Assembly (NCBI RefSeq): GCF_005938745.2
Contig: NZ_VCBX02000001.1
Location: forward strand, 2,204,001 to 2,268,000
DNA from: Rhodococcus sp. KBS0724
Lineage (GTDB): Bacteria; Actinomycetota; Actinomycetes; Mycobacteriales; Mycobacteriaceae
DNA: 64,000 nt
Direction of reading: 5' to 3'
A program made the position numbers and the translations under genes. The notes below the pieces were generated by a model. The model ran no database searches. It was given only the letters and a program-made list of their open reading frames with translations, and was not told where the DNA came from. The stretch's first letter is position 1. The number at the start of each line of letters is the position of its first letter. Below are positions 1 to 64,000 of this stretch, in pieces.

Positions 1-211
1 CCGGAGTTTCCGGCCACGCGCAACCGGGGCAGTCGAAACCGTGGCGCTGATTGAGCCGGGTCAAGGTCCGCGCAGTCCGGAGTGCGCCCATTTGTTCGAC
101 ACCACGTTGCAAGGAGACGAGGACGGCAGGAACACCCGCGGCGTAATCCTTCGGGTGAGTGACCTCGAGGTCGGATTCGTCGATGTCGTTGATGGGGCCC
201 TGGCGCGTCAT
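1..211 (-). CDS. FdhF/YdeP-type molybdopterin oxidoreductase, N-terminus only
   Basis: A minus-strand frame opens with ATG at 211-209 and runs off the left edge, giving 70 residues. The visible protein carries AAGVPAVLVSLQRGVEQMG, RTLTRLNQRHGFDCPG and CAWPE. These are the conserved N-terminal blocks of the FdhF/YdeP family (formate-dehydrogenase-like molybdenum enzymes with a Cys-x2-Cys near the N-terminus). A GGAG lies a few bases upstream of the ATG. The gene diverges from the GNAT gene at 294. The catalytic part lies outside the window, so substrate cannot be judged; formate dehydrogenase-like or acid-resistance YdeP-like roles are both possible. Confidence 0.8.
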   Translation of the reverse strand, partial: MTRQGPINDIDESDLEVTHPKDYAAGVPAVLVSLQRGVEQMGALRTARTLTRLNQRHGFDCPGCAWPETP

Positions 212-281
212 GACTCCATACTCTCCCGAATCAGGCGCGTGTGCCACGGAAGCGGGAATGTGTGTCATACCGGCGTGCCGG

Positions 282-287
282 TACGCT
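282..287 (+). promoter_or_regulatory. Probable -10 element of a leaderless transcript (GNAT gene)
   Basis: TACGCT fits the actinobacterial TAnnnT -10 pattern and ends six bases before the ATG at 294. Transcription would therefore start at or next to the start codon. No clear -35 was seen. Confidence 0.4.
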
Positions 288-293
288 CGCACG

Positions 294-902
294 ATGGGTG
301 TGAGCGTTCGACCGGCCGAAACTGCGGATATTCCAGCACTTGCAGAAGTCCTTGCAGACGCGTTCGATGACGACCCGCTGATGGTGTGGATACTGCCGGA
401 CGAGGAATCCCGGCGAGTGCGGTTGGCACGCTTGTTTGCCGCGGAAGTCCGATATCACCACTTGGCCGGCGGTGGGTCGGAAGTAGCGGTCGACGAGAAC
501 GGTGTGATCGGCGGGGCGGCGCTCTGGGATCCTCCGGGACGCTGGAAGCAGACGACGTGGGAGTCCGTGATCAGTTTTCCGGCCGTCGTGCGTGCATTGG
601 GAACCCGCATGATGGTCGGTGCCGAAGTGGGCGGCGTCCTCGAGAAGGCTCACCCCACCGTGCCGCACTGGTATCTCGCCACCATCGGTACCGGGGCACA
701 GGCGCGCGGCGGCGGGTACGGCAAGGCGCTGCTGAATTCGAGGCTCGATCGGTGCGATCGAGATCGGATACCGGCCTATCTCGAATCCAGCAAGAAGGAG
801 AACATTCCGTACTACAACCGTTTCGGATTCGAGGTGAGCGACGAAATCGTGATACCTGATGGAGGACCCACCGTTTATCCGATGTTGCGGGAGCCGAAGT
901 GA
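294..902 (+). CDS. GNAT family N-acetyltransferase
   Basis: A 202-residue protein. It begins VRPAETADIPALAEVLADAF, the usual first strand and helix of GNAT acyltransferases. The acetyl-CoA pyrophosphate-binding loop is at about residues 136-145 (QARGGGYGKA, matching Q/R-x-x-G-x-G/A). The C-terminal NIPYYNRFGFEV block is typical of the fold. ATG at 294 is chosen because the GNAT fold starts there; an upstream extension of the frame has no similarity to the family. The stop overlaps the start of the S9 peptidase (TGATG), so the two are probably co-transcribed. The acceptor substrate is unknown. Confidence 0.85.
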   Translation: MGVSVRPAETADIPALAEVLADAFDDDPLMVWILPDEESRRVRLARLFAAEVRYHHLAGGGSEVAVDENGVIGGAALWDPPGRWKQTTWESVISFPAVVRALGTRMMVGAEVGGVLEKAHPTVPHWYLATIGTGAQARGGGYGKALLNSRLDRCDRDRIPAYLESSKKENIPYYNRFGFEVSDEIVIPDGGPTVYPMLREPK

Positions 903-2929
903 TGTTGCCTGAACTGCACGGCGGTACGCCGTTCGACGAGTTGGACGATTACATCGCCCTACCGAGGTTGTCGGGTCTGGCGCTCTCACCGGACGGTTCG
1001 ATGCTGATCTGCGGGCGGGCCGTCCTCGACGAGACCGGTACCGAGTACGTGTCCTCGCTGTGGGAGTTCGATCCGCAAGGTCGTCGGCCGGCCAGGCGAC
1101 TGACCTGGGGCACCACCAGCGAGTCCGGTGCCACGTTTACTTTCGACGGAGACATCCTTTTCACCGCAACCCGTTCCGTACCGGGGGAGGACTCGCCGCA
1201 ACCAGCTCTGTGGCGGTTGCCCGCCGCGGGCGGCGAGGCGAGCGTGGTGTGCAGGCGCACCAGCGGCATGTCGTCAGTCATGGCTGCGCGGTCGGCACCG
1301 ACCTTTGTGGCGCACACCCCGGTCATGGCGTCGGCGCGCGGTCTCGAGCACGACGACGAGATCCGCACGGCCCGCAAGGACGGCAAGGTCACCGCCATGC
1401 TGCACACCGGATACCCGGTGCGGCACTGGGACCACGATCTGGGTCCGGATCAACCGCACCTAGTTGTCGGCGAATCCGATGCGGAAGGTGCTGTTGTTCT
1501 GCGCGACGTGACACCGAACGCCGGAGCGGCGCTGCGCGAAGGTTCGATGTCGATCAGCGCCGACGGATTGTTTGTCGTGTCCACGTGGGCAGTCGGGGAT
1601 TCCGGCGCCGCCCGCCGCTCGACCATCGTGCGGGTCGACACACTGAGCGGAAACCGGGTCACACTGGTGGACGACGCCGGTGCCGACGTGCACAGTCCCG
1701 CCGTTTCCCCGGACGGTACTCGGGTCGCGTTCATCCGTGAAACTCTCACAACGCCGGAGCATGCGCCGCGAGTGTCCTTGGGGCTCTACGATTTCCGAAC
1801 CGGCGCAGTGACCGCTGTTGCTGACGGTTGGGACCGCTGGCCGACGTCGCTTGCGTGGCTGTCCGACGGATCGGGTTTGGTCGTCACCGCCGACGAGGGT
1901 GGCCGCGGGCCCGTCTTCACGACCGATCTGTGGGGTCAGCCCGTGCGGCTGACCAAGGACGCTGCCGCGTACACCGACATTCGCGTGTCGGCGGACGGTG
2001 AGTTTCTCTACGCTCTGCGCGCATCGTACGAGGCTCCGCCGCACGTGGTTCGCATTACTCTTCGCTCGGGCGAAGTGTTGCCGTTGCGCGGGCCGGACGC
2101 GTTGCCGGAACTGCCCGGCACCCTGACCGAAATCAGCGCGAGGGCCGAGGACGGGACGCAGGTTCGGAGCTGGTTGGCGTTGCCGACCGGCGCTGCGGCT
2201 CACGCGCCGGTGCCGCTGCTGTTGTGGGTGCACGGCGGTCCGCTGAATTCGTGGAACACCTGGTCGTGGCGGTGGAACCCCTGGCTCTTGGTCGCGAACG
2301 GGTACGCGGTGTTGTTGCCGGACCCGGCCCTGTCCACGGGATATGGCCAGGACTTCGTGCAGCGAGGGTGGGGGCAGTGGGGCAAGGCTCCCTTCACCGA
2401 CCTGATGGCCGTCACCGATGCCGCCGTGGCGCTCCCCGAGATCGACCCCAACCGCACCGGTGCGATGGGCGGTTCGTTCGGTGGCTACATGGCGAATTGG
2501 ATTGCAGGCCATACCGACCGGTTCGACGCGATTGTCACGCACGCAAGCCTGTGGGCCCTGGACCAATTCGGTCCGACGACGGATTCGGCGTGGTACTGGC
2601 AACGCGAGATGTCCCCGGAAATGGCCGTCGAGAACTCGCCCCACCTGTACGTTGCCGACATCAACACCCCGATGCTCGTGGTTCACGGTGACAAGGACTA
2701 TCGCGTTCCGATCGGTGAGGGGCTGCGGCTCTGGTACGAACTCCTTGCGGAATCCGGATTACCCGCCGATGCTGACGGAAAGACCGATCACCGGTTCCTC
2801 TATTTCCCGGACGAGAACCACTGGGTCCTCAAACCGACGCACACGAAGATTTGGTACGAGGTGGTGATCGCCTTCCTGTCCGAGCACATCCTGGGTGAGG
2901 ACGTCTCGCTTCCGGAGATACTGGGCTGA
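902..2929 (+). CDS. S9 family serine peptidase (prolyl oligopeptidase / acylaminoacyl-peptidase-like)
   Basis: About 675 residues with the two-part S9 layout. The N-terminal half is a beta-propeller of WD-like blades with repeated LSPDGS and VSPDGTRVAF segments. The C-terminal half is an alpha/beta hydrolase. Catalytic residues read as Ser525 in GGSFGGYMANW, Asp599 in HGDKDYRVP and His640 in DENHW, the standard S9 triad order and spacing. It would cleave short peptides or acylated N-termini in the cytoplasm; no signal peptide is seen. ATG 902 overlaps the GNAT stop by one base; GTG 899, which gives a four-base overlap, is equally possible. A GC-rich hairpin follows the stop. Confidence 0.9.
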   Translation: MLPELHGGTPFDELDDYIALPRLSGLALSPDGSMLICGRAVLDETGTEYVSSLWEFDPQGRRPARRLTWGTTSESGATFTFDGDILFTATRSVPGEDSPQPALWRLPAAGGEASVVCRRTSGMSSVMAARSAPTFVAHTPVMASARGLEHDDEIRTARKDGKVTAMLHTGYPVRHWDHDLGPDQPHLVVGESDAEGAVVLRDVTPNAGAALREGSMSISADGLFVVSTWAVGDSGAARRSTIVRVDTLSGNRVTLVDDAGADVHSPAVSPDGTRVAFIRETLTTPEHAPRVSLGLYDFRTGAVTAVADGWDRWPTSLAWLSDGSGLVVTADEGGRGPVFTTDLWGQPVRLTKDAAAYTDIRVSADGEFLYALRASYEAPPHVVRITLRSGEVLPLRGPDALPELPGTLTEISARAEDGTQVRSWLALPTGAAAHAPVPLLLWVHGGPLNSWNTWSWRWNPWLLVANGYAVLLPDPALSTGYGQDFVQRGWGQWGKAPFTDLMAVTDAAVALPEIDPNRTGAMGGSFGGYMANWIAGHTDRFDAIVTHASLWALDQFGPTTDSAWYWQREMSPEMAVENSPHLYVADINTPMLVVHGDKDYRVPIGEGLRLWYELLAESGLPADADGKTDHRFLYFPDENHWVLKPTHTKIWYEVVIAFLSEHILGEDVSLPEILG

Positions 2930-2931
2930 TC

Positions 2932-2946
2932 GGGGCCGCCGGCCCC
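2932..2946 (+). terminator. GC-rich hairpin after the S9 peptidase gene
   Basis: GGGGCC and GGCCCC pair around a three-base loop two bases after the stop. No T-run follows, so it is at best a weak, U-less actinobacterial terminator. Confidence 0.4.
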
Positions 2947-3075
2947 TCACATCGGGGTAGGGGCCACCGTGAGGAAAGAGTGATTGACCCGCAACGTCGG
3001 GCACGAGGTCTCGAAACATCTGCATCCGATGATCAATATCGACCTTGATTCTCGGTCGAAGGGATGCAAGGAACG

Positions 3076-6000
3076 ATGGGCGCTCAACTCGGCACTGATC
3101 AACTCGGCACTACCAGCGTCGACACACTCTGCGCGTACTGCGGCGTGGGGTGCGGTCTGGTGCTCGACATCATCACCGACCCGGAGACGGGACGTAGGAA
3201 AGCGGCAAAATCGACGGGTCTGAAGACTCACCCCACGAATTTCGGGCGGTTGTGCACCAAAGGCTCAACGACTGCGGACATGCTGGCCGGCCCCGGTCGA
3301 ATGGAGTCCGCGTACCTGCGGCCCAGTCGCGGCGGAGCGATCGAAGCTGCGGACATCGACGCCGTGATCACCGAGACAGCGCACCGTCTGCGCGCGATGG
3401 TCGACGAGCACGGCCCGAATGCCGTTGCGTTGTACGTGTCGGGGCAGATGTCTCTCGAAGCCCAGTACCTGTCGAACAAGCTGGCCAAGGGATTCATCGG
3501 AACCAATCAGATCGAATCCAATTCTCGGCTGTGCATGGCCAGTGCAGGCACCGGATACAAGCAGTCCCTGGGCGCCGACGGACCGCCCGGTTCGTATCAG
3601 GACTTCGAACACGCGGACGTGTTCTTCGTGATCGGCGCGAACATGGCGGACTGCCATCCGATCCTGTTTCTGCGGATGATGGAGCGCGTCAAGGCTGGCG
3701 CGACCTTGATCGTCGTCGATCCCCGGCGCAACGCCACTGCCGACAAGGCGAATCTGTTTCTCCAGATCGCGCCCGGCACGGATCTTGCCCTGCTCAACGG
3801 ACTGCTGCACCTCCTTGTCGAGAACGGCCACACCGATCCCGAGTTCATCGCCGAGTTCACCGAAGGCTGGGAGGTCATGCCCGGTTTCCTCGCCGAATAC
3901 ACGCCGGACAAGGTCGCTGAGATCACTGGCATTGCCGAGGCAGACATCCGCGCCGCCGCCCGGTTGATCGGTGAGGCCGGAAACTGGATGAGCTGCTGGA
4001 CAATGGGTTTGAACCAGAGCACCCACGGAACGTGGAACACCAACGCCATCTGCAACCTGCATCTCGCGACCGGCGCGATCTGCAAGACCGGTAGTGGCCC
4101 GTTCTCGCTGACCGGTCAGCCGAACGCCATGGGGGGCCGCGAAATGGGTTACATGGGTCCAGGATTGCCTGGTCAGCGTGCGGTGATGTTCGACGACGAT
4201 CGTGAATTCGTGGAGGACCGGTGGGGCATTCCCCACGGGTCGCTGTGCACCGACGTCGGCGGCGGAACCATCGACATGTTCACCCGGATGGCGGCCGGAG
4301 AGATCAAGGCGTGCTGGATCATCTGTACCAATCCCGTTGCGACGGTGGCGAATCGAAAGACGGTACTCGCCGGACTGGAGAAGGCGGAGCTTGTCGTCAC
4401 TCAGGACGCGTTCCTCGGCACCGAAACCAACGAATATGCCGACGTACTGCTCCCGGCGTCGCTGTGGACCGAATCGGACGGAGTGATGATCAACTCCGAA
4501 CGTAACCTGACGCTCTTCCAGCAGGCACTGGACCCGGTCGGCCAAGCACTGCCGGATTGGCAGATCATCGCCCGGATCGCGTGTGAGATGGGTTATGCCG
4601 ACGCGTTTACATACACGTGTGCCGAGGACGTGTTCGAGGAGATCAAGCAGTTCTGGAATCCGAAGACCGGCTACGACCTGCGGGGAGTTACATACGAGCG
4701 CCTCCGGGAGAACTCCATCCAGTGGCCGTGCCCACCGGGCAGCGATCAGGACCGCCACCCCATTCGATACCTCAATGACGGCGTCAGCCAACGGCTTCTC
4801 GTGCGGGAGGACGGCAGCACTCCGCGGCTCGCATTCCCCACCGCCAGTGGGCGCGCGTCGTTCTTCGCCCGGCCGCACATGCTGCCCGCCGAAATGCCCG
4901 ACGACGACTACCCGTTCCTGCTCAACACCGGCCGACTCGCGCACCAATGGCACACCATGACCAAAACCGGCAAGGTCGCCAAACTCAACAAACTCAATCC
5001 GGGCCCATTTGTGGAAATGCATCCCGATGATGCCGCCAGGCTCGGCATCGCCGACAAGGACGCGATCGAGGTTGCCTCACGCCGCGGCCGTGCCGTCCTG
5101 CCCGCTCTGATCACCGACCGGGTGCGTCCGGGGAATTGCTTTGCGCCATTTCACTGGAACGACGCATTCGGTGAGTACCTGACCATCAACGCCGTCACCA
5201 ACGACGCAATCGATCCGGCGTCGCAGCAACCGGAGTTCAAGGCTTGCGCTGTCACCTTGACCAAGGTTGCCGTGACCAAGCTTGCCGTGACCGTGCCGGA
5301 AGCAACTCCCGTCGAGAGGGGAACGCAGGTGTCTCGGGTCGACGTTCTCGCTGATGTCCTCGGTCAAAACGATGCGACGGCAATAGTATTCGATCCACTC
5401 GAACAGCAGTATCTTGCCGGGCTTCTCGCCGCACTACGGACGGATGCCGACCGCACACCGGGCGTTCCGACCTTGCCTCCTACCGCGCCCTTTGATGCGG
5501 CTAAGCGGATGTGGGTCGACGGTGTCCTGGCCGGGCTGTACTCGCGAACGGCAATTTCCGGAGTCGACCGGTCCGAGAGCCGACCTGACGAGCAGCGGGC
5601 GCAGATCGTGGTGCTCTGGGCATCGCAGACCGGCAACGCCGAGGAATTTGCCGCCACGTGTGCCTCTCGGCTGGGGGAAGCGGGCTTGCCGGTGCGGGTG
5701 CACGGGATGGACGAGTTCTCGGTCGCCGACCTCGCGGACACTCGTGAACTGCTGCTGATCACCAGCACGACCGGCGACGGAGATCCCCCGGACAACGGCA
5801 GTGGATTGTGGGACGCCCTGACGGGCGACGACGCCCCCTCGCTGGCCGGGACACGCTATGCCGTCATCGGTTTCGGCGACTCCAACTACGATGACTTCTG
5901 TGGGCACGGGCGCAAACTCGACGCTCGGCTGTCCGAACTCGGGGCCACCCGCATCATCGATCGTGTCGACTGCGAACCGGACTACGAGGACGACGCTGCC

Positions 6001-7215
6001 GGGTGGTTGGACGCGGTCGCTACCGCTGTGGGGGATGAGCCCGCCCCCGCAGTCAGCCGGACAGCTCGTGTGAGCGCGCAGCAAGACAGTTCACCGGTGT
6101 ACAGCAAGAAATCTCCCCTGATCACCAGCCTGTCGCGCAACGTCGTCCTCAATCGCCCTGGTTCGACAAAAGATGTCCGGCAGTTGGGCTTTCATCTGCC
6201 CGAGGGCACTGTCAGTTACGAAGCCGGCGACGCACTGGGGGTCTGGCCACGCAACAGCACTCCGATCGTGGACGAATGGCTCTCGGTCGCCGGACTCGAC
6301 GGTGAGAGCACAGTCGAACTGGGCGAGTACGGCGCGATGACGCTACGTACCGCGCTCTCCGAACGTCTCGAGATCACCCGCGTCACCGGTGACCTGCTCC
6401 GGTTCGTACATCAGCGAACCAGGGACACGGATATCGCGGAACTGCTGAAGCCGGAGAACAAAGCTGCGCTCAAGGACTGGTCGTGGGGCCGACAATCCGT
6501 CGACGTGCTGGCCCAGTCTCCGGTGCGGGCTTCCGTCGACGAATGGCTCGGTGTGCTCAAACCCCTTCAGCCGCGACTGTATTCGATTTCCTCGAGCCCG
6601 AAGGAGAATCCGCACGAGGTGCAGTTGACCGTCTCCGCCGTCCGGTACAACGTCGTGGGTGTCCCGCGCCGCGGGGTGTGCTCGACGTACCTTGCCGATT
6701 ACGCCGGTAGTGACGACATCGGCATCTACGTCCAGAAATCCAGTCATTTCCGGCCGCCGGCGGATCCCACCGCGCCCATGATCATGGTTGGGCCGGGCAC
6801 CGGCATCGCACCCTTCCGGGCCTTCCTGCACGAACGACGAGCATTGGGGCATACCGGACCGAACTGGCTGTTCTTCGGGGAACAGCACGCCGCTACCGAC
6901 TTCTACTACCGCGAAGAAATCGAAGAACTCCGCCGAGACGGATTCCTCACAGAACTCGACGTCGCATTCTCCCGGGATCAATCCGAGAAGATCTACGTCC
7001 AGGACCGGATGCGTGAGCGGGGTGCGCTGCTGTGGGAGTGGCTGCAGAACGGCGCACATTTCTATGTGTGTGGTGACGCCGAGCGGATGGCCAAGGATGT
7101 CGACGGCGCCTTGAGTGGTGTGGTCGCGCAATACGGAAAGCTGGCACCTCGCAGTGCCGAGGCATACGTCAAGGCGCTGGCCGCGGAGAAACGCTACGTA
7201 CGTGACGTCTACTGA
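3076..7215 (+). CDS. Single-chain assimilatory nitrate reductase fused to a CysJ/P450-reductase-like flavoprotein module
   Basis: A 1379-residue fusion. Residues 19-60 hold the [4Fe-4S] ligands C-x2-C-x3-C and a later Cys in GRLCTKGS. The following 650 residues or so are a bis-MGD molybdopterin oxidoreductase with its C-terminal dinucleotide-binding domain. A linker leads to a flavodoxin domain from about 844 ([13 protein letters not shown]), an FAD domain with RLYSISSSP near 1167, and an NADPH-binding domain with [13 protein letters not shown] near 1237. The whole suggests NADPH to FAD to FMN to Fe-S to Mo electron flow for nitrate reduction, without a separate reductase partner. ATG 3076 has AAGGA three bases upstream; ATG 3064 would add four residues. 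No nitrite reductase or transporter lies beside it, and no convincing GlnR box was found upstream. Confidence 0.88.
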
Positions 7216-7252
7216 TTTGCGATCCCTGCATTGCAGCGGTGAGAGGTGCAAA

Positions 7253-7281
7253 TTCACGCTGGACGGGGGAGTCACTAGGAT
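7253..7281 (+). promoter_or_regulatory. Probable valS promoter, leaderless
   Basis: TTCACG (7253-7258) and TAGGAT (7276-7281) are 17 bases apart. The -10 ends six bases before the GTG at 7288, so the transcript is predicted to start at or near the start codon. There is no ribosome binding site. Confidence 0.5.
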
Positions 7282-7287
7282 CAAGGC

Positions 7288-9969
7288 GTGACCAGTGCAG
7301 CTCCAGAGAACCCGCAGACCCCCGCCGACGCCCTCCCCAAGAGCTGGGACCCCAGTGCTGTAGAGGCCGATTTGTATCAGGGCTGGGTGGATGCGGGCTA
7401 CTTCCGCGCCGACGCCACCAGCGACAAGCCCGGCTACTCCATCGTGCTCCCGCCGCCGAACGTGACCGGCAGCCTGCACATGGGCCATGCGCTCGATCAC
7501 ACCCTCATGGATGTGCTGAGCCGCCGCAAGCGGATGCAGGGCTTCGAAGTTCTGTGGCTGCCCGGCATGGACCACGCCGGTATCGCGACGCAGTCCGTCG
7601 TCGAGAAGCAGCTGGCCGTGGAGGGCGCCAAGAAGGAAGACCTCGGCCGCGAAGCCTTCATCGAGAAGGTCTGGGAGTGGAAGCGCGAATCCGGTGGCAC
7701 CATCGGCGGCCAGATGCGCCGCATCGGTGACGGAGTCGACTGGAGCCGCGAGCGCTTCACGATGGACGAGAACCTCTCGCGTGCGGTGCAGACCGTGTTC
7801 AAGCGCATGTTCGACGAGGGTCTGATCTACCGCGCCGAGCGTCTGGTCAACTGGTCACCCGTGCTGCAGACCGCGATCTCCGACATCGAGGTCAAGTTCG
7901 AGGACGTCGAAGGTGAGCTGGTCTCCCTTCGCTACGGTTCACTCGACGACAGCGAGCCGCACGTGATCGTCGCCACCACCCGTGTGGAGACGATGCTCGG
8001 TGATACCGCGGTGGCCGTTCACCCGGACGACGAGCGCTACAAGCACTTGCTCGGAACCACGCTCGAGCACCCGTTCACCGGTCGCCAGATCCCGATCATC
8101 GCGGACGACTACGTCGACCCCGAGTTCGGAACCGGCGCCGTGAAGATCACGCCGGCTCACGACCCCAACGACTTCGAGATGGGCGTGCGGCACAACCTGC
8201 CCATGCCCACCATCATGGACAAGACCGGCAGGATTGCCGACACCGGAACACAATTCGACGGTATGGACCGCTTCGAGGCGCGCGTCAAGGTTCGCGAAGC
8301 ACTGGCCGAGCAGGGTCGCGTCGTCGCCGAGAAGCGTCCGTACCTGCATAGCGTCGGGCACTCCGAGCGCAGTGGTGAAGCCATCGAGCCGCGCCTGTCG
8401 CTGCAGTGGTGGGTCAAGGTCGAAAGCCTCGCCAAGGCTGCCGGTGACGCAGTCCGTAACGGCGACACCGTCATTCACCCGGCGAGCCAAGAGCCGCGTT
8501 GGTTCGACTGGGTCGACAACATGCACGACTGGTGCATCTCGCGCCAGCTGTGGTGGGGTCACCGCATTCCCGTCTGGTACGGCCCGGAAGGTGAAGTCGC
8601 CAGCTTCGGACCCGACGAGAGCGCGCCGGAAGGCTGGGTCCAGGACCCTGACGTTCTCGACACGTGGTTCTCGTCCGGTCTGTGGCCCTTCTCGACGATG
8701 GGGTGGCCGGAAAGTACTGCCGAACTCGAAAAGTTCTACCCCACCAGTGTTTTGGTGACCGGATACGACATTCTGTTCTTCTGGGTCGCCCGCATGATGA
8801 TGTTCGGTACCTACGTGTCCGAAGACGAGTCGATCACTGCCGGGGCCGGTAAGTCGGGCCCGCAGGTTCCGTTCAAGGACGTGTTCCTGCACGGTCTGGT
8901 CCGTGACCAGTTCGGCAAGAAGATGTCGAAGTCGCGTGGCAACGGGATCGACCCGCTGGACTGGGTCGAGCGTTTCGGCGCCGACGCCCTGCGCTTCACG
9001 CTCGCCCGCGGTGCCAACCCGGGCAGTGACCTCTCCGTCGGCGAGGATTCCGCCCAGTCGTCGCGCAACTTCGCCACGAAGCTGTTCAACGCCACCAAGT
9101 TCGCGCTCATGAACGGCGCCGCACCGGCACCGCTTCCGGCGCGCAGCGAGCTCACCGACGCCGACCGCTGGATTCTTGACCGCCTGGATACTGTTGCAGC
9201 CGAGGCCGATTCGGCGTTCGATCGCTACGAGTTCAGCAAGGCCTGCGAGGGCCTGTTCCACTTCGCGTGGGACGAGGTGTGTGACTGGTACCTCGAATTG
9301 GCGAAGGTTCAGTTTGCCGCCGACGAAACCGTTGCCGCCAATACCCGCGCGGTGCTGGGCAACGTGCTCGATGCGCTGCTGCGCCTGCTGCACCCGGTCA
9401 TCCCGTTTGTGACCGAGACCTTGTGGAAGGTGCTCACGGGCGGTGAATCCGTTGTTATCGCCGAGTGGCCGACGCAATCCGGCAATGCCGTCGACACCGA
9501 TGCCGCTACCCGCATCGAGGACACCCAGCGTCTGATCACCGAGGTGCGCCGCTTCCGAAATGATCAGGGCCTCAAGCCTTCCCAGAAGGTTCCGGCGCGT
9601 GCGTCCGGGCTCTCCGAAGCCGGTCTGGACGGACAGTTCGCGTACGTGCAGGCACTCGCCAAGCTCACCGAACCCGAAGAAGGCTTCACGGCCTCCATCT
9701 CGGTGGAAGTACGCCTGAGCAAGGGGACCGTCACGGTCGACATCGACACCTCCGGCACCATCGACCTCGGCGCCGAGAAGAAGCGACTCGAGAAAGACCT
9801 GACGGCGGCTCAGAAGGAACTGGTCACCGCAGACAACAAGCTCGCCAACGAAGCGTTCCTCGCGAAGGCTCCCGACGCCGTCGTCGACAAGATCAAGACG
9901 CGTCGTCAGATCGCCGTCGAAGAGATCGAGCGCATCACCAACCGTTTGAAGGAGCTGGGCGACAAGTGA
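7288..9969 (+). CDS. valS: Valyl-tRNA synthetase
   Basis: An 893-residue class I aminoacyl-tRNA synthetase. The HIGH-type signature is [14 protein letters not shown] (HMGH near residue 64) and the KMSKS motif is intact at about 545-549 ([14 protein letters not shown]). Between them lies the CP1 editing domain with [18 protein letters not shown]. The last 80 residues or so form the valS-type coiled-coil arm ([12 protein letters not shown]). It charges tRNA-Val with valine in the cytoplasm. The GTG start is supported by a well-placed -10. Its 3' end overlaps folC by four bases, so valS-folC-DUF4233 reads as one operon. Confidence 0.97.
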
Positions 9970-11420
9970 GCTCGGTAGAACCCCCGGAATTCGGGGAGTC
10001 CGGTTTCCCGCCGATCAGTTCGGTGCCGACTCCGGTCGACATCGCCGAGTTGGCGCTGGTCGAGGCAGAACTCGACAAGCGGTGGCCGGAAACCAAGATG
10101 GAGCCGTCGCTCACGCGTATCGAGGCCCTCATGGATGTGCTCGGCTCGCCGCAGCACAACTATCCGTCCGTGCACGTCACCGGAACCAACGGCAAAACCT
10201 CGGTGACGCGGATGATCGACTCGCTCATGACGGCGCTGCATCGCCGAACCGGCCGAACCACCAGTCCGCACCTGCAGATCGCGACCGAGCGGATCAGCAT
10301 CGACGGAGCGCCGATCTCACCGCGGCTGTACGTGGACACGTTCCGTGAGATCGAACCGTACGTGCAGATGATCGATCAGCAGTCCGAAGCTGCCGGCGGA
10401 CCGGCGATGAGCAAGTTCGAGGTGCTCACCGCGATGGCGTATGCCGCGTTTGCGGAAGCGCCCGTCGACGTCGCTGTTGTCGAGGTCGGATTGGGCGGAC
10501 GGTGGGATGCCACCAACGTCATCGACGGCCAGGTTGCGGTCATCACCCCGATCAGCCTCGATCACGCCGAATACCTGGGCAGCGACCTCGCGGGAATCGC
10601 GGAGGAGAAGGCCGGGATTATCAAGAAGGGCCGCGAGAGCCTGGTGCCGGTGGACACCGTGGCGATCATCGCCGAGCAGACGCCCGAGGTGATGGAGGTG
10701 CTGCTGCGCCGCGCCGTCGAGGTCGACGCAGCGGTCGCCCGCGAAGGATCCGAGTTCAAGGTGCTGGGCCGGCAGATCGCCGTCGGTGGTCAACAGCTCG
10801 AACTCCAGGGACTCAGTGGCGTCTACACCGAGATCTTCCTGCCACTTCACGGTGAGCACCAAGCACGAAACGCCGCATTGGCCCTGGCTGCCGTCGAAGC
10901 CTTCTTCGGCGCGGGACCGGATCGGCAACTCGATCAGGACGCCATCCGTTCGGGCTTTGCCTCCGTCGTCAATCCTGGTCGCCTCGAACGAGTTCGGAGT
11001 GCGCCGACGGTATTCCTCGATGCGGCACACAACCCGGACGGTGCCCGCGCACTGGCGGCGGCCCTGGCGGCCGAGTTCGATTTCCGCAAGCTCGTCGGAG
11101 TGGTCAGCGTCATGAAGGACAAGGACGTCGACGCGATCATGACCGCGTTCGAGTCCGTCTTCGACGAGATCGTGGTGACACATAACGGCTCACCGCGCGC
11201 GATGGACGTCGAGGAACTGGCGAACATTGCCGTTGCCAAGTTCGGGGACGAGCGCGTGGTCGTGGCTCCGCAGTTGGTGGACGCGTTGGAGACCGCAATC
11301 GAAATTGCGGAACAGGTAGCCGAACCCGGCGAAGCAGTATCAGGGGCAGGTGTAGTGGTTACCGGATCCGTCGTGACAGCCGGTGCGGCCCGCACATTGT
11401 TCGGAAAGGATCCAGCGTGA
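9966..11420 (+). CDS. folC: Bifunctional dihydrofolate synthase / folylpolyglutamate synthase
   Basis: A 484-residue Mur-ligase-family enzyme. The P-loop GTNGKTS is at residues 73-79. The central domain carries [14 protein letters not shown] and SLDHAEYLG, and the C-terminal domain carries [13 protein letters not shown], all FolC signatures. It joins glutamate to dihydropteroate and then adds further glutamates to tetrahydrofolates. GTG 9966 overlaps the valS stop (GTGA), and the gene's own stop overlaps the next GTG in the same way, so translational coupling is likely. Confidence 0.96.
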
Positions 11421-11836
11421 GCACCCCGTCAGAATCGAACCCGGAGTCTGGGAAATCTCAGTTCGGCGCCCCGACGAAGGACCCGTGGAAGGGATTCCGC
11501 GGAATTGCGTCGGGAACCCTGATTCTCGAGGTGATCGTTGTACTGCTGACTATCCCCGTCGTGCAAGTTGTCGGCGACGGATTGAACTGGTTCTCCGGCA
11601 CGTACATCCTGGGCTTGGCAGTGCTGATGATCCTGGGCTGCGGCATCCAGGGACGTCCGTGGGCGATGAAGTACAACATCGCCCTGCAGGTCCTGCTGAT
11701 CCTCGGATTCTTCGTCCACTACTCCATCGGCATCATGGGAATCGTCTTTGCCTTGGTGTGGGCGTACCTGGTCTACCTGCGCAAGGACATCGCGCGACGG
11801 ATGGATGAGGGCCTGCTTCCGGGTCAGCGCGACTGA
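11417..11836 (+). CDS. DUF4233 family small membrane protein
   Basis: 139 residues. A charged, proline-rich N-terminus of about 25 residues (KDPWKGFRGIASGTLI) is followed by four hydrophobic segments at roughly 33-55, 58-75, 80-100 and 102-120, and a basic tail. This is the actinobacterial DUF4233 protein found between folC and ndk; it corresponds to Rv2446c as I recall. Its function is unknown. GTG 11417 overlaps the folC stop by four bases, so it is translated with folC. Confidence 0.85.
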   Translation: MSTPSESNPESGKSQFGAPTKDPWKGFRGIASGTLILEVIVVLLTIPVVQVVGDGLNWFSGTYILGLAVLMILGCGIQGRPWAMKYNIALQVLLILGFFVHYSIGIMGIVFALVWAYLVYLRKDIARRMDEGLLPGQRD

Positions 11837-11841
11837 CCATT

Positions 11842-11847
11842 TAGGCT
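11842..11847 (+). promoter_or_regulatory. Probable -10 element of ndk, leaderless
   Basis: TAGGCT ends seven bases before the GTG at 11855, and no ribosome binding site precedes that GTG. The distance fits a leaderless transcript. No good -35 was seen. Confidence 0.4.
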
Positions 11848-11854
11848 GGCCGAC

Positions 11855-12274
11855 GTGACTGAGCGCACCCTCGTACTGATCAAGCCCGACGCCGTTGCCC
11901 GTGGATACGTGGGAGAAATCCTGAGTCGTATCGAGCGCAAAGGCCTGACCATCGCAGCACTCGACCTCCGCACCGCTTCCGAAGACGTGGCTGGTAGCCA
12001 CTACGCGGAGCACGCCGAGCGTCCGTTCTACCCGAGCTTGTTGGAGTTCATCACCTCCGGTCCGTTGGTTGCCGCAGTGCTCGAAGGCCCTCGTGCCATC
12101 GCCGCATTCCGTCAGCTCGCCGGTGGCACCGACCCCGTCGAGAAGGCGCTACCGGGAACGATTCGCGGCGACTTCGGTCTCGAATCGCAGCAGAACCTGG
12201 TGCACGGAAGCGATTCCGTCGAATCTGCCGAGCGTGAGATCGCGCTGTGGTTCCCGGCCCTGTCGTCCATCTGA
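11855..12274 (+). CDS. ndk: Nucleoside diphosphate kinase
   Basis: A 139-residue protein of standard NDK length. It starts [20 protein letters not shown], has the ATP/nucleotide-binding block [15 protein letters not shown], and carries the active-site histidine in [16 protein letters not shown] near residue 117. It transfers the gamma-phosphate of ATP to (d)NDPs through a phosphohistidine. The last residues WFPALSSI are typical. It sits 18 bases after the DUF4233 gene and probably also has its own leaderless promoter. A strong hairpin follows 29 bases after the stop. Confidence 0.97.
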
Positions 12275-12303
12275 CTCTTCGACGCGTTTCCTCGAGCAGC
12301 ACT

Positions 12304-12354
12304 TGTCCCACATTGGTGCGCCCTTGCAAGTAACGGGCGCATCGATGTGGGATA
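12304..12354 (+). terminator. Long near-perfect hairpin downstream of ndk
   Basis: Arms 12304-12323 and 12335-12354 pair over 20 positions as RNA, with three G-U wobbles and an 11-base loop. The core arms read TCCCACAT..TGCGCCC and GGGCGCA..ATGTGGGA. It starts 30 bases after the ndk stop and has no T-run. It may terminate ndk transcription, or be a processing or regulatory element of the rne leader. Confidence 0.55.
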
Positions 12355-12402
12355 CTGCTATTGGTTGAAGCGCAATTTTTGTTCTACGTGTGTTCAACCG
12401 GA

Positions 12403-12445
12403 TGACACCCAAGTTTCGATGTGACACCAGGTTCGACGTGACATT
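12403..12445 (+). repeat. Imperfect direct repeat in the rne upstream region
   Basis: TGACACC occurs at 12403 and 12422, and TGACATT at 12439. The intervening bases are also similar (AAGTTTCGATG and AGGTTCGACG). Units are 19 and 17 bases long. It may be an operator; no protein can be assigned. Confidence 0.4.
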
Positions 12446-12623
12446 GCGCTCGATGCCCTTTCATCGCTGCTATCGGTCAACAGGAAATCCCTAGACCTTT
12501 GCACGCTGGATGATCAGGCGCTCGGGCCACGGACCTCACGGACAACAGCCATCCAGCCAGGCACTTCATGTGTACGCAGTGAATAACGGGCACTACGGAC
12601 CATGCGGAGCGAGACCTTACAAT

Positions 12624-12647
12624 CTCGCACTCACTTCTGAGTGCGAG
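12624..12647 (+). promoter_or_regulatory. Perfect hairpin in the rne leader
   Basis: CTCGCACTCA and TGAGTGCGAG pair perfectly around the loop CTTC. The element ends 79 bases before the rne GTG. By analogy with structured rne leaders it could be a site where RNase E senses its own mRNA; this is inference. Confidence 0.5.
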
Positions 12648-12726
12648 TACACACAGCGCGCCCCTGCGTGGCCGCGTGACAACTCGATTGCAGAGTTGGA
12701 CGCGCCCGGGGGCTGAGGAGACTTAC

Positions 12727-15700
12727 GTGGCCGATCAAGCCCCAACAGATTCAGAATCGAACGAAGCTCCGGTCTTTCCGGACAAGATGCGCGTCCATGC
12801 GCTGGCCAAGTTGCTGGGAATCACCAGCAAGCAGGTCCTCGCGGAGGCTGCTGCCCTCGGAACCGAGATTCGCAGCGCTCAGTCGAGCGTGCACCGTGAC
12901 GTCGCCGAACGTATTCATGCGTCGTTGCACTCCGTCGCCGATGTCATCGAGCCGGTGGTCGCCGAACTCGACGCGCTGATCGACCCCGTGGTCGAGAAGC
13001 CTGTCGAAGAGACGCCAGCTGTAGAAGCACCAGCAGTAGAAGCACCGGCCGTCGAGGCTCCGCCCGTTGCGGAAAAGCCGGCCCGTGCGCGTCGTTCACG
13101 CAAGAAGGTTGTCGCCGAAGAGCCGGCTGTAGTCGACCCCGCCGTTGCGGAGATCGCGGCAGATCTTGATGCGGCCGCAGCGTTGCCGGGCAGCGAGCCT
13201 GAGCAGTCGGATCTCTTCACGTCCTTCGAAGCGGCGCAGACTCACGCACCCGAAGCAGAGCAGGCACCGGCCCAGGTTCCGCTCTTCCTGCAGCCGGACA
13301 TGGAAGCGGTCGAGGTTGCGCCGCGTCGTCGCCGGGCTCGTCGTGAGCCGGCAGCACCGGTGGTCGAGGAGAAGTCGAGCGCACCGGCCGAGGCCGAGAG
13401 CGCACCGGCCGAGACAGCTGCAGTCGAAACGGCTGTAGCCGAATCCCCGCAGGCACCGGAGACCATCACCGCACCGCAGGCCGAAGGCGAGAATGCCGAG
13501 GCTGAATCCGACGAGGAAGACGACGACCAGCCGCGTCGTCGCCGTCGTGGACGCCGTGGTCGTGGTCGTGGGCGCGGTGAGCAGGCGGGGGAGCAGAACG
13601 AGGACGAGTCCGAGTCTTCGGACGAATCGACGTCCGAGTCCGCTCCGGATGACAAGAGCACTCCGGCGGACGTCGAGGGCAAGTCCGACAAGGCGGCGTC
13701 CGAAGAAGCCGAGAGTGACACCGAGTCCGAGAGCAGCGAAGATTCCGACCTCGACGCCGACGGCAACAACCGTCGTCGCCGTCGTCGCCGTCGTCGCAAG
13801 ACCGGCTCCGACAGTGGCGCCGATTCGACCACGACGTCCGAGGACGACCCGCCGAACACGGTCGTTCACGAGCGCGAACCGCGCAGCAAGACCCGCGTCG
13901 TGCGGGACGAAGTTCAGGGAATCAGTGGTTCCACGCGACTCGAGGCAAAGCGTCAGCGCCGCCGCGACGGGCGTGATGCCGGACGTCGTCGTCCGCCGAT
14001 CCTGACCGAGTCCGAGTTCCTGGCCCGCCGCGAGGCTGTTGATCGGGTGATGGTCGTGCGCGATCGCGCCGACAGTGGTCAGCCGCATGCAACAACGCAG
14101 GTCGCAGTCCTCGAAGACGGCGTCCTCGTCGAGCACTTTGTCACCAACTCGGCCGCCGCGTCGATGGTGGGCAACGTCTACTTGGGTCGCGTCCAGAACG
14201 TGCTGCCCAGCATGGAAGCTGCGTTCATCGACATCGGACGCGGACGCAACGGCGTGCTGTACGCCGGTGAGGTCAACTGGGAAGCTGCCGGTCTCGGTGG
14301 CAACTCCCGCAAGATCGAGCAGGCTCTCAAGCCGGGCGACCAGGTTCTGGTGCAGGTCAGCAAGGATCCGGTCGGACACAAGGGTGCCCGTCTGACTACG
14401 CAAATCTCTCTGGCCGGACGTTTCCTCGTCTACGTTCCCGGTGGTTCGTCCACCGGTATCAGCCGCAAGCTGCCAGACACCGAGCGCAAGCGCCTCAAGG
14501 AAATCCTGCGCGACATCGTTCCGGCCGACGCCGGTGTGATCATCCGCACGGCGTCCGAAGGTGTCAGCGAAGAGGAGCTGGCGCGCGACGTCACTCGTCT
14601 GCAGGCTCAGTGGGCGGGAATCGAAGAGCAGGCCGCCGCGGCGGACTCCGGGAAGTCCGGCAGCCCGCAGGCGCTGTACGAAGAGCCTGACATGCTGGTC
14701 AAGGTTATTCGTGACCTGTTCAACGAGGACTTTTCGAAGCTGGTCATCGAGGGCGACAAGGCTCACGGCACGGTGGAGAACTACATCAACTCCGTCGCTC
14801 CGGATCTTCTGCCGCGACTCGAGAAGTACACGCCGAACAACGGCATCGACATTTTCCAGGCCCGTCGCATCGACGAGCAGTTGGCCAAGGCGCTCGATCG
14901 CAAGGTGTGGCTGCCGTCCGGCGGCACGCTGGTGATCGACCGCACCGAGGCCATGACAGTTGTCGACGTCAACACCGGCAAGTTCACCGGTGCAGGCGGC
15001 AACCTCGAAGAAACTGTGACGCGCAACAACCTCGAAGCTGCCGAGGAGATCGTTCGCCAGATGCGTTTGCGCGACATCGGCGGAATGATCGTCGTCGACT
15101 TCATCGACATGGTGCTCGAATCGAACCGGGATCTGGTCCTGCGTCGACTCACCGAATGCCTGGGCCGTGATCGCACGCGTCATCAGGTTTCCGAGGTCAC
15201 GTCGCTCGGATTGGTCCAGATGACCCGTAAGAAGTTGGGTACCGGTCTGGTCGAGGCATTCTCGACAACATGTGAGCACTGCCACGGTCGCGGCATCATC
15301 GTGCATTCCGAACCGGTCGAGGTGAAGTCCGCCGATGACGGTGGAGCACGCTCCTCGCAGCAGCGCAGCGACTCCGGAAGCTCACGCAAGAACAAGCGTG
15401 GCCGCGGGGACAAGCCGGCCGCCACAGAGTCCAACGGACACGAAGCGCAGACGTCGGAGGTTCCGGCAGTCGACGCGACAGTCAAGCGGGCGCACCCGGT
15501 GGCGTTGGCGATGGCTGCGCACCACGACGAGCACGAGCATGGTCACGACGAGGCGAGCGCAGCGAAGGCGCAGGCTCCGGCGGAGCGCGATGCTTCCAAA
15601 AGTGCCGAATCGGCGCCGGTGGCAGCGGATTCGTCCACTGTCGATTCTGGCCGGACTACTGATGGTGCTGTGGATAGTGTTGCGGCGCAGACAGATCGCG

Positions 15701-15999
15701 GAACTAGCGACACCCGGTCGGGTGACGTCGATGGCAGTGCGGTGGCAGCCGAATCTGCTCCGCGAAGTCGTCGTCGCAGCCGCAGGGCGTCTCGGGCCGC
15801 GTCAGCGCCAAGTGCCGCGGCACCCGAGGTCGGCACGGTCTTTGTTCTGCCGACGCCCGAACCTGTGGCGGAAGCCGTAACGGAGCCTGTCACCGCCGGT
15901 GCAGCGGCACCGGTGGAAGACGACGTCGTGGTGGTCAAGAGGCCGCGTCGACGCCGCGCAGCAGCACGTCCGGCCGGTCCGCCGGTTGACGGCGAGTAA
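12727..15999 (+). CDS. rne: Ribonuclease E/G family protein
   Basis: A 1090-residue protein. Residues 1-70 resemble an IF2-N-type winged module (MRVHALAKLLGITSKQVL). Then come about 400 residues of low-complexity Ala/Glu/Pro and Arg/Gly-rich sequence. The S1 domain is near 482-560 (GNVYLGRVQNVLPSMEAAF). The catalytic Asp residues read as D747 in VVDVNTGK and D791 in VVDFIDM. The Zn-link is Cys849 and Cys852 in TTCEHCHGRG. The C-terminal 240 residues are again disordered and basic. It cleaves single-stranded mRNA and processes rRNA. GTG 12727 follows GAGGAG by six bases; an in-frame GTG at 12676 lacks a site. Catalytic core flanked by disordered arms is the usual actinobacterial arrangement. 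Confidence 0.94.
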   Translation: MADQAPTDSESNEAPVFPDKMRVHALAKLLGITSKQVLAEAAALGTEIRSAQSSVHRDVAERIHASLHSVADVIEPVVAELDALIDPVVEKPVEETPAVEAPAVEAPAVEAPPVAEKPARARRSRKKVVAEEPAVVDPAVAEIAADLDAAAALPGSEPEQSDLFTSFEAAQTHAPEAEQAPAQVPLFLQPDMEAVEVAPRRRRARREPAAPVVEEKSSAPAEAESAPAETAAVETAVAESPQAPETITAPQAEGENAEAESDEEDDDQPRRRRRGRRGRGRGRGEQAGEQNEDESESSDESTSESAPDDKSTPADVEGKSDKAASEEAESDTESESSEDSDLDADGNNRRRRRRRRRKTGSDSGADSTTTSEDDPPNTVVHEREPRSKTRVVRDEVQGISGSTRLEAKRQRRRDGRDAGRRRPPILTESEFLARREAVDRVMVVRDRADSGQPHATTQVAVLEDGVLVEHFVTNSAAASMVGNVYLGRVQNVLPSMEAAFIDIGRGRNGVLYAGEVNWEAAGLGGNSRKIEQALKPGDQVLVQVSKDPVGHKGARLTTQISLAGRFLVYVPGGSSTGISRKLPDTERKRLKEILRDIVPADAGVIIRTASEGVSEEELARDVTRLQAQWAGIEEQAAAADSGKSGSPQALYEEPDMLVKVIRDLFNEDFSKLVIEGDKAHGTVENYINSVAPDLLPRLEKYTPNNGIDIFQARRIDEQLAKALDRKVWLPSGGTLVIDRTEAMTVVDVNTGKFTGAGGNLEETVTRNNLEAAEEIVRQMRLRDIGGMIVVDFIDMVLESNRDLVLRRLTECLGRDRTRHQVSEVTSLGLVQMTRKKLGTGLVEAFSTTCEHCHGRGIIVHSEPVEVKSADDGGARSSQQRSDSGSSRKNKRGRGDKPAATESNGHEAQTSEVPAVDATVKRAHPVALAMAAHHDEHEHGHDEASAAKAQAPAERDASKSAESAPVAADSSTVDSGRTTDGAVDSVAAQTDRGTSDTRSGDVDGSAVAAESAPRSRRRSRRASRAASAPSAAAPEVGTVFVLPTPEPVAEAVTEPVTAGAAAPVEDDVVVVKRPRRRRAAARPAGPPVDGE

Positions 16000-16021
16000 G
16001 AACTACCTTCGTTCGGAAATT

Positions 16022-16060
16022 GGCTTCGGTGCCTGACCCGCTGTGGCGGGCGCCGAAGCC
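16022..16060 (+). terminator. Hairpin terminator after rne
   Basis: GGCTTCGGTG (16022-16031) pairs with CGCCGAAGCC (16051-16060) with one G-U pair. Inside it CCCGC pairs with GCGGG around TGTG. It begins 22 bases after the rne stop. There is no T-run, so termination is inferred from position and stability. Confidence 0.6.
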
Positions 16061-16126
16061 ATGAACCGAAGTTTCTGCTGGTAGAAGCAGTAAATGTAGG
16101 ATCGTTTCACCCCTCGGCGGGGCGGT

Positions 16127-16156
16127 TTGACCATGACGGTTGCTTTCCCGTAACCT
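16127..16156 (+). promoter_or_regulatory. Probable rplU-rpmA promoter
   Basis: TTGACC (16127-16132) and TAACCT (16151-16156) are separated by 18 bases, which is close to the primary sigma factor pattern. It would give an L21 leader of about 170 bases. Confidence 0.45.
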
Positions 16157-16333
16157 TGCATAGTCGCCACCCGGCGGTAGAGATTCCGTGTGCCTAGAGT
16201 GCGGGAATGTCTACGGGAATCTCCCGGTGCATCAGCATCGAGCCGAGGTGACATAAACCAGACCAGTCGCGATGCATTTGACGCCTCAGGCAGCAGCGCG
16301 AGCAAGTTCGAAGAAGCAAGGGGTAGCCCTCCG

Positions 16334-16645
16334 ATGGCAACGTACGCGATCGTCAAGACCGGCGGAAAGCAGTACAAGGTCGCTGTTGGTGACCTCGTCA
16401 AGGTCGAGAAGATCGAGGGTGAGCCCGGCACTGCTGTCTCGCTTGCTCCCGTTCTCGTGGTTGACGGATCTGACCTGACCACCGACACGGCCAAGCTGGC
16501 CAAGGTCGCGGTCACCAGTGAGATCGTCGAGCACACCAAGGGCCCGAAGATCCGCATCCACAAGTTCAAGAACAAGACCGGTTACCACAAGCGTCAGGGC
16601 CACAGGCAGCCGCTTACGGTGCTCAAGGTCACGGGCATCAAGTAA
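16334..16645 (+). CDS. rplU: 50S ribosomal protein L21
   Basis: 103 residues beginning [16 protein letters not shown], the invariant L21 start, with [20 protein letters not shown] near the C-terminus for 23S rRNA binding. The frame continues upstream of 16334, but family length and the [11 protein letters not shown] start fix the ATG. rpmA follows after 42 bases. The pair ends in a strong terminator, so rplU-rpmA is a two-gene unit separate from obg. Confidence 0.97.
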
Positions 16646-16687
16646 CCAGTTCTTTCTAGCTAATTTCACCCGAGGAGGGTCAATAGC

Positions 16688-16957
16688 ATGGCACATAAGA
16701 AGGGTGCATCCAGCTCCCGTAACGGTCGCGATTCAAACGCCCAGCGCCTCGGCGTGAAGCGCTTCGGCGGCCAGTCCGTCAGCGCAGGCGAAATCCTGGT
16801 TCGCCAGCGCGGCACGCACTTCCACCCCGGCGTCAACGTCGGCCGTGGCGGCGACGACACCCTGTTCGCTCTCGCTGCCGGTGCAGTCGAGTTCGGCCAG
16901 AAGCGTGGACGCAAGACCGTGAACATCGTTCCGGCCGTCGTTGCGGCTGAGGTCTAG
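16688..16957 (+). CDS. rpmA: 50S ribosomal protein L27
   Basis: 89 residues: [20 protein letters not shown], then LGVKRFGGQ and the [17 protein letters not shown] core. The N-terminal tail of L27 reaches the peptidyl-transferase centre. There is no Firmicute-type cleaved N-terminal extension. GAGGAGG lies about 11 bases upstream of the ATG. It is the second gene of the rplU-rpmA unit. Confidence 0.97.
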
Positions 16958-17026
16958 TCTCTCTCGCTAGTTGTGCGTCACAGGTTCAACTGCTTTCAGT
17001 GACGCCGTGACGCGTTCCAAGCTCCC

Positions 17027-17078
17027 AATAGGGGCGGACCAGGGTTGAAATAACCCGGTCCGCCCCTATTGTTTGTTT
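17027..17078 (+). terminator. Rho-independent terminator of rplU-rpmA
   Basis: AATAGGGGCGGACC (17027-17040) pairs perfectly with GGTCCGCCCCTATT (17057-17070). An inner GGGTT/AACCC extends the stem around a GAAAT loop. The T-rich tract GTTTGTTT follows. This is the clearest intrinsic terminator in the window. Confidence 0.92.
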
Positions 17079-17182
17079 AAGCAGTGCTTTCATTTCACTT
17101 GTTTCACCCGAGCAACCCTGCTCACCTGAAGTTCAGCTCATCGCGTGAGACCCGCAATTGACTGAGGAAGGATCCGGCAGTC

Positions 17183-18634
17183 ATGTCCCGATTCATTGAC
17201 CGTGTTGTGCTGCACGTCAGCGCTGGAAAAGGCGGCAACGGTTGCGCCTCCGTACACCGCGAGAAGTTCAAACCGCTCGGCGGTCCTGACGGTGCGAACG
17301 GCGGACGCGGCGGCGATGTCGTCCTCGTCGTCGACGAAAACATCCATACTCTGCTCGACTTCCACTTTCATCCCAATGCGAAGGCCACCAACGGCAAGCA
17401 GGGTGCCGGCAGCAACCGTGAAGGCGCCAACGGCGAAGATCTCATCCTGAAGGTTCCGGACGGCACCGTCGTGCTCGATACCGACGGCAATGTCCTGGCC
17501 GACCTCGTGGGAGTCGGCTCGCGCTACGACGCCGCTCAAGGTGGACGTGGTGGCCTCGGCAACGCGGCATTGGCCTCGAAGGCCCGCAAGGCTCCCGGCT
17601 TCGCGCTGCTCGGTGAAGACGGCGTCGAGCGTGACCTGGTTCTCGAACTCAAGTCGGTTGCCGACGTGGGTCTGCTCGGATTCCCCTCCGCCGGTAAGTC
17701 TTCGCTGGTTTCCGTCCTGTCGGCGGCTAAGCCGAAGATCGCGGACTACCCGTTCACGACGCTGGTTCCCAACCTCGGTGTTGTCTCGAGCGGCGACACC
17801 ACGTTTACCGTCGCCGATGTCCCCGGACTGATCCCCGGTGCCAGCGAAGGCCGCGGATTGGGTCTGGACTTCCTGCGCCACATCGAGCGCTGTGCCGTGC
17901 TGGCACATGTGATCGACTGCGCAACTCTGGATCCGGGACGCGACCCGATTTCCGACATCGACGCACTCGAAGCAGAACTGGCTGCCTACACGCCTGCTCT
18001 GTCCGGCGACTCCGGACTCGGTGACCTCGACAAGCGCCCGCGCGTTGTCATCCTCAACAAGACGGACGTGCCTGAGGCGGCCGAGTTGGCCGAGATGGTC
18101 ACACCGGAGATCGAAGCTCGCGGCTGGCCCGTCTTCACGATTTCGGCTGTGAGCCGTGAAGGTTTGCGCCCGTTGACATTCGCTTTGGCGAAGATGGTGC
18201 GCGACTACCAGGCGGCTAACCCCAAGCCGGAGCCGAAGCGTCAGATCATCCGGCCGATCAAGGTCAAGGATTCCAGCTTCACCATCGAGAAGGATCCCGA
18301 TATTCCCGGTGGGTTTGTCGTCCGCGGTACGCGCCCGGAGCGATGGATCCGTCAGACGGCCTTCGACAACGACGAAGCCGTGGGCTACCTCGCCGACCGT
18401 CTTGCACGGTTGGGCGTCGAAGATGCACTGGTCAAGAAGGGCGCACAGCCCGGAGCGTCGGTCACCATCGGTGACGTCAGCTTCGAGTGGGAGCCGATGA
18501 CCCCGGCCGGTATCGACCTGACCCGTACGGGTCGCGGTACGGATCCGCGACTCGATCAGGTCGAGCGCATCGGCGCCGACGAGCGCAAGCATGCCAGGCG
18601 CGTTCGCCGCGGCTTGCTCGACGAAGACAGCTAA
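17183..18634 (+). CDS. obg: Obg/CgtA GTPase
   Basis: 483 residues in three parts. The N-terminal glycine-rich Obg fold ([14 protein letters not shown]) spans 1-158. The G domain has Walker [10 protein letters not shown] near 168, switch [11 protein letters not shown] and NKTD. The C-terminal OCT domain (about 340-430) ends in a basic tail. Obg binds the large ribosomal subunit and links GTP/ppGpp levels to ribosome assembly. GGAAGG lies 11 to 16 bases upstream of the ATG. proB follows after 33 bases on the same strand. Confidence 0.97.
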
Positions 18635-18667
18635 CACACGCGAAACCAGAAGTGAGGGAACGGGACT

Positions 18668-19771
18668 GTGCTCGGTTCCACCAGGGAGTCGATTGCGTCG
18701 GCTCACAGTATTGTCGTGAAGATCGGGTCGTCCGCACTGACCAGTTTGGTCGCGGGCCTCGATACCCATCGGCTTGATCTGTTGGCCGACGCCATCGAAG
18801 CCCGCATGCGTGCGGGTTCGGACGTTGTTGTGGTGTCTTCCGGCGCCGTGGGTGCCGGATTGGCTCCGTTGGGACTTACCAAACGACCTCGGGACCTCGC
18901 AACAAAGCAGGCGGCAGCCAGCGTCGGACAATTGGCGCTGGCCCATGCGTGGGGTACGTCCTTTGCGCGGTACGGGCGAACGGTGGGGCAGGTTCTACTC
19001 ACCGCCGACGACATCGCTCGGCGGACGCAACACCGCAACGCTCAGCGAACCCTCGATCGACTGCGGGCATTGCACGCGGTGGCCATCGTCAACGAAAACG
19101 ACACTGTCGCAACAACAGAACTCCGTTTCGGTGACAATGACCGACTGGCCGCGTTGGTGGCGCACCTGGTCGGCGCAGACGCGCTGATTCTGCTCTCCGA
19201 TGTCGACGGTCTGTACGACGGTGATCCCCGCAAGGGCAATGCCACCTTGATCCCCGAGGTCAACAGTCCCGAGGATCTTGACGGAGTGGTAGCCGGTTCG
19301 GGTGGTGCGCTGGGTACGGGCGGTATGGCGTCCAAGCTCTCCGCTGCCCGCTTGGCTGCCGATTCCGGTGTGCCCGTTCTCCTTGCCGCTGCGTCCGACG
19401 CGGCAGCAGCACTGAGCGGGGCCGATGTGGGAACCGCGTTTGCCGCGCGGCCCACGAGGCTCTCGGCCCGCCGATTCTGGGTGCGTCATGCCGCCGATAC
19501 GCAGGGCGACGTGCATCTCGACGAAGGTGCCGTGCGTGCGGTTGTCACCAAGCGTCGTAGCTTGCTGTCCGCTGGAATCGTCGGTGTCTCAGGCGATTTC
19601 CATGCCGGCGACGTGGTGTCTTTGATGGGTCCGGGGGAGAAGCCCGTCGCCCGCGGTGTCGTTGCGTTCGATGCCTCGGAGATCGAAGAAATCCTCGGAC
19701 GCTCCACCGCGGATCTGCCGGCGGATATGCAGCGTCCGGTTGTTCACGCCGATGACTTGGTAGCGCTGTAG
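18668..19771 (+). CDS. proB: Glutamate 5-kinase
   Basis: 367 residues: an N-terminal amino-acid kinase domain ([41 protein letters not shown]) and a C-terminal PUA domain from about 280. It phosphorylates glutamate in the first step of proline synthesis. The next enzyme, proA, is 19.7 kb away beyond the accessory block. GTG 18668 follows GAGGGAACGGG. The last 28 bases overlap, tail to tail, the 3' end of the sirtuin gene on the other strand, and no terminator hairpin is evident there. Confidence 0.96.
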
Positions 19772-20601
19772 CGCTCACGTGCTACTAGAGCGGAAAGCGC
19801 TTCGGTACAACCGATATCGAGTTTGAGGGCGGCGAATTCGTCACCGCGGGTGAGTCCACGATTGACAATCGCAACGGGCTTTCCCGCCTTCGCGGCGTAG
19901 CGCACGAATCGTAGTCCAGACATGACGGTTAACGACGAACCGGCAACCAGTACAGCGTCGGCTTCGTCGACCAGGCTGTATGCGCGGGCAACTCGTTCCT
20001 TGGGGACGGACTCGCCAAAGTACACGATGTCGGGCTTGAGAATTCCGCCGCACACGCCGCAGTCGACGACTCGGAAATGTGCGGTCGACTCGATGACCGC
20101 ATCCGCATCCGGTGCTATCTCGACTCCCTTTGCCGCAGCGACAGTTTCGGCAAAGCCGGGATTCGCCTCCTCGAGTCGTTCGGCAAGTGTTGTGCGCGAG
20201 ATCAGTCGCTGACAGTCCAGGCACCGAACCTGTGCGTAGGTGCCGTGCAGGTCGATGACATTGCGGGCCCCGGCCTTGGTGTGCAAGAGGTCCACGTTCT
20301 GGGTGATGACTCCGACGGCGCGGCCACTGCGCTCGAGAGTTGCCACCGCCCGGTGGCCGAGGTTGGGGCGAGAGCTGTCCATGTACCGCCAGCCGATGTG
20401 GTTGCGCGCCCAGTAGTGGCGCCGGAACGCGGAGTCGCCGACGAACTGCTGAAAGGTCATCGGATTGCGCGGCGGTGAATCGGGCCCGCGGTAGTCGGGG
20501 ATTCCGGAATCGGTGGAGATGCCCGCGCCCGTCAAGATTGCGAGTCGGCGCCCGGACAGGAGTTCGGTGAGGGTATCGAGGCGGTTGTCACTGGTCGGCA
20601 C
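19744..20601 (-). CDS. NAD-dependent protein deacylase, sirtuin family
   Basis: About 285 residues. Sirtuin motifs in order are [28 protein letters not shown], the catalytic His in DLHG, two zinc-binding Cys pairs (VRCLDCQ and DCGVCGG), KPDIVYFGE, and GSSLTVMSG for NAD binding. It would remove acyl groups from protein lysines using NAD. GTG at 20601 is chosen because the fold begins shortly after; the frame stays open further upstream into the helR control region without family similarity. It is divergent from helR, and its 3' end overlaps proB antisense. Confidence 0.9.
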
Positions 20602-20675
20602 CGTTCCAGGATAGGCCGTCTGCGTCAGTGACCGGGATAAACGCTTTCCTCCACTTTCAATATATAGCCAACTGG

Positions 20676-20694
20676 GGGGCTTGCGGCAAGGCCG
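20676..20694 (+). promoter_or_regulatory. Rifamycin-associated element (RAE)
   Basis: GGGGCTTGCGGCAAGGCC (20676-20693) matches the actinomycete RAE consensus, a short inverted repeat found upstream of rifamycin-inactivating genes and helR and needed for rifamycin induction. Here it sits 58 bases before the helR ATG. The TTGCGG inside it could serve as a -35, with CAGAAT (20706-20711) as a -10 at 19-base spacing; that reading is tentative. Confidence 0.8.
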
Positions 20695-20711
20695 GGGTAG
20701 TGCCGCAGAAT

Positions 20712-20751
20712 GGCTCTTCCGGTCCCTCGTACACAGGGGATCGGAAGAGCC
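20712..20751 (+). promoter_or_regulatory. 16-bp hairpin between the RAE and the helR start
   Basis: GGCTCTTCCG (20712-20721) and CGGAAGAGCC (20742-20751) pair perfectly. Six further pairs, two of them G-U, extend the stem to 16 bp with an 8-base loop. It directly abuts the ATG at 20752. It may act as an attenuator, translational block or operator for helR. Confidence 0.65.
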
Positions 20752-22935
20752 ATGGAAGTGGAGGGGCACGTGCCAACTCGAGGGTACGAAGACGAACTGA
20801 GCGCCGAGCAGGGTTACGTGGCGGGGCTTTACGCGCGGCTCGATGCCGAGCGTGCGCGAGTGAAGGGCAGGTACACCGCGGCATTGCGGGGAGACGGCGG
20901 AAACCTCCTGCAACGCGACGACGAGGTACGCGCGCTTGCCACCGAGGCAAAGCGGCTCGATGTGGCCGACAACGGGCTGTGTTTCGGACGGTTGGACAGC
21001 CTCGACGGTGAACACACCTACATCGGTCGCATCGGTCTTCTGGACTCAGGCAACGAGTACGAACCGGTGCTACTCGATTGGCGGGCGCCGGCGTCGCGTC
21101 CGTTCTACGTCGCCACTGCGGCTCATCCGGAGAACATGCGTCGACGCCGCCAGTTTCACACGCGTGGGCGTCGTGTGGTCGATTTCACGGACGAGGTACT
21201 CGGTCGGCCGGGTGGCGCCGAACGCGGCGACGCGGCCTTGCTCGCGGCGGTCAATGCCCCGCGCGGCAACGGAATGCGTGACATCGTGGCAACGATCCAA
21301 GCCGAGCAGGACGACATCGTCCGGCTCGAGCACTCCGGGGTTGTGGTGATCGAGGGCGGTCCGGGAACCGGGAAGACTGTGGTGGCGCTGCACCGCGTCG
21401 CGTATCTTCTCTACACCCAGCGGGAGCGGATGGAACGCCACGGTGTGCTGGTGGTCGGGCCCAACCCGGCGTTCCTGACGCACATCGGCCGGGTGCTGCC
21501 GTCGCTGGGCGAATCCGATGTGGTGTTCATGACAACGGGTGATCTTGTGCCCGGTTTGAGCGTCACCGCCGAGGACGCTCCGGAAGTCGCCCGAATCAAA
21601 GGTTCCCTGAAGTTCCTGAACGTGCTCGCGGCGGCTGTTGCCGACCGGCAACAACTGCCCGCAGAACCTGTGCTGATCGAATTGGCGGACGCGACGGTAC
21701 GGATCGACGCCGAGACCGCGCAGTGGGCCAGGGAAGAGGCACGCGCCAGTGGTCACGCGCACAACGACGCCCGGGCAGTGTTCACCGAGATACTCACGTG
21801 GGCACTCACCGAGCGCGCGATAGCCCGGATCGGCCGGGGCTGGTTGAGCAGGTCGGACCGCGACGCGTGGGAGCAACTGCGGCAGGACCTGATCGAGGAG
21901 CTGACGGAACATGCCGGGTTCGTCGCTGCGCTGGACGAATTGTGGCCGATCCTGACGCCGGAAACGCTTCTGGCAGAGCTGTATACGTCAGCTCCGCGGC
22001 TGCGAGCGGCGGGCGGCGACGAGGTGCTGCTGCGCGTGGACGGTGACGCGTGGACGGTGTCTGACGTGCCGTTGCTCGACGAACTCGTCGACCTGTTGGG
22101 CCGGGACAAACCCGTCGATCAGTCGGCGGAGCAGGAACGTAGGGAAGAAGCCGCCTACGCGGCCGGCGTGCTGGACATGATGATCAGCCGCGAGGACCTG
22201 ATGGACGACGAGGATCACCTGCTCGCTCAGGACATGTTGTACGCCGAGGATCTGGCCGACCGCTTTGTCGAGCTCGACACTCGGGATCTGGCCGAACGTG
22301 CTGCCGCTGACCGGGATTGGACGTACCGGCACGTTGTGGTCGACGAAGCTCAGGAACTGTCCGAAATGGATTGGCGGGTGTTGATGCGGCGTTGCCCTGA
22401 CCGATCCTTCACGGTGGTGGGGGATCTCGCTCAACGACGGTCGGCGGCGGGTGCGATCACGTGGGGCGCGATGATGGAACCGTACGTGCCGGGGCGCTGG
22501 GTCTACCGACCGTTGTCGGTGAACTACCGAACTCCCGCGGAGATCATGAGCGTCGCCGCAGCTGTTCTCGCGGAGTTTGCGCCGTCGGTTTCGCCGCCGG
22601 AGTCTGTCCGATCGTGTGGCGTCGCGCCGTGGTCAAAGCGAGTCGAGGGCGGCGAACTGCATTCTGCCATAGAGGAATTCGTACACGAAGAAGCCGGCCG
22701 TGAGGGAACCAGTGTTGTCATCGGTCCACCCGGTGTTCCTGGCACGGTGCCGGCGTCGGAGACAAAAGGCTTGGAATTCGACGCCGTTCTGGTCGTGGAA
22801 CCGGAACGGATCCTCGCGCAGGGCCCTCGGGGCGCGGCCGACCTGTATGTAGCCCTGACCCGAGCCACCCAACGCCTCGGCGTCCTGCATCAGGGCCCCT
22901 TGCCGCAGGCCCTGGCCGGACTTGGCGAAGTCTGA
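20752..22935 (+). CDS. helR: HelD/HelR-type RNA polymerase recycling ATPase
   Basis: A 727-residue UvrD-like ATPase of the HelD/HelR family. The N-terminal coiled-coil arm (LSAEQGYVAGLYARLDAERARV) is followed by the conserved block GRIGLLDSGNEYEPVLLDWR. Walker A GGPGTGKT is at about 202-209. Later come VVVDEAQELSEMDW, the NYRTPAEIM helicase segment, ETKGLEFDAVLVVEP and YVALTRATQRL. HelR in Streptomyces removes rifamycin-bound RNA polymerase from DNA and gives tolerance; the upstream RAE supports that role here. ATG 20752 is preferred over ATG 20710, which would put coding sequence through the hairpin. GTG 20770, behind GGAGGGG, is an alternative. It converges with the dehydrogenase gene with only four bases between. 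Confidence 0.88.
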   Translation: MEVEGHVPTRGYEDELSAEQGYVAGLYARLDAERARVKGRYTAALRGDGGNLLQRDDEVRALATEAKRLDVADNGLCFGRLDSLDGEHTYIGRIGLLDSGNEYEPVLLDWRAPASRPFYVATAAHPENMRRRRQFHTRGRRVVDFTDEVLGRPGGAERGDAALLAAVNAPRGNGMRDIVATIQAEQDDIVRLEHSGVVVIEGGPGTGKTVVALHRVAYLLYTQRERMERHGVLVVGPNPAFLTHIGRVLPSLGESDVVFMTTGDLVPGLSVTAEDAPEVARIKGSLKFLNVLAAAVADRQQLPAEPVLIELADATVRIDAETAQWAREEARASGHAHNDARAVFTEILTWALTERAIARIGRGWLSRSDRDAWEQLRQDLIEELTEHAGFVAALDELWPILTPETLLAELYTSAPRLRAAGGDEVLLRVDGDAWTVSDVPLLDELVDLLGRDKPVDQSAEQERREEAAYAAGVLDMMISREDLMDDEDHLLAQDMLYAEDLADRFVELDTRDLAERAAADRDWTYRHVVVDEAQELSEMDWRVLMRRCPDRSFTVVGDLAQRRSAAGAITWGAMMEPYVPGRWVYRPLSVNYRTPAEIMSVAAAVLAEFAPSVSPPESVRSCGVAPWSKRVEGGELHSAIEEFVHEEAGREGTSVVIGPPGVPGTVPASETKGLEFDAVLVVEPERILAQGPRGAADLYVALTRATQRLGVLHQGPLPQALAGLGEV

Positions 22936-22939
22936 GGGG

Positions 22940-23872
22940 TCAGTAGCCCGCGATCGGATCGACGAGTGCGGCGAGTGTCTCTCCGTTGGCAAACCGCGTC
23001 ACGTTCTTGGACACGTGATCGGCGAAGGCGGCCGGTCGCACTCCCGGCGGATTGGAATCGTGGGGAGTGATGATGGCATTGGTCAGATCCCACAGCGGGT
23101 GGCCGTCTGGTAGCGGTTCGGGATCGGTGACGTCGAGTCCGGCGCCACCGATCCGTTCGGTCGCGATTGCGTCCACCAGCGCGTCGGTATCCAGCAGGGA
23201 TCCGCGAGCGACATTGATCACCCAGGAATGCGGCTTCATCGCGGCGAGTTGCGCCGCTCCGACGAGGTGGCGTGTTGCGGGCGTTGCCGGGGCCGCGATG
23301 ACGAAGTGATCTGCGCGAGAGAAGATCTCGTTCATGCGCATTGCGGGGTATGTAGCCACCGCGCCGGGCACAGGACTGCCACTGCGATTGACTGCGATGC
23401 TGTCTGCCCCCTGTGCGGCCAGCATCGGAATCAACGCACGGCCGATCCCGCCGGCACCGATGATCCCCACCGTGGAACCTCGCAGCGTGCCGACTTTCGG
23501 GAAGAACTCGAACTGACGCCACGTCTTTGCCTCGATGTGGGCGGGCAGATGCCTGACGCCGGCCAAGAGCAACATCAGGGCGTGCTCTGCTACCGACGAA
23601 GAGAACGCGCCCGCAGCCGACGTCCACGTGATGTAGGTGTCCTTCGGAATCACCCCAGTCTCGAACCAATCCTCGATCCCGGCGGACGGAAGCTGCACCC
23701 ACCGGACCGACGGCGGCAACTCCGTCGGAAACGAATCCGGTGATCCGGCCCAGATCAGAGCGTCGGCAGACTCGAGCGGACTGATCAATCCGCCGCCCCG
23801 AAGCACTGCACTGTCGAGCAGTGCATCGGGGGCCGGACCGATCGCTACACGTGGTGAGGTGTCAGTCGTCAT
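22940..23872 (-). CDS. D-isomer specific 2-hydroxyacid dehydrogenase
   Basis: 310 residues. The NAD(P)-binding motif is VGIIGAGGIGRAL near 137. Catalytic residues read as Arg in INVARGSLLD, Glu in DVTDPEPLPDGHPLW and His in TPHDSN, the standard triad of the family. It would reduce a 2-keto acid or oxidise a D-2-hydroxyacid. It starts nine bases after the ectC stop on the same strand, so it looks like the fourth gene of the ectoine operon. A direct role in ectoine metabolism is not established. Confidence 0.88.
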   Translation of the reverse strand: MTTDTSPRVAIGPAPDALLDSAVLRGGGLISPLESADALIWAGSPDSFPTELPPSVRWVQLPSAGIEDWFETGVIPKDTYITWTSAAGAFSSSVAEHALMLLLAGVRHLPAHIEAKTWRQFEFFPKVGTLRGSTVGIIGAGGIGRALIPMLAAQGADSIAVNRSGSPVPGAVATYPAMRMNEIFSRADHFVIAAPATPATRHLVGAAQLAAMKPHSWVINVARGSLLDTDALVDAIATERIGGAGLDVTDPEPLPDGHPLWDLTNAIITPHDSNPPGVRPAAFADHVSKNVTRFANGETLAALVDPIAGY

Positions 23873-23881
23873 GGCTTGACG

Positions 23882-24280
23882 CTACGCGGGCACCTCGACG
23901 AGTGGGTAGATTCCGTTCTCGTCATGTACCTCACGCCCGGTGACCGGAGGATTGAACACGCACAGCATCCGCATCTCGGTGTCAGGTTCGACGCGGTGAC
24001 GCTCGTGCCCGTTGAGCAGGTACATCGATCCGGGTGCGAGATCGTATTCCGTGTTGTTGTCCAGGTCGATCAGCTTTCCGGTGCCTTCGACGAGCCAGAC
24101 GGCCTCGACATGGTTGGCGTAGTGGAAGGTGTTGACCGATCCGGCCTTGATGGTGGTTTCGTGGAACGAGAATCCGACGCGGTCGCCGCCCAGGACGATG
24201 CGCTTGCTGCGCCAGTTGCCGTCCTCGCTGGTGATGTCGCGGTCGGTGTCGGTGATCTCGGTGGTGGTGCGCACGATCAT
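23882..24280 (-). CDS. ectC: L-ectoine synthase
   Basis: 132 residues of the cupin-type EctC family. It starts MIVRTTTEITDTDRDI and has the hallmark SFHETTI, HYANHVEAVWLVEGTG and YLLNGHERHRV segments that build the metal and substrate site. It cyclises N-gamma-acetyl-diaminobutyrate to ectoine, the osmoprotectant. GGAAC lies just upstream of the ATG. The gene follows ectB after 16 bases. No ectoine hydroxylase (ectD) is seen nearby. Confidence 0.96.
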   Translation of the reverse strand: MIVRTTTEITDTDRDITSEDGNWRSKRIVLGGDRVGFSFHETTIKAGSVNTFHYANHVEAVWLVEGTGKLIDLDNNTEYDLAPGSMYLLNGHERHRVEPDTEMRMLCVFNPPVTGREVHDENGIYPLVEVPA

Positions 24281-24296
24281 GGGGGAGTTCCTTTCT

Positions 24297-25559
24297 CTAG
24301 CTGCATACCTTGACGGTCGCTTCGGCCAGAATCGACAGGCCGTGTTCGATCTCGTCGTCGGTAATCGTCAGCGCCGGAAGCAATTTCACTACCTGGTCGG
24401 ACGGGCCGGAGGTTTCCGCCAGCAATCCCTCGTCGAATGCCAGTTGGCAGACCTTGCCGGCCCGCTCGGGCTGCTCGAAGACGAGTCCCTGAACCAGGCC
24501 CCGGCCTCGGGTCGAGACCTCGCCGGGGAACTGATCGGCGAGATTGGCGAAGCATTCGCTGATCCGCGCGCCCTTCTTCAGGGTGCTCTTGGTGAGTGCG
24601 TCGTCCGACCAGTAGTGATCGAGTGCAACCTTCGACGTCACGAAGGCCGGGTTGTTGCCGCGGAACGTTCCGTTGTGCTCGCCTGGGCCCCACACGTCGA
24701 GTTCGCGTTTGAACAGGGTCAGTGCCATCGGCATGCCGTAGCCGCCGATCGACTTCGACAGGGTGACGATATCCGGAACGATGCCTGCCTCTTCGAAGGA
24801 GAAGAACGGACCCGTACGGCCACAACCCATTTGGACATCGTCGACGATCAGGAGGATTTCGCGATCGGAGCACAGTGTTGCGAGCGCCCGAAGCCATTCG
24901 GGGCGAGCGACATTCACGCCGCCTTCGCCCTGGACAGTTTCGACGATGACTGCGGCGGGACGGTTGATTCCGCTACCCGAATCGTCGAGGACGCGGGAGA
25001 ACCACTGGAAGTCCTCGGTGACGCCGTCGAAGTAGTTGTCGAACGGCATCGGCGTCGAATGCACGAGGGGGATGCCGGCGCCGGCGCGCTTCATCGAGTT
25101 ACCGGTGACGGACAACGCACCAAGAGTCATACCGTGGAAAGCGTTGGTGAAGTTGATAATCGCTTCGCGGCCGGTGACCTTGCGGGCCAGTTTGAGTGCA
25201 GCTTCGACGGTGTTCGAGCCGGTCGGGCCGGGGAACTGGACTTTGTAGTCCAAGCCGCGGGGTTCGAGGATGGTGCGCTGAAAGGTCTCGAGGAACTCGC
25301 GTTTGGCCACTGTGGACATGTCGAGGCCGTGCGTGATGCCGTCGCTCAAGATGTAGTCGACCAGCGCGGATTTGAGCACCGGATTGTTGTGGCCGTAATT
25401 GAGTGCGCCGGCGCCGGCGAAGAAATCGAGGTAATCGCGGCCGTTCTCGTCGCGGATCCAGGATCCGGATGCACTGCTGAACACTGCGGGCCAATCACGG
25501 CAATAGCTGCGAACCTCGGATTCGAGGGTTTCGAAAATGCTTGCTTCTACGGTATTCAT
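24297..25559 (-). CDS. ectB: Diaminobutyrate--2-oxoglutarate aminotransferase
   Basis: A 420-residue class III PLP aminotransferase of EctB type. It has FFAGAGALNYGHNNP, GPTGSNTVEAALK, AFHGMTLG, the acidic DDVQMGCGRTGPF block and the PLP lysine in VTLSKSIGG. It makes L-2,4-diaminobutyrate from aspartate semialdehyde with glutamate as amino donor, the first committed ectoine step. It lies between ectA and ectC on the same strand, 48 bases after ectA. Confidence 0.96.
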   Translation of the reverse strand: MNTVEASIFETLESEVRSYCRDWPAVFSSASGSWIRDENGRDYLDFFAGAGALNYGHNNPVLKSALVDYILSDGITHGLDMSTVAKREFLETFQRTILEPRGLDYKVQFPGPTGSNTVEAALKLARKVTGREAIINFTNAFHGMTLGALSVTGNSMKRAGAGIPLVHSTPMPFDNYFDGVTEDFQWFSRVLDDSGSGINRPAAVIVETVQGEGGVNVARPEWLRALATLCSDREILLIVDDVQMGCGRTGPFFSFEEAGIVPDIVTLSKSIGGYGMPMALTLFKRELDVWGPGEHNGTFRGNNPAFVTSKVALDHYWSDDALTKSTLKKGARISECFANLADQFPGEVSTRGRGLVQGLVFEQPERAGKVCQLAFDEGLLAETSGPSDQVVKLLPALTITDDEIEHGLSILAEATVKVCS

Positions 25560-25607
25560 ATCTTCTTTGTTCCTCCGGGGCAGGTTGTATACCAGCGCGG
25601 AAGCGCG

Positions 25608-26123
25608 CTAGTTGCCGATTCGGTAGAGATCTTCGGCTTCGTGTCCATCGGGAAAGTTGTTGGGCGAGAACAGGCTCTGCCTACTGATCGGCACATCGCG
25701 CCGTCGGGCAAGCGCAGTGAAGAGTGCGATCGAAGCCTCGTTGTCGGGGCTGATCGTCGTCTCCAGGTGCGTAACACCCAGTGGTGCAGTGCGATCCATC
25801 AATGAACTCAGCATGCGGCCGGCAATTGCCTTGCCGCGCTGGTCTTCGTCGACGGCCACCTGCCATACGAACAGGGTTTCCTGCTCGCTGGGGCGGGTGT
25901 AGCCGGAAACGAATCCGACCACACGTCCGTCTACTTCCGCAACGATGGACGTTGCACTGAAATCCCTGCACCACAACAGGTATGCATAACTCGAATTAAG
26001 GTCGAGCACACTTGAATCGCGTGCGATCTGCCAGAGCCGGACTCCGTCATCGATCTGTGGGCTTCGTAACAACACCGCGTCCGGCGCGGTGGTCGGGATA
26101 GCTCTCGTATCAACTGGCTTCAT
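25608..26123 (-). CDS. ectA: Diaminobutyrate acetyltransferase
   Basis: A 171-residue GNAT enzyme of the EctA family. It has LDLNSSYAYLLWCRDFS, GFVSGYTRPSEQ, the WQVAVDEDQRGKAIAGRML acetyl-CoA block and LETTISPDNEAS. It acetylates diaminobutyrate at the gamma position. It is the first gene of the ectABC unit. A perfect CRP/GlxR-type site and a hairpin lie in the 140 bases between it and recQ. Confidence 0.96.
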   Translation of the reverse strand: MKPVDTRAIPTTAPDAVLLRSPQIDDGVRLWQIARDSSVLDLNSSYAYLLWCRDFSATSIVAEVDGRVVGFVSGYTRPSEQETLFVWQVAVDEDQRGKAIAGRMLSSLMDRTAPLGVTHLETTISPDNEASIALFTALARRRDVPISRQSLFSPNNFPDGHEAEDLYRIGN

Positions 26124-26177
26124 CGGTCATCTGAACCTAACAAGCATCGACACAGAAGTCATGCAGATGTCCGTTTA

Positions 26178-26203
26178 GGGCCGTGTAGAAGCGGGTACGG
26201 CCC
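26178..26203 (-). promoter_or_regulatory. Hairpin in the ectA upstream region
   Basis: GGGCCGT and ACGGCCC pair around a 12-base loop, 55 bases upstream of the ectA ATG. It may form in the ect mRNA leader. Confidence 0.4.
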
Positions 26204-26218
26204 AGGTGAGGCCATAGA

Positions 26219-26234
26219 TGTGACGGTCCTCACA
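26219..26234 (-). promoter_or_regulatory. CRP/GlxR-type binding site upstream of ectABC
   Basis: TGTGA-CGGTCC-TCACA is a perfect match to the CRP/GlxR consensus TGTGA-N6-TCACA used by actinobacterial cAMP receptor proteins. It is about 96-111 bases upstream of ectA, a position suited to control of the ect promoter. The recQ gene upstream ends at 26264. Confidence 0.65.
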
Positions 26235-26263
26235 TTATGTAACTTTTGGTGTTGCCCGAGCGA

Positions 26264-28363
26264 CTATTTGGGGCTTGCGAGCGCCAGCGGCAGTATCGAA
26301 TGTGCACCGGCTTGACGCAATGCGCGGGCAGCCATCGTGAAAGTCCAACCGGTATCGGCAATTGCGTCGACCAGGAGTATCGGGCCACTGTGTGCACTCA
26401 TATCCGGGACATCCCAGGCGTCGACCAATCCGGACACGCGATAGGCGGAGTTTGCCGCCGAGACAGGCGGGTGCTCGGGACGTAGATGCAGCACTCCCAG
26501 ATCTGTGAGTCGCCCCACTTGAGCCAACTTTGCGGCGAGGCTGCTGACAAGCAGTGGGTGAGTGGTGGATTCGAGTGCCATCACGCCAGTTGGTCGCTCG
26601 GCCCAATCCCAGGCCGCCAGCACACTGATGCAGGCGCTGACCACGGCGTCCGGCACTTCGGCATCGGGGCCGTCGAGCAGCGCGCGGAGGCGCTGGCCCC
26701 AGCCCAGATCCGACAGGCGACCGAGGATGCGTCCGGATTCGGCGCCTTCCTTGATCTTTCCCGAAAGGTTGACTCCCAGCTTGCTCAGTCCGGTCGGCCA
26801 CATCTTGCGAGGTTCGAGGTCGAAACCGGGCCGCTGCAGGCGCTCCCGAGTCTGGTCGAGCGCTGCGCTGTCAACGGTAGTGTCGTAACGCTGACCGGTG
26901 CAGTTGTCGCAGCGTCCGCACTGCGAGTTATCCGGAGTGAGTCCGGGATCATCGAGTTGTTCACGGAGAAAAGTCATTCGACAGGTGGTGATGCTCTGGT
27001 ACTCGACCATAGCGGCCTGCTCGGCCTGGCGGGCTTCGTCGAGACGGCCGTAGCGTTCGGCGTCGTAGACCCACGGTTCGCCTGTGCTGATCCAGCCGCC
27101 CTTGACGCGTTTGACGGCGCCGTCGACGTCGAGCACTTTGAGCACCATCTCCAGGCGCGTGCGATTCAGCTCGACCAGGGGTTCCAATGCCGGTGTCGAT
27201 GTGGCCTTTTCGGTGTCCAGGTGCTCGATCACGCTGCGTACCAGGTGCTCGCGAGGGAAGGCAACCGACGCGAAGTAGCTCCAGATCTGCTTGTCTTCGG
27301 CGCCGGGAAGCAGGATGACGTCGGCGCGATCGGTGGAACGGCCGGCGCGGCCGACTTGCTGGTAGTACGAGATCGGCGACGACGGTGCGCCGAGATGGAT
27401 CACGAACCCGAGATCGGGCTTGTCGAAACCCATTCCGAGAGCCGACGTTGCAACCAGGGCTTTGACGCGGTTACCCAGCAAGTCCTGTTCCAGGGATTCG
27501 CGCTCGGTGGGGTCGGTCTGGCCGGTGTAGGCGGCGACGGTATGCCCGCGCTCGGACAGCAGGCTCGCCAGATCGCGAGCAGCTGAGACGGTGAGGGTGT
27601 AGATGATGCCGGAACCCGGCAAGGTGTCGAGCATCTGCGCGAGCCAGGCTGCACGTGCCGTCGCCTCGGGAATGTGTACGACGGAAAGGTGCAGCGATTC
27701 TCGCTCCAGCCCGCCGCGCAGAATCAGTGTTTCCTCGCCGCCCACCCCGAGTTGTGCCGAGACGTCGGCCACCACGCGGTCGTTAGCAGTAGCCGTGGTC
27801 GCGAGGACGGGAATACCGTCGCCGAGTTCGGCGATCAAGGTGCGTATGCGTCGGTAATCCGGACGGAAGTCGTGACCCCAGTCGGACACGCAGTGCGCCT
27901 CGTCCACCACAACGAGGCCGGCATCGGCCGCCAGTGACGGCAGCACCTGGTCCCGGAAGTCGGGGTTGTTGAGACGCTCGGGGCTGACCAACAGAACGTC
28001 GAGATCGTTGGCCGCCACTCGGGCGTGGATGTCGTCCCACTCGGTGACGTTGCCGGAATTGATGGTGGCGGCTCGCACCCCCGCTCGCTCGGCTGAGGCA
28101 ACCTGGTTGCGCATGAGGGCCAACAGCGGGGAGACGATAACCGTCGGACCGTGACCGGACGCGCGGAGCAACTTCGCCGAGATGAAGTAGACCGCAGACT
28201 TGCCCCACCCGGTGCGCTGCACGACCAGCGCACGCTTGCGCTGCACCACCAGAGCCTCGATAGCCGTCCACTGGTCCTCACGCAGGCTGGCGTCTGGCCC
28301 GGCAAGTTCACGGAGCAGACGCTCGGCTTCGTCGCGCAGTACGGGTGCAGTGGTGGCGGTCAT
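26264..28363 (-). CDS. RecQ-family ATP-dependent DNA helicase with C-terminal phosphoribosyltransferase-like domain
   Basis: About 699 residues. The DEAH helicase core has QRTGWGKSAVYF (Walker A), VSPLLALMRNQ, VVVDEAHCVSDWGHDFRPDY and TATAND. The second RecA lobe has LVATSALGMGFDKPDLGFV and YYQQVGRAGR. Zinc-type cysteines follow in TTCRM and QCGRCDNC. The last 60 residues or so carry GPILLVDAIADTGWTFTMA, a type I PRTase PRPP-loop-like motif, where standard RecQ has an HRDC domain. It unwinds DNA in repair or recombination; what the PRTase-like tail does is unknown. ATG 28363 is chosen; ATGs 28372 and 28387 are alternatives. Confidence 0.9.
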   Translation of the reverse strand: MTATTAPVLRDEAERLLRELAGPDASLREDQWTAIEALVVQRKRALVVQRTGWGKSAVYFISAKLLRASGHGPTVIVSPLLALMRNQVASAERAGVRAATINSGNVTEWDDIHARVAANDLDVLLVSPERLNNPDFRDQVLPSLAADAGLVVVDEAHCVSDWGHDFRPDYRRIRTLIAELGDGIPVLATTATANDRVVADVSAQLGVGGEETLILRGGLERESLHLSVVHIPEATARAAWLAQMLDTLPGSGIIYTLTVSAARDLASLLSERGHTVAAYTGQTDPTERESLEQDLLGNRVKALVATSALGMGFDKPDLGFVIHLGAPSSPISYYQQVGRAGRSTDRADVILLPGAEDKQIWSYFASVAFPREHLVRSVIEHLDTEKATSTPALEPLVELNRTRLEMVLKVLDVDGAVKRVKGGWISTGEPWVYDAERYGRLDEARQAEQAAMVEYQSITTCRMTFLREQLDDPGLTPDNSQCGRCDNCTGQRYDTTVDSAALDQTRERLQRPGFDLEPRKMWPTGLSKLGVNLSGKIKEGAESGRILGRLSDLGWGQRLRALLDGPDAEVPDAVVSACISVLAAWDWAERPTGVMALESTTHPLLVSSLAAKLAQVGRLTDLGVLHLRPEHPPVSAANSAYRVSGLVDAWDVPDMSAHSGPILLVDAIADTGWTFTMAARALRQAGAHSILPLALASPK

Positions 28364-28402
28364 GTCCTCCATGGTGCAGGACGGCACCGACAGGCGGGTG
28401 TT

Positions 28403-28879
28403 TCAGGCCTTCGCGATCGGCTGCTGAAGTTCGGTCACCCAACCGTCGACGTCATCCGTGAACACCAAGGTCACCTCGCGGCTCGGCCCCGCAGCGCGGT
28501 ATCCACCCTGCTCGATCCACTGGGCAAGTGCCTGGTAGGCGGGTAGGCAGTTGTCCATCGACCCCGTGTGCAGAAGCGTCGCCATCCGGTGTTCGGCTGG
28601 GAGATCGGTCACGGTGAAGTCGTATTCGTCACTGAGGTCCGTCTCCACCGGCAAAGCGGCATGGACGACGGTGTTCTTGTCGTCGCCCGCATCGTCGTAG
28701 TACGCAATCGCGGGGCCCGTCGGAACCAGACCGGCGCGTTCGAGTTCGGCGCCGAGTCGGTCGTAGAGTCCCCGGACTACCGGGCCGATCGACGACGGGT
28801 CCATGGACGTGGCGGTGCCGGTCAACTCGGCGACCCGGACAGCAGGCACGGACTTCACGACAACTTCGTAGTCGGTCAT
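28403..28879 (-). CDS. GyrI-like small-molecule-binding domain protein
   Basis: 158 residues with the SHS2/GyrI-like (AraC effector-binding) pattern: an N-terminal VVVKSVPAVRVAELTGT strand, a central GPAIAYYDD, and a C-terminal YQALAQWIEQGGYRAAGP helix. No DNA-binding domain is present. Such stand-alone proteins bind or hydrolyse small hydrophobic or cationic compounds. ATG 28879 follows GAGGGAAAA. It begins 16 bases after ribokinase on the same strand, so it is probably the last gene of the MFS-ribokinase unit. Confidence 0.82.
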   Translation of the reverse strand: MTDYEVVVKSVPAVRVAELTGTATSMDPSSIGPVVRGLYDRLGAELERAGLVPTGPAIAYYDDAGDDKNTVVHAALPVETDLSDEYDFTVTDLPAEHRMATLLHTGSMDNCLPAYQALAQWIEQGGYRAAGPSREVTLVFTDDVDGWVTELQQPIAKA

Positions 28880-28895
28880 TTTTCCCTCATCCTTC

Positions 28896-29753
28896 TCACT
28901 GGAGGTGGCGCTCGATGGAAGATCGGGTGGGCGATGACGCAGCAGCACCGTGCACTGTAGTCGCGAGGGCGCCCGCAACGGCGGCAAAGTGCAAGGCACG
29001 GCGTCGGTCGAGTACCCATTCCACCGCGAAGGCACCGGTGAAGGCGTCGCCCGCGCCGGTTGTGTCGACGGGCGTCACGGTCGGGGAGTCCGCGTGAGCA
29101 GTGGTCTCGTGATCTCGCAGGTCGGCACCACCCGAGCCGAGTGTCGTCACGAGGTGCGCGACCCGGTCGGTGACCGGGCCGAGCTGCTCCGATTCGGTAC
29201 GGTTCACGATCAGGATGTCGACGGCGTTGATCAAGTTTTCCGGAAGATCTTGTACCGGTGAGGGATTGAGAATGACCGTGGTGGCGTTGTCTCGGGCGTG
29301 GCGCACCGCGGCGACGACGGTGGCCAGCGGTATTTCGAGTTGGCACAGCAGGATGTCCGCCCTGGCAATGGCATCGAGGTCGTCTTCGGTCAACTCGGTG
29401 ACGGATTCGTTGGCGCCCGCAACAACGATGATGCTGTTTTCCGCAGCGGAGTCGACGGTAATGGCCGCAATTCCGCTGGCACCGTTCACGCTACGCAGGA
29501 GTGACGCATCCACCCCGGCCTCGGTGAGGGTGCTGCGCAATTGCGTGCCGAAGCCGTCGTCGCCGACCGCGCCGATGAACGTGACGTCGCCGCCCGCCTT
29601 TGCGGCCGCTATCGCCTGATTACTGCCTTTGCCGCCCGCAGCGGTGGCAAAGGCAGTGCCCAGCAGGGTTTCGCCGGGTTCGGGAAATCGGGGGACCGAG
29701 GTGGTCAGGTCCATGTTGATGCTGCCGACGACAACGATGCGGGGCTTGCTCAT
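28896..29753 (-). CDS. rbsK: Ribokinase, PfkB family
   Basis: 285 residues. GSINMDLTTSVPRFPEPGETL and AAGGKGSNQAIAAAKAGG form the first PfkB signature. VDTTGAGDAFTGAFAVEW is the second signature, with the catalytic Asp. It phosphorylates ribose to ribose 5-phosphate. Its start overlaps the stop of the upstream MFS gene by four bases, which points to that transporter supplying its sugar. Together with the nearby nucleoside-type importer this suggests ribose or nucleoside salvage. Confidence 0.92.
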   Translation of the reverse strand: MSKPRIVVVGSINMDLTTSVPRFPEPGETLLGTAFATAAGGKGSNQAIAAAKAGGDVTFIGAVGDDGFGTQLRSTLTEAGVDASLLRSVNGASGIAAITVDSAAENSIIVVAGANESVTELTEDDLDAIARADILLCQLEIPLATVVAAVRHARDNATTVILNPSPVQDLPENLINAVDILIVNRTESEQLGPVTDRVAHLVTTLGSGGADLRDHETTAHADSPTVTPVDTTGAGDAFTGAFAVEWVLDRRRALHFAAVAGALATTVHGAAASSPTRSSIERHLQ

Positions 29754-31195
29754 ACCTCCAGGTTATCGGCGGCGGCAACTTTCTTGCGTCGAACCCTGCG
29801 GATGATCCGCCGTGCCTCCTCGTTGGTGGACACCGCCGGAGGCGAGCCATCGAGTGGCTTGCGTGCCGTCTCCGGAATCAGCAACACGGCAATGCCGCCG
29901 ACGACTGCCGCGATCATCATGTACATCGGGGCGACAAGATTGCTGCCGGTCGAACTCTCGAGAGCCGTGAGTACCAGGGGAGTGGTACCGCCGAAGATCG
30001 CTACGGCGAGGTTGTATCCGATTGCGAGGCCGCCGTACCGGATTCCGGTCGGGAACAGGGCAGGAAGCACCGAGGGAAACACTCCGACGAACAGGAGTAG
30101 TAGTCCGCCGAGGATGGCGAGTCCGAGGAAGACGGTGACGTAGTTGCCCACGCCGATCAGCAGGTACGCCGGTAGAGACAATACGAAAAAACCGATGAAG
30201 CCGCTGAGCAGCAACGGCTTACGACCTACCCGATCGGAGAGCTTGCCGACGTAGCTGATGCCGACCATCATCACGAGCATGACAACGATCATGAGAACCA
30301 GACCGTGGGATTCGTCGTAGCCGAGCGTATTGGTCAGGTAGGTCGGCATGTAGCTGAGCAGGCCGTAGTGAGCGATGTTGTACGTTGCGACGAGAACGAT
30401 GCACAGAACGAGTGGCCGCCAGTTGTCGACCAGCGTTTCGCGCAGTTTTGTTCCCGTGGATTCGTCGGCGAGAGAACGTTCTTCGGCCTGTTCCATCTGT
30501 TGGAATGCGGGTGTCTCTTCCAGTCGAAGGCGCAGGTAGAGACCGATCAGGCCGAGTGGCCCGGCAATGAGAAATGGTATGCGCCAGCCCCATTGGAGCA
30601 GCTCTTCCGGACTGACCACGGTCTGGATGATCGTCACGATACCGGCGGCCGCGACATAGCCGGCCAGAGTGCCGAATTCGAGGAAGCTGGCGAAGAAGCC
30701 ACGACGCTTGTCCGGTGCGTACTCGGCGACAAACGTACTGGCACCGCCGTATTCGCCGCCCGTGGAGAACCCCTGCAGGAGCCGAAGGAGGACGAGCAGT
30801 ATCGGCGCCGCCATACCGATGGACTCGTAACTCGGTACGAGACCGATGGCAAAGGTGCTGCCGGCCATCAGAATGATCGTGGTGGCCAGGACTTTCTTGC
30901 GACCGATGCGGTCACCGAGTGGGCCGAAGAACAGGCCACCCAGCGGCCGGACGATGAAGGCCGCGGCAAAGATCGCGAAGGTCGACAGCAATTGCGCGCT
31001 GCCACTGGCCTCCGGAAAGAACACCTTGCCGATCGTGGTGGCCAGATAGGCGTAGACGCCGAAATCGAACCACTCCATGGCATTTCCGAGCATGGTCGCC
31101 TTCACGGCCCGTTTCACCGAGGCATCGTCGGTGACGGTGACATCAGGTGATTCGGCCACTTCGAGAGCGCTGATCGAGTTCTCTGGTGTTGTCAT
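29750..31195 (-). CDS. MFS transporter, metabolite:H+ symporter (MHS/ProP-like) family
   Basis: About 481 residues with some 12 hydrophobic segments. It has the MHS-type start MLGNAMEWFDFGVYAYLA, the GDRIGRKKVL loop between TM2 and TM3, and the second-half copy GKLSDRVGRKPLLL. The large charged loop after TM6 is EETPAFQQMEQ. ATG 31195 has GGGGAG eight bases upstream. It overlaps rbsK by four bases. Although ProP-like transporters carry betaine or proline, coupling to ribokinase suggests a sugar or nucleoside-derived substrate here. That is inference. Confidence 0.88.
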   Translation of the reverse strand: MTTPENSISALEVAESPDVTVTDDASVKRAVKATMLGNAMEWFDFGVYAYLATTIGKVFFPEASGSAQLLSTFAIFAAAFIVRPLGGLFFGPLGDRIGRKKVLATTIILMAGSTFAIGLVPSYESIGMAAPILLVLLRLLQGFSTGGEYGGASTFVAEYAPDKRRGFFASFLEFGTLAGYVAAAGIVTIIQTVVSPEELLQWGWRIPFLIAGPLGLIGLYLRLRLEETPAFQQMEQAEERSLADESTGTKLRETLVDNWRPLVLCIVLVATYNIAHYGLLSYMPTYLTNTLGYDESHGLVLMIVVMLVMMVGISYVGKLSDRVGRKPLLLSGFIGFFVLSLPAYLLIGVGNYVTVFLGLAILGGLLLLFVGVFPSVLPALFPTGIRYGGLAIGYNLAVAIFGGTTPLVLTALESSTGSNLVAPMYMMIAAVVGGIAVLLIPETARKPLDGSPPAVSTNEEARRIIRRVRRKKVAAADNLEV

Positions 31196-31452
31196 GACAT
31201 GCGCTCCCCAGCGCAATCATCGAACCGAGCGGGGCACGTACCTGATGCACGCATCTTTGTCTTGCCCACTCGCCGATGAGCCGGATGGGAACGTGACGTC
31301 CGCGGCCCTGTGGCTCGATGCGACCCCCGTCGCACGGCTCTGGCTCACGGCAGTGTCCGAAGCCCTGGCGGGCTCCGGACGTCCGGCAAGTAAGACACCT
31401 ACGCTATCAAAGGAACGCGGAAATACCGACTTCCGCGCACCGGTAGTGAGTC
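31196..31452 (-). other. 257-bp non-coding gap with several small hairpins
   Basis: Between the deaminase stop and the MFS start no frame has coding character. Short inverted repeats are dense: TGCGAC/GTCGCA around CCCC, the palindrome CCGGACGTCCGG, GCCC/GGGC, and GCGGAA/TTCCGC. It may carry the MFS promoter and a structured leader; no known riboswitch was recognised. Confidence 0.45.
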
Positions 31453-31887
31453 CTATCTCTGCATGACAGCGAGGGACTCTGCTTCGAGCACCGGACCGGT
31501 AACAGAGATTTCGACATTCGCGGAAGCGACGATCTCTGCACATCCAAGCTGGAATCGCGGGCCACCGTCGAGAATCTTCGAGAACTCGATTTCCGAGGCG
31601 GCAAAAACGATCTGGGTGATGCCCGCCCACACCATTGCCGCGCTGCACATCGGACAGGGCTCACCGCTCGCATACATTGTTGCGTTCGTGGTGGAATTGT
31701 CTGCGGCGCCGCGGATCGCGACCAATTCTGCGTGAGCTGTCGGGTCACCGGAGGACGTCACCTCGTTGCGACCTTCGGCGATGACGAACCCGGTCTCGTC
31801 GATTAGTACGGCGCCGAATGGCCGATTGCCGGCGTCCGAGGCTTCGGCCGCGAGTGCGATTGCACGGCGGAGGTGGATAGTGTTCAT
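31453..31887 (-). CDS. Cytidine/deoxycytidylate-type nucleoside or guanine deaminase
   Basis: 144 residues. The zinc-binding motifs are TAHAELVAI (His and catalytic Glu) and SGEPCPMCSAAMVWAG (two Cys). NRPFGAVLID lies upstream and FSKILDGGPRF near the C-terminus. The arrangement is that of the guanine deaminase/tRNA-adenosine-deaminase-like branch of the family. Its ATG overlaps the stop of the cyclodeaminase gene by four bases. Being downstream of a nucleoside-like importer, purine or pyrimidine base salvage is plausible. Exact substrate is open. Confidence 0.85.
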   Translation of the reverse strand: MNTIHLRRAIALAAEASDAGNRPFGAVLIDETGFVIAEGRNEVTSSGDPTAHAELVAIRGAADNSTTNATMYASGEPCPMCSAAMVWAGITQIVFAASEIEFSKILDGGPRFQLGCAEIVASANVEISVTGPVLEAESLAVMQR

Positions 31888-32861
31888 GCCGTCAAATCCA
31901 GTTCTGTTCCCACTCCTGCTGCACGCGCAACGGAGAGCAAGACTCTCGCTGTGACAAGATCCTGAAGGCCGATTCCGACTGAGTTGAACAATGTGATCTG
32001 GTCACTGGATGTGCGTCCCGGTTTCTGTCCGGCAATGACGTGTCCGATTTCGGTGCGGAGGTCATCGGGCGTGATGGCGCCGTCGGCGATGGCGAGCAGA
32101 GCATCTCCCGACTTGGCGAGTGTCGTCGATGTGGCGTCGACGAACAGTGATGCGACTCGCATTCCGTTGGAGTCGATTTCGCGCCAATCTCCTCGCGGTG
32201 GAGCGCCGACGGCATTGACGTGCAGGCCCGGGTGGAACCAATCGCCCGATACGATCGGAGAATGTGACGGCGTCAGCGTGCACAGAATATCGACAGCCGA
32301 CGTGACGGCCCTGGGGGATTCAGCTCGCTCGACGGCGAGGTTCAGATCGGCGATACGTTCCTCGAATGTTTGGATTGTGGACGTGGAGCGAGACCAGACG
32401 AGTACCTTGTCGATTCCGCGAATGCGTGCAATTGCGCGAGTGTGTTCCACCGCCAGGGTGCCTGCCCCGACAACACCGAGAACAGTGCTCGATTTCCTGG
32501 AAAGATATTCCGTGGCAACAGCACTGGCTGCGGCAGTACGGATCGCGGTGATGGCTCGCCCGTCGAGTACCGCTTCGCATTCTCCGGTTTCGGCGCAGGT
32601 GAGAATGATCGTCGAGCGCTGCGTCGGCAGTGCGCGAGCGGCATTGGCGGGCATGTCCGAGAGAAGTTTGACCGAACTCGACTGCGCCGTTGACGCCGTC
32701 ATCGGAATTGCGTTTCCACCGTGGGGCAACGGCATCGCTATCGGTTGTGGATTGACTGCCGCACCGCGAGCAAGGTCGGCGTGAGCGCGTTCGACTGCGG
32801 CGTAGATCTTGCTGCGGTCGATCAGCCTCGTGATGTCGGAGTGGTTGAGAATCAATGTCAT
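31884..32861 (-). CDS. Ornithine cyclodeaminase / mu-crystallin family protein
   Basis: 325 residues. The substrate domain carries NPQPIAMPLPHGGNAIPM and SVKLLSDMPANAARALP. The Rossmann motif is VLGVVGAGTLAVEHTRA, followed by VWSRS and, near the end, LFNSVGIGLQDL. Members include ornithine cyclodeaminase, ketimine reductases and alanine dehydrogenases, so the reaction cannot be fixed. It sits nine bases after the second permease gene and overlaps the deaminase, inside the BMP-importer operon. It may act on an amino-acid-like part of the imported compound. Confidence 0.87.
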   Translation of the reverse strand: MTLILNHSDITRLIDRSKIYAAVERAHADLARGAAVNPQPIAMPLPHGGNAIPMTASTAQSSSVKLLSDMPANAARALPTQRSTIILTCAETGECEAVLDGRAITAIRTAAASAVATEYLSRKSSTVLGVVGAGTLAVEHTRAIARIRGIDKVLVWSRSTSTIQTFEERIADLNLAVERAESPRAVTSAVDILCTLTPSHSPIVSGDWFHPGLHVNAVGAPPRGDWREIDSNGMRVASLFVDATSTTLAKSGDALLAIADGAITPDDLRTEIGHVIAGQKPGRTSSDQITLFNSVGIGLQDLVTARVLLSVARAAGVGTELDLTA

Positions 32862-32870
32862 GAAGGGTCC

Positions 32871-33800
32871 TTATCGGCTGTTGCCGGTGTAGGGAATGGT
32901 CAGGCAGGACGGTGCGCTACGACCGCCGATGAATCCGCTGATCGCCACGATCGCGATGACGTACGGCAGCATGACCAGCAGTGCGTAGGGAATGTCGATG
33001 CCGAGAGCAGGTAATGCGAATTGCAGTGCTTGCGCGAACCCGAAGAACATGCAGGCATAGACGATGCCGAGAATCCGCCAGCCCCCTGCGATGACGGCCA
33101 CCACTGCGAGGTAACCGAGGCCGCCCGTCATGTTGTCGCTGAACGAATGCACTTCCGAGAGTGCAAGTTGCGAGCCGGCCAAACCGCCCGCGGCAGCGGC
33201 AAGAAGGACGCACAGGTACCGAACACGTCGCACCGGTAGTCCGGTCCACTCCGCCGAGAGTGCATCCTCGCCGACGGCGTCGACGGTGAGACCTGGCAGC
33301 GTCCGCTTCGAGAACAGAACTGCCATCCCGATGACGAGTGCTATGCAGAGGTATCCGAGAAGTGTCTGACCGAACAACGCCGGCCCCACAAGAGGTATAT
33401 CGCTGAGCACAGGGATATCCACGGCGTGGAATCCGTCGATCGACTGCCCTTTGCCGTCGGACAGGAGAACTCGGGATCCGAAGGTGGTCAGACCCAGCGC
33501 AAGAGCATTCCCGGCGACGCCGATGACGATCTGATCTGCGCGCAGGCGAATGCTCAGATGTGCCTGCGCGATACCGAAGACGGTTGCCGCGATGACACCG
33601 GCCACGACGCCCAAGACGGGAGAACCGGTGGTAACCGTCGCGAGAACGCTCGCGAAGGCCCCGGTGAGCATCATTCCCTCCATACTCAGATTGAGCACCC
33701 CGGCGCGTTCACTGATCGATTCGCCACTTGCCGCAACCAGCAGGGGAATGGCGAAGCTGACTCCGCTGGAGATGATTCCGGTGATCACTGCAGTACTCAT
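32871..33800 (-). CDS. ABC transporter permease (nucleoside/simple-sugar type, NupQ/YufQ-like)
   Basis: About 309 residues, nearly all hydrophobic. The family block is ISERAGVLNLSMEGMMLTGAFAS near the N-terminus, with RADQIVIGVAGNALALG in the middle. The start is fixed by the ATGA overlap with the upstream permease gene and by GGAAGG nine bases before it. It pairs with the other permease to form the membrane channel of a BMP-type importer. Confidence 0.9.
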   Translation of the reverse strand: MSTAVITGIISSGVSFAIPLLVAASGESISERAGVLNLSMEGMMLTGAFASVLATVTTGSPVLGVVAGVIAATVFGIAQAHLSIRLRADQIVIGVAGNALALGLTTFGSRVLLSDGKGQSIDGFHAVDIPVLSDIPLVGPALFGQTLLGYLCIALVIGMAVLFSKRTLPGLTVDAVGEDALSAEWTGLPVRRVRYLCVLLAAAAGGLAGSQLALSEVHSFSDNMTGGLGYLAVVAVIAGGWRILGIVYACMFFGFAQALQFALPALGIDIPYALLVMLPYVIAIVAISGFIGGRSAPSCLTIPYTGNSR

Positions 33801-34873
33801 ACCGATACACCTTCCTTGCTCGGTGCGGGCTTTCTCGGGCGCACGGCCGACGTCGTGGTCCACAGTGCGCTGCCGGCAATGAGAATGATGAGAACGGATT
33901 CGATCACCGACACCGTTGCCGCGGGAACCCCCACTGCCAATTGGAGATTGATACCGCCGGAGACGAGGAATCCGAGAAGAAGTGAGACGACGGCGACCGC
34001 CGTCATGGACCCACGCGCGAGCAAACCGACAACAAGTCCGGTGAACCCCAATCCCGACGAGAAGCCTTCGGCCAGAATGAACGGTGCGGTGGCGACGATC
34101 ATGCCCCCGGCGACTCCGGAAAAGGCCCCGGCGACAGTCAGACTCAGGAATCGGGTTCGATCGACGGGAATTCCGAGTCGGTGCGAAGCGTGCTGTGACA
34201 GGCCGACCGACTTCAGTTTCAGCCCGACAGCACTTCGCTGAAGTAGAACTCCGACCGCGATGACTGCGACGAGAGCAATGAGGAGCGCAATGGTTGCGGG
34301 TGACTTGTGCAAGCCGAGTAGTGCGAGTTGGCCGGATTCTCTCAGTTGCTCGGACTGCGGGAGAGTTTCCGACGACGTGACAGGCTGGCGCAACAGCGCC
34401 GGTTCGTGAACAACGAGTACGACGGCTGCAAGACCGACGAAGTTGAGTAGGAGAGTCGTGATGATCTCGCTCGTACCGCGTCGAACCTTCAGATACGCGG
34501 CGATCGACGCCCAGAAGGCGCCGCCGACGGCAGCAGCCGTCAGAACAGCGACGATTCCTACCCCCGCGGGAAGCTCCTCCGGGAGCGAGACACCGACCGC
34601 TGTCGCACAGATGCCTCCCAGTGCCATCTGGCCTTCTCCACCGACGTTGACCAAGCCCGCGCGGTAGGCGATGGTGAAGCCCGCAGCGATGAGCATGAGC
34701 AGCGCCGCGTTGTTCAGGGAGGTGCCGACGGCAAAGGGTGTTCCGAACATGCCGTCCATGAGCGCTTCGGTGGCTTCGGCCGGGCCAGCACCGGCGGCTG
34801 CGGCCAGCAGGAGACCGACCAGCGCGGCAATCGCGAGCGCGGCTGATCCGATGACCACTGGGTGTCGTCTCAC
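33797..34873 (-). CDS. ABC transporter permease (nucleoside/simple-sugar type, NupP/YufP-like)
   Basis: About 358 residues with eight or more membrane segments and the conserved YRAGLVNVGGEGQMALGGI and GTSEIITTLLLNFVG blocks. The start chosen is GTG 34873, because it gives the GTGA overlap with the upstream ATPase gene; earlier in-frame starts would lie deep inside that gene. It is the first of two permeases of the importer. Confidence 0.9.
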   Translation of the reverse strand: MRRHPVVIGSAALAIAALVGLLLAAAAGAGPAEATEALMDGMFGTPFAVGTSLNNAALLMLIAAGFTIAYRAGLVNVGGEGQMALGGICATAVGVSLPEELPAGVGIVAVLTAAAVGGAFWASIAAYLKVRRGTSEIITTLLLNFVGLAAVVLVVHEPALLRQPVTSSETLPQSEQLRESGQLALLGLHKSPATIALLIALVAVIAVGVLLQRSAVGLKLKSVGLSQHASHRLGIPVDRTRFLSLTVAGAFSGVAGGMIVATAPFILAEGFSSGLGFTGLVVGLLARGSMTAVAVVSLLLGFLVSGGINLQLAVGVPAATVSVIESVLIILIAGSALWTTTSAVRPRKPAPSKEGVSV

Positions 34874-36372
34874 GCTGCCACTCCCATCATCAGTTCGGAG
34901 ATCTTGTCCTGTGCGGTATCGGAATTCGCGTCTATCGGGCCGAGCAACTGCCCGCGGTAGGCGACGAGGATCCTGTCGCACACGGCCATCAGTTCGTCCA
35001 ATTCACTGGAGATGACCAGTACGGCAGCCCCGGCGTCGGCGACCCGGCGGAGTCGCTCGAGTACAAAGCCAACTGCACCGATATCGAGGCCACGGGTCGG
35101 TTGCGCTGCCACGACCGCTGCGAGCCCGTCGATCGAGAGTTCCCGGGCGAGTACAACTTTCTGCTGATTACCCCCGGACAACGAGTGCATCGGAGCGTCG
35201 GGGCCATCGGTGTGGATGGAGTATTCGGCGATCGCGCTCGCCGTACGAGCACGCATCCTGGCGCGGTCGAGCAGTCCGAAACGTGTGTAATCCTTCAATC
35301 GGCCGAGAAGCAGGTTGTCGGTGACGGTCAGTGCGGAGACGATCCCCTCAGCGTGACGATCTTCGGGGACCACTCCGAGACCGACCCCGGTTCGTGCTGC
35401 GGGGTCGAAGCCGGTGATGTCCACAGCGCCGAGAATGGTTTTCCCGGTCTCTGCCCTGATTGCGCCGGAGAGGATCGAAGCCAGCTCGCTCTGGCCGTTA
35501 CCTTCGACGCCCGCGATGCCGACGATCTCACCGCGGTAGACGGTCAGATCGACACCGGTCAGCGCTTCGCTTCGATCCGGGCGCGTGAACGAGATGTTCT
35601 CGAGAACGAGCCCGGGTTCGGAGGAAGCGGGGCGCCTGACAACACGGGCATGGGAGAGTGGCGCTGCCGAACCCACCATGTCGGTGAGAAGTTCGGAAAT
35701 CGATCTCTCGGCGAGAAGTCCACCGCCACTGACTTTTCCGCCGCGCAGTACCGTCGCCGCGTCGGCTGCACGGGCGACCTCACCGAGTTTGTGTGTGATG
35801 AGCACGACGGATTTACCGGCAGCGGCCAGTGCGTGACAGGTTCCGATCAGGGTGTCGATCTCACCGGGGTCGAGGACGGCAGTCGGTTCGTCGAGTAGCA
35901 CCAATTCGGGATCGCGTAGGAGAGCCTTGACAATTTCGACTTTCTGGCGGGATCCGACGGGCAGGTCGGACGTCAGCGCGTCGAGATCGACTGTCAGTCC
36001 GTACTGCTGCGAGATGACGTCGAGCTTGGCGGTCAGTGCATCGACGGGAAGCCGAAAACCCCTGGCGCCGAGTATGAGATTCTCCCGGACGGTCATGGTC
36101 GGAATCAGCGAAAAGTGTTGATGGACCATCGCGATTCCCGCAGCGATGGCGTCGGCGGGCGAATCCGGCGCATAGGCCTGGCCGTCGAGTGTCATCGTGC
36201 CTGACGACGGTGAGGTCGAGCCGAAGACGATGTTGCAGAGTGTGGACTTTCCCGCACCGTTCTCGCCGAGAATGCAGTGCACCGAACCCGGCGCGACGGT
36301 CATGGTGACATCGGCCAACGCGGATACCGATCCGAACCGCTTGCCGATGCCGTTCAGTGTCAATGTGGCCAT
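34870..36372 (-). CDS. ABC transporter ATP-binding protein with two ATPase domains (NupO/YufO-like)
   Basis: 500 residues with tandem ABC domains. Domain 1 has GENGAGKSTL near residue 38, and DLPVGSRQKVEI in place of a canonical LSGGQ, then LLDEPTAVLDPGE. Domain 2 has GVEGNGQSEL for the P-loop and HSLSGGNQQKVVLARELS for the signature. The degenerate sites are usual for RbsA/YufO-type proteins. It powers the importer formed by the two permeases and the BMP lipoprotein. It starts three bases after the lipoprotein gene. Confidence 0.93.
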   Translation of the reverse strand: MATLTLNGIGKRFGSVSALADVTMTVAPGSVHCILGENGAGKSTLCNIVFGSTSPSSGTMTLDGQAYAPDSPADAIAAGIAMVHQHFSLIPTMTVRENLILGARGFRLPVDALTAKLDVISQQYGLTVDLDALTSDLPVGSRQKVEIVKALLRDPELVLLDEPTAVLDPGEIDTLIGTCHALAAAGKSVVLITHKLGEVARAADAATVLRGGKVSGGGLLAERSISELLTDMVGSAAPLSHARVVRRPASSEPGLVLENISFTRPDRSEALTGVDLTVYRGEIVGIAGVEGNGQSELASILSGAIRAETGKTILGAVDITGFDPAARTGVGLGVVPEDRHAEGIVSALTVTDNLLLGRLKDYTRFGLLDRARMRARTASAIAEYSIHTDGPDAPMHSLSGGNQQKVVLARELSIDGLAAVVAAQPTRGLDIGAVGFVLERLRRVADAGAAVLVISSELDELMAVCDRILVAYRGQLLGPIDANSDTAQDKISELMMGVAA

Positions 36373-36375
36373 TGA

Positions 36376-37353
36376 TCAGTACAACTTCGCGGTGCCGTCA
36401 ACCACAGTGGCCTTGGCCTGTGTCAACGCCGCGGCGGCTGCCGGATCGTTGCTGCACAGCAGGTAGTCGGTACCGCCCTTGTCGGATCTGAGCCCGAAGG
36501 GAACCTGTTCGGCGGCCCACGTTCCGTCGAGTGTCGAGGACACCGCGTATTCGATTTCGGTTCCGATATCGGTGCGGACATAGCCGACATAGGTGGGATC
36601 ACTGCAGTCGCCGGGAATAGGTCCGCCGCTCATCGTTGCGCCGGCTTCGCGTGCTGCCTGCTGCAAACCCTGCTTGCCGAGGTTGACGATCTGTCCGAGA
36701 ACGTCAGCGCCACCGGCAAATTCGGCCCCGGCGGCTTGCTTGGCCTTGGCAGGGTCGTTGAAGTCGCCGACATATTGTGGGCTCAGGACTCGAATATCAG
36801 GGCGCGTCAGGGTGGCTCCGGATTGGAATGCCGATGCTGCGTTGACAATTGCGGGGAGTTCGACGCCGCCGACAAATCCGACTACGCCGGTCTTGGACAC
36901 GCTCGCAGCAACTGCGCCGGAAAGGAATTCGGCTTCGGCTTGCTGGGGGTCGTAGTATGCCAGGTTGTCGAGCGGAACCGCGTCGGCAGGGCCGCCGATT
37001 TCCACGAACTTGACGTCTGGGAATTGTGCGGCGATCTTTCGCACGTCGGCGTCGGTTTGCCCGCCGACGGAGATGACCAGGTCGTTTGTCGACGCGAATC
37101 GCTGAAGGGCCTGCTGGTAGTCCGCTGCGGCGACTTGCTCGACGTAACTGGCGTCGATCCGGTCGCCGTACGTCTCGATCATTCGCTGGTAGCCGAGGAA
37201 GCCGGACTCCATGAAGCCCGTGTCCGAGATCGAACCGGGAAAGAAGACGCCCACGGAGAGTGCGTCTCCCGCTGATTCCGCGTCGGTAGAACTGCAGGAA
37301 GTAACAGTCAAGGCGGTGGCTGCGAGCGCTACGAGTGCGAGAGGAATTTTCAT
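36376..37353 (-). CDS. BMP family ABC transporter substrate-binding lipoprotein
   Basis: 325 residues. A signal peptide ends in a lipobox-like VTSC, with Cys20 as the lipidated residue. The mature protein has the BMP/Med family pattern: SVGVFFPGSISDTGFMESG, LVISVGGQTDADVRKIAAQFPD and KTGVVGFVGGVELPAIV. Family members bind purine nucleosides, and relatives bind other small ligands. It is the first gene of a six-gene operon running to the deaminase. AGGAGA precedes the ATG, and a GGTATACC palindrome lies 29 bases further up. Confidence 0.92.
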   Translation of the reverse strand: MKIPLALVALAATALTVTSCSSTDAESAGDALSVGVFFPGSISDTGFMESGFLGYQRMIETYGDRIDASYVEQVAAADYQQALQRFASTNDLVISVGGQTDADVRKIAAQFPDVKFVEIGGPADAVPLDNLAYYDPQQAEAEFLSGAVAASVSKTGVVGFVGGVELPAIVNAASAFQSGATLTRPDIRVLSPQYVGDFNDPAKAKQAAGAEFAGGADVLGQIVNLGKQGLQQAAREAGATMSGGPIPGDCSDPTYVGYVRTDIGTEIEYAVSSTLDGTWAAEQVPFGLRSDKGGTDYLLCSNDPAAAAALTQAKATVVDGTAKLY

Positions 37354-37381
37354 GCGGGTCTCCTGAGGTCCATGCGTGCAA

Positions 37382-37399
37382 TTAGCGGTATACCGTTAA
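37382..37399. promoter_or_regulatory. GntR-type operator between importer and regulator genes
   Basis: TTAGCGGTATACCGTTAA is palindromic at 16 of 18 positions, with a perfect core CGGTATACCG. GGTATACC cores are typical operators of FadR-subfamily GntR regulators. It lies 29 bases upstream of the BMP lipoprotein start and should control that operon. Confidence 0.65.
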
Positions 37400-37426
37400 G
37401 TAGAAGAATGCGGGACCGTTATTTCG

Positions 37427-37439
37427 TCGGTGTTACCGA
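37427..37439. promoter_or_regulatory. Possible second GntR-type half-site palindrome
   Basis: TCGGT-GTT-ACCGA is an inverted repeat sharing the CGGT/ACCG arms of the 37382 site but with a different centre. It is closer to the regulator gene and may serve autoregulation. Confidence 0.35.
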
Positions 37440-37524
37440 TACGTAAGGGACTGCACACCGCGCTTGCGGGAATCGCGCACCGCTACGCTCAACTCGAGTG
37501 CAGGAGAAGATCGAAGGAGTGCCC

Positions 37525-38247
37525 GTGTCGACAGAGGTTCCGGTGGATACTCGAAAGTCATTGCGAGACATCGCCTACGATGAGATTCGTGACCGCATTG
37601 TCAATTTGGCGCTGGCCCCGGGGACCCGATTGGTCGAACGTGATCTGGCTGCAGAATTGAATGTTTCCCGCATCCCGCTGCGCGAGGCACTCTCGCTGCT
37701 ACAGCAGGACGGACTGGTTGTTCTGGTGCCGAGGCAGGGCGCGATCGTCGCTCCGTTCACCGTCGACGACGTGCGGGATCTCTTCGATGTCCGCGAGAGT
37801 CTCGAAGTGCTCGCGGCGAGGCTGGCCGCCGAACGCGTCGACGAGGATTCCCTGAAAGCGCTTGCCGCCCAGCTCGAAACTGCGCGGGCGGCAACCGCTT
37901 TGAACGACAAGCCGGCCATAGCCGCGGCAAACGCGCGGTTCCACTCGATGATTGTCGAGATGTCGGCGAACCCGCTGCTCGAGTCGCTGCTCCGGCCACT
38001 CGAAGCGCGTGTCCAGTGGCTGTTTCATCTCACCAAGGACCGCGACCCCGGGCAGCAGTGCGCCGAACACGAACACCTCTATTCGGCGATAGCCGACCGC
38101 GATCCGGATCGCGCTGCCGCATCCGCATTTTCACATGTCCATTCCGGCCGGGAAATGAGCTTGCACCTGGCGTCGATCTGGGCAGGCAGCAGCATCGATC
38201 CCGTCGAAGCGACCAAGACTCGACGCCGCGGGCGCCTCCGAAGCTGA
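37525..38247 (+). CDS. GntR family transcriptional regulator, FadR/FCD subfamily
   Basis: About 240 residues. The winged helix (RDIAYDEIRDRIVNLALAPG, then ERDLAAELNVSRIPLREALS) is followed by an all-helical FCD ligand domain. Metal or ligand residues are seen in NARFHSMIV and in the later EHEHLYSAI and SHVHSG histidines. It is divergent from the BMP importer operon with palindromes between, so it most likely represses that operon until a ligand appears. GTG 37525 has AAGGAG five bases upstream; GTG 37498 is an alternative. Its 3' end contains half of a hairpin shared with the converging gene. Confidence 0.9.
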   Translation: MSTEVPVDTRKSLRDIAYDEIRDRIVNLALAPGTRLVERDLAAELNVSRIPLREALSLLQQDGLVVLVPRQGAIVAPFTVDDVRDLFDVRESLEVLAARLAAERVDEDSLKALAAQLETARAATALNDKPAIAAANARFHSMIVEMSANPLLESLLRPLEARVQWLFHLTKDRDPGQQCAEHEHLYSAIADRDPDRAAASAFSHVHSGREMSLHLASIWAGSSIDPVEATKTRRRGRLRS

Positions 38248-38253
38248 GGCGCC
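38231..38253. terminator. Hairpin between converging GntR and OYE genes
   Basis: GGCGCCTC and GAGGCGCC pair perfectly around a 7-base loop that overlaps the GntR stop codon. Its position between convergent genes suggests a two-way terminator without T-runs. Confidence 0.5.
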
Positions 38254-38265
38254 GGCGGCCTGTCG

Positions 38266-39399
38266 TCAGTAGGCGCGGGCGTACTGCGACGGAACCCGCG
38301 GCCCTACCTCGGCATTCAACTCGCGAGCGGCGCGGCGCGCCCAGTACGGATCCCGGAGGAGTTCGCGTCCCAGCAGCACGGCCACCGCACTGCCGTCCTC
38401 GATGATCTCCTCGGCCTGCTCGGGTTCGGTGATCAGTCCGACTGCCGCCGCGGGAACCAGGGATTCGTTCTGGATGCGGCGGGCGAAGGGAACCTGGTAG
38501 CCGGGCCCGACCGGGATCTGCGCTCCCGGTGAGTTGCCGCCAGTGGAGACGTCGACAAGGTCTACGCCGTAGTCGGTGAGGATGTTGGCAAGCGCCACAG
38601 TCTGATCCGCGGTCCAACTGTCAACCTCGAGCCCACGTTCCTCGCTCAGCTCGTGAAATTCCCCGTCGCGTCGCTCCACCCAATCGGTGGCAGACACACG
38701 CACGAACAGCGGCAGCTCGGCCGGCCACACTTCTCGAACAGCCGTGAGGATTTCGAGGAGGAAACGGATGCGGTTCTCGAAGCTACCGCCGTAGTGATCT
38801 GTTCGCTTGTTGCTGAGTGGCGAGAGGAACTGGTGGATCAGGTATCCGTGTGCCGCGTGAATTTCGACGACCTTGAACTCCGCTTGGAGAGCGCGGGTGG
38901 CTGCCGCCGCGAAGTCGGCGACAATGCCGGCAATCGCATCCGTTGTCAGTTCCGTCGGCGGGGTGTAATCGCCGAATGCCACCGCGCTGGGGGCGACGGT
39001 GTTCCACGACAGACGGTCGTCTGCGTCGAGGGATCTGCCGCCACGCCACGGAACCTTCGTCGACGCCTTCCGGCCGGCATGCGCCAGCTGAATTCCGGGC
39101 ACGGCACCGAAGTACGCGAGCTGCGCGTTGATCTCCGCAAACGCGCGAGCCTGCCGCTCGTTCCAGATACCGAGATCGGCCGGGCTGATTCGTCCCTCCG
39201 GGCTCACAGCGGTCGCCTCGGTGAGAATCAACCCGACACCACCGATTGCGCGGCTCGCCAGATGCGTTCGATGCCAGTCGTTGGGCACACCTACCTGATC
39301 TCCGATGACATCAGCGGAGTACTGGCACATGGGCGCCATCCACACGCGGTTGGGAAAGGTGACGCCGCGGAGGGTGAGAGGTTCGAACAGCACGCTCAC
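38266..39399 (-). CDS. NADH:flavin oxidoreductase, Old Yellow Enzyme family (YqjM-like)
   Basis: About 377 residues of an FMN TIM barrel. It has NRVWMAPMCQYSA (flavin contact and Cys as in YqjM), EATAVSPEGRIS, IQLAHAGRKAS, the substrate-binding pair in VEIHAAHGYLIHQFLSP and YGGSFENRIRFLLE, and the C-terminal phosphate loop in VLLGRELLRDPYW. It reduces activated alkenes such as enones with NAD(P)H. GTG 39399 has AGGAG seven bases upstream. It diverges from proA with 115 bases between. Confidence 0.93.
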   Translation of the reverse strand: MSVLFEPLTLRGVTFPNRVWMAPMCQYSADVIGDQVGVPNDWHRTHLASRAIGGVGLILTEATAVSPEGRISPADLGIWNERQARAFAEINAQLAYFGAVPGIQLAHAGRKASTKVPWRGGRSLDADDRLSWNTVAPSAVAFGDYTPPTELTTDAIAGIVADFAAAATRALQAEFKVVEIHAAHGYLIHQFLSPLSNKRTDHYGGSFENRIRFLLEILTAVREVWPAELPLFVRVSATDWVERRDGEFHELSEERGLEVDSWTADQTVALANILTDYGVDLVDVSTGGNSPGAQIPVGPGYQVPFARRIQNESLVPAAAVGLITEPEQAEEIIEDGSAVAVLLGRELLRDPYWARRAARELNAEVGPRVPSQYARAY

Positions 39400-39514
39400 G
39401 AAGTAACTCCTGATTCGAGGAAGAACGGAAAGTCGGTTGATCCCGTGCAACAGCGGCACCAGTCCGAATCATTCCCGAAAGGAACGCGTCGGAGTCAATG
39501 GCTAATGTGTATTC

Positions 39515-40780
39515 ATGACTGCTGTAACTTCCACCGGCTCGGACACTCGCGACGTCGTGCACGAGGCTGCCCGCCGGGCACGCAAGGCTTCGCGTGTCCT
39601 GGCGTTGCTGACAACAGCACAGAAGGACCAAGCGCTCCACGCCGCGGCCGACGCAGTTCTTGCCGCCAGTGATCAGATCCTCGCGGCAAATGCCGTCGAC
39701 ATCGACACGGCGAAGGCTGCGGGTACCGAGGAATCGCTGCTCGACCGTTTGCGTCTGACAGCCGATCGGATCGAAGGCATCGCGTCGGGCCTGCGCCAGG
39801 TTGCCGGATTACCCGACCCCATCGGTGAAGTTCTCCGCGGATCCACACTGCCCAACGGCCTGGAACTGCGTCAGCAGCGCGTCCCGCTCGGTGTTGTCGG
39901 CATGGTGTACGAGGCTCGCCCCAACGTCACGGTGGACGCGTTCGGTCTGACCCTGAAGTCGGGAAATGCTGCACTGCTTCGCGGTTCGTCGTCGGCAGTC
40001 AAATCCAACGAAGCTCTGGTGGTTGCTCTTCGCGCGTCGTTGGCTGCGCAGGAACTCCCCGAAGACGCCGTTCAACTTCTGCCGAGCGCCGACCGGGCAA
40101 CCGTGACGCACCTGATTCAGGCTCGCGGTCTCGTGGACGTTGTCATCCCGCGCGGCGGCGCCGGCCTGATCAGTGCCGTCGTTCGTGACGCCACGGTTCC
40201 GACTATCGAGACCGGCGTCGGAAACTGCCACGTCTACGTGCACTCCGCTGCCGATCTGCTGATGGCCGAGAAGATCGTGCTCAACTCCAAGACCCGTCGG
40301 CCCAGCGTGTGCAACACCGCCGAGACGATTCTGGTCGACGCTGCGATCGCGGACACGGCAGTGCCGAAGCTGCTGCAGGCGCTGCAGATGCACGACGTCG
40401 TAGTTCACGGAGATCTGCCCGAACTCGTTCCGGCCACCGAGGACGATTGGTCGAAGGAGTACCTCACGCTCGACGTCGCCCTCAAAGTCGTCAAGGACTT
40501 GGACGAGGCAGTCGAGCACATCGACACGTACGGCACCGGCCACACCGAGGCAATCGTGACGTCGGATCTCTCGGCAGCCCGCGAGTTCACCGCTCGCGTC
40601 GACGCAGCAGCCGTCATGGTCAATGCATCCACGGCCTTCACCGACGGTGAGCAGTTCGGATTCGGAGCCGAGATCGGTATCTCGACGCAAAAACTTCACG
40701 CACGCGGCCCCATGGGGTTGCCGGAACTGACGTCCACCAAGTGGATCGTCTGGGGCGACGGACACACCCGACCCGCCTGA
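39515..40780 (+). CDS. proA: Gamma-glutamyl phosphate reductase
   Basis: 421 residues of the aldehyde-dehydrogenase-like ProA family. It has [40 protein letters not shown], the catalytic Cys in [13 protein letters not shown] and [21 protein letters not shown] (GAEIGIS signature). It converts gamma-glutamyl phosphate to glutamate semialdehyde for proline. The partner kinase proB is 19.7 kb upstream on the same strand. Confidence 0.97.
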
Positions 40781-40821
40781 AAAGTTCACCCAGACTTGCC
40801 CCACCCTTTTAGGAGTTAACC

Positions 40822-41703
40822 GTGGACCGAGCTCTTCCCGATACAACACCGTTCTTCTCGAGCGTCGACGACGTGATCGAGCGTTTGGCTGAAACGGGTT
40901 ACCTGTCCGACAAGGGCACTGCAACGGCAGTGTTCCTCGCCGACCGACTCGGTAAGCCCCTGCTCATCGAAGGACCGGCGGGCGTCGGTAAGACGGAGTT
41001 GGCGCGCGCGGTAGCCCAGACGACAGGTGCCGAGTTGGTGCGCCTGCAGTGCTACGAGGGTGTCGACGAGGCTCGTGCGCTCTACGAGTGGAACCACGCG
41101 AAGCAGATCCTGCGGATTCAGTCGGGCTCGGACCACAGCTGGGATTCGACGAAGGCGGACGTGTTCTCCGAGGAGTTCCTGCTCGCTCGTCCACTGCTCA
41201 AGGCCATTCGCCGCGAGGACCCGACAGTGCTGCTGATCGACGAGACCGACAAAGCCGACGTCGAGATCGAGGGACTGCTCCTCGAAGTTCTCAGCGACTT
41301 CGCGGTCACCATCCCGGAACTCGGAACCATCACCGCAACACGGAAGCCGTTCACGGTGCTGACGTCCAACGCCACCCGTGAGCTGTCCGAGGCACTCAAG
41401 CGTCGTTGCCTGTTCCTGCATCTCGATTTCCCCGATGCAGATCTCGAACGTCGCATCCTTGCCAGTCGCGTCCCCGAACTGCCCGAAGCCATCGCCGAGC
41501 AGCTGGTCAACACCATCCGTGTGCTGCGCGGCATGCAGCTCAAGAAGGTTCCCTCGGTGTCCGAGACCATCGACTGGGGACGCACCCTCCTCGCGCTGGG
41601 CATGGACACCCTCGACGACGACGCCGTCCGCGCAACACTCGGCGTCATCCTCAAGCACCAGTCCGACCAGGTGCGGGCAACCGCCGAACTTCGGCTGAAC
41701 TGA
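40822..41703 (+). CDS. MoxR-family AAA ATPase
   Basis: 293 residues. Walker A is EGPAGVGKTELARAVA near residue 50, Walker B is TVLLIDETDKADVEIEGLLLEVL, and sensor 1 is VLTSNATRELSEALKRRCLFL. The protein is of the MoxR type that acts as a chaperone, loading cofactors or remodelling complexes with a VWA partner. GTG 40822 follows AGGAG. The partner VWA gene starts nine bases after its stop, so they form an operon. Confidence 0.93.
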   Translation: MDRALPDTTPFFSSVDDVIERLAETGYLSDKGTATAVFLADRLGKPLLIEGPAGVGKTELARAVAQTTGAELVRLQCYEGVDEARALYEWNHAKQILRIQSGSDHSWDSTKADVFSEEFLLARPLLKAIRREDPTVLLIDETDKADVEIEGLLLEVLSDFAVTIPELGTITATRKPFTVLTSNATRELSEALKRRCLFLHLDFPDADLERRILASRVPELPEAIAEQLVNTIRVLRGMQLKKVPSVSETIDWGRTLLALGMDTLDDDAVRATLGVILKHQSDQVRATAELRLN

Positions 41704-41712
41704 GGTCTGGTC

Positions 41713-43176
41713 ATGGCACTCGGAGGTTCGACGTCACCGATCAAGCCAGGCGGCTTGGCGGCGCCGTACGGTCTGCCCGGTCATCTCGTCGATTTTGTCG
41801 AGGCGCTTCGCCGACGCGGCATCATGGTCGGCCCCTCCGAGACCGTCGACGCCGGCCAGGTCATGTCGGTTCTCGATCTGCTCGATCGGGAGGCACTTCG
41901 CGCCGGACTGGCGTGCTCGCTCCTGCGTCGCCCGACCCACCGCGCGACGTTCGACGCAGTCTTCGATCTGTGGTTCCCCAAGGCGATCGGTGACCGTGCC
42001 GTCGGGGACGTCGACGTCTCGTTGCCTCGCAAGGCCGACGGCTCGATCGATCTGCAGGCACTGCGTGAGTTGATCGCCGAACTGCTGACCGACGGCAGCG
42101 ACGAGGCCATGGAGCTGACCGAGCTTGTCACCGCTGCGATGGTCGAAGAGCTCGGGCAGTACCAGTCGAGCAACGGGCCGTCGTTCTCCGCGTACCAGGC
42201 CTTGCGGGACGTCGCACCGGACACACTGCTCAACAAGATCCTCGAAGGACTGCTCGGAAATCAGCAGGGCGCCGGCATCGAGGGCAAGGACAACTCCGAC
42301 TATCAATCGGAGGTTGCCAAGCGAACAGCAGCCCAGCGCATCGCGGACTTCCGCAAGATGGTCGAGAAGGAAACGCGTCGGCGCACCGCCGAAAATCTCG
42401 GCAAGGAACGCGTCGCCACCTACGGTGTTCCGAAACTGGCCGAGGAAGTCGACTTCCTCCGCGCGTCGGATGCGGAACTCACGACGCTCAAGAAGAACGT
42501 GACGCCTCTCGCCCGGTTGCTCGCCAGCAGACTTGCCGTCCGTCGTAGTCGCAGCCGGGCCGGTTCCATCGACTTGCGTCGAACCTTGCGCAAATCCATG
42601 TCGACCGGCGGTGTGCCGATCGATCTGGTGCAACGCAAACCCAAGCGTGCGCGTCCCGAGCTTGTTGTCATGTGCGACGTGTCCGGATCGGTTGCCGGGT
42701 TCAGCCACTTCACCTTGCTGTTGGTCAACGCTCTACGAGAGCAGTTCTCCCGCGTCCGGGTGTTCGCGTTCATCGACACCACCGACGAGGTCACCCGTTA
42801 CTTCGACTCGAACGCCGATCTCGGATCCGCGATGTCACGGATGGTTCGTGAGGCTGAGCTGATCACGTACGACGGCCACTCCGACTACGGCCACGCATTC
42901 GGGGTATTCCAGGAGAAGTTCGCCCAGAGCATCACCAGCCGCACGTCGCTGCTGGTACTGGGCGACGGTCGCAACAACTACCGCGACCCCAACCTGCAAT
43001 CACTGGCGCAGATGGTTGCCGTGGCCAAGCACGCACACTGGCTCAACCCCGAGCCCAAGGGTCAGTGGGGGACGGGCGATTCGGCCGCCAAGGTCTACAA
43101 CGAGGTCATCAGCATGCACGAGTGCCGCTCCGCCCAGCAGCTGGCCGACGTGGTGTCCGGTTTGTTGCCGGTGTGA
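41713..43176 (+). CDS. VWA domain-containing protein, CoxE-like
   Basis: 487 residues. The first half is helical, with [20 protein letters not shown] basic stretch precedes [21 protein letters not shown], and a von Willebrand A domain follows with the MIDAS start [13 protein letters not shown] and later [14 protein letters not shown]. CoxE-like VWA proteins work with MoxR ATPases, here encoded immediately upstream. No carbon monoxide dehydrogenase genes are present in the window, so the client is unknown. Confidence 0.9.
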
Positions 43177-43214
43177 GACACGTAAGCTCGTCAGCTGTGC
43201 AGAAGGGACAATCG

Positions 43215-43898
43215 GTGGGACGTGCTCGACGCCTCGGCGTGATGGGTGGCACTTTCGACCCCATTCACCACGGTCACCTCGTCGCGGCGAGTGAGGTCGC
43301 CGACAGGTTCGGGCTCGACGAAGTGATCTTCGTCCCCACCGGCAGACCGTGGCAGAAGGAGGCTCGAGGCGTCAGCCCGGCCGAGGACAGGTACCTCATG
43401 ACGGTCATCGCCACCGCCTCCAACCCGCGGTTTTCCGTCTCCCGGGTCGATGTCGACCGCGAAAAAGTGACGTACACCGTCGACACACTTCGTGACCTGC
43501 GGGCCTATCATCCGGATGCCGAACTGTTCTTCATCACCGGTGCCGATGCGCTGGCCAGCATCCTTTCCTGGCAAGATTGGGAAGAGTTGTTCGCATTGGC
43601 AAAATTTGTCGGAGTATCGCGACCGGGTTTCGACCTCAACACCGAACACCTGGCCGGTCACCTCGACACGATGCCCGCCGATGCGGTGACGTTGATCGAG
43701 ATTCCGGCTCTTGCCATTTCGTCGACCGAATGTCGGCGTCGGGCAAGCGAAGACCGTCCCGTCTGGTACCTCGTACCTGACGGAGTGGTGCAGTACATCT
43801 CGAAGCGGAACCTGTATCGACCTGTCGACGCGGAGCGCCGTGACGGTGCGACAACCATGTCGGAGCCGGCGCCTGGCAAGACAGCCGATTCGAACTAG
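43215..43898 (+). CDS. nadD: Nicotinate-nucleotide adenylyltransferase
   Basis: About 227 residues. The nucleotidyltransferase motif [13 protein letters not shown] is at the N-terminus, with [24 protein letters not shown] and the C-terminal ISSTECRRR motif. It adenylates nicotinate mononucleotide to NaAD in NAD synthesis. GTG 43215 has AAGGGA six bases upstream. A TAAGCT -10 at 43183-43188 would place a transcript start next to an earlier in-frame GTG at 43197, so a six-residue longer, leaderless form is possible. rsfS follows after 36 bases. Confidence 0.95.
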
Positions 43899-43934
43899 AA
43901 GCACGACCAAGAAGACGAAACTGGAGAACATCGA

Positions 43935-44381
43935 GTGAGCGCAACAACCGAAGCCATCGACATGGCACGCATCGCGGCCTTGGCAGCCGACGAGAAGCTG
44001 GCCACTGAAGTGGTGGTGCTCGATGTGTCCGAGCAATTGGTCATCACGGACTGCTTTGTCATCGCATCCGCAGCTACCGAGCGTCAGGTGAACTCGATCG
44101 TCGAGAACATCGAAGATCGCCTCCGCGAAGCCGGCCACAAGCCGATCCGTCGTGAAGGAACTCGCGAGGGCCGCTGGGCACTGCTCGACTACGCCGAGAT
44201 CGTTGTTCACGTGCAGCACGACGAGGAGCGCAATTTCTACGCTCTCGATCGTCTGTGGAAGGACTGCCCGGCAGTCGAGGTCGAAGGCCTCGGCCAGAAC
44301 ATCCCGGGACCGGCTGACGCACACACCGTGTTCGACACCGACACGGTTGCCGAGCCGGACGCGCAGGAACCTTCACTGTGA
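43935..44381 (+). CDS. rsfS: Ribosomal silencing factor RsfS
   Basis: 148 residues of the RsfS/Iojap family. It has LDVSEQLVITDCFVIASAATERQVNSI, then GTREGRWALLDYAEIVVHV and FYALDRLWKDCP. RsfS binds L14 on the 50S subunit and blocks subunit joining when nutrients are scarce. The extra 30 residues at the C-terminus are polar and unremarkable. It overlaps the next gene by four bases, continuing the nadD-rsfS-gpgP series. Confidence 0.95.
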   Translation: MSATTEAIDMARIAALAADEKLATEVVVLDVSEQLVITDCFVIASAATERQVNSIVENIEDRLREAGHKPIRREGTREGRWALLDYAEIVVHVQHDEERNFYALDRLWKDCPAVEVEGLGQNIPGPADAHTVFDTDTVAEPDAQEPSL

Positions 44382-45052
44382 CCTCCTCGGCGCCGGGAGC
44401 GGCGTCGAATCCTGTGCGGCGGCTGATACTGCTGCGCCACGGGCAGACCGTGTACAACGCCGATTCTCGGATGCAAGGGCAACTCGACACCGACTTGTCG
44501 GAGTTGGGGCGCACCCAAGCGAAGAGTGCTGGTCCGGTGATCGCCGACCGGGCGCCGTTGACCATCGTGTCCTCGGATCTCAAACGCGCATATTTCACGG
44601 CAGTCGCTGTCGGTGATGCGGCCGGACTTCCGGTCCTCACCGACACGCGTCTGCGTGAGACTCACCTCGGCGGTTGGCAAGGATTGACTCACAGCGACGT
44701 CGATCAGCTGACCCCTGGGGTGCGGGCGGCGTGGCGAGCCGATGCGACGTTGGCCCCGCCTGGCGGTGAAAGCCGCATCGACGTTGCGAAGCGCAGCATG
44801 CCGGTGGTGACGGAACTTCTGGCCGCACTTCCCGACTGGGCCGAGAGGCCGGTTGTCCTGGTGGCGCACGGCGGTCTGATCGCGGCGTTGACTGCCGCGC
44901 TACTCGACTTGCCGATCGACCGCTGGGCGATTCTGGGCGGGCTCGGAAATACGAGTTGGGTTCAGCTCAGCGGACACGGAGATCCTGCTTCCATCGAATG
45001 GCGACTCGACGTATGGAATGCTTCTGCGAGTGTCGCAAATGACGTTCTCTGA
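44378..45052 (+). CDS. gpgP: Glucosyl-3-phosphoglycerate phosphatase (histidine phosphatase family)
   Basis: 224 residues of a phosphoglycerate-mutase-like phosphatase. The catalytic motif is [14 protein letters not shown], with [14 protein letters not shown] and the second catalytic His in [13 protein letters not shown]. By family and by position directly after rsfS and before octT it corresponds to Rv2419c, GpgP. That enzyme dephosphorylates glucosyl-3-phosphoglycerate in methylglucose lipopolysaccharide synthesis. GTG 44378 overlaps rsfS by four bases. Substrate is assigned by synteny. Confidence 0.85.
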
Positions 45053-45806
45053 GAGTGCCGACGGGCAGCGCCCCGTCCTCCTGGTTATTGCCGATTCACT
45101 GTCGTATTTCGGCCCCAAAGGCGGACTGGCTGCCGACCATCCCCGGATCTGGCCCAACCTCGTCGCCGAGGAGCTGGGGTGGGACGTCGAGCTTGTCGCT
45201 CGCATCGGCTGGACGTGCCGCGACGCGTGGTGGGCGCTGACCCAGGATCCGCGGGTGTGGGCTGCCGTCCCGCGCGCCGGAGCTGTCGTGTTTGCCGTCG
45301 GGGGTATGGATTCCCTGCCGTCGCCGTTGCCCACCGCGCTACGTGAGACCATCCGCTACGTTCGCCCGCCTGCCCTGCGGCGCTTGGTTCGGGAGGGGTA
45401 CCAGTGGCTGCAACCGCGCCTGGCTCCACTCGGCCGACCGGTGGCACTGCCGCCGAAACTGAGCGTCGAGTACCTCGAGAGCTCACGAAATGCGTTGGAA
45501 TACATGCGTCCCGAGCTGCCGATGATCGCGACGTTGCCGTCCGTGCATCGCAGTGACGCGTACGCGAGCGTCCATGCCGGCCGTCCCGCTGCGGTATCCG
45601 CGATCACCGAATGGGCAACGGCGAAAGACGTACCCGTCGTGGATCTTGCCGACGCGGTACGTGAAAACGTGTTCTCCGACAACGGCAACCCGGATGGAAT
45701 TCACTGGGGCTGGGACGGACACATCGGTGTCGCCCGAGCGATGACTGCCGCAATTCGCGCCGCCGAAGCTCAGCGCGCGCCCTCGTCGGCGAGTGAGGTC
45801 GGGTAG
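45039..45806 (+). CDS. octT: Diglucosylglycerate octanoyltransferase
   Basis: About 255 residues with an SGNH-like fold. The nucleophile block is [16 protein letters not shown], with [14 protein letters not shown] in the middle and the catalytic Asp/His in [12 protein letters not shown]. It matches the Rv2418c-type octanoyltransferase that acylates diglucosylglycerate, the primer of mycobacterial methylglucose lipopolysaccharides. ATG 45039 overlaps the gpgP stop by 14 bases; ATG 45018 is possible. The neighbour gpgP supplies an earlier step of the same pathway, though the transferase genes are not in the window. Confidence 0.82.
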
Positions 45807-45810
45807 CGAC

Positions 45811-46653
45811 GTGTCAGTTGTTGTCGTCACGGATTCGTCCGCCTGCATCCCGCCGGAAATCTCCGAAGCGTGTGGGCTCCAGATTGTTCCGCTACACATC
45901 TTGCGTGACGACTGTGATTTCCTCGAAGGCGTCGACGCCATTCCCGAGGATCTGTCCGGGCTCACGACGGCCGGTGCTTCACCGGCAGAACTGACCGAGG
46001 CATACAGGCGAGCACTGGATCTGAGCCAGGGCGACGGTGTTCTCGCAGTCCACATCTCGCGGCAACTCTCGAGCACGTGGGACGCCGGCAGGCAGGCGGC
46101 CGAGGAATTCGGCGGCAAGGTACGCATCGTCGATTCAGCGTCCACCGGTATGGGTTTGGGGTTCCCAGCATTGGAAGCGGCGCGATTCGCAGCGAGCGGT
46201 TCTCCTCTCGACCTCGTGTACGAGCGCGCCGTCGACGTCGCCGAACGTGGACGCGCCTTCATCTTCGTGGACAAGCTCGACCAATTGCGTCGCGGTGGCC
46301 GGATCAGTACCGCGGCAGCGTTGTTGGGCACAGCCCTGGCGATGAAACCGCTGTTGCACCTCGTGGACGGCAAGTTGGTCTTGAAGGAAAAAACTCGCAC
46401 CAGCACCAAAGCGCTCGCGAGATTGGTAGATGCGGCCGTGGAACGGGCGGGGCGAAGCCGCGTGGCTGTCGCCGTCCATCACATGAAAGCTCGGGAACGA
46501 GCCGAGGGCATCGCGACACAGTTGTCCGAGCGAATCCCCAACGTCGCCGAAACCGTGGTCACCGATTTCAGCGCGGTCCTGGGTGTGCACGTGGGTGTGG
46601 GTGCGATCGGTGTTGTGGTGTGCCCACTTCCGGAAGAGGACGGTCCGTCCTAG
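45811..46653 (+). CDS. DegV family fatty-acid-binding protein
   Basis: About 280 residues. It begins VVVVTDSSACIPPEI, with TAGASPAELTEAYRRAL, the ISRQLSSTWDAGRQAAE lipid-binding loop, DSASTGMGLGF and LDQLRRGGRISTAAALLG. DegV proteins bind fatty acids and in Firmicutes (FakB) present them to a kinase. No fakA-like kinase is seen here. GTG 45811 follows GAGGTCGGG; GTG 45793 would overlap octT. It is the last gene before a short gap leading to comEA. Confidence 0.92.
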   Translation: MSVVVVTDSSACIPPEISEACGLQIVPLHILRDDCDFLEGVDAIPEDLSGLTTAGASPAELTEAYRRALDLSQGDGVLAVHISRQLSSTWDAGRQAAEEFGGKVRIVDSASTGMGLGFPALEAARFAASGSPLDLVYERAVDVAERGRAFIFVDKLDQLRRGGRISTAAALLGTALAMKPLLHLVDGKLVLKEKTRTSTKALARLVDAAVERAGRSRVAVAVHHMKARERAEGIATQLSERIPNVAETVVTDFSAVLGVHVGVGAIGVVVCPLPEEDGPS

Positions 46654-46661
46654 CCGGTCGG

Positions 46662-46688
46662 TTATCCACAGGCCGCGGGTTATCCCCA
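46662..46688 (+). promoter_or_regulatory. Paired DnaA-box-like sequences before comEA
   Basis: TTATCCACA (46662-46670) is a perfect DnaA box, and TTATCCCCA (46680-46688) differs at one position. They are direct repeats 18 bases apart in the 86-bp gap between degV and comEA. Confidence 0.5.
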
Positions 46689-46727
46689 ACTCGATTTCTC
46701 CCTCTACGCAGGTCAGCGCTCGCTCGT

Positions 46728-46733
46728 TAGCGT
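46728..46733 (+). promoter_or_regulatory. Probable -10 element of comEA, leaderless
   Basis: TAGCGT ends six bases before the comEA ATG at 46740, with no ribosome binding site in between. The spacing suits a leaderless transcript. Confidence 0.4.
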
Positions 46734-46739
46734 CGACGT

Positions 46740-47534
46740 ATGCGGAGCAATCAAGAGCGGGAGAGGGTGCGTGATCGGCTTTCTGCGATGACCGGCGATG
46801 TCGATCGTCCGGCAGTACCCGAGTGGCTGCTGGAGATCGACGACGACGAAGCAGATGGATCTGAGCGGGATGCGCGGTATTCCGCGGTGCCCGAACGCTG
46901 GCGCGGTATGCGATGGAGTCCGCACCGGCGCGGCGCACTCGCCTTGGTGATTATCGCGGTTGCTGCCTCAGGGCTCGGCGTTTTTGCACTGTGGTGGGAT
47001 TCGCCGACAATCCAGGCGGTGCCGGTACTGCCTGCAGCCGTGGGGATTCCGGTTGCGACATCCAGTTCGGCTCCACCAACGACGATCGACAGTGCGCCTG
47101 CTCCGACCTCGATAGTGGTCAGCGTTGTCGGGTTGGTGCATAACCCTGGATTGCTGACACTGCCCGATTCCTCACGGGTCGCTGACGCGCTGAGTGCGGC
47201 CGGTGGCGTGCTCGACAACGCCGACACTCTCAGCTTGAACCTGGCGCAGAAACTGTCGGACGGCGATCAGGTGGTTGTTGGTGCGGTGGGTGATTCGCCG
47301 CAACAACAGACCAGTTCGACTACAGCTTCGACTGCCGCTGGGGCACCGGTCAATCTGAATACTGCGACCGAAGCCGAACTCGACGCGCTTCCCGGGGTTG
47401 GGCCCGTCACGGCGAGTGCGATCCTCGCGTGGCGTACGTCCAACGGAAAGTTCACGGACGTAGAACAATTGGGTGAGGTGGACGGCATAGGTCCGGCTCG
47501 CCTCGACAAACTGCGAGCTTTGGTCACGGTGTGA
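46740..47534 (+). CDS. comEA: ComEA family helix-hairpin-helix DNA-binding protein
   Basis: 264 residues. A charged N-terminal cytoplasmic segment is followed by one membrane helix at about 66-85 (ALALVIIAVAASGLGVFAL). An SLBB-like domain comes next (SIVVSVVGLVHNPGLLTLP), then a Ser/Thr/Gln linker. The C-terminal tandem helix-hairpin-helix has VNLNTATEAELDALPGVGP and FTDVEQLGEVDGIGPARL. It would bind double-stranded DNA outside the membrane and hand it to ComEC. Its stop overlaps the comEC start. Confidence 0.94.
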   Translation: MRSNQERERVRDRLSAMTGDVDRPAVPEWLLEIDDDEADGSERDARYSAVPERWRGMRWSPHRRGALALVIIAVAASGLGVFALWWDSPTIQAVPVLPAAVGIPVATSSSAPPTTIDSAPAPTSIVVSVVGLVHNPGLLTLPDSSRVADALSAAGGVLDNADTLSLNLAQKLSDGDQVVVGAVGDSPQQQTSSTTASTAAGAPVNLNTATEAELDALPGVGPVTASAILAWRTSNGKFTDVEQLGEVDGIGPARLDKLRALVTV

Positions 47535-49891
47535 ACGGTGAGGCAGAGCAGCGGGTTCTCGACGCGAGACTGGTGCCCGCAGCGTTGGCGGTGTGGGGAG
47601 CAACTGCTGCGGGCATCGTGTTCGGATCCGGAGTTGCCTGGTGCGTCGCGGCGGGTTCGGGACTGGTATGTATCGGATTTGGTGCCTGTGCTTGGCGGTG
47701 GGGAAGCACGGGCTGGATTCCGGTCTTGGTGGTGGCCTGCGTGTTCGGCGGGGCATTCAGTGCGGTCACCGCGTGGCGAATGGCAGATGTCGAAGCACAT
47801 CCACTGACACGCGCGGCGGTGTCCGGTGGGTGGGTAACTGCGGAGGTGAGCCCCACCGAGGATCCGCGGACGAGCGCGTCGTCGATCGGACCAGGTCAAG
47901 TGTATTTCCGGGCGTCGGTCCGTTCGGTGACGGTGGGGGACAGGCACTACGACGCGGGAGGCGCGGTCACTGTTCGCGCGCCGAGCGGGGTGTGGCCGGA
48001 AACGCTTCCCGGACAGGTGCTTACGATCCGGGGAAAGGTGAGTGTGCCGTCGCGTTCGGATCTGACGTTGGCGGTGATCACCACCGAAGGCGGGCCGCTC
48101 GAGATCGGCGATGCGCCCTGGTATCAGCGGTGGGCCGGTGTTGTGCGGTCACGATTTTCGGCTGTGTGCGCGCAGGCGTTGCCGTCCGATGCAGCGGGGC
48201 TGCTACCCGGTTTGGTCGTAGGGGACACCTCTGCGCTGTCTCCGGTGGTCAAGGACAACTTCACGGCGGCCGGTCTCTCTCATCTCACCGCGGTGTCCGG
48301 TGCAAACATCAGCATTCTCCTGGGCGCAGTGTTGTTACTGGTGCGGGCAGCAGCGTTCGATCCTCGGATCGGGGCAGTACTTGCGGCAGTGACGATCCTG
48401 GCGTTCGTGATTGTGGCGCGGCCGTCGCCGAGCGTGCTTCGCGCCGCGGTCATGGGCACGATCGGATTGCTCAGTTTGGTGACCGGTCGACGCAAACAGG
48501 CGCTGCCCGCGTTGGGCGCAGCCGTCATCGTGCTGGTGATCGTGATGCCGGAACTGGCTGTGGACTGGGGATTTGTTCTGTCGACCACGGCAACCGGTGC
48601 CTTGGTGATCCTTGCGCCCGTGTGGGTCGACGCCCTTCGGCAGCGCGGGTGGCCGCGGTGGCTGGCAGAGTTGACGGCTGTGTCCGGCGCGGCGTTTGCT
48701 GTCACCGCGCCGGTGGTAGCGGCAATGGCGGGCACGCTCAGCCTGGTGTCGATAGCCGCAAACCTGTTGGTGGCACCCGTGATCGGGATTCTGACGGTAC
48801 TGGGCGCAATGGTGGCATTGCTCGCATTGGTCAGTCCGCCGACGGCCGCGCTCCTGGCCTTGGCTGTGAGACCTCCGATGTGGTGGCTGCTCTCCGTCGC
48901 CGACCGGGCCGCTGCGGTTCCTTGGGCAAACATCACCGTACCGTCGGGATTGCTCGGTGCACTGCTTGCCTCGGGGCTGGTGCTGGTCGCGATATTCCTG
49001 CTGTGGAATCGCATCTCGCGGTGGCTACTTGGCGCGGTGGTAGCGGGACTGGTACTGGCACTGGCGTTTCACCACGTCTTCTCCGGCGGGCGACTGGCAC
49101 CGGGTTGGGCCATGGTGATGTGCGACGTGGGGCAGGGCGACGGTCTGGTCTTGGCGACGGGAGACGGCCGGGTAGTCGTGATCGACGTCGGTCCCGACCC
49201 GACGTCGATGGACCGTTGCCTGAACATGTTGGGGGTCGACGATATTGCGCTCGTATTGATCAGCCACTTTCATGCCGACCACATCGGCGGGCTCGCCGCC
49301 GTGCTTGCCGGCCGTTCGGTGTCGGCTGTGGGTGTCGGCCCTATGTTGTTGCCGGAATCAGGTTTCCGCGATGTGGACGCGGCTGCGCGAGCACACGGAG
49401 TTCCGCTGGTCAGTCTGCGCGCCGGGTCCACGTTTGTTCTCGGGACGGTGCAGTTCGACGTTCTCGGTCCGGTGTTGCCGGTGCCCCGTGATGTCTCCGG
49501 CGCCGACGAGTCGGCCAACGATCAATCCCTGGTGCTGATGGCACACACCAGCGCCGGCCGCATTCTGTTGACCGGGGACTCGGAAACCGCAGGCGAAGCA
49601 TCGATGACGCGTAGCGGAATCGACGTGCGAGCCGATGTCCTGAAACTGCCACATCACGGGTCGCGAACCACATCGCGCGCGTTTCTCGAGGCAGTTCGCC
49701 CCCGGCTGACCTTGGTGAGCTCCGGCGCCGGCAACACCTTCGGACATCCTCATCCGCAGGTGATGAGCGAACTGGAATCGTTGGGTGGCGTCGTGGCACG
49801 TACCGATCAAAGCGGCACGCTCGCGGTGTACGGAAGCGACGACGGGTCCGTGTCCGTGGTGTCGGTACCTCGTGGGACGATCTTCGGGTGA
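47531..49891 (+). CDS. comEC: ComEC/Rec2 family competence channel protein
   Basis: 786 residues. An N-terminal membrane region and DUF4131-like part lead to the Competence domain (AAGLLPGLVVGDTSAL, GLSHLTAVSGANISILLG) with many hydrophobic segments. A C-terminal metallo-beta-lactamase-like domain starts near 535, with VGQGDGLVLATGDG, ISHFHADHIGGL and LKLPHHGSRTTSR. It corresponds to the membrane pore for DNA uptake. Whether the organism is naturally competent is not shown here. GTG 47531 overlaps the comEA stop by four bases, and the 3' end overlaps holA. Confidence 0.94.
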   Translation: MNGEAEQRVLDARLVPAALAVWGATAAGIVFGSGVAWCVAAGSGLVCIGFGACAWRWGSTGWIPVLVVACVFGGAFSAVTAWRMADVEAHPLTRAAVSGGWVTAEVSPTEDPRTSASSIGPGQVYFRASVRSVTVGDRHYDAGGAVTVRAPSGVWPETLPGQVLTIRGKVSVPSRSDLTLAVITTEGGPLEIGDAPWYQRWAGVVRSRFSAVCAQALPSDAAGLLPGLVVGDTSALSPVVKDNFTAAGLSHLTAVSGANISILLGAVLLLVRAAAFDPRIGAVLAAVTILAFVIVARPSPSVLRAAVMGTIGLLSLVTGRRKQALPALGAAVIVLVIVMPELAVDWGFVLSTTATGALVILAPVWVDALRQRGWPRWLAELTAVSGAAFAVTAPVVAAMAGTLSLVSIAANLLVAPVIGILTVLGAMVALLALVSPPTAALLALAVRPPMWWLLSVADRAAAVPWANITVPSGLLGALLASGLVLVAIFLLWNRISRWLLGAVVAGLVLALAFHHVFSGGRLAPGWAMVMCDVGQGDGLVLATGDGRVVVIDVGPDPTSMDRCLNMLGVDDIALVLISHFHADHIGGLAAVLAGRSVSAVGVGPMLLPESGFRDVDAAARAHGVPLVSLRAGSTFVLGTVQFDVLGPVLPVPRDVSGADESANDQSLVLMAHTSAGRILLTGDSETAGEASMTRSGIDVRADVLKLPHHGSRTTSRAFLEAVRPRLTLVSSGAGNTFGHPHPQVMSELESLGGVVARTDQSGTLAVYGSDDGSVSVVSVPRGTIFG

Positions 49892-50865
49892 GTACTCCGG
49901 CTGGCCTCGACCCGTTGCACCTCGTTCTCGGAGACGACGAATTCCTGATCGAACGGGCAGTGTCGACGTTGATCAAGGCCGTTCGTGGTGATCGTGGGCA
50001 GGGAATCTCGGATCTCCCCATCACTCGGATGCGTGCCGGCGATGCCAATGCGCCCGAACTTGCCGAACTGCTGAGTCCGTCGCTGTTCGCGGAAGACCGC
50101 GTGATCGTTCTGGAAGCGGCTGCCGAAGCCGGTAAAGATGCTGTTGCGCTCGTGCTCGAGGCGGCCCGCGAACCGTCCGAAGGTGTTGTGCTCATCGTCC
50201 TGCACTCCGGTGGCGGACGCGCAAAAGCGCTGGCGCCGGCACTGGAGAAGTTGGGCGCCGTTGTTCATCAGTGCGCCAAACTCAACAAGTCTCAGCTGAC
50301 CGATTTTGTTCGGGCCGAGTTTTTGGCCGCGCAGGTCAAGGTTTCTCCCGCGGTCATCGGGGCAATGATCGAAAGCGTCGGCTCCAACCTGCGCGAGTTG
50401 GCGTCGGCGTGTTCCCAGTTGGCTGCCGATACCGGCGGCAAGATCGACGTCGACGCCGTTCACCAGTACTACTCCGGCAAAGCCGAAGTGTCGGGGTTCG
50501 ATGTCGCGGACAAAGTGATCGTCGGAGATACCCGGGGCGCGCTCGAAGCGTTGCGCTGGGCTGATCAGATCGGAACCCCGCACGTTCTTCTGGCCGACGC
50601 CCTGGCCGACGCGGTGCATACCGTCGCGAAGGTCGGCCCGTATGCCCGCGGCGGTGATCCGTTCCGGTTGGCGTCCGAGCTGGGGATGCCGCCGTGGAAG
50701 GTCAAGAAGGCAATCAAGGAAGTGAAGGGCTGGGACCCGGCGTCGATCGGCGCTGCGATGCAGATTGTTGCCGCACTCAACGCAGATGTGAAGGGTGCTG
50801 CCGTCGATTCGTCCTACGCACTGGAATCAGCGGTGCGTAAGGTTTGTGCGCTGCGCGCTCGGTAA
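49888..50865 (+). CDS. holA: DNA polymerase III subunit delta
   Basis: 325 residues of the HolA family. It starts PLHLVLGDDEFLIERAVSTL, has RMRAGDANAPELAELLSPSLFAEDR, and a C-terminal domain with PWKVKKAIKEVKGW. Delta opens the beta sliding clamp within the clamp loader. The gene is translationally coupled to comEC by a four-base overlap, an arrangement kept across actinobacteria. A two-way terminator separates it from the converging rpsT. Confidence 0.94.
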   Translation: MSTPAGLDPLHLVLGDDEFLIERAVSTLIKAVRGDRGQGISDLPITRMRAGDANAPELAELLSPSLFAEDRVIVLEAAAEAGKDAVALVLEAAREPSEGVVLIVLHSGGGRAKALAPALEKLGAVVHQCAKLNKSQLTDFVRAEFLAAQVKVSPAVIGAMIESVGSNLRELASACSQLAADTGGKIDVDAVHQYYSGKAEVSGFDVADKVIVGDTRGALEALRWADQIGTPHVLLADALADAVHTVAKVGPYARGGDPFRLASELGMPPWKVKKAIKEVKGWDPASIGAAMQIVAALNADVKGAAVDSSYALESAVRKVCALRAR

Positions 50866-50911
50866 GCGCAGCTCGCAGTTGGGTTTAGCTGGCAACTGGG
50901 TTGGGAACGAA

Positions 50912-50950
50912 CAATAGCCGCTCTGGTCGAGTAGACCGGAGCGGCTATTG
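50912..50950. terminator. Bidirectional terminator between holA and rpsT
   Basis: Arms 50912-50928 and 50934-50950 form a 17-bp stem with one G-U pair around a GAGTA loop. The arms begin CAATAGCCGCTC and end GAGCGGCTATTG. It lies midway between convergent genes. Confidence 0.85.
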
Positions 50951-50989
50951 AAACACCACTGATGACGGCGAACCGTCAGCGAGGATGCG

Positions 50990-51250
50990 TCAGATCTTGT
51001 TTGCAGCCTGCGCGAGTGCAGACTTCTTGTTTGCAGCCTGGTTGGCGTGGATAACGCCCTTGCTGGCTGCCTTATCGAGCTTGCGGCTGGTGGCGACGAG
51101 GAGCTCGTTGGCCTTGTCCTTGTCACCGGCTGCCGCAGCCTCGCGGAACGAACGGATCGCGGTACGCAGCGAGGACTTCACCGACTGGTTACGGAGTCGG
51201 GCCGCCTCGTTGGTACGGATTCGCTTCACCTGGGACTTGATGTTGGCCAC
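50990..51250 (-). CDS. rpsT: 30S ribosomal protein S20
   Basis: 86 residues starting with a GTG-encoded residue, then [20 protein letters not shown]. It continues with [17 protein letters not shown] and ends [12 protein letters not shown], the helical bundle of S20 that binds 16S rRNA. GTG 51250 is preceded by AAGGA about eleven bases upstream on the minus strand. It is convergent with holA and divergent from the ATP-grasp operon. Confidence 0.95.
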
Positions 51251-51314
51251 GCGTAAAATCCTTGTCGTCTTTAGCTGGTTACGGTCGAGAAAGCTGTGGG
51301 CGCACTGATGCACC

Positions 51315-51352
51315 GACTGGCAAGATTACCAGTCCAGGGTCGAATATCCCAA
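51315..51352 (-). promoter_or_regulatory. Probable rpsT promoter with an inverted repeat over its -10
   Basis: On the minus strand TTGGGA (51352-51347) and TAATCT (51328-51323) are 18 bases apart. An inverted repeat GACTGG-N8-CCAGTC (51315-51334) covers the -10. Confidence 0.45.
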
Positions 51353-51439
51353 ACCGCCGCACGATGCGCCTGATTGAGAAGGTTACACGTGGTTTGCGGG
51401 GATGTTTCCGCGCTGCTCAAATCGCGGACCTGTAGCAGC

Positions 51440-53068
51440 ATGTTTGCTATGACGCCGATGACAGACAATGTGGTGAATACAAGCTCGACCACGACGCGGG
51501 CGCGTCCCTCCGGAGTGTTCGACGGATATTCGGATATCGGTCGCTACGAGTTGGCTTTCGACGAGATGTTCGCGGCCGACGGATCGGTGCGCGAGTCCTA
51601 TGAGGGTGTGTACTCCGCGCTGGCGCCGACGAGCAGCAAGGACCTCGGGGCTCGCGCCGACGCGCTCGGTCGTGCCTTCATCGACCAGGGGGTGACGTTC
51701 TCGCTTTCCGGGCAGGAAAGTCCCTTCCCGTTGGACGTGGTTCCGCGCGTTATCGCGGCGCAGGAATGGGCGCGACTGGAAAAGGGCATCAAACAGCGGG
51801 TCAAAGCGCTGGAGTTGTTCCTGGCCGACATCTACGGTGAACAGCGGATTCTGCGTGATCACGTGCTTCCCCGCCGGTTGGTCACCTCGTGCGAGCACTT
51901 TCACCGTGAGGCTGCCGGCATCGTGCCGCCCAACGGCGTGCGCATTCACGTATCGGGTATCGACCTGGTCCGGGACGAGGTCGGCGATTTCCGGGTCCTC
52001 GAGGACAACCTGCGATCACCGTCCGGAGTCTCTTATGTGATGGAGAACCGTCGGACCATGACGCGGGTGTTCCCGGACCTGTTCATGTCTCACAAGGTCC
52101 GTGCTGTCGGTGATTATGCAACCCATTTGCTGCGCGCGCTGCGAGCCGGGGCGGCCACGAACGAAGCCGACCCGACTGTGGTTGTTCTCACACCGGGTGT
52201 CGCGAATTCGGCGTACTTCGAACATTCGCTGCTCGCGCGGCAGATGGGCGTCGAGTTGGTGGAAGGTCGAGATCTTTTCTGCCGCGACAACGTCGTCTAC
52301 ATGCGCACGACCGAGGGTGAACGTCAGGTCGACGTGATCTACCGACGGATAGATGACGAGTACCTCGACCCGATGCACTTCCGCCCGGACTCGATTCTCG
52401 GTGTCGCCGGCGTACTCAACGCGGCCAGAGCGGGCAACGTCGTGATCTCGAGTGCGGTGGGGAACGGTGTCGGAGACGACAAACTTGTCTATACCTACGT
52501 GCCGCAGATCATCGACTACTACCTCGGCGAGAAACCACTGCTGCAGAACGTCGACACGTTCCGATGCTGGCTGGACGACGAGTGTGAGGAAGTGCTCGAC
52601 CGCGTCGCGGAACTGGTGATCAAACCCGTCGAGGGATCCGGTGGATACGGCATCGTGTTCGGCCCGGACGCGAGTGCGGCGGAACTGGCCGAGATCACCG
52701 AGAAGATCAGAGCCGATCCGCGCGGCTGGATCGCTCAACCGGTGGTGCAGTTGTCGACAGTGCCCACGAAGATCGGCGACGTCTTGTCGCCGCGTCACGT
52801 CGATCTGCGGCCCTTTGCGGTCAACGACGGTGACGACATCTGGGTGTTGCCCGGCGGGTTGACTCGCGTCGCGCTCCCCGAAGGCTCGTTGGTGGTCAAC
52901 TCCAGCCAAGGCGGCGGAAGCAAGGACACGTGGGTATTGGCCGCTGCCACGTCAACGGACGCCGGGGAACTTGCGGGCGAGGGACTTGTCGGCGAGCCAC
53001 CGGAATTCGCAGAACCTGACAAGGGTCCGGAACTGACGCCCTCGCAACTGAATCAACAACAACAGTGA
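51440..53068 (+). CDS. Circularly permuted ATP-grasp family protein
   Basis: About 542 residues of the circularly permuted ATP-grasp type 2 family (Rv2411c-like as I recall). Recognisable blocks are SYEGVYSALAPTSSKDLGARAD, RALELFLADIYGEQ-type sequence near 130, RVLEDNLRSPSGVSYVMENR, VTPGVANSAYFEH-like sequence and VIKPVEGSGGYGIVFGPD, the ATP-binding loop. Members are thought to ligate amino acids or peptides; the substrate is unknown. The start is uncertain: ATGs at 51440, 51449 and 51458 are all in frame. It heads a three-gene unit with alpha-E and transglutaminase genes. Confidence 0.87.
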   Translation: MFAMTPMTDNVVNTSSTTTRARPSGVFDGYSDIGRYELAFDEMFAADGSVRESYEGVYSALAPTSSKDLGARADALGRAFIDQGVTFSLSGQESPFPLDVVPRVIAAQEWARLEKGIKQRVKALELFLADIYGEQRILRDHVLPRRLVTSCEHFHREAAGIVPPNGVRIHVSGIDLVRDEVGDFRVLEDNLRSPSGVSYVMENRRTMTRVFPDLFMSHKVRAVGDYATHLLRALRAGAATNEADPTVVVLTPGVANSAYFEHSLLARQMGVELVEGRDLFCRDNVVYMRTTEGERQVDVIYRRIDDEYLDPMHFRPDSILGVAGVLNAARAGNVVISSAVGNGVGDDKLVYTYVPQIIDYYLGEKPLLQNVDTFRCWLDDECEEVLDRVAELVIKPVEGSGGYGIVFGPDASAAELAEITEKIRADPRGWIAQPVVQLSTVPTKIGDVLSPRHVDLRPFAVNDGDDIWVLPGGLTRVALPEGSLVVNSSQGGGSKDTWVLAAATSTDAGELAGEGLVGEPPEFAEPDKGPELTPSQLNQQQQ

Positions 53069-53109
53069 TCACGTTCGGAAACAATCAAGAGAACGGAGTG
53101 TGCTGACGG

Positions 53110-54081
53110 ATGCTTGCCAGAAATGCTGAATCTCTCTACTGGATCGGCCGTTACGTGGAACGGGCCGACGACACCGCGCGCATCCTCGACGTGACCGTCC
53201 ACCAACTGCTCGACGACACGACTCTCGATCCGGATCGGACGTCGCGGTTGTTGCTCCGAGTCCTCGGAATCGACGCGCCGGACGAGGAATTGGATGTGAG
53301 GTCGCTGACGGATCTTGTTGCGTTCAGTCGCAATCAGGTCGGATCGATTGTCGACTCACTGGCGAGCGCCCGGGAAAACGCTCGTGGCGCACGCGAGGTG
53401 ACGTCCAGTGAAATGTGGGAATGCCTGAACACGACATACAACGGACTGGGGGAGCGTGAGCGGGCGTCACGCTACCTCGGGCCACACGAATTCTTCCGTT
53501 ACGTCGAGGAACGCGCCGCGATGTTCGCGGGACTGGCGGATTCGACGCTCAGCCGCGACGACGGTTACCGCTTCCTGCTGTTGGGTCGCTCCATCGAGCG
53601 AGTCGACATGATCGTGCGCATGCTCCTGGCCCGTGCGGGGGACAAGCCGTCGTCTCCGGCGTGGGTGTCGGTGCTGCGCTCGGCTGGAGCCCACGACACG
53701 TACCTGCGCACCTACCGTGGTGCTCTCGACGCGAATCGGGTCGTGGAGTTCATCCTTCTCGATCGGCTGTTTCCGCGATCGGTGTTCCATTCGATTCGGC
53801 AGGCGGAGAAGTGCCTCGAGGAGTTGGACCCGCAGCAGGGCAGCCGGGTCGGTATCCGGGCGGAGGCCACCCGATTGCTGGGGAGAGCACGAAGCGAGCT
53901 CGAGTTCCTTCCGCAGGGAGTGCTGCTCGAGGATTTACAGTCGCGGCTGCTCGGTTGGCAGGAGACGTGTCGCGAACTGGGTGAGGCTATTTCGTTGCAG
54001 TACTTCCATGCCGCGCCCTGGGTCGCGTGGACTGACGCGAGTGCTGTGTACGCGGAGGCAACTGTGGAGGGTGAACTGTGA
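53110..54081 (+). CDS. Alpha-E domain-containing protein
   Basis: 323 residues, helical throughout. It begins MLARNAESLYWIGRYVERAD, the invariant start of the alpha-E family, with SRDDGYRFLLLGRSIERVDM in the middle and FPRSVFHSIRQAEKCLEEL later. It always accompanies circularly permuted ATP-grasp and transglutaminase-like proteins. It overlaps the transglutaminase gene by four bases. Function is unproven; a scaffold or aminotransfer role has been proposed for the operon. Confidence 0.93.
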   Translation: MLARNAESLYWIGRYVERADDTARILDVTVHQLLDDTTLDPDRTSRLLLRVLGIDAPDEELDVRSLTDLVAFSRNQVGSIVDSLASARENARGAREVTSSEMWECLNTTYNGLGERERASRYLGPHEFFRYVEERAAMFAGLADSTLSRDDGYRFLLLGRSIERVDMIVRMLLARAGDKPSSPAWVSVLRSAGAHDTYLRTYRGALDANRVVEFILLDRLFPRSVFHSIRQAEKCLEELDPQQGSRVGIRAEATRLLGRARSELEFLPQGVLLEDLQSRLLGWQETCRELGEAISLQYFHAAPWVAWTDASAVYAEATVEGEL

Positions 54082-54920
54082 GTTGGCGAATGAGGGTCGT
54101 GCACACCACCGGATATGCCTACGAGGCTCCGGTGACGTCGTCGTACAACGAGGTTCGGCTGACTCCGCGAGCCGACGGTCGGCAGACGGTTATCTTGAAC
54201 CGCGTCGAGACCCAGCCGGCTTCGCGTGCCTACCGCTACACCGATTACTGGGGTACGGCGGTGACGGCGTTCGATCTTCATGCGCCGCACAAGGAACTGG
54301 AAGTCACCGGACTTTCCGTAGTTGAGACGGAACCTTTTGTCGCGCCGGAAGAAAAGGTCGGATGGGACGAGTTGGCCGGTAATCCGATCAAGGATCGGTT
54401 CAACGAACAATTGAGTTTCACGAATTACGTACCGCGAGATGAGAAGTTCACGGCAATTGCCGAAGAATTGCGACAGGGGCTCACGCCGGAGGAAGCGGTG
54501 GTGGCGGTATCGCAATGGGTGAACGGCGAAATGTCTTACGTGCCCGGCACTACCGGAGTCCACACGTCGGCGGTGGAAGCCTGGGCAGCGCGCGAAGGTG
54601 TCTGTCAGGACTACGCGCATTTGACGCTCGACATACTGCGCACCATGGGAATCCCGTGTCGATATGTTTCCGGATATCTTCATCCGGCGCGCGATGCCGC
54701 TGTCGGGGACACGGTGGTGGGGGAGTCGCATGCCTGGATCGAGGCCTGGACGGGCGCCTGGTGGGGGTACGACCCGACAAATGCGATAGCTGTGAATGAA
54801 CAACACGTCGCGGTGGGGATGGGGCGAGACTATTCGGATGTGCCGCCGCTGAAGGGTATTTATTCCGGCGGCCGATCAACAGATCTCGAAGTTGTTGTGG
54901 AGATCACTCGCCTTGCGTAA
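54078..54920 (+). CDS. Transglutaminase-like cysteine protease family protein
   Basis: 280 residues. The N-terminal bacterial transglutaminase beta domain has HTTGYAYEAPVTSSYNEVRL. The catalytic core has Cys in AREGVCQDYAHLTLDILRTM, His in VVGESHAWIEAW and Asp in WWGYDPTNAIAV. The triad is complete, so it should be an active protease or peptide ligase. It is the third gene of the ATP-grasp/alpha-E unit, joined by a GTGA overlap. Confidence 0.93.
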   Translation: MSWRMRVVHTTGYAYEAPVTSSYNEVRLTPRADGRQTVILNRVETQPASRAYRYTDYWGTAVTAFDLHAPHKELEVTGLSVVETEPFVAPEEKVGWDELAGNPIKDRFNEQLSFTNYVPRDEKFTAIAEELRQGLTPEEAVVAVSQWVNGEMSYVPGTTGVHTSAVEAWAAREGVCQDYAHLTLDILRTMGIPCRYVSGYLHPARDAAVGDTVVGESHAWIEAWTGAWWGYDPTNAIAVNEQHVAVGMGRDYSDVPPLKGIYSGGRSTDLEVVVEITRLA

Positions 54921-54980
54921 AGTCCGGCAAATCTAGTCGCGTGAGCATTACTGCCGTTTCATTGAGAAGAAGGTGGGAAT

Positions 54981-55754
54981 ATGTCTCCAACTGCACAGGA
55001 ATTGACCGAGGTCGAACCGATCTCGGACGTGAAAAAGTATGCGGCCGAAGCGGTGGGGACATTTGTACTCGTGTTCTCTGCCGTCGGCACCGCCGTATTT
55101 GCCGGCGCGAAAGTCGGAAATCTCGGAGTTGCTCTGGCTTTCGGTTTGACCTTGCTGTTTCTGGTGTACGCCATCGGCCCGATTTCAGGCTGTCACGTCA
55201 ATCCCGCGGTAACTGTCGGTCAATTTGCCATCGGACGAATCTCCGCAGTGAATGCGGGTATCTACATCGTCGCGCAGGTAATCGGCGGCCTGCTGGCGGG
55301 TGTGGTCATCTACACGGTCGCAAACAGTCTTCCGGCGTACAACAGGGTGGCGGACGGACTGGGCGCCAACGGATGGGGAGCGCACAGCCCGTCAGCTGAG
55401 AAGAATCTCCTGGGAATGGTGGTGTCCGACGGCTACGGCATCGGCGCCACGATGATCATCGAGATTCTGCTGACCGCGCTTCTGGTGTTTGTCGTCCTGG
55501 CCTCCACCGACCAGATCTCCGACGTTCCGCTGGCCGGTGTGTCCATCGGCTTCACACTCGCCGTGATCCACTTGATCTCGATCCCGATCGACAACACATC
55601 CGTGAACCCGGCCCGCAGCCTTGCCGTCGCTCCCTACCAGGTCGGTGCCATGAGCCAAGTGTGGCTGTTCATCGTGTTCCCGATCATCGGCGGTGCACTC
55701 GGCGCACTCATCTACCGCGCCTTGTTCGGCCGATTCAATCGTTTGAACAGCTGA
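54981..55754 (+). CDS. Aquaporin, MIP family
   Basis: 257 residues with six hydrophobic segments. Both pore loops are intact: GCHVNPAVTVGQ and TSVNPARSLAVAP. The N-terminal YAAEAVGTFVLVFSAVGTAV is typical of AqpZ-like water channels. The loop between segments three and four is longer than usual and rich in Asn/Gly (NRVADGLGANGWGAHSPS). It should conduct water, possibly small neutral solutes, across the inner membrane. AAGGTGGG lies a few bases upstream of the ATG. Confidence 0.93.
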   Translation: MSPTAQELTEVEPISDVKKYAAEAVGTFVLVFSAVGTAVFAGAKVGNLGVALAFGLTLLFLVYAIGPISGCHVNPAVTVGQFAIGRISAVNAGIYIVAQVIGGLLAGVVIYTVANSLPAYNRVADGLGANGWGAHSPSAEKNLLGMVVSDGYGIGATMIIEILLTALLVFVVLASTDQISDVPLAGVSIGFTLAVIHLISIPIDNTSVNPARSLAVAPYQVGAMSQVWLFIVFPIIGGALGALIYRALFGRFNRLNS

Positions 55755-55801
55755 GCGCTTGAACAGTTGACCGATTCGGTCACGCTTCGTCCTCGGGTCG
55801 G

Positions 55802-55819
55802 CTTCAGCTCCAACTGAAG
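55802..55819. terminator. Small hairpin at the aquaporin/PemK-like convergence
   Basis: CTTCAG and CTGAAG pair around a 6-base loop, overlapping the last codons of the PemK-like gene. It is a weak terminator candidate. Confidence 0.35.
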
Positions 55820-56322
55820 TCGGCCCGCAGTTTTGTGGCGACCAGGTCGAACTTCTTACGGTCCATGACCGCTCCTTCGCGGCGAATGCCGGCTTCCGGA
55901 ACGTCGAGGACACGATCCAACCTGATCCAACTCGGGCGGCCTTCGCTGTCCCACGGGCCGGATCCGATGGCGACCCAGTCCCGCTCGCCGTTGCGTTTGC
56001 TCTGCGACGACAGCATCAAGCCCAGGAGTGTGTCCCCGTCCCGGCCGACTACGAGAACGGGTCGGTCCTTCCCCTGCGTCGGATCCTCTTCGTAGGCGAC
56101 CCAGGTCCAGACGATCTCGCCCGGATCGGCTTTGCCGTCGAGGTCAGGGGAGTACTCGACCTTGCGGGCGCGATGCGCCGTAGGGACGGTGCGGGCGGCA
56201 ACGGGTCGACCGGATGCGCCTTTCGGCGCGTTCGACGACTGCAGTTGGCGTAGCAACGTCGGGCCCTTGTCCAGAGCGAAGTTGCCGAGGGTTCTGCCGA
56301 GCTGCTTCCACATGCTTGCCAT
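55804..56322 (-). CDS. PemK/MazF-like protein, no antitoxin partner
   Basis: About 172 residues. A 60-residue N-terminal extension with basic RKVEYSPDLDGKADPGEIVW leads into a MazF-like beta barrel (DRPVLVVGRDGDTLLGLMLSS, then WIRLDRVLDVPEAGIRREGAV). Those motifs match the PemK/MazF fold, including the conserved proline-rich entry and the late Asp-Arg. No antitoxin gene is adjacent, and lepA diverges from it. It corresponds by position to Rv2405. It could be a domesticated, non-toxic relative. Confidence 0.8.
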   Translation of the reverse strand: MASMWKQLGRTLGNFALDKGPTLLRQLQSSNAPKGASGRPVAARTVPTAHRARKVEYSPDLDGKADPGEIVWTWVAYEEDPTQGKDRPVLVVGRDGDTLLGLMLSSQSKRNGERDWVAIGSGPWDSEGRPSWIRLDRVLDVPEAGIRREGAVMDRKKFDLVATKLRADFSWS

Positions 56323-56384
56323 GGCGACCGAGCATAATCGCATGCCGCGCGGGAACCCCCCACGCGGCGGCGGTGAGACTTGGA

Positions 56385-56390
56385 TATCCT
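56385..56390 (+). promoter_or_regulatory. Probable -10 element of lepA
   Basis: TATCCT lies 11 bases before the preferred GTG start at 56402. The transcript would start around 56397 with a leader of only a few bases. Confidence 0.4.
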
Positions 56391-56401
56391 AAGGGTTGAC
56401 A

Positions 56402-58288
56402 GTGGCCCGGATCCGGGCCGGTGCCGGTCCGATTAAGGGGTCTCCCATCAGCAGCTTCGCCGACAAGACGTTCACGGATCCTGCGCAGATCCGGAACTTC
56501 TGCATCATTGCGCACATCGACCACGGTAAGTCGACGCTGGCAGACCGCATGCTGCAGCTCACCGGTGTGGTCGAGGAGCGGGCGATGCGTGCGCAGTATC
56601 TGGACCGCATGGACATCGAGCGCGAACGCGGCATCACCATCAAGGCTCAGAACGTCCGCCTGCCCTGGACTGTCAACGGTGAAGAGTTTGTCCTCCACCT
56701 CATCGACACTCCCGGTCACGTCGACTTCACGTACGAGGTCTCGCGTGCGCTCGAGGCGTGTGAAGGTGCGATTCTGCTGGTGGACGCGGCTCAGGGCATC
56801 GAAGCGCAGACGTTGGCCAACCTATACCTGGCGATGGAGAAGGATCTCAAGATCATTCCCGTCCTCAACAAGATCGACCTCCCGGCCGCTGATCCCGATC
56901 GCTATGCCGAGGAAATCGCGCACATCACCGGCTGTGAGCCCGGCGATGTTCTGCGCGTCTCGGGTAAGACCGGCATGGGCGTCAAGGAGCTTCTCGACGA
57001 GGTAATCGTGCAGATCCCCGCACCGGTCGGTGATGCGGACGGTCCGGCTCGCGCGATGATCTTCGACTCGGTCTACGACGCGTACCGCGGCGTGGTCACG
57101 TACGTGCGTGTTGTCGACGGCCGGATCCGTCCGCGCGAGAAGATCACGATGATGTCCACCGGCACCACCCACGAACTGCTCGAGGTCGGCATCATCTCGC
57201 CCGAGCCGAAGGCCAGTATCGGTCTGGGCGTCGGCGAGGTGGGCTACCTCATCACGGGTGTGAAGGACGTTCGCCAGTCGCGAGTCGGTGACACGGTCAC
57301 CACTGCGCGCAACGGCGCCACCCAACCGCTCGTCGGCTACCGCGATCCCAAGCCGATGGTCTACTCGGGCCTGTACCCGATGGACGGCTCGGACTACCCC
57401 GTACTGCGCGACGCGTTGGACAAGCTCCGCCTCAACGACGCGGCCCTGGCGTACGAGCCCGAGACGTCGGTCGCTCTCGGATTCGGTTTCCGCTGCGGCT
57501 TCCTCGGACTGCTGCACATGGAAATCACCCGTGACCGTCTCGAGCGCGAGTTCGGTCTCGAACTGATTTCCACCGCACCCAACGTCGTGTACCGCGTCGT
57601 GATGGAAGACGGGTCCGAGGTCATCGTCACCAACCCGTCGTACTGGCCCGAAGGCAAGGTTCGTGAAGTTTACGAGCCGGTCGCCAAGTGCACTGTCATC
57701 GCGCCGAGCGAGTACGTCGGCGCCATCATGGAGCTGTGCCAGTCGCGTCGCGGTGAGCTCGGCGGTATGGACTACCTGTCGGAGACCCGCGTCGAACTGC
57801 GTTACGAATTGCCCATGGGCGAGATCATGTTCGACTTCTTCGACGCGCTCAAGTCTCGCACCAAGGGTTACGCCAGCCTCGACTACGAAGAGGCCGGCGA
57901 GCAGCAGGCCGATCTGGTGAAGGTCGACATCCTGCTGCAGGGCGAGGCCGTCGACGCGTTCTCCTCGATCGTTCACCGTTCCAACGCCGGTGCTTACGGT
58001 GGCCGCATGACGTCGAAGCTGCGCGAGCTCATCCCGCGCCAGCAGTTCGAGGTTCCGATCCAGGCTGCGATCGGCGCGAAGATCATATCGCGCGAGAACA
58101 TTCGCGCGATCCGCAAGGACGTTCTTGCCAAGTGCTACGGCGGCGACATCAGCCGTAAGCGCAAGCTGCTCGAGAAGCAGAAGGAAGGCAAGAAGCGGAT
58201 GAAGACCATCGGCCGCGTCGAGGTTCCGCAGGAAGCCTTCGTGGCAGCTCTGACATCCGAATCGGTCGGCGAGAAGCCCAAGAAGTAG
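56402..58288 (+). CDS. lepA: Elongation factor 4 (LepA)
   Basis: About 628 residues of a translational GTPase. G1 is [16 protein letters not shown]2 lies in RERGITI, G3 is DTPGHVDF and G4 is NKID. Then come domain II, the EF-G-like domains and the LepA-specific C-terminal domain ([21 protein letters not shown]). It binds stalled ribosomes and promotes back-translocation or initiation of assembly. GTG 56402 is preferred because AAGGG is six bases upstream; TTG 56396 is possible. The nitronate-monooxygenase-like gene follows after six bases. Confidence 0.97.
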
Positions 58289-58294
58289 GAGCGC

Positions 58295-59230
58295 ATGATC
58301 ACCACCTGGTTGTCCCGAGAATTCGGAATCGAGATCCCCGTTCTCGGGGCACCCATGGGTGGGCGGGCAGGTGGCGCCCTCGCCGGCGCGGTTTCCGCTG
58401 CCGGCGGGTTGGGTCTGCTGGGGGCGGCCAGGTACAACACGCCCGAGTGGATCGAGACCGAAGCCGACGTGGCCCGGTCGATCGGCGGGAAATTCGGTGT
58501 CGGCCTCATGACGTGGTCGCTGCCCGAGAACGAATTGATGCTCGACACCGCGATCGCGGTCAAGCCCACCATGATCACGTTGTCGTTCGGTGATCCCGCC
58601 GCCTACGTCGGCCGCATTCACGACGCCGGGATTCCCGTTGTGTCGCAGATCAATACGCTCGAAGACCTCCGCGTCGTCGAGGCAGCCGGAGTGGACGCCG
58701 TCATCGCGCAGGGCGGTGAGGCAGGCGGGCATACCGGCCGGATCGGAACTTTGCCGCTGTTGCAGGAGATCCTCGAAGCAACCTCGCTGCCGGTGCTCGC
58801 TGCCGGTGGAATCGGAACAGGCCGCGGTCTGGCAGCAGTCATCGCGGCCGGTGGTCAGGGCGTCATGATCGGGACAGCGCTACTCGCGAGCCCCGAAACC
58901 GTCGGCCCGGACTATGCGCGTGATCGCGTCGTCGAAGCCGGGAGTACGGATACCGTGTACACCTCTGTGTTCGATCGGGCGCGCAGTCAGCCGTGGCCGC
59001 AGCGTTGGGGTGGCCGGGCCATCGCCAACGACTTCACGGCAGCGTGGGACGGCGTCGACGCCGATGAGGAAACTCTCGCGAAGGCGTACGACCCGTCCGA
59101 TCCGCGCAACGGCGTCGTGTACGCCGGTGAAGCTGTAGGACTTGTGCACGGAACTCATCCGGCCGCCGACGTGGTTCGGCGGATCGGCGCGGATGCGGAG
59201 CGCCACCTCTCTGCTGTGCGCCTTTCTTAA
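58295..59230 (+). CDS. Nitronate monooxygenase / FMN-dependent 2-nitropropane dioxygenase family
   Basis: 311 residues of an FMN TIM barrel. It has IPVLGAPMGGRAGGALAGAVSAAG, VDAVIAQGGEAGGHTG with the conserved His, VLAAGGIGTGRGLAAVIAAGGQGVMIGTAL for FMN phosphate, and a C-terminal helical part. It would oxidise nitronates or reduce enoyl substrates; substrate cannot be told. It begins six bases after lepA, so the two are co-transcribed. The stop codon lies in the loop of a strong terminator hairpin. Confidence 0.9.
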   Translation: MITTWLSREFGIEIPVLGAPMGGRAGGALAGAVSAAGGLGLLGAARYNTPEWIETEADVARSIGGKFGVGLMTWSLPENELMLDTAIAVKPTMITLSFGDPAAYVGRIHDAGIPVVSQINTLEDLRVVEAAGVDAVIAQGGEAGGHTGRIGTLPLLQEILEATSLPVLAAGGIGTGRGLAAVIAAGGQGVMIGTALLASPETVGPDYARDRVVEAGSTDTVYTSVFDRARSQPWPQRWGGRAIANDFTAAWDGVDADEETLAKAYDPSDPRNGVVYAGEAVGLVHGTHPAADVVRRIGADAERHLSAVRLS

Positions 59231-59249
59231 CCGTAAAGGCGCACAGCAG
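59211..59249. terminator. Bidirectional terminator at the NMO/trehalase convergence
   Basis: TGCTGTGCGCCTTT (59212-59225) pairs perfectly with AAAGGCGCACAGCA (59235-59248), and one more C-G pair closes it. The 9-base loop holds the TAA stop of the plus-strand gene. Confidence 0.85.
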
Positions 59250-59253
59250 GAGA

Positions 59254-61212
59254 TTACGTCGCGTTGTGCGCCGGCTGGAAGGCTCCGGCTTCTGCGGCCT
59301 CTTCAGCGCGGATCACGTGCACCACGGCGTTGATCAATGCCAGGTGTGTGAACGCTTGCGGGAAGTTTCCGAGATGCCGGCCGGTGTGTGCGTCGATCTC
59401 CTCGGCGTAGAGCTTGAGCGGGCTGGCAAATCCGAGTAGACGCTCACACAGGTGCTTTGCGCGATCGAGTTCGCCGATCTCGACCAACGCCGAGACCAAC
59501 CAGAACGAGCAGATGGTGAAGGTGCCCTCCTCGCCGCTCAAGCCGTCGTCGGTGGTCTCGACGCGATAGCGCAGAACCAGGCCTTCTTCGGTGAGTTCGT
59601 CGGCGATCGCAAGAACGGTTGCCCGGATGCGGGGATCGTCGGCCGGGAGGAAACGCAGGAGCGGCGCGAGTAGCAGCGACGCGTCGAGTGAATTGTGGCC
59701 GTATCGCTGAGTGAGCACGCCGCGTGAGTCGACGCCGTGAGCGAGGATGTCAGCTTTGATCTCGTCGGCGATGGCGGTCCATTGCTGGGCAAAGCTCTTC
59801 TCGCCCTGCATTTCTGCGAGCTTGGCACCGCGGTCGAGTGCAACCCAGCACATGATCTTCGACGACGTGAAGTGTTGCGGTTCGCCGCGCACTTCCCAGA
59901 TCCCGCGGTCGGGTTGACGCCAATGCTTGATGGCTTCCTCGACTTGCCTCTTGAGGAGCGGCCACAACGCTTCGGGGACGCGCTCGCGGGTACGGATGTG
60001 GAGATACACGGAGTCGAGCATGGTGCCCCAGATGTCGTGCTGCTTCTGGTCGAACGCGCCGTTGCCGATGCGTACCGGTCGCGCACCGTCGTAGCCGGAC
60101 AGGTGGCTCAGTTCGGATTCCTCGAGTGTGCGCTCACCGCCGATGCCGTACATGACTTGCAAGGGGTGCGGTTTCCCGTGGTCGGAACTGGAGACGTCGT
60201 AGATGAAGTTGAAGAAATCGTTGGCTTCGCGGTCGAGTCCGAGGGTGTAGAGGCCCCAGAGTGCGAAGGTGGAATCGCGAACCCAGGCGTAGCGGTAGTC
60301 CCAGTTTCGTTCTCCGCCAGGGGTTTCCGGGAGCGATGTCGTGGAGGCGGCCAGAAGAGCGCCGGTGGGGGCGTAGGTGAGCCCCTTGAGGGTGAGAGCG
60401 CTGCGCTGGAGGTAGGCCCGCCACGGATGGTCGGGGAACTTGCCGATGGTGACCCATTCACGCCACGATTTTGCGGTCTGCCACATCATCTCGGCGGCTT
60501 CGTCGAAAGTCTGCGGCGACGGCAGTTCGGACCACGACAATGCGACGAACGCGTTGTCGCCCTCGACCAGCCGGGTGCGGGCGCGGGCTTCGCGGCCTTC
60601 GAGTCCGAGCCGTAGATCGGTGGTGAGGCGAAGTGACGGATGATCGCCCGGCCGCGACGAATGGCACGTTGCCGTCGCCTCTTCGTACACCTTGCCGGTG
60701 TACTCCCAGATTGCGGCGCCGCGGTGGTAATCGAAGGCCGGTTCGCAGCTCATCTCGAGCTCGACAGTGCCGCTGACGCACTTCACAGTGCGGAGCAGGA
60801 TGTGTTCTGCATCCCAGTCGGTAGGTGTGCGCCGGTGAGTGCTCGAACGCTTGTCGACGTTGTGCCACGGGCCCAGAACCAGTGCGTCGCGCACGACCAG
60901 CCATCCGGTCTCGGTCTGCCAGGTGGTCTCGAGAATGAGCCCGCCGGGAAGGTAGCGGCGAGCGGCCGGCACGTTCTGGCCGTAGGGGCCGATCCGGAAG
61001 TGCCCTGCACTGCGATCCAGGATCGCGCCGAAGACGCTCGGAGAGTCGGGGCGTGGGACGCACATCCACTCCACCGATCCGTTTCGGGCGATCAAGCAGG
61101 ATGTCTCGCAGTCGGACAGAAATGCGTAGTCGTCGATGGGTGGGAAGTTGCTTCGATGGTGGCCTGCCGTTGTGGAGGGGACGGCCTGCATTACTTCGTC
61201 GTCGACACTCAT
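59254..61212 (-). CDS. GH15 family glycoside hydrolase, probable trehalase
   Basis: About 652 residues. The N-terminal part begins FPPIDDYAFLSDCETSCLI, the usual entry of actinobacterial GH15 trehalases. The (alpha/alpha)6 barrel has NWDYRYAWVRDSTFALWGLY and WEVRGEPQHFTSSKIMCWVALDRG (first catalytic Glu region), with the later acid in EEGTFTICSFWLVSAL. It matches the Rv2402/mycobacterial trehalase by position and motifs. It would cleave trehalose to two glucoses. The start among ATG 61212, 61191 and GTG 61248 is uncertain. A 77-bp gap separates it from the divergent small membrane gene. Confidence 0.9.
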   Translation of the reverse strand: MSVDDEVMQAVPSTTAGHHRSNFPPIDDYAFLSDCETSCLIARNGSVEWMCVPRPDSPSVFGAILDRSAGHFRIGPYGQNVPAARRYLPGGLILETTWQTETGWLVVRDALVLGPWHNVDKRSSTHRRTPTDWDAEHILLRTVKCVSGTVELEMSCEPAFDYHRGAAIWEYTGKVYEEATATCHSSRPGDHPSLRLTTDLRLGLEGREARARTRLVEGDNAFVALSWSELPSPQTFDEAAEMMWQTAKSWREWVTIGKFPDHPWRAYLQRSALTLKGLTYAPTGALLAASTTSLPETPGGERNWDYRYAWVRDSTFALWGLYTLGLDREANDFFNFIYDVSSSDHGKPHPLQVMYGIGGERTLEESELSHLSGYDGARPVRIGNGAFDQKQHDIWGTMLDSVYLHIRTRERVPEALWPLLKRQVEEAIKHWRQPDRGIWEVRGEPQHFTSSKIMCWVALDRGAKLAEMQGEKSFAQQWTAIADEIKADILAHGVDSRGVLTQRYGHNSLDASLLLAPLLRFLPADDPRIRATVLAIADELTEEGLVLRYRVETTDDGLSGEEGTFTICSFWLVSALVEIGELDRAKHLCERLLGFASPLKLYAEEIDAHTGRHLGNFPQAFTHLALINAVVHVIRAEEAAEAGAFQPAHNAT

Positions 61213-61289
61213 TCGGACATTGTCCGGCCAGATCTGGGACACGTCCACTCCACGGCCATTCGGTGCCGGTGGCCCCGAACGATAGGGTG

Positions 61290-61517
61290 ATGGGCGTGGA
61301 CCGAATTGCAGGTTGGTGGGACGGCGTGGAGCTGTGGATTGCGGGGCTTCCCTTCATCCCACAGGTCGTGTTGGTCCTTGCCGTTGTAGTTCCCCTGTGC
61401 GCCGGCGTCGCGATCGGTTTGGATCGCGGATTGTCCGCTGTGTTGTCGTCGCCGGTCTTCGAGTGGCTGCGACGCAACCCGGCGACGGTCTCCGATGAAA
61501 CCCCTGAGAAATCCTGA
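61290..61517 (+). CDS. Small conserved membrane protein (Rv2401A-like)
   Basis: 75 residues. A short N-terminal amphipathic part (VDRIAGWWDGVELWIAG) leads to one strong membrane helix (FIPQVVLVLAVVVPLCAGV), and LRRNPATVSD is the polar tail. AGGG is just upstream of the ATG. GTG 61296 is an alternative. It is conserved in mycobacteria and rhodococci near the sulfate importer and trehalase. Function is unknown. Confidence 0.8.
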   Translation: MGVDRIAGWWDGVELWIAGLPFIPQVVLVLAVVVPLCAGVAIGLDRGLSAVLSSPVFEWLRRNPATVSDETPEKS

Positions 61518-61536
61518 GAGAAGTCGAGGAAAACCG

Positions 61537-61614
61537 ATGCCCCGCTCACGGGTCACTCTTGCCCTGATCGCCCTGATCCTTCTTTGTATCGTGGCCTGGC
61601 TTCTCACTCGTTAG
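61537..61614 (+). CDS. 25-residue single-span membrane microprotein
   Basis: ATG 61537 to TAG 61612-61614 gives MPRSRV followed by a hydrophobic stretch of about 17 residues and a closing Thr-Arg. The positive N-terminus, central membrane helix and lone arginine at the end form a typical small membrane protein. GAGGA lies seven bases upstream. It is 19 bases after the 75-residue membrane protein gene and looks co-transcribed. No known homologue was recognised. It is short enough that chance cannot be excluded. Confidence 0.55.
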   Translation: MPRSRVTLALIALILLCIVAWLLTR

Positions 61615-61646
61615 AGATTCGATTCGAGACCGCCGGAACGCTCTGC

Positions 61647-61652
61647 TAGAGT
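61647..61652 (+). promoter_or_regulatory. Probable -10 of the sulfate-importer leader transcript
   Basis: TAGAGT ends seven bases before the GTG at 61660. Transcription is expected to start at that GTG, giving a leaderless first ORF. No strong -35 is seen. Confidence 0.55.
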
Positions 61653-61659
61653 CCACGAC

Positions 61660-61749
61660 GTGTCCGAAGCAGCAGCTCCTGAGATCCGCCACCAGTTGGC
61701 GTTGATCGCTGTCGGCATGCTCGACGTCGCTGACGTCGCCTGTTGTTGA
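61660..61749 (+). CDS. Cys-Cys-ending leaderless leader peptide of the sulfate importer
   Basis: GTG 61660 opens a 29-codon frame (begins SEAAAPEIRHQLALIAV after the start) that ends Val-Ala-Cys-Cys-stop, with TGT TGT TGA at 61741-61749. A TAGAGT -10 seven bases upstream places the transcript start at the GTG. Mycobacteria have leaderless short ORFs ending in consecutive cysteines that act as cysteine-responsive attenuators of sulfur genes; this fits in every feature. Ribosome stalling at the Cys codons when cysteine is scarce would change folding of the hairpins downstream. Confidence 0.8.
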   Translation: MSEAAAPEIRHQLALIAVGMLDVADVACC

Positions 61750-61759
61750 TTTCCCTGTA

Positions 61760-61901
61760 GTTCGAATTCCGCGGCGGTGCACTTGCGCCCCGCTCGAACT
61801 CTTCTGCGCGTTCCTCGCGCCCCCGACCAAGGGCATCTGAAAGCCCCGTCGGCTCCCCATGTCCGAACGTCCCGATGGATTCAGCCCCAGAGGTCTCGGA
61901 C
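61760..61901 (+). promoter_or_regulatory. Three-hairpin attenuator region upstream of sbp
   Basis: Three consecutive stem-loops follow the Cys-Cys ORF: GTTCGA/TCGAAC (61760-61799), CCGAC/GTCGG with an inner GGGC/GCCC (61823-61852), and GTCCGA/TCGGAC (61861-61901). A direct repeat GTCAGCCC (61913 and 61926) flanks a T5 run. The sbp ribosome binding site GGAAGG is at 61938-61943. This suggests alternative folding controlled by ribosome position. Confidence 0.65.
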
Positions 61902-61951
61902 TTTCACGCTCGGTCAGCCCTTTTTGTCAGCCCTCTCGGAAGGTATCTGCA

Positions 61952-62983
61952 ATGAAACGCCGTTCCCGCACACTCCTCACTGCTATCGCGACCATGGGGG
62001 CCGTGGTACTCACAGCGTGCAGCGGTGGCTCGAGCGATACCGTCGGCGCCGACGCCGTCGCCAGCGACGGCAGCGCCGGCACGATCAACCTGTTTGCCTA
62101 CGCGGTTCCGAAGCCCGGCTTCGACAAGCTGATTCCCGCCTTCCAGGAGACGGAAGACGGCAAGAATGTCGCGTTCAACCCGTCGTACGGCGCATCGGGT
62201 GACCAGTCGCGCAAGGTGAAGGACGGTGCTGAAGCCGACTTCGTCAACTTCTCCGTCGAGCCGGACATCACGCGCCTCGTCGACGCCGGCCTGGTGGACA
62301 AGAACTGGAATCAGGACGCCTACAACGGAATTCCGTTCGGATCGGTTGTCACCATCGTGACGCGTCCGGGAAACCCGAAGGGCATCAAGGACTGGGACGA
62401 CCTGCTGCAGCCCGGCCTCGAAGTTGTCACCCCGAACCCGTTCAGCTCGGGCTCGGCCAAGTGGAACCTGCTGGCGCCGTACGCGGCAAAGAGTGACGGC
62501 GGCAAGAACCCGCAGGCCGGCCTCGACTACATCACCGCGCTCGTCAACGATCACGTCAAGATCCAGCCGAAGTCGGGCCGCGAAGCATCGGAAGCCTTCT
62601 TGCAGGGCAGCGGCGACGTTCTGATCAGCTACGAGAACGAAGCACTGTTCATCGAGGGCAACGGCGATCCGGTCGAGCACGTCACCCCGCCGACGACGTT
62701 CAAGATCGAGAACCCGGTCGCAGTGCTGACGAACAGCAAGGTTCTGGAGAAGGCAACGGCGTTCAAGGACTACCTCTACACCACCGAAGGCCAGAAGCTG
62801 TGGGCCGAAGCAGGATTCCGCCCGGTTGATCCCGCGGTTGCCGCCGAGTACGCCAGCAAGTTCCCCGAGCCCACGAAGCTGTGGACCATCACGGATCTGG
62901 GTGGCTGGAAGACCGTCGACGCCGAACTGTTCACCAAGGACACCGGTTCCATCGCCGTAATCTACGACAACGCAACCAAGTAA
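61952..62983 (+). CDS. sbp: Sulfate/thiosulfate-binding lipoprotein
   Basis: 343 residues. The signal peptide KRRSRTLLTAIATMGAVVL ends in a lipobox-like LTAC, making this a lipid-anchored binding protein. The mature part has the Sbp/SubI pattern: TINLFAYAVPKPGFDKLIPAFQ, FNPSYGASGDQSRKVKDG, ADFVNFSVEPDITRLV, VTIVTRPGNPKGIKDWDDL and NPFSSGSAKWN. It captures sulfate for the CysT/CysW channel. ATG 61952 follows GGAAGG by eight bases. It is followed by cysT after seven bases. Confidence 0.95.
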   Translation: MKRRSRTLLTAIATMGAVVLTACSGGSSDTVGADAVASDGSAGTINLFAYAVPKPGFDKLIPAFQETEDGKNVAFNPSYGASGDQSRKVKDGAEADFVNFSVEPDITRLVDAGLVDKNWNQDAYNGIPFGSVVTIVTRPGNPKGIKDWDDLLQPGLEVVTPNPFSSGSAKWNLLAPYAAKSDGGKNPQAGLDYITALVNDHVKIQPKSGREASEAFLQGSGDVLISYENEALFIEGNGDPVEHVTPPTTFKIENPVAVLTNSKVLEKATAFKDYLYTTEGQKLWAEAGFRPVDPAVAAEYASKFPEPTKLWTITDLGGWKTVDAELFTKDTGSIAVIYDNATK

Positions 62984-62990
62984 GACTGCC

Positions 62991-63851
62991 GTGACCGACA
63001 CCATTGAACGCACACCCGTGACCCGCAAACCCGTGACCCGCAAACCCAAACTCGCGCGGGTCACGGGAAGCGTCGGGCCACTCGGCATCGGCGTGGCCAC
63101 ACTCTGGCTTTCCATCATCGTCCTGCTGCCACTCGCGGCGCTGACCGTCACCGCTTTCGACGACGGTATCGCCGGGTTCTGGGACGCCATCACCGCACCG
63201 GTTGCGTTGGCGTCGTTGCGGGTGACGTTGTTCGCCTCGATCGTCGTAGCGTTGATCAACGTCGTGATGGGCACGATCATCGCGTGGGTGCTCGTGCGAG
63301 ACGAGTTCCCGGGCAAGCGAATTGTGAACGCGATGATCGACCTGCCGTTTGCGTTGCCGACCATCGTGGCGTCGATCGTGCTGCTGTCGCTGTACGGACC
63401 GCAGTCGCCGATCGACATTCACCTCAACGCAACCCAGCCCGGCCTGATCGTCGCGCTGGCATTCGTGACGCTGCCGTTCGTGGTGCGCTCGGTGCAACCG
63501 GTGCTGATGGAGGTCGATCGCGAAGTAGAGGAAGCGGCAGCATCTCTGGGTGCTTCCAACTGGACGATCTTCCGTTCCGTGGTGTTGCCGACACTGGCTC
63601 CTGCCGTGATTTCAGGAGCCGGCCTGGCGTTTGCGCGAGCTATCGGTGAATACGGTTCCGTGGTCCTCATCGGCGGCAACATTCCGCGCGTGACGCAGGT
63701 GACGTCGCAGTACATTCAGCAGCAGATCGAAATCGATCGCCCCACCAATGCTGCTGCGGTGTCGGTGGCTTTGCTGCTCATCGCGTTCGTGACGCTGTTC
63801 GTTCTGCGTCTCTTCGCTTCCCGGGGCCAACGACGTGAGGAACGCGGCTGA
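62991..63851 (+). CDS. cysT: Sulfate ABC transporter permease CysT
   Basis: 286 residues with six membrane segments. The CysT-specific YGPQSPIDIHLNATQPGLI loop and the ABC-permease EAA motif (EVEEAAASLGASNWTIFRSVVLP) are present. The N-terminal tail has a 12-base direct repeat giving two copies of PVTRK. It forms the importer channel with CysW. GTG 62991 starts seven bases after sbp. The stop overlaps the cysW ATG (TGATG). Confidence 0.95.
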   Translation: MTDTIERTPVTRKPVTRKPKLARVTGSVGPLGIGVATLWLSIIVLLPLAALTVTAFDDGIAGFWDAITAPVALASLRVTLFASIVVALINVVMGTIIAWVLVRDEFPGKRIVNAMIDLPFALPTIVASIVLLSLYGPQSPIDIHLNATQPGLIVALAFVTLPFVVRSVQPVLMEVDREVEEAAASLGASNWTIFRSVVLPTLAPAVISGAGLAFARAIGEYGSVVLIGGNIPRVTQVTSQYIQQQIEIDRPTNAAAVSVALLLIAFVTLFVLRLFASRGQRREERG

Positions 63852-64000
63852 TGAAGATTTCCACGAAGTCGCGGATTGGACTGCGGTCCGTCGCGCTTCT
63901 GTATTTGTTCGTTCTGTTGGTGGTGCCGATCGGCGTGATCTTGACGCGCACGTTCGAGAACGGGATCGGTGCATTCATCGACTCGATCACGACTCCCGCC
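63851..64000 (+). CDS. cysW: Sulfate ABC transporter permease CysW, 5' part
   Basis: The first 50 residues are in the window; the gene continues past the right edge. A basic N-terminus (KISTKSRIGLR) leads to the first membrane segment (ALLYLFVLLVVPIGVILTRT), then FENGIGAFIDSIT, as in CysW. ATG 63851 overlaps the cysT stop. The ATPase gene cysA probably follows outside the window. Confidence 0.9.
   Translation, partial: MKISTKSRIGLRSVALLYLFVLLVVPIGVILTRTFENGIGAFIDSITTPA

Follow-up and report, generated by a model that had tools for sequence, protein, structure and literature searches.

The window analysed here, a 64,000-nucleotide stretch of the genome of the soil bacterium Rhodococcus sp. 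KBS0724, ends in genes for a sulfate importer. The first of these, sbp (61952-62983, + strand), starts at ATG 61952 and encodes a 343-residue sulfate ABC transporter substrate-binding protein, scoring 169.3 bits on TIGR00971 (cut-off 155.5). The nearest named sbp, from R. globerulus NBRC 14531, is 97% identical. It is followed by the sulfate permease gene cysT (62991-63851, +; TIGR02139, 272.7 bits, cut-off 246.1) and by an open frame cut by the window end (63851-64000, +), which from gene order is presumably the start of cysW. A cysA-type gene lies just past the window (L107:7655-8692) and scores 409.1 bits on TIGR00968 (cut-off 342.75).

Directly upstream of these importer genes, of which sbp and cysT both exceed their family cut-offs, lies a 29-residue, predicted leaderless short ORF (sORF; 61660-61749, +). 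It opens at GTG 61660, encodes MSEAAAPEIRHQLALIAVGMLDVADVACC and closes on TGT TGT TGA (61741-61749), the two terminal Cys codons (61741-61746) being the presumed sensing site. The first-pass annotation had described a 29-codon frame ending Cys-Cys-stop with a TAGAGT hexamer seven bases before its GTG, and the coordinates bear out both. As TGC directly precedes the hexamer (61647-61652), the whole element (61644-61652, +) is an extended -10 of the TGN-TANNNT kind. The TGN is found in 61 of 62 unique relatives; the sole exception to this count, L064, has one too, with a spacing of 6. The hexamer lies seven bases from the start in 83 of 84 sORF rows (allowed range 6 to 8), and a wider search (4 to 10) again gave seven for the sORF in all loci printed except L064. 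From the position of the -10, transcription is predicted to begin at or beside GTG 61660.

Further upstream, a small ORF (61296-61517, +) has its GTG seven bases past a TAGGGT and likely encodes a leaderless small membrane protein; a counterpart is also present in many Rhodococcus relatives. Between it and the Cys leader lies a tiny hydrophobic ORF, MPRSRVTLALIALILLCIVAWLLTR (61538-61614, +); L075 and L089 are among the relatives' loci that hold a similar ORF.

Family membership and distribution

In a profile search the leader matched the NCBIfam model NF042937 (NF042937.1; "Ms4533A family Cys-rich leader peptide") with 53 bits, the cut-off being 31, and with peptide residues 1-29 aligned to positions 1-30 of the 30-position profile. 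Pfam gave no match for the ORF, and Rfam returned four matches across 61000-62300, all to unrelated families and far below gathering scores. Within the order, 33 of 298 genomes matched NF042937 (29 above cut-off), compared with 0 of 14 control genomes, and no plasmid copies of the leader were found. Going by its name, the family presumably goes back to polycysteine leaderless short ORFs described in M. smegmatis (Canestrari et al. 2020, Mol Microbiol 114:93-108). According to a review, small leaderless ORFs in which Cys codons run contiguously control downstream genes through cysteine-dependent attenuation. Six Cys-rich sORFs of M. tuberculosis, conserved with M. smegmatis, are likewise predicted cysteine attenuators in PMC9094748.

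The leader resembles these Ms4533A/polycysteine leaders in its above-cut-off score, leaderless-type layout, terminal Cys codons and downstream sulfate-binding-protein gene. It differs from the ATG-start members, presumed mycobacterial and ending CCR, CCCR or CCCC: in Rhodococcus the start codon is GTG and the usual end is Cys-Cys. Several relatives end Cys-Arg. By profile match and layout, the leader is thus a Rhodococcus member of the named mycobacterial family, a sound find that is not new in kind. No Rhodococcus version appears in titles or abstracts among the matches listed, from which no absence from print is claimed. The pairing with a sulfate importer, pointed out in the first-pass annotation, is no novelty, as Ms4533A leaders precede this importer elsewhere too. 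Two relatives whose leader is of the mycobacterial type again have a sulfate-binding-protein gene after it, with TIGR00971 scores of 156.2 and 157.5 bits (cut-off 155.5) over the first 299 residues of each product. With this find, the mycobacterial Ms4533A leader family extends to Rhodococcus, Prescottella and Nocardia, and each genus comes with a clear prediction.

Relatives were collected with a pattern requiring an ALIAV-type core, a Cys within the last four residues and TANNNT 6-8 bases upstream. A broader listing of leaderless-type ORFs with neither the core nor the Cys condition gave the same ORFs for loci on the + strand. The leader ORF was present in 54 of 54 fetched loci whose sbp is 68-100% identical to that of the window, several of these being one genome present in two collections. 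The pattern found no such ORF at L020 (sbp 44% identical) or L066 (61%). Seven fetched loci that match the family model but fail the pattern served as held-out rows, and three more family matches fell outside the locus set. For L001-L030 and L067-L098, "mycobacterial-type" and "Nocardia-type" are labels drawn from leader sequence and genus grouping.

Prescottella-type loci (L043, L044, L045, L046, L049, L055, L059) carry tandem sbp copies, each with its own leader in all seven. The first leader ends Cys-Arg in five and Cys-Cys in two, and the second carries Cys-Cys in 7/7. Nocardia-type leaders (L054, L056, L057, L058, L062, L064, L077, L078) close with one Cys and then Arg, and all except L064 have another Cys eight codons earlier. 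At L094:1456-1575, in a relative that belongs to a different family of the order, an ORF with a Cys-Arg end has AGGGAGAGG ahead of an in-frame ATG, and this leader may not be leaderless.

Selection on the peptide and its Cys tail

Across 59 distinct sequences (alignment codons -3 to 12), pN/pS is 0.24 in the true frame and 1.15 and 2.89 in the shifted frames, and nucleotide variability along the ORF peaks at third codon positions. This selection on codons suggests that the 29 codons are translated. Short ORFs are common in this region, 63 of at least 20 aa overlapping the last 4.5 kb of the window, which gives the idea of a chance ORF its starting point. That idea is refuted by the comparisons with relatives, as the match to NF042937, the presence at all 54 close sbp loci and the in-frame pN/pS leave it a negligible probability.

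The same purifying selection on amino acids could be read as the mark of a functional small protein with no regulatory role. Against this stand the fixed place of the ORF before sbp, a leader for every sbp copy in the seven Prescottella-type loci, the Cys-rich tail and the assignment of the family as a leader, which together make the small-protein explanation very unlikely.

The first-pass annotation named a conserved run of terminal Cys, behind upstream codons free to vary, as a pattern that would support it. In the relatives it is the run that shrinks, and the upstream core is conserved in its amino acids. Among 62 unique sORFs the tails are CC (24), CR (17), CCR (8), CCCR (5), CCCC (5), CCC (1), CCRQQ (1) and CCRR (1), so terminal Cys number varies from one to four and 17 of the 62 end in one Cys then Arg. 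The seven held-out loci end CCR (4), CCC, CR and CCRITS. A terminal Cys is kept in all of these; the 62 came from a pattern demanding a terminal Cys, the seven did not. All 62 unique relatives have TGT as the codon aligned with the first terminal Cys of the window's leader. From the tail series, it is hence this one Cys (TGT), and not the Cys run, that is conserved. TGT dominates the tails generally (TGT 109, TGC 14), the reverse of the window's coding baseline, for which 45 ORFs, called roughly, give TGC 123 and TGT 43.

Upstream of the tail, the peptide core H-x-L-A-L-I-A-V-G and V-A-D is almost fixed. This conservation raises the possibility of an arrest peptide, in which the nascent core would aid ribosome arrest with Cys in the A or P site. 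Twelve residues are invariant and four nearly so in 21 peptides; at I, A, V, G, V, A and D codon positions 1 and 2 are nearly fixed with position 3 variable; and the core stays constant while the number of Cys residues ranges from one to four. We know of no arrest peptide with an Ms4533A-type core, and part of the core conservation is accounted for by a hairpin in the RNA (see below). In addition, PMC9094748 reports for the six Cys-rich sORFs of M. tuberculosis, taken together, that codons other than Cys are skewed as selected codons are, so such selection may be general in these ORFs without arrest. An arrest peptide, as opposed to a pure codon counter, is judged rather unlikely. As selection beyond the Cys codons was already noted in M. 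tuberculosis, it is not wholly new for such peptides. Possible additions to the known picture may be the fixed core beside a varying Cys number, the hairpin within the ORF and the invariant TGT.

RNA structure of the leader and the spacer

Within the ORF, comparison of relatives identified a hairpin, H1 (61687-61701, +), in which CGCCA (61687-61691) pairs with TGGCG (61697-61701) around a loop of five. Of 59 distinct relatives, 55 have the full stem, a count that ranks first among the 1301 five-pair placements tested. Its outer pair is CG in 41 rows, GC in 14 and unpaired in 4, with CGC...GCG in Rhodococcus-type rows and GGC...GCC in mycobacterial-type rows, a compensatory exchange that may represent one main event. 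Three of the other four pairs are invariant and thus neutral as evidence. Random codons for the same peptides, drawn from the usage of nine roughly called window ORFs (some possibly not genes), gave the stem in 13% of rows on average and 25% at most. Shuffling same-residue codons within columns gave 60% on average and reached the observed value in 0 of 300 trials; as the rows are related, the frequencies from both nulls are not true probabilities.

In the held-out loci, read by eye, the full H1 stem occurs in three of seven (L070, L083, L098), and each of the remaining four has a single broken pair. Three of the seven (L082, L083, L098) are similar to the mycobacterial type except for an Arg codon CGC, and in all three the Ala codon is GCG, the partner that pairing would require. 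A second candidate hairpin in the ORF, H2 (GTCGGC with GCYGAC), was rejected: of its six pairs, one is broken in 16 and another in 13 of the 59 rows, and its wobble positions vary as much as others. In a joint control on H1 and H2, a +3 slide scored slightly higher on covariation (0.191 vs. 0.178), though with 53.5% vs. 94.5% of cells paired. Shuffling matched or surpassed the observed number of both-sided pairs in 299 of 500 runs and that of further pair types in 455 of 500. Support for H1 therefore comes from the codon nulls and the C-G/G-C exchange, and on these H1 is a supported candidate RNA element about 40 bases 5' of the Cys codons.

Downstream of the ORF, 202 bases separate the stop from the sbp ATG. 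They comprise an untranslated C-rich spacer (61750-61937, +) and the sbp Shine-Dalgarno sequence GGAAGG (61938-61943, +), which is predicted to be mostly paired and, in the consensus, paired with the sbp start. Three consecutive stem-loops had been proposed ahead of the sbp ribosome site. They do appear when the leader is folded; counted along the dot-bracket line, they lie at about 61759-61800, 61806-61820 and 61823-61852 (+), the third ending some 85 bases 5' of GGAAGG. The whole fold is no stabler than shuffles (z -0.78; 47 of 200 at least as stable), and the stem-loops are limited to one clade. In the erythropolis-type alignment of eight sequences the first is nearly always kept, the second is broken in 2/8 and the third lies outside the consensus; the opacus-type consensus of seven sequences has none of the three. 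Whole-leader covariation terms from RNAalifold (+0.11 and +0.56 kcal/mol) give no support, with both-sided changes in 4/87 and 4/74 predicted pairs of the two alignments. The three stem-loops, common to the erythropolis-type clade only, were consequently rejected as the switch.

Trp-type attenuators, e.g. ilvB1 of M. tuberculosis (PMC13236596), likewise have a leader ORF whose codons report amino-acid supply. Unlike these, the Rhodococcus spacer has no intrinsic terminator that could be found: a simple consensus scan of 61750-61951 gave no terminator-like site, the nearest being inside the ORF (61722-61738). Nor did folding predict a general unmasking of the ribosome site by a ribosome stalled on the Cys codons. 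In the window, the unpaired probability of the sbp Shine-Dalgarno is 0.30 free and 0.23 with the stalled ribosome footprint masked. Over 63 of 64 leaders (one was dropped for a spacer under 80 bases) the mean is 0.268 free, 0.297 stalled at Cys, 0.292 at stop and 0.276 in an early-ribosome control. Stalling raised it by more than 0.1 in 12 of the 63 leaders and lowered it in 4. The Cys codons lie right next to the stop codon, so a ribosome stalled there shields almost the same stretch of RNA as one that is terminating. The foldings take no account of the order and timing of co-transcriptional events and therefore leave masking unrefuted. The doubt voiced at the outset, as to whether the switch is a terminator or ribosome-site masking, was accordingly well placed.

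The lack of a terminator-like site in the spacer also speaks for Rho-dependent attenuation, in which a ribosome at the Cys codons would shield the C-rich spacer and, once it has gone, Rho would stop transcription before sbp. This alternative concerns the switch step only and does not compete with cysteine sensing. Rho-dependent leader attenuation of comparable working is known for tnaC, and likewise for mycobacterial riboswitch leaders. C exceeds G in 61 of 64 leader spacers (mean C 0.371, G 0.273), a composition that would suit Rho, with the sbp start chosen by a rule that is apparently wrong in a few rows. In the window spacer C is 0.379 and G 0.247, an excess matched by 5 of 1064 180-base windows on the same strand and by 39 of 1064 with both strands counted; these windows overlap each other and the spacer. 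Conversely, a weak control with 11 further 5' regions from the window gave top C-minus-G excesses of 0.139 and 0.10 (spacer 0.132), so a spacer-like C-rich composition is not rare. Rho is described as acting in a mycobacterial leader bearing a small ORF (PMC12810186). Overall, we give Rho attenuation rather less than even odds.

A probable leaderless cysteine-sensing attenuator and a second leader

The best reading of the locus, to which we assign a probability of roughly 85%, is that the leader acts as a leaderless cysteine-sensing attenuator of the sulfate importer and a member of the Ms4533A family. In this the cysteine-responsive attenuator first proposed holds up, with the family cut-off passed and the same importer gene downstream in relatives. 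The reading is favoured by the NF042937 match, the presence at 54/54 sbp loci, in-frame purifying selection, the fixed extended -10, TGT-biased tails, a leader for each sbp copy and a second Cys-rich leader in the same genome.

Transcription would start at GTG 61660, so that a ribosome loads on the 5' end and translates the 29 codons. With ample Cys-tRNA the ribosome would finish and leave, and the sbp-cysT operon would stay low. When Cys-tRNA is short, by analogy with the family, the ribosome would pause on the TGT codons (61741-61746) and raise operon expression. The M. smegmatis study, of one ORF, reportedly found that a ribosome stalled on Cys codons frees the sequestered ribosome site of the next gene. 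In Rhodococcus the pause could act through such a release of the sbp ribosome site, as in the mycobacterial model, or by protecting the nascent transcript from Rho in the spacer; opinion on this final step is about evenly split between the two. As a guess, H1 may pace RNA polymerase and the first ribosome.

Several points run counter to the attenuator reading, among them the failure to find such an ORF at L020 and L066. A single terminal Cys, as in 17 of 62 sORFs, seems a thin sensor for a 'polycysteine' device; selection across the whole core peptide appears to exceed the needs of a codon counter; and modelled folding predicts no Shine-Dalgarno release by a ribosome at the Cys codons. It is conceivable, if rather unlikely, that Ms4533A leaders are two-part devices, in which a conserved nascent peptide sensitises the ribosome at one invariant UGU and an embedded hairpin provides timing. 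Were this so, a single Cys would be enough, and on the leaderless message the hairpin would set the timing of RNA polymerase and of the first ribosome. The natural series of one-to-four-Cys tails, with the invariant UGU and embedded hairpin, offers a direct test of how many sensing codons an attenuator requires and of any part played by the nascent peptide.

The second Cys-rich leader, MVRMTGLGVRLVARRHVDFKRVCSSTCLHCCCC, contains six Cys residues (L107:16113-16214, -) and lies about 9 kb past the window end and about 11 kb past the first leader. It stands ahead of a sulfite- or nitrite-reductase-like gene, which, going by the mycobacterial neighbourhood and not by a family call, may be sirA. 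Against the Ms4527A family Cys-rich leader peptide (NF042936) it scores 42.2 bits, a close match that falls under the cut-off of 45. The Ms4527A family is likewise a Cys-rich leader of a sulfur gene, and its peptide sequence differs from that of the Ms4533A-type leader at 61660-61749.
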